DNA of 20,526 nt from a virus: positions 1-20,526 of IMG/VR virus record IMGVR_UViG_3300046462_000250; one strand, 5' to 3'. Below the pieces are notes generated by a model. That model had not been told where the DNA came from. It did not search any database and saw nothing but the letters and a program-made list of their open reading frames with translations. Shown in pieces: positions 1 to 20,526 of this stretch (positions are counted from its first letter, which is position 1; every line of letters starts with the position of its first letter). A program made the position numbers and the translations under genes.

Positions 1-472
1 CAAAATCGTCAGATATAATTGGCGTATCAGCTAAATGCCTAATTCTCCAGTCTAGCGTCTTATAGTCAGGAGAAAAGTTTTCACCAATAAAGTTTTCAAC
101 TAATAAAACACAATTAACTAATTGATTATGATGTTCTGCTATAACAAAACCTCTAACCCAGGTGTTTTCGGAATTAAACTGTGTTGTTTTTCCTCCTAAA
201 TTTCTAACGCATCTACGAAATCTACAAACTCTATTGTTGCTATTTTTATCAACGGCATCATAATAAAAAAGCTCACCAGATATTGTAGCATACCCATTAT
301 CTGGCCATATTTCAGGTTTATTGCCCGGTTGTGGCCTAATAGGTATTTCCTCTGAAAACGCATCGGTATCGGCAACAGTGATAGTTTCTGATGTATTATA
401 GACCAGAAACAATGTAAAATCACTATCATAACCTACAGGATACACAGGAATTGGTGGAAAGTACATTGGCAT
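1..472 (-). CDS. Partial adhesin/structural protein with shared N-terminal module
   Basis: A minus-strand frame opens with ATG at 472 and has no stop before the window edge, so 157 residues are visible and the C-terminus is missing. The start is supported by an AT-rich gap and a TATAAATA element just upstream. Residues about 16-157 match the N-terminal module of the two PKD adhesins at 1425..3527 and 3528..4505: an early TLFLV segment, a stretch with paired cysteines (VCRFRRC), then VIAEHHNQLVN followed by a VENFIG segment and a helix-like DWRIRHLA. In the two relatives this motif is AEHHDSLKD or AEPHNAIKD. The relatives continue into PKD domains, so this gene probably does too, but that part is outside the window. 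By inference the module anchors the protein to the virion or pairs fibre subunits. No enzyme motif is visible. Confidence 0.75.
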   Translation of the reverse strand, partial: MPMYFPPIPVYPVGYDSDFTLFLVYNTSETITVADTDAFSEEIPIRPQPGNKPEIWPDNGYATISGELFYYDAVDKNSNNRVCRFRRCVRNLGGKTTQFNSENTWVRGFVIAEHHNQLVNCVLLVENFIGENFSPDYKTLDWRIRHLADTPIISDDF

Positions 473-474
473 AT

Positions 475-482
475 TATTTATA
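475..482 (-). promoter_or_regulatory. T4-type late promoter-like TATAAATA
   Basis: The minus strand reads TATAAATA with only 2 nt before the ATG at 472, inside the 43-bp gap between genes. It is a perfect match to the T4 late promoter element. No Shine-Dalgarno sequence is visible before this start. Confidence 0.5.
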
Positions 483-515
483 TAACAATATCATATCAAG
501 AAAACCAAATTTATT

Positions 516-1412
516 TTACGCTCCAGGAAGACAGTTCTGACCAAATGATGGTGGATTCTGATATCCTGGTGGACATGGACTAACGCATTGCTGTCCCGGC
601 AATGGCGCTCCAAATACTGGTCCATTAGCTATATAAGCACTCACACAAGTACAAGGATCACCAGGAGTTGGTCTAGTCAAATCATTTGGGCAAGGAGAAG
701 GACTTGGACTAGGGCTAGAGGTTGGGCTAGGTTTTGGGCTAGGCATTGGATTAGGACTAGATGTTGGACTAGGCATTGGTGATGGACTTGGTGATGGACT
801 TTCAATGGACCCAAATGAACCAGAACCGGAAGACATCATCATTTTCATCATCATATGTTTCATCATATTTTCATGATGCATACTCGTACCCATACCCATC
901 ATACCCATCATTCCCATCATTCCCATGCCCATATGAGACTTCTTGTGCTTCATATGTTTTTTCATATGAGACTTTTTCTTATGATGCATTCCAGGTCCAG
1001 GTCCACCTTTCATTTTCTTACCAGGACCACCCATTTTATGTTTCCCAGGACCACCACCACCCATTTTATGTTTCCCAGGACCACCACCACCCATTTTATG
1101 TTTCCCAGGACCAGAACCGCTAGAACCGACTGTTATTGATGTTACTGAGGTGGATAATTCTTTTGTGATTGTATTGTATACAGTTACTTTTAATATAAAT
1201 TTTCCAGTTTTATGATAAGTATGGCTTCCAATAATGTTATATGTGTTATTGCCAGTTTTTGCTGTAGTGGCCTGAGAAGAAAAAGTATCTCCCCATCCTA
1301 TACTAACAATATATTTGTCAACAGGCAGAGGTTTAGTATCTGAAAATGTGCCAATTAATTTATTTGACACATTCTTAGTTGTCACAAGGGGTTTTAGTGA
1401 AATAACAGTCAT
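516..1412 (-). CDS. PKD-like protein with Gly/His/Lys/Met-rich and Ser-Pro-rich repeats
   Basis: This 298-residue protein has four visible zones. Residues 1-97 look like a PKD/immunoglobulin-like domain (IGWGDTFS, then SHTYHKTGKF). Residues 101-130 are three decapeptides close to GPGKHKMGGG. Residues 141-193 are almost only Met, His, Lys and Gly, with about 21 Met, 9 His and 10 Lys in 53 positions. Residues 205-240 are Ser/Pro repeats with an occasional Met, Thr, Asn or Lys, and the end (241-298) carries six cysteines with CPPGY and two FG...C motifs. It follows the 700-residue PKD adhesin by 12 bp, so it is probably co-expressed with it and may be a surface-exposed tail component. The cationic Met/His zone could bind metal or acidic cell-surface polymers, but that is a guess from composition. 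I recognise no family beyond the PKD-like start. The start at 1412 has a CTAAATA element 9 nt upstream. Confidence 0.8.
   Translation of the reverse strand: MTVISLKPLVTTKNVSNKLIGTFSDTKPLPVDKYIVSIGWGDTFSSQATTAKTGNNTYNIIGSHTYHKTGKFILKVTVYNTITKELSTSVTSITVGSSGSGPGKHKMGGGGPGKHKMGGGGPGKHKMGGPGKKMKGGPGPGMHHKKKSHMKKHMKHKKSHMGMGMMGMMGMMGMGTSMHHENMMKHMMMKMMMSSGSGSFGSIESPSPSPSPMPSPTSSPNPMPSPKPSPTSSPSPSPSPCPNDLTRPTPGDPCTCVSAYIANGPVFGAPLPGQQCVSPCPPGYQNPPSFGQNCLPGA
693..800 (-). repeat. Ser-Pro coding repeat
   Basis: Short imperfect repeats encode the Ser/Pro tract at residues 205-240 of the 298-residue protein, with two PSPTSSP blocks set among SP and MP pairs. The tract probably acts as a stiff, extended spacer between the Met/His/Lys zone and the cysteine-rich end. 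Confidence 0.8.
1023..1112 (-). repeat. 30-bp in-frame tandem repeat, three copies
   Basis: Three consecutive 30-bp units encode GPGKHKMGGG, GPGKHKMGGG and GPGKHKMGGP. The units are nearly identical at the DNA level, which suggests recent duplication or slippage, and copy number could vary without shifting the frame. A decayed further unit (GKKMKGGPGPG) follows downstream. Confidence 0.9.
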
Positions 1413-1421
1413 GGTTGTTGA

Positions 1422-1428
1422 TATTTAG
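1422..1428 (-). promoter_or_regulatory. Late promoter-like CTAAATA before the repeat protein
   Basis: CTAAATA on the minus strand lies 9 nt before the ATG at 1412. Its TAA is also the stop codon of the upstream 700-residue gene. No Shine-Dalgarno sequence lies between it and the start. Confidence 0.35.
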
Positions 1429-3527
1429 TAAACTGTAGTAACAAATTGCTCACCAGAGGGTCTATTTGGCAATTTATGGAAAGTTCCATCAACTTCATTA
1501 AACTTCATAAAAGTCTTATTACTATAATCAAAACTTAAATAAGCAACCCTGTCACCATCACTTGTAGCCAATAAAGTATTAGAAACATTATCAAATCCTG
1601 ATACTGTAGAATCTTGAAGAGTTGAAAACAAAGGACTTCCAATTCCAGGCCCAAAAGATTCCCAAATATTAGCTGCGGTGTTATAAACAGAAACTCCACC
1701 ACTGTTATTGAAGAAATAAACTCCATTAGTCAATGTTACTAATTGGCCTTCTGATTTAGGGTTTCCCATTCCGCCTGGCAAATCTGGCAGTTTCATTATA
1801 GATTGAATAGGGTTATTAAAAACTCCATCAGTTCTATAAAAACTTCTTAATCTAAAAAATGATCCAGTATTATCATTGCGAACAATGTAACCAGTATTAT
1901 CTTTCCAACATGAACGATATACAGAAAATTCTCCATCAGTGCCATCACCGACATTAGACTTCAATTCATCTGCTCCATTATCAAAAGTACTCAATGTTTC
2001 ACTTGACAATGCAAAACTTCCCAAACTAACAGATTGTGTTTCAACGTTAGTTAAGTCTATAGTTGGATTTTGATTTCCAAACAAGAAATAAACATTATCA
2101 GGAGAGTTCAAAGATACCCAATTCCAAGACCTATTCATTGTATCTACAGGCAAAGTAGAATACACATCAGCAAATCCATCAAACTCCATCAATCTCACAC
2201 TACTATTATCTTCTTGCCAATACATAACACCAGAACCATGATTGCCAGATGAAGTGGCATTTCTTTGTGTGAATCCATTATTTCTGCGGAACTCACGAAT
2301 TTGCTGTGCGGAATTAGGTAAACTATTCAAAAAAGTATAATCTCTTTTAACTGAAAGTGTGTTATAAGTTTTTGTTTTAAACACTTCGCTAATAAGACCA
2401 AATTCATAAGTTGAAATATTTTTTGTTATAGCTGTATTTGATGTTGGAGAATCAAATATTGAAAGCCAAAGATTGTTCTTTTCAATAATATCTAGAACTT
2501 TTGGAAAGGTTGTAATTCTATAAGACCCAAGTTCTGTATCTACACGTAGCTGAACATCATATAATCCACCAATACTAAACTGTGCATCCGTTGTTGATGA
2601 ATTTTGATGAAATAAATCATCATTTATAACCCAAGTGTATTCAACTATGGGATCACCAACCTGAACACCAGAAGAAATTACATCAATTTCGATAGGCACA
2701 TTTATTTTTGATCTAATAACACCACCACTTACTATTTGTATTGGACTAGCATTAAAGTCAATAGTTGCCTCATTCGGTGCACCTGTTCTTACTGTAATAA
2801 GATCAGTTATTGTAATTTCATTAGTTCCAAATGGATTAGTGGCTGTTAAAGTAATGCTATATGTGCCAGGAGTAGTATAAATATGCGAAACACTGCCGTC
2901 TGGTGGTGGACTTGTACCTTCTGCTTGTCCAGGCACGTAAGGAAAGATAAGTGTATCTGTATCAGTATCTCCAAAATCCCATTCGTACTTATTTGGCGCA
3001 CGAACACTTAAATCTTGTATATTGACAGTTAATGGTGCAGCGCCAACCTTTTTATCTACAGAAAACCAAGCCTTTGGCCTTAAAACCAAACTCCGTAAGT
3101 AATTAATTCTAGCTTCCATAGTACCAGTTTTGGGTTTAACTGCTACTTCTCCTCTTTTCCCCGCCATGTGTTCAATCTGAATTAAAGCATCTTTGAGAGA
3201 ATCATGATGTTCTGCAACAACATTCATGGTAATATGTGTAAACAATTTTGGCTTAGCAACGTCAGTAAAACCACTATTTAAAACCAAACCTGTAAAGCCA
3301 GTTTTAGTTAATCCACTATACGTAAAAGAGATTGCCCTTTTGTCAATAGTGCTACATTGTTCTGTTAATGTAATAATCCCAGTAGGCGGGAAAGAAAGCG
3401 TAGGATCGCCATTCACTACAATGGAAGTATCCCCAGGCGAATAATCTTCTGCTAATGTTAATCTTAGACCATCATGTACTAAAAAAAGGTTTGTATCATC
3501 ATCAAAATTTACTGGATAATTGCTCAT
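1425..3527 (-). CDS. PKD-domain adhesin with C-terminal propeller-like domain
   Basis: A 700-residue predicted virion adhesin. Residues 1-148 carry the shared N-terminal module (TNLFLVHDG, a Gly-Phe-Thr-Gly segment near 77-80, VVAEHHDSLKDA near 103-114). Residues 151-248 form a recognisable PKD domain with YEWDFGDTDTD and HIYTTPGTYSITLTATN. Residues 255-348 look like a divergent second PKD/Ig-like domain (YTWVINDD, GGLYDVQLRVD). The remaining part, to 700, is beta-rich with repeated aromatic strands such as GGVSVYNTAANIWESFG, which recalls kelch-type beta-propellers. PKD domains are common in surface-binding proteins, and the likely role is host-surface binding with the C-terminal domain as receptor or glycan binder. 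The start has a TAGGA ribosome-binding site and directly follows the stop of the 325-residue paralogue, which implies coupled translation. The propeller assignment is inference. Confidence 0.85.
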   Translation of the reverse strand: MSNYPVNFDDDTNLFLVHDGLRLTLAEDYSPGDTSIVVNGDPTLSFPPTGIITLTEQCSTIDKRAISFTYSGLTKTGFTGLVLNSGFTDVAKPKLFTHITMNVVAEHHDSLKDALIQIEHMAGKRGEVAVKPKTGTMEARINYLRSLVLRPKAWFSVDKKVGAAPLTVNIQDLSVRAPNKYEWDFGDTDTDTLIFPYVPGQAEGTSPPPDGSVSHIYTTPGTYSITLTATNPFGTNEITITDLITVRTGAPNEATIDFNASPIQIVSGGVIRSKINVPIEIDVISSGVQVGDPIVEYTWVINDDLFHQNSSTTDAQFSIGGLYDVQLRVDTELGSYRITTFPKVLDIIEKNNLWLSIFDSPTSNTAITKNISTYEFGLISEVFKTKTYNTLSVKRDYTFLNSLPNSAQQIREFRRNNGFTQRNATSSGNHGSGVMYWQEDNSSVRLMEFDGFADVYSTLPVDTMNRSWNWVSLNSPDNVYFLFGNQNPTIDLTNVETQSVSLGSFALSSETLSTFDNGADELKSNVGDGTDGEFSVYRSCWKDNTGYIVRNDNTGSFFRLRSFYRTDGVFNNPIQSIMKLPDLPGGMGNPKSEGQLVTLTNGVYFFNNSGGVSVYNTAANIWESFGPGIGSPLFSTLQDSTVSGFDNVSNTLLATSDGDRVAYLSFDYSNKTFMKFNEVDGTFHKLPNRPSGEQFVTTVY

Positions 3528-4505
3528 TTAATTTCCTACTATAATTGGTTCTGTGGCAAGGACTACATTTTTTGTTTCATCAGAAAAGACTAATAATAAA
3601 GATGGATTATATGTTCCTGCTACCGTATATTGATGCTCTGCTGTATGTTCATTTGGGTCAGTTATTGAAGTAGTTGTTCCATCATCCCACACCCAATACC
3701 TACTAGCTATACTGCCGTCTGATTGGTCTATAAAAGTGAAAGTATCACTTACTGTACCAGATATCGGAGTTGTATAAAAAAATGCAGGAGCATACTGCAA
3801 TCCAATCTTAATGTAATCTTTCTTAGTTGCAATGCCCTGACCATTCAAACTTGTAATTACTGTTAACGAAACGCTATAATTACCACTTGCTTCATATGTA
3901 TGTGTTGGAGCAAAATCTTGTGAAGTTGAACCGTCTCCAAAATCCCAAAAATATCTAATAGCAGGACTTTCTGTAAAATTTTGAAAACTTACAACGTGTG
4001 GAGCAACTCCCGTTCTTGGGTCTGCTCTGAATACTGGCCTTGGTGATAAAAATCTAGTTTCAAGCGCTGTTAAAATACCATTTAATGATTTAGGGTCTGG
4101 GTTCTTAATTAACCCTAGATTTTTTTCAATATTAATTGATGCATCTTTAATAGCATTGTGTGGTTCTGCAAAGACAGCACCATAAACAGGAGTATTAATT
4201 GGCCAAGTGTTCTGTCTTGATCCAGCAAAACCTCTCTTTAAACCAGTAAAACCATTTGCAGTTTTAATTGAATAATATATCTGTTCTGTACCTATTAAGA
4301 TCAAACCTTGATCTGGAAATGAACTTGTATCTTCTACAACAAAAATTGGGGAATTATAGCTTGTACTTTGAGTTGTTATAGTTTGGGCATTGTTAGATGC
4401 CGTATATAACTGTTCATGCGTATCTTTAGCTACAGGATATATGCTTAAATCACCAGCTAAATATCCTTTGTCTGTTGACGCAATTCTGTCTATAAATTTA
4501 GCCAT
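3528..4505 (-). CDS. Two-PKD-domain virion protein sharing the N-terminal module
   Basis: A 325-residue predicted structural protein. Residues about 30-150 hold the module shared with its two downstream neighbours: a short beta segment (FPDQGLILIGTEQIYY), FTGLKRGFAG, then FAEPHNAIKDA and an NIEKNLG segment. Residues 155-236 are a clear PKD domain (GVAPHVVSFQN, YFWDFGDGST, HTYEASGNYSVSLTV). Residues 238-325 are a second PKD-like domain (RYWVWDDGTTTS, HQYTVAGTYN). The protein ends directly after it, so unlike the 700-residue paralogue it has no large C-terminal domain and may serve as a spacer or short decoration. The ATG has a good GAGGT Shine-Dalgarno sequence that overlaps the stop of the upstream gene, 3 bp away. 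Confidence 0.85.
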   Translation of the reverse strand: MAKFIDRIASTDKGYLAGDLSIYPVAKDTHEQLYTASNNAQTITTQSTSYNSPIFVVEDTSSFPDQGLILIGTEQIYYSIKTANGFTGLKRGFAGSRQNTWPINTPVYGAVFAEPHNAIKDASINIEKNLGLIKNPDPKSLNGILTALETRFLSPRPVFRADPRTGVAPHVVSFQNFTESPAIRYFWDFGDGSTSQDFAPTHTYEASGNYSVSLTVITSLNGQGIATKKDYIKIGLQYAPAFFYTTPISGTVSDTFTFIDQSDGSIASRYWVWDDGTTTSITDPNEHTAEHQYTVAGTYNPSLLLVFSDETKNVVLATEPIIVGN

Positions 4506-4508
4506 AAT

Positions 4509-5045
4509 TTACCTCGGATAAGGATAACTTTGTTTATAATACCAAGCGCCATTTGGATTTCCATATTTGTCATATTCTTCATCTCCAAAATTCTGCCATT
4601 CTAGAAATAAACTATGGTCTATATTTTGGTCATCAACGCTCTTCCAAATCTTACCATCCCACCATTGAATACTTTGTGGCTGAATAATTCTATTTGTATG
4701 ATAATCATCCCTGCCAATATCGCTTTCTTTATCTATTTGCCATCTGTCTGTTGTTGGTCGCCTATTGAATCTAAATCTTAATATAATAGGAATTAAACCA
4801 TCTTCTAAAACATTATCAGAAGTATCATTTCCTACCATCTCTAATTTAGAGACCCAAAATCTTGCATTATCCAAAGTGTGTGAGAAAAACGTCTTTCCAA
4901 ATGAATGTCTTGCATAAGCGTAAAAATTTGCCCCTTCGCTATCTTTCCAAGATAAACCATACTCTGCAATACCCTCTAGATTCTTAAAAAAAGTAGCATG
5001 GTAAACAATATCAGTTCTAGCTTCTAACCATAATTTAAATAACAT
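4509..5045 (-). CDS. Candidate ADP-ribosyltransferase-fold protein with T4-like capsid-targeting leader
   Basis: A 178-residue protein. After a short leader (MLFKLWLEAR) it continues IVYHATFFKNLEGIAEYGLSW, then YARHSFGKTFFSHTLDNARFW and IPIILRFRF. The order YHxT, a helix ending in a GL turn, an aromatic strand, a helix and a hydrophobic strand matches the general layout of ART-fold proteins (ADP-ribosyltransferases and Tpt1/KptA-like enzymes). I cannot assign a catalytic glutamate, so activity is unproven. The leader resembles the T4 internal-protein capsid-targeting sequence, and T4 packages its own ART, Alt, in the head. By analogy this could be an injected host-modifying enzyme. It could also be an inactive structural protein. 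The start has an ATAAATA element 4 nt upstream and no clear Shine-Dalgarno sequence. It is 3 bp from each neighbour. Confidence 0.5.
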   Translation of the reverse strand: MLFKLWLEARTDIVYHATFFKNLEGIAEYGLSWKDSEGANFYAYARHSFGKTFFSHTLDNARFWVSKLEMVGNDTSDNVLEDGLIPIILRFRFNRRPTTDRWQIDKESDIGRDDYHTNRIIQPQSIQWWDGKIWKSVDDQNIDHSLFLEWQNFGDEEYDKYGNPNGAWYYKQSYPYPR

Positions 5046-5048
5046 GAA

Positions 5049-5561
5049 CTATTTATCTTTTGGCAACGTCTTTTTTTCAATATGACTTAATAACTGCTTT
5101 TTAATTGGCATCTGGTCTGGAAGTGCGGCTATCAGTTTAATCGTTTCTAAATCTGCTGGAAGACCCATAATAGCTCTAGTATTAATCTCTTGAGTCATTT
5201 TAGCATTCCAATACTCTAATTGAACATTGTAATCATCCCAAGGCTTTAATGGAACTCTTTCATTAATCTGGTCAAACAATTCTTTCAAAAACTTTATTTC
5301 TTTTTCATAAGAATCAATTTTAGATTTGAGAAATTCAATTTGTTCAATATTAGAATCTATTTTTCTATCTACTTGGTCTTTAAGTTCATCTATTTCAAAC
5401 TTTATATTTTTAATAGCCTTATACCTATCTCTAATTTCCTCAATGCATTTGTGCATTTTAGATTGTGGCGTAGGTTCTTTGCCAATTACGAAATAATTTA
5501 ATTGGAAGAATGTGGGACTTCCCATTTGTGAGTTTTTCAATAATTCTTCAATTTCCATCAT
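5049..5561 (-). CDS. Coiled-coil protein of unknown function
   Basis: A 170-residue protein that I do not recognise. Residues about 38-98 form a long charged coiled coil (runs such as KFEIDELKDQVDRKID and KSKIDSYEKEIKFLKEL). A short globular region with FFQLNYFVIG precedes it and a Trp-containing region (LKPWDDYNVQLEYWNAKM) follows. No signal peptide or membrane segment is visible. The start codon overlaps the stop of the glycosyltransferase-like gene by 4 bp (ATGA), so translation is probably coupled and the two proteins may act together. An ATG-ATG start makes either methionine possible. The context suggests a tail-fibre assembly factor or structural accessory, but this is only inference. 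Confidence 0.7.
   Translation of the reverse strand: MMEIEELLKNSQMGSPTFFQLNYFVIGKEPTPQSKMHKCIEEIRDRYKAIKNIKFEIDELKDQVDRKIDSNIEQIEFLKSKIDSYEKEIKFLKELFDQINERVPLKPWDDYNVQLEYWNAKMTQEINTRAIMGLPADLETIKLIAALPDQMPIKKQLLSHIEKKTLPKDK
5050..5056 (-). promoter_or_regulatory. Late promoter-like ATAAATA, 4 nt before the ATG
   Basis: The minus strand reads ATAAATA, GTTC, ATG. The element overlaps the end of the upstream gene and encodes its final Lys and TAG stop. No Shine-Dalgarno sequence is present. Confidence 0.4.
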
Positions 5562-6061
5562 GCTAATCTAGCTCCAACAAGTGCTTTAAATCTATATCCC
5601 TTTTCAATGGCTTTAATAGCCCACAGCATTTTAACAAGCTGTATATTCCAATTATCGTCACCAAACTTACCAACTTCTTCAATGGCTTTCTTGTGAATCA
5701 AAATACCATTTATAGTTGCATCGTCAAAAGCATACTTTTTATTGACAACAGGATACAATATCTCTTTTTCATCTTTAAGAAAAAGATCATATTTTTTTAA
5801 ATGATAGTGCCTTATGTAAGTACCTGCCATAGTAATAAGACACCACTCCGTTTTAGAGTTCTTAATACCCGCATCCATTAAAGATGTTATTGTGTTTCCG
5901 CCTTTAATTTGCTTACTATCATCTGCCTTAGCGCCAATGACAGATACAACCTTGGCATGAGGAAAATTATCCTTTATAGTATTGGTTGTAATGCGTAAAG
6001 CGGTAGGATTATTATCTGGATTTAGTATTATAAATCCTAGGGACTTCTGAAAATCAATCAT
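5558..6061 (-). CDS. Glycosyltransferase-like (GT-A type) small protein
   Basis: A 167-residue protein with a GT-2-like layout: a first strand (GFIILNPDN), a helix (TALRITTNTIKDNF) and a second strand (AKVVSVIGAK). Next come GNTITSLMDAGIKNSKTEWCLITMAG, where an acidic metal-binding motif is expected, then LYPVVNKKYAFDDATINGILI and a terminal helix with WAIKAIEKGYRFKALVGARL. This matches small glycosyltransferase-like proteins that I recall from T4-like marine phages, but I cannot check it. The expected DxD is replaced by MAGTY, so the protein may be metal-independent, degenerate or structural. Its place beside fibre genes suggests modification of tail fibres. The start at 6061 has an AGGA ribosome-binding site 8 nt upstream, and the gene overlaps the next by 4 bp. 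Confidence 0.5.
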   Translation of the reverse strand: MIDFQKSLGFIILNPDNNPTALRITTNTIKDNFPHAKVVSVIGAKADDSKQIKGGNTITSLMDAGIKNSKTEWCLITMAGTYIRHYHLKKYDLFLKDEKEILYPVVNKKYAFDDATINGILIHKKAIEEVGKFGDDNWNIQLVKMLWAIKAIEKGYRFKALVGARLA

Positions 6062-6070
6062 ATATTAATC

Positions 6071-6865
6071 CTAGTAAAGAACATCGAAGTCTATAAAAAT
6101 AGTTATCGTATTGTCAATAGCGCTGGAAAGGTTAAACAAACCAGTTGTTACCACTCCGTCTACTACTGATGTATCTTCACTAAAAGAGAAAGAGGTTGGA
6201 ACATATTCAGTACCATTAAAAATAGGAACATCAACAGAGGCATTTGGGCTTAAACGAACACCATTTATGAAAACTCTCAATGATCCCTCTTTGTATGGTG
6301 TAGCAATGCTTGTTGTATAATAATTAATATAGTCAGGGGTTATTAAATTTGTTGGCACTGGATTTACGTTATAATAGTGTAAATGTCTTACAGCACTTGG
6401 AAAATCATTATCAGCGTAAATAGAACCATTCTCATATCTCCATGTGATAGTATCAGAAGGTTCTATATCCAAAAATCCCTGATTGAAGGCAATAATTCCA
6501 GATACAGTATTGATTTGAACACCAAAGTTAGTAGCTTCATCAGCAATAAGACTTAACTTTGTTCTTTCGCCAATCGTCATTCTAACAAAGCCATTACCAT
6601 CTAAGTGTTCTGAAATTTGATGTAAAGCACTATCAATCGCCGTAGATTTGAGACTTCCATCTTCATTAATAGATTGATTTAGCCTATTATCCAAGCTGCC
6701 ACACGTACCAATAGAATTTCTTAATGTATTAGCATCAATGTCCACTTGAGCATTAACAATGTCTATACGAGTTGTTAGTGCATCAATAGGTGCTTGATCG
6801 GCTAAATGATGATATGGAGTTAGCGGTAGATAAGGAGGAACAGGAATTAGATTTATATTTGGCAT
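6071..6865 (-). CDS. Tail fibre-like structural protein
   Basis: A 264-residue protein with features of short phage fibres. The N-terminal part (1-110) is helical and repetitive: PYHHLADQAPIDALTTRI, GSLDNRLNQSINEDGSLKS, then a helix ending near LDGNGFVRMTIGERTKL. The 'GSL..RL..SI..DGSLK' pattern is common in tail-fibre shaft starts. Residues about 115-264 are beta-rich (ITWRYENGSIYAD, LRVFINGVRLSP, ITIFIDFDVLY), with the strand-turn pattern of a fibre tip or carbohydrate-binding domain. No enzyme motif is visible. Its place between the adhesin cluster and the fibre-like protein at 7173..7697 supports a tail-fibre or baseplate-decoration role. The start has an ATAAATA element 4 nt upstream followed by GAGT, which could double as a weak ribosome-binding site. 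Confidence 0.7.
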   Translation of the reverse strand: MPNINLIPVPPYLPLTPYHHLADQAPIDALTTRIDIVNAQVDIDANTLRNSIGTCGSLDNRLNQSINEDGSLKSTAIDSALHQISEHLDGNGFVRMTIGERTKLSLIADEATNFGVQINTVSGIIAFNQGFLDIEPSDTITWRYENGSIYADNDFPSAVRHLHYYNVNPVPTNLITPDYINYYTTSIATPYKEGSLRVFINGVRLSPNASVDVPIFNGTEYVPTSFSFSEDTSVVDGVVTTGLFNLSSAIDNTITIFIDFDVLY

Positions 6866-6869
6866 ACTC

Positions 6870-6876
6870 TATTTAT
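6870..6876 (-). promoter_or_regulatory. Late promoter-like ATAAATA, 4 nt before the ATG
   Basis: The minus strand reads ATAAATA, GAGT, ATG for the fibre gene at 6865. The same 14 nt recur exactly before the next upstream gene at 7157. Confidence 0.45.
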
Positions 6877-6884
6877 CTAATGAT

Positions 6885-7157
6885 TCATAAATCTTCTAGT
6901 GGATAGTAATATTCGTCTTTAAAGGCTAATTCAGCACCCATTAAGAATCTTCTAATCATACCCCAATCTTCATTAGATAAAGTGCTTCCTGGTTGTGTTG
7001 ATTTCAATTCTTTTACACTATGACTTGCTAAATCTTGAATAGTTATTATCCTTAGACGATTACACATTTTCCTGGCTCTTACGCTAGGTATGTCTGAACA
7101 CAAAGTATTTGGATTTGGATATCTTTCACCTTCGATATATTGTTTGAATGCGCCCAT
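6885..7157 (-). CDS. Small protein resembling RNA polymerase alpha C-terminal domain, with leader motif
   Basis: A 90-residue protein. Residues about 23-72 resemble the helix-hairpin-helix fold of bacterial RNA polymerase alpha-CTD. SVRARKMCNRLRIITIQDL aligns without gaps to the E. coli VRSANCLKAEAIHYIGDL segment, sharing VR, two Ile and DL, and VKELKSTQPG follows with the expected EL. The DNA-contacting Arg equivalent to R265 is kept, while the Asn equivalent to N268 is Lys. It begins MGAFKQYIEGE, which matches the leader motif shared with other genes here and resembles the T4 capsid-targeting leader. It could bind DNA or mimic part of host polymerase, but a plain structural HhH protein is also possible. 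It sits 15 bp downstream of the fibre-like gene at 7173..7697. The start has an ATAAATA element 4 nt upstream. Confidence 0.55.
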   Translation of the reverse strand: MGAFKQYIEGERYPNPNTLCSDIPSVRARKMCNRLRIITIQDLASHSVKELKSTQPGSTLSNEDWGMIRRFLMGAELAFKDEYYYPLEDL

Positions 7158-7161
7158 ACTC

Positions 7162-7168
7162 TATTTAT
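7162..7168 (-). promoter_or_regulatory. Late promoter-like ATAAATA, 4 nt before the ATG
   Basis: The minus strand reads ATAAATA, GAGT, ATG for the gene at 7157, identical to the arrangement at 6870..6876. GAGT could also serve as a minimal ribosome-binding site, though it is only 0 nt from the ATG. Confidence 0.45.
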
Positions 7169-7172
7169 GCTG

Positions 7173-7697
7173 TTAAATCCAATTTAACCGCCAATTATAA
7201 ATAAGCTGGGTAGTAGATGTCTTGTTAACATCTCCAAAAGTTGCCATGCTGAAAATCTGACCATTTGCCATCTCTAATGCCATTTCATTTATAGCAAAAC
7301 CAACCAGTTCTCCAAAAGCCACAGTAGTCGTAAAAGTAACCTGCGAAGTGGCAAGAGGGTCGATTGTTGCGATGACAGGCTTGGCTAGAATAACTGGACC
7401 GAATAAACCCGTTTGCGTATCTTCAACAAAACGTGGAACACCACCTACAGTACCATTATTGCCAAACAATACTCTAGCTATATAAAAACTAAAGACGCCT
7501 TCAAATTGATTAGCTACAATAGATGCTAAAGCACTTCTACCACTTAAAACAACCTTATTACGGACAGCCATTTGTGAAGCAGTCCCGTCTTTATTAAGCA
7601 TGGTTAGAAAAATCTTTCCATTAGACTTGATTTCTACATCATCATTTAGTATTTCAATTTTCTGTTCCATATAAACCTTAAAATAGTTAGATTTCAT
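7173..7697 (-). CDS. Fibre/baseplate-associated structural protein
   Basis: I take the start at 7697 (174 residues), because a GAGG Shine-Dalgarno sequence lies 8 nt upstream there and any longer frame would run antisense through the divergent gene at 7729. A later start at 7670 with AAGG is possible. The protein has a pattern I associate with phage tail-fibre neighbours: VVLSGRSALASIVANQ, then ARVLFGNNGT, a loop with FVEDTQTGLFGP, a TFTTTVAFGE strand, NEMALEMANGQIFSMATFG and a KTSTTQLIYNWRLNW end. It has no signal peptide, membrane segment or catalytic motif. The first residues, MKSNYFKVYMEQK, loosely match the leader motif of other genes here. A role in baseplate or fibre attachment is inferred from context. 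Confidence 0.65.
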   Translation of the reverse strand: MKSNYFKVYMEQKIEILNDDVEIKSNGKIFLTMLNKDGTASQMAVRNKVVLSGRSALASIVANQFEGVFSFYIARVLFGNNGTVGGVPRFVEDTQTGLFGPVILAKPVIATIDPLATSQVTFTTTVAFGELVGFAINEMALEMANGQIFSMATFGDVNKTSTTQLIYNWRLNWI

Positions 7698-7699
7698 AT

Positions 7700-7705
7700 T
7701 ATTTA
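7700..7705 (-). promoter_or_regulatory. TAAATA element combined with a GAGG ribosome-binding site
   Basis: The minus strand reads GAGG, TAAATA, AT, ATG before 7697. Here the AT element sits between a good Shine-Dalgarno sequence and the start, so it is more likely a ribosome-binding-site spacer than a promoter. The GAGG decides the start choice for this gene. Confidence 0.4.
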
Positions 7706-7716
7706 CCTCTATTGCT

Positions 7717-7723
7717 CTAAATA
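7717..7723 (+). promoter_or_regulatory. Late promoter-like CTAAATA, 5 nt before the ATG
   Basis: CTAAATA, AAATT, ATG precedes the plus-strand gene at 7729, with no Shine-Dalgarno sequence. It lies in the 31-bp divergent gap shared with the minus-strand gene at 7697. Confidence 0.5.
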
Positions 7724-7728
7724 AAATT

Positions 7729-8436
7729 ATGAAGAGCTTCAAAAAATTCCTTGAAGTAGCAACACTTACAAGAAACCGATCTACTATTAGTGAACCACCA
7801 ATAGATAATGACGAAAATGGTGATGACTGTAATTTTGACAGGCAAACCATTGAACGTTGGATTTCTCAAGTAGGTTGGAAGGAAGTAGGTGGCGATTTTA
7901 CCGAAACAATCATGCAAAAAGGCCATCCATTAAAAAGTACCAGACTAGAATATGTAACACCAACTCAAGGTGGATACAGAGGTCTAGTAGAAGCAACTGC
8001 CAGATGGATGTTAGGACCAAAATGGGTTTCTCCTGGTATCTTTGAATCTTTTCTTGCCGATTTCAAAAGTCAAATACTAAAAAGTTCTCTATGGAAAACT
8101 TTAGATGTTAAATCCATCTGTATTAATGATGAAGAATTTTTTTGGAATCTATTAGATGCTTTTGCTAGTGCCAAATCCAAAATGGTAGAAATATGGAGAT
8201 GGGAAAAAGGCCACAACCCAGAAGATGTTAAACTAGGCTTAGAAGACAACATAGAACAATACTTCAAGGGTGTAAACATTAATATAAAAGATATTCAACT
8301 AGGCAAGCCAAAAGATCAACATATGGGTGATAAAAGTCATGGTGGTATGGCAACTAGTGGTAGAAATCCTTCATTGGGAGCTTATGTTAGTGTAAAAAGC
8401 GTTATGTGGTTTCCTTTTAAAATTACTGTTCAGTAA
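7729..8436 (+). CDS. Plus-strand protein of unknown function with T4 internal-protein-like leader
   Basis: A 235-residue protein that I do not recognise. The start MKSFKKFLEVA resembles the T4 internal-protein leader MKTYQEFIAEA position by position. The rest is soluble and Trp-rich: RWISQVGWKEVGGDF, LVEATARWMLGPKWVSPGIF, EEFFWNLLDAFASAK, VEIWRWEKGHN, and an end with SHGGMATSGRNPSLGAYVSV. No membrane segment or catalytic motif is visible. It is the only plus-strand gene inside the minus-strand late series: it converges on the 986-residue wedge gene with a 14-bp overlap and diverges from the gene at 7697 by 31 bp. That position and the leader suggest an inserted accessory gene, perhaps a capsid-packaged, injected protein. 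CTAAATA lies 5 nt before the ATG. Confidence 0.7.
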   Translation: MKSFKKFLEVATLTRNRSTISEPPIDNDENGDDCNFDRQTIERWISQVGWKEVGGDFTETIMQKGHPLKSTRLEYVTPTQGGYRGLVEATARWMLGPKWVSPGIFESFLADFKSQILKSSLWKTLDVKSICINDEEFFWNLLDAFASAKSKMVEIWRWEKGHNPEDVKLGLEDNIEQYFKGVNINIKDIQLGKPKDQHMGDKSHGGMATSGRNPSLGAYVSVKSVMWFPFKITVQ

Positions 8437-11383
8437 CAGTACACCAAATCTTCTCTTTAGCCCTAACTGTTTCGCTAATTGAATCTGGATTGTTTAACAT
8501 CGCCAATTTAAAACCTATAGTTAACGTTTGTTCTTCCATAAATACTACATCGCCTCTTCTATCAACAAAATCAAATGTTCTATATTGCTCATCATAGCCA
8601 CTCTGTACTGAAATTGGCATATTAACAAGTTGAATTATTGTATAACTAACCATAGTTGTTTGACCCAGTGTTCCCCAATCCAATACGGGACCATTAAGAG
8701 TAATACTTTGTCCATCAATATCAGCCATTGCATAATAAGTTGAACCAATTAGTATTAAATAATTCTCCTTAAAATCACTATTCTCAACCATTGGACTTAG
8801 TGGATTTTGACCGTTTTGTATTCCTAGCGTCACTTCATAATCTGAAACTGTTTGTAACTGCATACCACGGAAATTTAAATACCCAACAGCATTATCAACT
8901 AATCTTCTTAGAATCTTAATATTAACACTACCGATTTGATCCCCACCAGAATAACCCTCAATGTGCAAGTAATCATTTGTAGGTGAAGGAAGTTGTTTGT
9001 CTATATAAATCAAAGGATATTGTTGTCCACCAAATAATACATAGTCACCTTTTTGAACATTGAAGTGATCTAGAACTTGTGTTTGGACTTTTCCTCTTTG
9101 GGAAACAGAAACTATTCCACTAATCCCAGAAGCAACATTAATATTGCCAGGAGCGTTTAAGTCATATGTAAATCCAGAATCAGCACCAGCAGTCCATCCA
9201 GTTAAAACCAATGTGTTATTTGGTAAAACTCTATTAATTGAATAAGTTCCAATATTAGAACCACTAGTTACGTTAATAACCCACACATCTTCATCTGGGA
9301 TTGGGAATAAAGAGAAATCAATATCTGAATCTGTAAATGTTACAAAATTCTCTTGATATACACTGACACTCATTTCTTCATATTGAATATTAGAAAATCT
9401 AAATGGAAAACCAGCATGATCCAGTGGATATTGAGTAATGCCTACAACATCGGCAACTGGCGATGGAGGATCAAGTAATGAATACTCTCCTTGATTAGTG
9501 CCAGATAAAATCTCTAAAAGATTATTGGTGTCATTAATTCCTATTTCGCCAAAATCAATACCAGGAGAAAAAATAGTATACGCAAGATTAACTCCAGTAC
9601 CATCTGTTCCAACAGCCACAGTGGTTGCGTTCGATAGCATATCACGGGTTATATTGCCAGGATTTAATCCGTCTATAATTATTCTATCAAAATCAAACTG
9701 GCTGAATGCAATATTGTCTTCAAGATTGCATTGTATCAAACATTCTAATTCTTCTATTGGAGGAGGTATAAACTCATCTGTTAATCCAACATAATTGATT
9801 GAGTGCAAAACAGCATGAAAAGGAATGAAATCCTTAATAACCTCTTCTACTTCCTCAATTCTATCACTTGACAACTCTTCTATAGAAACATCTATTGAAA
9901 TCTTACTACTGCGACAAGCTGTACAAACATCAGAAAATGTATAATCTAAATCGCAAGGATCAGTTGAATCTCTAGTCGATCCATTATACTCTTCCATGTT
10001 ATATATCTGTTCTGAATATGGAAACTCTGTTCTCTTTCTACCATAAACCGAAGCATATGCAAAAGGATGTTTGACTGGAACTATTACTGGGAACAAGATG
10101 TCATCCTCAGCAATTAATCTAACATTCCAGTTCTTAGATGGAAATGTTACTGTAATCTCATCCCTTTGATCGGCCAAGTCTAATGTTTGAATATAATTTT
10201 CTAATTGTTGGTCAACTGGTTCAGCTACTTTATAAAGTATTCTAACTACATCGCCAGCTTGAAGAGTTATAATGTTAGTAACCCAATTTACACAAGTGGT
10301 GTTAACAGAATTATTCTCACAGTTTTCATTTGTCGAACTTGTAGTAACAAACTGAACATAATTTAATGGAACCTCTACATAATTTAACGTTCCATTAGCC
10401 CTATAGAAAATATGGAAATTGTCGCTTTCTACGGGCAATAAAGCCTTCTTAGATAAACAAAATTGCGTTTGATTTGTTACAATGAATGCTTCCTGCCAAG
10501 TAAAATTACTTATAATCTGCCAATAGTAGGTTATTTTCTTAAAATCAACACCAGAGTTTTTGAGTGCTTCTCTTAAACCTTTAAGTGTTCCTTTTTGCTT
10601 ATACATTGAAATTGCATTGCCAACTTGTTTTCTCCACAAAGTAGGATCGCCACTACGCAATTTCCATTTAAACATATTAGCCAAATAAGGCAAAAATGTT
10701 TCTTTTACTAGATTAGCATCCCATAGATTAACTAATTGATTTGATAGATTTTCTATTTCCGTAAACCCATCAGCAACAGCCAAATTTGTTTTTTCAATTA
10801 CTGTCGGAGTAACATCAGCAGCAGATAAAAACTGCTTAAACATACTTGGTGTATAGCGACTTAATAGTGTTGGATACTTTATAGGATTAGTTTGTTGGCT
10901 TGGTATTGTAGGAGCCAAAAATGCACCACCAATATTGAAATAAAACAAGGTGGATAGGGAAGTCCCTGCTGGTATTGGTGTCCAAGTATAACAAAGAAAA
11001 TAATCGCCTTCTCTTGTATTAGTATTTTGGGATGGTGTCCATTCTAATTGAAAATGTCCTACTTCTGGATTGTTATTTTCATCAAACAAAACTTGAGTTA
11101 AGAAAGCATCTGCTGTATCCGATGATAACCAAGCTGGGAAGTCATCTGAACCAAAAACTTGTATGGGGGCTGCATTCTTATAATTAAAAGTTGATTGAAA
11201 TCCACTAATGTCTAAATCAAATTCTTCTAAATTGCTTGAAACGTAATTTCTTTCAATAAAATAAATAGTAACAGCATTTACCTTATACGGAGTAATGGCA
11301 ACACCACTATCGTCAGTTGTAAAAAGATCGAAAAGTATCGTATCTGTTATTGTCGGATTCTGGTCAATTTTTAGTAATGCCAT
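8423..11383 (-). CDS. Large baseplate wedge protein with P2 gpI-like core (gp7-type)
   Basis: A 986-residue predicted baseplate wedge protein. Residues 1-155 are a beta-rich N-terminal domain. Residues about 175-285 look like the helical core of P2 gpI-type tail proteins, with LPYLANMFKWKL and LWRKQVGNAISMYKQKGTLKGL followed by a short helix. Residues about 495-535 resemble the C-terminal part of the same family (SSDRIEEVEEVIKDFIPFHA). The remaining 430 residues are beta-rich domains that may contact fibres. The gene follows gp25 and gp6, and its length is near that of T4 gp7, whose place it occupies. A cysteine group (C477, C487, C490) lies between the gpI-like halves. The start has a GAGT ribosome-binding site that overlaps the stop of gp6. 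The 3' end overlaps the convergent gene at 7729 by 14 bp. Confidence 0.75.
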   Translation of the reverse strand: MALLKIDQNPTITDTILFDLFTTDDSGVAITPYKVNAVTIYFIERNYVSSNLEEFDLDISGFQSTFNYKNAAPIQVFGSDDFPAWLSSDTADAFLTQVLFDENNNPEVGHFQLEWTPSQNTNTREGDYFLCYTWTPIPAGTSLSTLFYFNIGGAFLAPTIPSQQTNPIKYPTLLSRYTPSMFKQFLSAADVTPTVIEKTNLAVADGFTEIENLSNQLVNLWDANLVKETFLPYLANMFKWKLRSGDPTLWRKQVGNAISMYKQKGTLKGLREALKNSGVDFKKITYYWQIISNFTWQEAFIVTNQTQFCLSKKALLPVESDNFHIFYRANGTLNYVEVPLNYVQFVTTSSTNENCENNSVNTTCVNWVTNIITLQAGDVVRILYKVAEPVDQQLENYIQTLDLADQRDEITVTFPSKNWNVRLIAEDDILFPVIVPVKHPFAYASVYGRKRTEFPYSEQIYNMEEYNGSTRDSTDPCDLDYTFSDVCTACRSSKISIDVSIEELSSDRIEEVEEVIKDFIPFHAVLHSINYVGLTDEFIPPPIEELECLIQCNLEDNIAFSQFDFDRIIIDGLNPGNITRDMLSNATTVAVGTDGTGVNLAYTIFSPGIDFGEIGINDTNNLLEILSGTNQGEYSLLDPPSPVADVVGITQYPLDHAGFPFRFSNIQYEEMSVSVYQENFVTFTDSDIDFSLFPIPDEDVWVINVTSGSNIGTYSINRVLPNNTLVLTGWTAGADSGFTYDLNAPGNINVASGISGIVSVSQRGKVQTQVLDHFNVQKGDYVLFGGQQYPLIYIDKQLPSPTNDYLHIEGYSGGDQIGSVNIKILRRLVDNAVGYLNFRGMQLQTVSDYEVTLGIQNGQNPLSPMVENSDFKENYLILIGSTYYAMADIDGQSITLNGPVLDWGTLGQTTMVSYTIIQLVNMPISVQSGYDEQYRTFDFVDRRGDVVFMEEQTLTIGFKLAMLNNPDSISETVRAKEKIWCTVTEQ

Positions 11384-11386
11384 ATT

Positions 11387-12949
11387 TTACTCAAAAGTAA
11401 GAACTATATTTGTGTTATCTGGACGAATAATTTCATAATATTTTGGGACCACAACATCTAATGGTTGGTTTTGGTTATTAGTTATAAATGTAATATTAAC
11501 ATTTGTAACTTGCTTAATAGAAGATAATGACTGTAATAAATCATTAGACTTCAATATTTTACCATATTCCCAATTTCCAAGCTGATAAAACGAAGTAAGA
11601 ATTTGTTGAGCTTGTGCTTGTATTTGTGCTGCAAATTTTCTATAAAACTTAGGAATATGCAAATCAATAACAGTATCAACAAAAACTACAACTCCGTCTT
11701 TTACGCAAAGATAATCTGTAAGCATTTTAATATCATCCATATGAGCAGCCAAATCAATTTTTAATTGATCGCTTGCTTGAGTTAATCCATTAGCTCCATC
11801 CCTAGACAAAATAAATAAATCCACTATATTTCCAGCACAACCATGATTTCTAAGAACAGCAGTAGCTTTACCGACTTGTCCGTTATATGGAGAAGCAAAA
11901 AGTTCAGCACTTAATTTATAATCTTCCCCTGTTACTGCTCTGTTTTGAACCTTAACAAACGCAGGAAGTTTTCTACGAATATCATCAATCGTATCTCCAT
12001 CATATCCATTACTGCCTGCTGTATAATTAATGAACGTTACAGGAACAGTTATATTGAATCCTGGGACTAAGAAACCTGCTTGAAAATTAAAAGCACCAGT
12101 AACAACGTTTCCACTAGTTCCACCACCAACTCTATATGTTATTTGAATCTGTGATCCTTGACTTGGAATATATCCAGCCTGACCGTTGCCAAATATAACA
12201 GTTGCATTCCACTTGGAATCATATTCAACTCTATATTCAAATCTTGGCTTTGAATCCGTAAAGAAATCAACTTGCGTCCACACTGTTCCATTTACAACAA
12301 CCGTAACACTATCAAATAATACAGGAGATTGAAGTAAAGTGTAAGTTTGGTTCACTACTCCAGTAGAAGTATGTGAATCATTAAATGTTTTTCCTGCAAC
12401 ACCAATAATTGAGGTATTAGTAAAAGAACCTGCCGAAATTAGGATATCTTGATCGAAAATTGGGTTATTATCTAAATCTGCTGGATAAAGTTGATAAATA
12501 ATCTGTCCTATACTGCCAACATTACTAGTGGCTGTGACTGGATAACCAGAAGGAATAACTAGGTCTGTTTGAAGCAAAGTATTAATTGTAACACTGAACA
12601 AAGCAGTAGAAGCTATGGGCGGCGTTGGCTGAAATCCTACCGCTTTACAAATACGAAAAGCGTTAGCAAGTTCTGCAACAGTATCAATATATCTTTCGTT
12701 GCCTTGTTGATCTATTTTAAAAGACAACATATCAGTACAAAAAGCATAAGCCTCAATTAACATAACGCCAAGATCGGATTCAAAAAAATCAGTGAAATCA
12801 TTTGCAAATCTTTGTTCAACTAATAAAGCAAGCCTTGTTTTTAAAGAGGCAAAATCTTGATTAGTGTAATTCAATGACGGCAAAATCTCCGATGCTGCTT
12901 GTTGAGATTGCGCTAATGGACTCAATAATGTAGGACAATCATTTGACAT
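11387..12949 (-). CDS. 6: Baseplate wedge protein gp6 (Baseplate J family)
   Basis: A 520-residue baseplate J/gp6-type protein. The N-terminus has the family pattern: NYTNQDFASLKTRLALLVEQ, FESDLGVMLIEAYAF, then an IDQQGNERYIDTV segment and a FRICKAVGFQP turn. The central part includes FGNGQAGYIPSQGSQIQITY and VGGGTSGNV, typical of the beta domain of Baseplate J proteins, followed by DTIDDIRRKLPAFV and RAVTGEDYKL. The C-terminal part carries DLHIPKFYRK and a helix before GNWEYGKILKSNDLLQSL. In contractile tails this protein forms the ring of wedge dimers around the hub. The gene is shorter than T4 gp6 and lies 14 bp downstream of gp25, the same neighbour order as in T4. The start has an AAAGG ribosome-binding site. 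Confidence 0.9.
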   Translation of the reverse strand: MSNDCPTLLSPLAQSQQAASEILPSLNYTNQDFASLKTRLALLVEQRFANDFTDFFESDLGVMLIEAYAFCTDMLSFKIDQQGNERYIDTVAELANAFRICKAVGFQPTPPIASTALFSVTINTLLQTDLVIPSGYPVTATSNVGSIGQIIYQLYPADLDNNPIFDQDILISAGSFTNTSIIGVAGKTFNDSHTSTGVVNQTYTLLQSPVLFDSVTVVVNGTVWTQVDFFTDSKPRFEYRVEYDSKWNATVIFGNGQAGYIPSQGSQIQITYRVGGGTSGNVVTGAFNFQAGFLVPGFNITVPVTFINYTAGSNGYDGDTIDDIRRKLPAFVKVQNRAVTGEDYKLSAELFASPYNGQVGKATAVLRNHGCAGNIVDLFILSRDGANGLTQASDQLKIDLAAHMDDIKMLTDYLCVKDGVVVFVDTVIDLHIPKFYRKFAAQIQAQAQQILTSFYQLGNWEYGKILKSNDLLQSLSSIKQVTNVNITFITNNQNQPLDVVVPKYYEIIRPDNTNIVLTFE

Positions 12950-12963
12950 AAGTTATACCTTTA

Positions 12964-13395
12964 TTAAGATGGCAAAGGCACATCTAATACTAATTCCTGT
13001 AAGTGGGTTAAAACATCAGGATCATTAAATAGAATCCTAATATTTAAAATAGCAAATCTTTCATCTAAATTATCATTTTTATTAAGATGTTTTGCAGATG
13101 GATTTATCGTAACCTCAATTTTATCAATACGAACCCTTGGCTCCCACCTGTTAATAGACTTTATAATCATCTGTCTTGCTTGATTAATAAGTGTGCTATC
13201 TCCAGGTTCAAAAATTAAATCTTGTAGCGGTGTTCCAAACTCTGGAAGCATTACACGTTCGCCAGGGTATGTTAATAACAAAATCAACAAATCTGACTTG
13301 ATTTGTGCAGCACCGCTCTTAGATTTAAAAAATCCACCAGGGTTCTTAACAATAGGATAAGGAAAACCTTTCCAACTATTACTATTATTTGCCAT
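12964..13395 (-). CDS. 25: Baseplate wedge protein gp25 (gpW family)
   Basis: A 143-residue gp25/gpW-family baseplate protein, close to the usual length. The N-terminus carries the FPYPIV segment, followed by SGAAQIKSDLLILLLTYPGERVMLPEFG, which matches the family pattern of a helix, PGER and a Pro-Glu-Phe-Gly turn. The family's EPR motif is visible in SINRWEPRVRIDKIEV. The C-terminus ends in a strand (AILNIRILFND) and DVPLPS. In T4 gp25 joins wedge arms to the sheath and hub. Placement between the gp5-like spike and gp6 is standard. The start has GTAAATA 4 nt upstream and only a distant GAGG. Confidence 0.95.
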   Translation of the reverse strand: MANNSNSWKGFPYPIVKNPGGFFKSKSGAAQIKSDLLILLLTYPGERVMLPEFGTPLQDLIFEPGDSTLINQARQMIIKSINRWEPRVRIDKIEVTINPSAKHLNKNDNLDERFAILNIRILFNDPDVLTHLQELVLDVPLPS

Positions 13396-13399
13396 ATTC

Positions 13400-13406
13400 T
13401 ATTTAC
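13400..13406 (-). promoter_or_regulatory. Late promoter-like GTAAATA, 4 nt before the ATG
   Basis: The minus strand reads GTAAATA, GAAT, ATG before gp25 at 13395. A GAGG sits about 16 nt from the start, further than a normal Shine-Dalgarno. The first base G differs from the A or C usual in this window. Confidence 0.35.
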
Positions 13407-15586
13407 TACACCTCTATGTTTTCTGGATTTTTGTCTTTTGATTTAGATGCAAAAACCCTATCACTCAAACTATTATGCAAAAGTCGTGTTGGGTCTGCTG
13501 GATCGGCTATTACACCAAAATGAACGAATCCAGTTACAGGACACACCCAAGGGTCAGCGCCTGTCACTACAGGATGTAAACAAGGACGTTTATTCAACGG
13601 TAATTGATTAGGAACTCCCAAATCATTAGACTGCATAGCAATCTGAACGTTATCATTAGCCGCTTGACCTGCTGATTCGGCTTCGGCCTGTGGATCATTA
13701 CAATCTCTTCCGGCAAACAAGACAATATAAGTTTCCGATTGAAAAATAGTAAGTTTATTATGGTTAAAATAATAATTGTTAACATCTACAATATAATCAC
13801 CCATTACCTGAACAAATTTATTAGCTGGAATTGGATTGTTCTCATCGCCAACAACTTCTATAGAATCATCATAGGAATTTATATAATATACTCCACCAGC
13901 ACGCATTAGAACTAAACCTGGACCTTCTGGTTGTTCTTGCATCACCATCATATGGGGACCACGTTCCTCATTATCCTTCTGTGGAGCTAATAATTGCAAA
14001 TATTGATTCTGTGTCTCTTCCTGACTAGAAGCATCTTCCATTCTTAACTGCAATCCATATCCAGAACGAAGCAATACATAAGCCTTATCTGCCTTAGCAT
14101 CGGAAATATTCTCTTGATCCCCTGTTTCTGGGTCTATGGGCGGATGCTGTCTTGGCAAACTATGCTGTTTATTGCCTTCATCATGCATTTCTAGAACATG
14201 CTTAGACGTGCTTTCTATAAAGATACCACGCTTATCACCGGCTTCTGTTGGCTCTCCCTTTTCTCCTAATGTATGATCCGACATTAAAATCTTATTACTT
14301 CCTGCTGTGGATATTCTAATGCCATTAAGCTCTCCACGAATAAGTGTGTCATCTTCTGTATCATTAGCGCCAATGTAGTGACCAGTAGCAGAACGAATAA
14401 AAACTTTACACTTTGCAACATCATTACATCCCCAATCAAAATCCAGTTTCCAATTTGGGACACCTTGAGGTTGATCTACACTATCATCAGCTACAAATTG
14501 AATACCAGATAAAGATTGTAGTTGAAAACCACTCTGAGGCAATTCACATTTTGGATTCTGATATTGAGCAAGTGATTTAGGCGCTTGATAAAATCTCATT
14601 TCCTCTTTGCGTTTATAGAATGGATTACCAAATTCTTCTTTACTAATTTCTTGATTGCTTTCTTCACCATCACATTCAGAAGTTTCATTAGGGTCTGTGC
14701 AATCTGAGAAGTCTTCCATCGGAGAATGACATTCACTTAAATCTACACCAGAATCTCCATTAAAAGCCCACTGCGCTGCTGGATGTAAATGGTCGTCTTT
14801 CATCATAAAGATGTTGCCACGACCACTGGCATGTTCTACTCTACTCCATTTTTCATTACATTTATGATCCCCATCTTGATACTTGGCATAATGTTTTCCA
14901 GGTGTCTTCCATCCATATATGTGAGGATAAGTCATAAACTGATTTGATTCTGGATTTGGATCAAAATCATCTTGCGTGTCCCAATCTTTTGCTTGAACAT
15001 TGTCTGTATTCCAAGGTTGTTTAACTTGATCCCCATCATTTGATCCAAGGTTATAACCATCTCTTGTACCTTCCCAAACACAATCATATTCTGGTATATG
15101 ATAACCCCATACGTCTAATCTATTATTATCCTCAGATGGCATGTCGCCTATATCTTGTTCTGCTATAGAACCTTGATTAGTACCTGGGTTTACGCCTCTT
15201 GTTCCTGTCCAAAAAGTTCCAATGTAATAACAATGATGAATATCTCCATTTTCACACAATAGAGCCAGTTTAGAACCAGCAGGTGGAACCCAAGTTACAC
15301 CAGAATCATCAAAACCACCAAATGGCGAAACAGGATATGCCCAAGGCAAATCTTTAACTTGAACACCTGGACCAGTAACAAACGGCGTATAAAATTGCAC
15401 TTGCCCTTCTGCCATTGGGTCTATAGTGTTAACACAGAGAGCACTAATCATATGAGGAACGGCTTCTGGTTGCATATCCAATCGTTCTCTGTGATATAAT
15501 TCAGAGCGAACTATATGTCTAGCATCATATTGAGATTCACTTAAAAGCTTTTCTAATCTTCTTAATCTTTGTTCTATTTGACTCAT
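13406..15586 (-). CDS. 5: gp5-type baseplate spike protein with OB-fold
   Basis: A 726-residue central spike/hub protein. A short coiled coil (1-20) is followed by the gp5/VgrG OB-fold at about 48-128: DPMAEGQVQFYTPF, LPWAYPVSPFGGFDDSG, WVPPAGSKLALLCENGD and YYIGTFW. Residues 130-300 contain YGWKTPGKHYAKYQDGDHK and SGRGNIFMMKDDHLHPAAQW, as in the T4-like gp5 sequences I recall. The later part is beta-rich and probably forms the trimeric needle. The T4 gp5 lysozyme domain is not apparent, so cell-wall digestion would have to come from another protein. The C-terminal region holds a Cys/His group (CLHPVVTGADPWVCPVTGF) that could bind metal near the tip. The gene follows the hub gene by 12 bp, and the only ribosome-binding site visible is a weak AAAG. 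Confidence 0.85.
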   Translation of the reverse strand: MSQIEQRLRRLEKLLSESQYDARHIVRSELYHRERLDMQPEAVPHMISALCVNTIDPMAEGQVQFYTPFVTGPGVQVKDLPWAYPVSPFGGFDDSGVTWVPPAGSKLALLCENGDIHHCYYIGTFWTGTRGVNPGTNQGSIAEQDIGDMPSEDNNRLDVWGYHIPEYDCVWEGTRDGYNLGSNDGDQVKQPWNTDNVQAKDWDTQDDFDPNPESNQFMTYPHIYGWKTPGKHYAKYQDGDHKCNEKWSRVEHASGRGNIFMMKDDHLHPAAQWAFNGDSGVDLSECHSPMEDFSDCTDPNETSECDGEESNQEISKEEFGNPFYKRKEEMRFYQAPKSLAQYQNPKCELPQSGFQLQSLSGIQFVADDSVDQPQGVPNWKLDFDWGCNDVAKCKVFIRSATGHYIGANDTEDDTLIRGELNGIRISTAGSNKILMSDHTLGEKGEPTEAGDKRGIFIESTSKHVLEMHDEGNKQHSLPRQHPPIDPETGDQENISDAKADKAYVLLRSGYGLQLRMEDASSQEETQNQYLQLLAPQKDNEERGPHMMVMQEQPEGPGLVLMRAGGVYYINSYDDSIEVVGDENNPIPANKFVQVMGDYIVDVNNYYFNHNKLTIFQSETYIVLFAGRDCNDPQAEAESAGQAANDNVQIAMQSNDLGVPNQLPLNKRPCLHPVVTGADPWVCPVTGFVHFGVIADPADPTRLLHNSLSDRVFASKSKDKNPENIEV

Positions 15587-15598
15587 AAATTTTCTTTA

Positions 15599-17200
15599 TT
15601 AAAATGGTAAACCAGCGATTGCATTTCCTACCGCACTAGCTGCATTAATTACAGGAGCTAAGAATGCATCAAGAACAGCATCTTGGCCTGGTGCTAATAG
15701 TCTTATCTTAAAAGTAGTTGTATATGAACCTTCTCTTATGTCATGAGAAACACCTTCAATAATCCAACTGTTATTAGATAGCACCTCATTACAAGATGGA
15801 GTGTTTGTCCATCTGCAAGGCGCTTGTGTTCCTATTTGAAAAGGATTCAGAACACTTAAACTCATATACCTAGCAAGATAAAGTAAAGGATGTGTATAAG
15901 AAGGATCACCCTGTACTTTTAGCTCTGCCGTAATAGGATTCCACGCAAGACTAACCAGATTATTAGTTATAGTATGGCTATGGACATATCTTAAAGCTCT
16001 CAATGGTCCAGAAGCCAATATGTCACTTCTATTAGCTGCAACAGCAAGATTAGTACCAAGTCTAATACCGCCATTTGTTGGAGTGTATAGATGAGGATTA
16101 GCTGACAAATTGGCTAAACATGGCGATGGTCCTCTATTTAATTGAGTTCCTGGCGCAGAACCACCACCAGCACCGCCAGCAGCATTTGCCCCAACACCAG
16201 TCCATCCTATAGTTGGCTTAAAATTAATAACTGGACTGTCACAACCACCATTCACTATATAATTAGCAATAGAGTTATTAGAATTAGCAGCACTTGAACC
16301 AGAACAAGGATCAATAGGACTTGCCAGAAATATTAATGTTCCATTAGCACCAGTTGTATGATCCATTATTACTCTAATACCAACTCCCTGTGGACTACCA
16401 GTATTAGCAAGATGCAATCTAGTCCATTCGTATATGCAAGCTAAAACAGTTCGGTTCCGACCTTCCCAAACTCTCCACATACCAAAATCTTCATCACACG
16501 TACCTGTGCCGTCTGTTTTAAAAGTAAATGGTATTTCGGTGTTACCACTAAACGCCACAAATTTTACAGCCACCGATCTTTCTTCACAAAGCGTTTCAAC
16601 TGCTGTACGAAAATGACATTCTATAGAACCATTATATTTTGAATCAACTAAAGTGGCTAAAGTGTCAACACAGTTTATTTTATACTTTATAGTTCCGGCA
16701 GAATAATCAACAGAAAAAGTCATCATTGTAAAAGAAACCCAAGGAGAAACACTTCCACCTGTTGGCTGAAAACCTCTTGGATTTTCTGCTGTTGTTACTG
16801 CCACTGAGCCACCACCGCAAACCGTAGAAACCCATCCCCATCTAATATAACACAATGAATCTGTTGCTGTACCAAGTCTTGTTACTCTCTCAAATATAAC
16901 ACTAAAGTCTCCACCTTCCTGATCCACAATTTCTATTTCTGCACCAGCACCATTAGATGTTCCAACTTGAAGTGATTTAACTACTGCTGGAAAAGAACCA
17001 TTACCAACGCCTATATCAACTGGATCACTTCCGTATATATCGAATGCTTCCCCGCCTAAGAATGCTTGTGCTTCAACAGCATCACCCGCACCCCTAATTT
17101 GAACTTGAACAAAAGGCGCAATACTAGGTTCTTCGATTGCCTTTTTTGTCAAATTGGGCGAAGCAACATTTCCACATAGTCCACTTAGATTACAAATCAT
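15599..17200 (-). CDS. Baseplate hub protein (gp27/gpD type)
   Basis: A 533-residue protein with the order expected of gp27/gpD-type hubs. The N-terminal beta domain reads VQVQIRGAG, SFPAVVKSLQVG and GAGAEIEIVDQEGGDF. A central helical insert contains CDEDFGMWRVWEGRNRTVLA, and the end has NSWIIEGVSHDIREGSYTTTFKIRL, the final strand pair typical of these hubs. The hub forms a trimer below the tail tube and docks the gp5 spike, the next gene downstream. About fourteen cysteines occur, many in near pairs, more than I would expect for this family. A Gly/Ala-rich loop (near 335-350) is probably disordered. The ATG is 2 bp after the stop of the gp53-like gene, with a weak GGG ribosome-binding site. 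Confidence 0.8.
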   Translation of the reverse strand: MICNLSGLCGNVASPNLTKKAIEEPSIAPFVQVQIRGAGDAVEAQAFLGGEAFDIYGSDPVDIGVGNGSFPAVVKSLQVGTSNGAGAEIEIVDQEGGDFSVIFERVTRLGTATDSLCYIRWGWVSTVCGGGSVAVTTAENPRGFQPTGGSVSPWVSFTMMTFSVDYSAGTIKYKINCVDTLATLVDSKYNGSIECHFRTAVETLCEERSVAVKFVAFSGNTEIPFTFKTDGTGTCDEDFGMWRVWEGRNRTVLACIYEWTRLHLANTGSPQGVGIRVIMDHTTGANGTLIFLASPIDPCSGSSAANSNNSIANYIVNGGCDSPVINFKPTIGWTGVGANAAGGAGGGSAPGTQLNRGPSPCLANLSANPHLYTPTNGGIRLGTNLAVAANRSDILASGPLRALRYVHSHTITNNLVSLAWNPITAELKVQGDPSYTHPLLYLARYMSLSVLNPFQIGTQAPCRWTNTPSCNEVLSNNSWIIEGVSHDIREGSYTTTFKIRLLAPGQDAVLDAFLAPVINAASAVGNAIAGLPF

Positions 17201-17202
17201 AA

Positions 17203-17535
17203 TTAACCCAAAACCGCAGGAATACGAAGCGTTGTCCCTGCCTTTAAATCGAAAACATCAAAAATATTATTAGCTTCCATTATCTTCCACCAAAAAGCAA
17301 TTAAATTAACTCCATATGCTCTCTTGGCAATTAAATCGGGACGAAACTCTTCTCCCGCACTAATAATCAAAAACTTATCAGTATTACTTGGAGCGAAAGT
17401 TGGCCTTTTATAAGTCTCATAGGTCAAAACTCTTTTATCACCCCAATAAATAAGTGTAGAATTAATATAACGACTTGTATTCGCTACAAAGTCAATATTC
17501 TTCACTCCTCTTGCTATTTCAATCGGTGTAGACAT
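17203..17535 (-). CDS. 53: gp53-like baseplate protein with LysM-like C-terminus
   Basis: A 110-residue protein. The C-terminal half (about 52-108) has a LysM-like pattern: FLIISAGEEFRPDLIAKRAYG, then FWWKIMEANNIFDVF and LKAGTTLRIP. The 'RPDLIA..YG..WW.I...N.I....L..G..L.IP' pattern matches that of T4 gp53 and related tail LysM proteins, in which the domain binds other baseplate proteins rather than peptidoglycan. Gene order (tube-initiator-like, gp53-like, hub, spike) supports the call. The protein is shorter than T4 gp53. The start has a GAGG Shine-Dalgarno sequence 7 nt upstream, and the gene is 11 bp from the upstream gene. Confidence 0.75.
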   Translation of the reverse strand: MSTPIEIARGVKNIDFVANTSRYINSTLIYWGDKRVLTYETYKRPTFAPSNTDKFLIISAGEEFRPDLIAKRAYGVNLIAFWWKIMEANNIFDVFDLKAGTTLRIPAVLG

Positions 17536-17546
17536 CTAATACCTCA

Positions 17547-18086
17547 TTAAAAACCAATAATCATGTTTGAATTTGGAAGTTCGCTTGTCGCATAAACAAC
17601 ATCCCAAGACAAATCAATATCAAACTTATAAGGAATCATAAAATCTTCATTCCAAGCTACATCTGTTGGATAGGTGATGCTATAAGATTTCAATATAACA
17701 CAAAGCGGACCAAAATTCTCGCCAGACCCAGCGGATAATATTTGTCCACAATCAATAGTGCAAATAGTTGGCGGTTGATAAGGTGTATTTCCAAATCCAG
17801 CTTGCGGATAAACTAAACTTGTAAATGCCTTTAATTGCTGCACTGCTTCAAATAATGTTTCTGTGTCAACAATAAGAATCTTCCACTTCATTGAAATTGA
17901 GCGATTTTCACCATGAGAAAATGTCTTAATTGGGAATGATCTACCAATAACAGATTCATCATTATAAGAAGCCGACTTGGAATCTGATATTTCTGGTAAA
18001 ATTCTTGGCTTTACTGTTGTTCCATTAATAGTTATACTGCAATTAATTGGTTGCAGTTGCCCATTATAATTAGTTGCTCTTGCCAT
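17547..18086 (-). CDS. Tail-tube-initiator-like baseplate protein (gp48/gp54 or gpU type)
   Basis: A 179-residue protein that looks like a tail-tube-fold adaptor. ITINGTTVKPRILPEISDSK is followed by YNDESVIGRSFPIKTFSHGE and RSISMKWKILI, then LKAFTSLVYPQAG, a PPTICTIDCG strand, and LCVILKSYSITYP with a final FDIDLSWDVVYA strand. The arrangement of an N-terminal strand pair, a 'GRS.PI..' turn, an L-Tyr-Pro helix end and a C-terminal beta hairpin fits proteins that start the tail tube above the hub (T4 gp48/gp54 or P2 gpU). I cannot say which. It is next to the gp53-like gene, as in related contractile systems. The ATG has an AAGGA Shine-Dalgarno sequence, with a 23-bp gap to the coiled-coil gene upstream. 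Confidence 0.5.
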   Translation of the reverse strand: MARATNYNGQLQPINCSITINGTTVKPRILPEISDSKSASYNDESVIGRSFPIKTFSHGENRSISMKWKILIVDTETLFEAVQQLKAFTSLVYPQAGFGNTPYQPPTICTIDCGQILSAGSGENFGPLCVILKSYSITYPTDVAWNEDFMIPYKFDIDLSWDVVYATSELPNSNMIIGF

Positions 18087-18109
18087 AGTGTCCTTATATT
18101 AGTAATGTT

Positions 18110-18583
18110 TCATTGACCTGGGGGTGGATTTATTCCCAACTTGTAAAGAATATAAGCAATAGCTATAAAAAATACACCCTGCACTACATGATTGAAAACA
18201 GTTTTAATTTTATCTGATATATTGCTTTTATGCTCTTCTAAATTTTTAGTACGATGTAATATGTCTATTATTGTATCTTCATGATCTGCAATCTCTTCTG
18301 TGTGCTTCTTAGACCCTATAAGCTCAATTATTTCCAATTTAGATGCCAAAATATCCAATCTATCATCAAGTTTACTGATAAGCTCATATGCTTTAGAACC
18401 ATTTTTAGCTTCTATAACATAAACTTTTGAAGCTAATTCATTATGCTCATCAATAAAATGCTCTAGTCTTTGACCTATCTGATTCTGACTATCAGCAATC
18501 ATCTTAACTCTCTCATCCACCCTGCTAGTTATGTTGATAATTTGTTTAATTTCTTCAATGAGGGTTTTTTCTATCTCGGACAT
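18110..18583 (-). CDS. Coiled-coil protein with C-terminal membrane segment
   Basis: A 157-residue protein, first in the baseplate operon. Residues 1-125 are a long charged coiled coil (for example SEIEKTLIEEIKQIINIT and SKLDDRLDILASKLEIIEL). Residues about 132-149 (HVVQGVFFIAIAYILYKLG) form one predicted transmembrane segment, followed by a short tail (INPPPGQ). This layout resembles the XhlA type of phage membrane protein (coiled coil plus C-terminal membrane helix), which is linked to lysis, but XhlA is shorter. A tail-tip membrane-contacting protein or an assembly chaperone is also possible. The start has a good GGGAG Shine-Dalgarno sequence 8 nt upstream and a CTAAATA promoter candidate further up, so its leader is normal, unlike several genes here. 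Confidence 0.65.
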   Translation of the reverse strand: MSEIEKTLIEEIKQIINITSRVDERVKMIADSQNQIGQRLEHFIDEHNELASKVYVIEAKNGSKAYELISKLDDRLDILASKLEIIELIGSKKHTEEIADHEDTIIDILHRTKNLEEHKSNISDKIKTVFNHVVQGVFFIAIAYILYKLGINPPPGQ

Positions 18584-18619
18584 CTATATTACTCCCATTC
18601 CATTTGGTGTTTGACAATG

Positions 18620-18626
18620 TATTTAG
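18620..18626 (-). promoter_or_regulatory. Late promoter-like CTAAATA for the baseplate operon
   Basis: CTAAATA on the minus strand ends 36 nt before the ATG at 18583. T4-type spacing would start transcription near 18614 and give a leader of about 31 nt that keeps the GGGAG ribosome-binding site at 18592..18596. This is the conventional promoter-to-gene spacing and a useful contrast to the sites 4-5 nt from their ATG. Confidence 0.55.
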
Positions 18627-18689
18627 GGGGAAATAAGAAAAGTAAGAAGTGTGATTCTATTTTTATATATACAATATCTTTTAATTTGG

Positions 18690-18696
18690 CTAAATA
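18690..18696 (+). promoter_or_regulatory. Late promoter-like CTAAATA, 4 nt before the ATG
   Basis: CTAAATA, CAAC, ATG precedes the gene at 18701. No Shine-Dalgarno sequence is present in the 40 nt before this start. It is divergent from the CTAAATA at 18620..18626, and the two together would drive both flanking late groups. Confidence 0.5.
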
Positions 18697-18700
18697 CAAC

Positions 18701-19108
18701 ATGGAAAATCAAAAAAATGATCTTGCTGTGCCACAAGTAGCAATGAATATTAGTGTTCCACCCACTCAAACTGATACTCAACTTATAGCAACAGAACAAG
18801 TAGTAGAACTTGTCAAAACGGTAATGGGTGATATAGATGTCGAAAAAAATGAAATACAAGAAGCATATGTGAACTTTGCTGAAATGGTCTTCAATGCAGG
18901 AGATGCAACTGGTGCTAGTAAAGAAGCTCTTGTTAATTTATTGAAGCTAAAATCAGACCTTATAGATAAAAAGACTAGAATGCTAGAAATGATGATGAAA
19001 GTTTATAATAAAGAAGGTCCAAAAACAGTTATAGCCCATCAACACAACGATTTTATAGATAAAAGAAAGCTCTTTTCTGATCTAGATAAAGAAGCAAAGG
19101 ATAAATAG
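18701..19108 (+). CDS. Small helical protein, possibly small terminase-like
   Basis: A 135-residue protein. The ATG at 18701 is preferred because the longer frame overlaps the opposite-strand coiled-coil gene and lacks a ribosome-binding site. After a disordered start (1-30, with ISVPPTQTDTQ) it is almost wholly helical: VVELVKTVMGDIDVEKNE, EALVNLLKLKSDLIDKKTRM and LEMMMKVYNKEG, then a polar end with IAHQHNDFIDKRKLFSDL. The length and the 'helix pair plus short C-terminal tail' resemble small terminase subunits (gp16) of T4-like phages, but no diagnostic residue is visible and no large terminase follows in the window. A structural or scaffolding role is equally possible. It is 4 bp from the next gene. 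CTAAATA lies 4 nt before the start. Confidence 0.55.
   Translation: MENQKNDLAVPQVAMNISVPPTQTDTQLIATEQVVELVKTVMGDIDVEKNEIQEAYVNFAEMVFNAGDATGASKEALVNLLKLKSDLIDKKTRMLEMMMKVYNKEGPKTVIAHQHNDFIDKRKLFSDLDKEAKDK
19101..19107 (+). promoter_or_regulatory. Late promoter-like ATAAATA, 5 nt before the ATG
   Basis: ATAAATA, GTATT, ATG precedes 19113. The element overlaps the upstream gene's end and encodes its last Lys and TAG stop. AAAGG at 19096..19100 is about 12 nt from the ATG, at the far edge for a Shine-Dalgarno sequence. Confidence 0.45.
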
Positions 19109-19112
19109 TATT

Positions 19113-20390
19113 ATGAGAAACAACTGGCAATATTGGATAGAAGCAGAAAATGCAGCGGGAAATCAAGCACCAGCTAGTGATCCTAATGCACCAGGACAAG
19201 GTGGCTCCATACCTCCACAACAACCCCCACAACAGCCACAACCAGGAGATGATCCTTCTGCTGCCGCTCAAGGTCCAGAAGATGATGCTAATAATGATCC
19301 AGAAAGTATAGAAACACCAGAACAAAATGCAAATAGTGATTATGAATCTTGGAAACACGATTTCATGGAAGCCGCAATTAAATGTGATAATGAAGAACTA
19401 GTTACCCTACTAAAATCAATCCGTGATCGTGATTTAGAAGCCTCACAACGCAAATTTGTTGAAGATAACATTCAAATCTTCATGTTTCGTCGTGATGATA
19501 ATGTTTTTAAAGCAAGTACACAAATTCGTAATGCAGTAAAGAAAGACTTAGATAGAACTAATCCAGGTACAACTCTAATGCAACACTTTAATCAAGCAAT
19601 AGAACAACAACCATTGCTATATCAAGGTATTATTAAGTTATCCGGTACTTTTGGCTGGAAACAAGACCTTCACCGTAAATGGTTGGCAGCTTTCTTTGGT
19701 GCAGTTCAAATAGGTGCAGGTTCTACAAATAAAGACCTTGTTTATTGTGGTGAAGATTATGACGTTAATATTTCAACAAGATTCACAACTCAGTTTGGAG
19801 AAATTAATCTTGGCAAATGGAGTTTGGTTTCTGATGATCCAACTAAGTATCTAAAACCAAATGAACGTGAAAGCCTATCAGAAGGAAGCCCAGAAGAAAA
19901 ACAGGTTCTAAGAAGAAAAATCATTCTGAAATCCATTGCAGAACATTATCGTAAACGTGCTTTCTTGATTCATGTATGCACCACAGATGGAACAATTTAT
20001 TCTATAGGATGGGATATTGGAAACAGCTTAATGGATGCTTATAAAGAAGGAAAAGTGGTTGTTCGTGGTAGGGAGAACGAAAACAAAGAAGTTCTAATTG
20101 GTGATGATGGAGCAATTATTCCAGTTATTGATTATAGTCTTTTCTTCGTTAAAGAAACTGGCGAAGTTGATGATGATGGAAGACCAGAAACAGAAGAAGT
20201 TCCTTTTATAGAACGTCGTGATAGTGTTCTATACTTGATTGCCGATCTAGATACACTAAAGATGGCTAGCGCAGGAATGAGTGGAATCTTCTTTAATTCC
20301 GTACCATATTCCGGCAATCCAAGTGAAATTAAGCAGTTACAGAGAAGTGTTCCTGGTCTTTATGAAATTATTGCGAAGCAAGTTGTTTAA
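19113..20390 (+). CDS. 425-residue protein of unknown function with leader motif and disordered linker
   Basis: I do not recognise this 425-residue protein. Residues 1-12 (MRNNWQYWIEAE) match the leader motif shared by other genes here. Residues about 13-78 are a disordered, acidic Pro/Gln/Ala/Asn-rich linker (for example PPQQPPQQPQPGDD). Residues 79-425 are a globular alpha/beta region with no catalytic motif that I can name. It includes DNEELVTLLKSIRDRDLEASQ, HFNQAIEQQPLLYQGIIK, SGTFGWKQDLHRKW, a beta region near VYCGEDYDVNIS, and an end with ADLDTLKMASAGMSGIFFNS. The leader-linker-domain order suggests a virion or capsid-packaged protein. It is 4 bp from the upstream gene and seems to share its transcription. 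An ATAAATA element lies 5 nt before the start. Confidence 0.7.
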   Translation: MRNNWQYWIEAENAAGNQAPASDPNAPGQGGSIPPQQPPQQPQPGDDPSAAAQGPEDDANNDPESIETPEQNANSDYESWKHDFMEAAIKCDNEELVTLLKSIRDRDLEASQRKFVEDNIQIFMFRRDDNVFKASTQIRNAVKKDLDRTNPGTTLMQHFNQAIEQQPLLYQGIIKLSGTFGWKQDLHRKWLAAFFGAVQIGAGSTNKDLVYCGEDYDVNISTRFTTQFGEINLGKWSLVSDDPTKYLKPNERESLSEGSPEEKQVLRRKIILKSIAEHYRKRAFLIHVCTTDGTIYSIGWDIGNSLMDAYKEGKVVVRGRENENKEVLIGDDGAIIPVIDYSLFFVKETGEVDDDGRPETEEVPFIERRDSVLYLIADLDTLKMASAGMSGIFFNSVPYSGNPSEIKQLQRSVPGLYEIIAKQVV

Positions 20391-20404
20391 TAAATAAACA
20401 TTAT

Positions 20405-20412
20405 TATAAATA
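20405..20412 (+). promoter_or_regulatory. T4-type late promoter-like TATAAATA, 5 nt before the ATG
   Basis: A perfect TATAAATA is followed by ATATC and the ATG at 20418. It overlaps a short AT inverted repeat (ATTATT at 20400..20405 with AATAAT at 20409..20414), which is too weak to call a terminator. No Shine-Dalgarno sequence is present. Confidence 0.6.
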
Positions 20413-20417
20413 ATATC

Positions 20418-20526
20418 ATGACAAAATCAAGAGACGACTGGAAAGAGGGCCACCCTATAAGTTTGGGTGAGCTTAGACGCTGGGCTTGGCAAATAGCGGT
20501 AGGTTCTTATAAACGTGGTTATTATT
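20418..20526 (+). CDS. Partial gene of unknown function, cut by window edge
   Basis: The frame opens with ATG at 20418 and stays open to the window edge, giving 36 residues that begin MTKSRDDWKEGH and include LGELRRWAWQIAVGSYKRG. It is 27 bp downstream of the 425-residue gene. The visible part is basic and Trp-rich, possibly an amphipathic helix. I cannot assign a family. The TATAAATA element supports this as a real start rather than a chance ATG. Confidence 0.55.
   Translation, partial: MTKSRDDWKEGHPISLGELRRWAWQIAVGSYKRGYY

What the first reader, a model, noticed from the sequence alone, without database searches (positions are those of the whole stretch)
4509..5045. ADP-ribosyltransferase-fold candidate with an Alt-like packaging arrangement
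The YHAT strand, the helix ending in a GL turn, the aromatic/Ser segment and the IPIILRF strand follow the ART-fold order. It carries the leader motif and lies in a late region, as would be expected for a virion-packaged ART such as T4 Alt. At 178 residues it is much smaller than Alt. No catalytic Glu is obvious, so it may be Tpt1-like or inactive.
Basis: partly seen in the sequence, partly recalled or inferred. Interest (0 to 1): 0.6.

Follow-up and report, generated by a model that had tools for sequence, protein, structure and literature searches.

The report
Probable virion-packaged ADP-ribosyltransferase-fold phage protein
A relative of huge phages carries, inside its tail-gene operon, a small protein with the ADP-ribosyltransferase fold behind a short tag like the one phage T4 uses to load proteins into its head, so it is probably injected with the DNA to act on the host, although its active site is unusual and its activity is untested.

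Summary
The 178-aa ORF alone has no database hit, but a DNA-pattern search (YHAT-x4-L-x2-I-x3-GL) found a large viral family. Sequence downstream of that motif scores the query at E 3.6e-8 (11-member profile) and 1.1e-6 (all 76 members); the best of 2,888 decoys reached 0.007 and 0.014. An AlphaFold model from 32 relatives (pLDDT 73, pTM 0.70) matches almost only ADP-ribosyltransferase (ART) folds in the PDB.

The leader MLFKLWLEA matches the key spacing of T4's capsid-targeting sequence (MKTYQEFIAEA), with Glu one residue nearer. The pattern is enriched at N-termini in this phage clade (25 versus 2.3 expected in a 511-kb relative) and on YHAT proteins (7/56 versus 10/1569 neighbours). The gene sits between two genes that are adjacent in its syntenic relatives.

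It is not Alt-family and not a Tpt1 enzyme. H16 is present, the usual Tyr is Phe53, the usual Glu column holds Asp114, and R90 and W134 are conserved in its subfamily. Best reading: a head-packaged, injected ART-fold effector. Packaging and catalysis are inferred. The kind is known; the variant appears new.

The parts
4509..5045 (-). ART-fold protein gene, 178 aa
5022..5045 (-). leader residues 1-8 (MLFKLWLE), capsid-targeting-like; possible prohead-protease cut after Glu8
   Evidence: pattern enriched at N-termini; T4 ipII/ipIII comparison; predicted helix 2-9
4953..5003 (-). YHAT-x4-L-x2-I-x3-GL motif, residues 15-31 (H16 = ART first-strand His)
4881..4892 (-). strand TFFS, residues 52-55; F53 replaces the Tyr of H-Y-[EDQ] ARTs
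4767..4790 (-). strand PIILRFRF, residues 86-93; R90 invariant in the subfamily (18/18)
4704..4709 (-). Asp113-Asp114, candidate catalytic acid (D114 in the Glu column) at the start of strand 114-117
4644..4646 (-). Trp134, conserved in 17 of 18 subfamily members
4548..4583 (-). C-terminal tail DEEYDKYGNPNG (residues 155-166), shared with L271
5049..5561 (-). upstream conserved coiled-coil gene; in relatives it lies next to the PKD gene at 3528-4505
3528..4505 (-). downstream conserved PKD-domain gene
6885..7157 (-). second leader-bearing gene (MGAFKQYIEGE), no counterpart found in the syntenic relatives
7729..8436 (+). third leader-bearing gene (MKSFKKFLEVA), no counterpart found in the syntenic relatives
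19113..20390 (+). leader-bearing gene (MRNNWQYWIEAE), conserved in relative L004 (64%)

Best explanation
This is a small ADP-ribosyltransferase-fold effector of a virus related to huge phages. Made late, it is taken into the assembling head by its N-terminal leader (aromatic at 3, aromatic at 6, aliphatic at 7, Glu at 8). The leader may be trimmed after Glu8 by a T4-type prohead protease. The protein is then injected with the DNA; in the cell the ART domain binds NAD+ at the site around His16 and Phe53 and transfers ADP-ribose, with Asp114 as candidate acid, to a host or defence target. Shown here: gene, family, fold, leader enrichment, clean position between two otherwise adjacent genes. Inferred: packaging, trimming, NAD+ use, target.
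For: Fold: sequence downstream of the search motif scores the query at E 3.6e-8 with an 11-member profile and 1.1e-6 with all 76 members, best of 2,888 decoys 0.007 and 0.014. Profile A1 finds Tpt1, PARP10 and DarT1 in the PDB. The model (pLDDT 72.8, pTM 0.70) matches ARTs almost exclusively, Z up to 7.7. Leader: 25 versus 2.34 expected in the 511-kb relative G009 (Poisson P 1e-17); 7/56 YHAT proteins versus 10/1569 neighbours (6/55 without the query, P 7e-6). T4 ipII/ipIII begin MKTYQEFIAEA; residues 4 and 7 of that leader direct targeting, 8 and 10 processing (PMC9026906). A T4-type prohead protease (Pfam S77) is present in three of five related records, among them the close relative G002. 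In G009 another leader protein (L287:8778-9605) has an ART domain (Pfam PARP 1.8e-4; hhalign 95.8%). Leader proteins of the clade also include a SAM lyase and methyltransferases.
Against: The canonical Tyr is Phe and the canonical Glu is Asp; in the subfamily the acid column is D/E in only 10 of 18, and the nearest relative lacks it. That relative (L271) has no leader. The leader has Glu one residue nearer than in T4 and so departs from the T4 processing site. No S77 protease was found in the 105-kb record itself, which is a fragment. The gene lies among tail genes, not head genes. No tool here tests packaging or catalysis.
Confidence: 0.6

Rival explanations
1. ART fold without ADP-ribosyltransferase activity: a packaged binding protein or inhibitor that kept the fold but lost the chemistry, working like T4 IPI, which blocks a restriction enzyme by binding.
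For: Tyr replaced by Phe; acid column loose in the subfamily and absent in L271; new conserved R90 and W134. T-even internal proteins are diverse defence inhibitors sharing only the targeting leader (PMC3012670).
Against: The His is invariant in all 32 aligned rows (although rows were chosen by that motif). Asp114 lies at the start of a core strand, where ART catalytic acids usually sit, and Arr uses Asp (from memory).
Confidence: 0.25
2. ART enzyme made late but not packaged: the leader match is fortuitous or is a tail-assembly signal, and the enzyme acts inside the infected cell or rides on the tail.
For: The gene is inside a tail/baseplate operon; L271 lacks the leader.
Against: Leader enrichment at N-termini in this and related phages and its association with YHAT proteins of other phages.
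Confidence: 0.12
3. Tpt1/KptA-type RNA 2'-phosphotransferase used in RNA repair.
For: Tpt1 structures are among the best profile and fold matches.
Against: Matches cover only the ART lobe (chain residues about 89-182); there is no room for the N-terminal lobe since YHAT starts at residue 15. KptA-like ORFs with both lobes exist separately in G009 and G011 (L303, L309).
Confidence: 0.03

Closest known systems
Caulobacter phage Cr30 hypothetical protein AGS80945.1
   Same: T4-type leader (MKTFKQFFNES) directly before a small YHGT ART-like domain
   Different: 106 aa; reached through the canonical H-Y-E branch (query L102), not this subfamily; Tyr and Glu appear to be in place; uncharacterised
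T4 internal proteins IPII/IPIII (capsid-targeting sequence)
   Same: N-terminal aromatic-x-x-aromatic-aliphatic then Glu; a short leader on unrelated cargo
   Different: Glu is one residue nearer here; the T4 cargo is not ART
T4 Alt
   Same: ADP-ribosyltransferase that travels in the head and has a 7-residue N-terminal propeptide (PMC9026906)
   Different: Alt is 682 aa and of the R-S-E clade (PMC9503650); no profile similarity
Tpt1/KptA RNA 2'-phosphotransferase
   Same: YHGT...I...GL and ART-lobe fold
   Different: N-terminal lobe absent here
L271 domain 2 (IMGVR_UViG_3300025133_000268)
   Same: 34% identity, same C-terminal tail
   Different: second of two tandem YHAT domains in a 369-aa protein, no leader

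Membership tests
ADP-ribosyltransferase superfamily | split beta-sheet ART core fold | tested here: met
   Model pLDDT 72.8; Foldseek PDB ranks 1-47 are almost all ARTs or ART-fold relatives; VIA Z up to 7.7 over about 85-130 residues. Z is moderate and the model used related sequences.
ADP-ribosyltransferase superfamily | first-strand His or Arg | tested here: met
   H16 in YHAT, invariant in A5
ADP-ribosyltransferase superfamily, H-Y-[EDQ] clade | Tyr on the second core strand | tested here: not met
   F53 here; Tyr in 14/14 of the canonical branch, 4/18 of the subfamily
ADP-ribosyltransferase superfamily, H-Y-[EDQ] clade | Glu/Asp/Gln at the last core strand | tested here: inconclusive
   D114 aligns with it, but the column is D/E in only 10/18 of the subfamily and the alignment there is uncertain
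ADP-ribosyltransferase superfamily | NAD+ binding and transfer | not testable with these tools
   needs protein
T4 Alt/VIP2 family | R-S-E triad and sequence similarity | tested here: not met
   H-F-D at the sites; hhalign against T4 Alt probability 0.3%
Tpt1/KptA | N-terminal lobe before the ART lobe | tested here: not met
   only 14 residues precede YHAT; Tpt1 matches start at chain residue about 89
T4-type capsid-targeting leader | N-terminal aromatic i, aromatic i+3, aliphatic i+4, then Glu | tested here: met
   F3, W6, L7, E8 against Y4, F7, I8, E10 in ipII/ipIII; Glu one residue nearer
T4-type capsid-targeting leader | cleavage by an S77 prohead protease of the same phage | tested here: inconclusive
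   S77 found in G002, G009 and G011, not in the 105-kb fragment; cleavage itself not testable

The most novel reading that the evidence does not exclude
The subfamily (query, L271, L201, L219, L236, L155, L218, L210, L175 and others) is a separate ART-fold group in which the H-Y-E triad is relaxed and an invariant Arg (R90) and a conserved Trp (W134) have taken over, with different chemistry or acceptor; and in this phage clade the leader marks a whole set of head-packaged counter-defence enzymes (ART, SAM lyase, DNA methyltransferases) that can be read from sequence.
Probability: 0.3. Interest if true: 0.75.

Novelty: new variant of a known kind. Interest (0 to 1): 0.5.

Why it matters
Packaged phage ARTs are a known theme (PMC9503650 finds about 44% of phage ARTs in contexts that suggest packaging). 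Here a short, recognisable leader would let candidate injected effectors of huge phages be listed from sequence alone, and Caulobacter phage Cr30 offers a cultured phage with the same leader-ART arrangement in which it can be tested.

Tried and rejected
Pfam, PHROGs, NCBIfam, PDB-sequence, phage and plasmid searches with the single protein gave nothing of use. The single-sequence AlphaFold model was useless (pLDDT 33). Two scans of bacterial and archaeal genomes found no relative. Relatives of the tail module carry no leader-bearing accessory genes there (0 of 52), so the idea of a fixed cargo slot was dropped. Alt-family membership was rejected. No paper joining huge phages and capsid-targeting leaders was found in the library.

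Full report
Observation. The ORF at 4509-5045 (-) is 178 aa and lies with 3-nt gaps between same-strand neighbours. An identical copy lies in a 105.7-kb viral record that matches the whole window at essentially 100%.

Family. Alone the protein matches nothing. A DNA pattern for YHAT-x4-[LIM]-x2-I-x3-G-[LF] was scanned over viral contigs: the correct spacing reached the limit of 120 rows, while an accidentally mis-spaced version of the same composition gave 7. To avoid circularity only sequence downstream of the motif was then compared. The query scored E 3.6e-8 with an 11-member profile and 1.1e-6 with all 76 members; the best of 2,888 random or shuffled sequences reached 0.007 and 0.014. The 18-member canonical H-Y-E branch alone did not find it, so it belongs to a separate branch. 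The nearest relative, L271, has 34% identity over 167 alignment columns, including the tail DEEYDxYGxPxG, and is the second of two tandem YHAT domains. In the tree the query groups with L271 and L218 at 92/96 support.

Fold. A profile of 12 relatives finds Tpt1 (4e-4), PARP10 (0.013) and DarT1 (0.46) in the PDB; a 39-member profile that includes KptA-like rows finds Tpt1 at 8e-9. AlphaFold with 32 relatives gave pLDDT 72.8 and pTM 0.70. Foldseek against the PDB returned almost only ART folds in its first 47 rows, best E 0.015, and VIA-align Z up to 7.7. These scores are moderate, but the list is uniform. In the viral library the best match is an uncultured phage protein at 4.5e-7.

Active site. 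H16 is invariant. The Tyr of the canonical branch (14/14) is F53 here. The Glu column (12/14 Glu in the canonical branch) holds D114 here, but only 10 of 18 subfamily members have D or E there, and L271 does not. R90 (18/18) and W134 (17/18) are subfamily features. The protein is therefore ART-fold with a non-canonical site. Activity is possible but unproven.

Leader. T4 ipII and ipIII begin MKTYQEFIAEA; residues 4 and 7 direct targeting and 8 and 10 processing (PMC9026906). The query has F3, W6, L7, E8. The pattern is enriched at N-termini in this phage (6, or 7 with this gene, versus 0.65), in G006 (9 versus 1.8), in G009 (25 versus 2.3) and in G011 (9 versus 1.8). Of 56 YHAT proteins with the domain near the N-terminus 7 have it, against 10 of 1,569 neighbouring genes (without the query P 7e-6). 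Leader-bearing proteins of this clade include a SAM lyase, methyltransferases and another ART. Cr30, a cultured phage, has a leader followed directly by an ART-like domain. Three of five related records carry an S77 prohead protease.

Context. The tail module is syntenic with ten relatives. In each relative where both neighbours are held, the coiled-coil and PKD genes that flank the query lie next to each other without it. Two other window genes with no counterpart found in those relatives, 6885-7157 and 7729-8436, also bear the leader. The relatives' own accessory genes in this module lack it, so this is a property of this phage and not a general cargo slot.

Conclusion. Injected ART-fold effector, confidence 0.6. 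ART fold alone about 0.95; packaging about 0.7; catalysis about 0.5 (my estimates). The idea of packaged phage ARTs is published (PMC9503650); the subfamily, the leader pairing in this clade and the altered site appear new within what was searched.

Noticed in passing
L087:6179-7531 (+); L089:7979-9433 (+); L066:12575-13168 (+): Leader-bearing proteins with a SAM lyase domain (PF23780, 6.8e-12), a methyltransferase domain and an MT-A70 methyltransferase domain: possible packaged anti-restriction set.
   Followed up: partly
G009 (511-kb record), L284-L303: 25 leader-bearing proteins against 2.3 expected, most without Pfam match, including tandem paralogs at L291:13771-16607.
   Followed up: partly
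L101:1498-1920 (-), 458-kb contig: Leader MKSFNEWMEE on a rifampin ADP-ribosyltransferase-like protein (Arr-ms, 7.8e-9).
   Followed up: no
L198:497-1054 and 1456-1968 (+): Two nearby genes with nearly identical leaders followed by RDAPLYHA, one of them a YHAT protein.
   Followed up: no
L271:3094-4203 (-): A 369-aa protein with two tandem YHAT domains.
   Followed up: partly
window 516-1412 (-): Low-complexity protein with GPGKHKMGG repeats, a Met/His/Lys-rich stretch and a PSPSP region.
   Followed up: no
window 7729-8436 (+): Leader-bearing 235-aa ORF on the opposite strand inside the tail operon, no Pfam or significant PHROG match.
   Followed up: no
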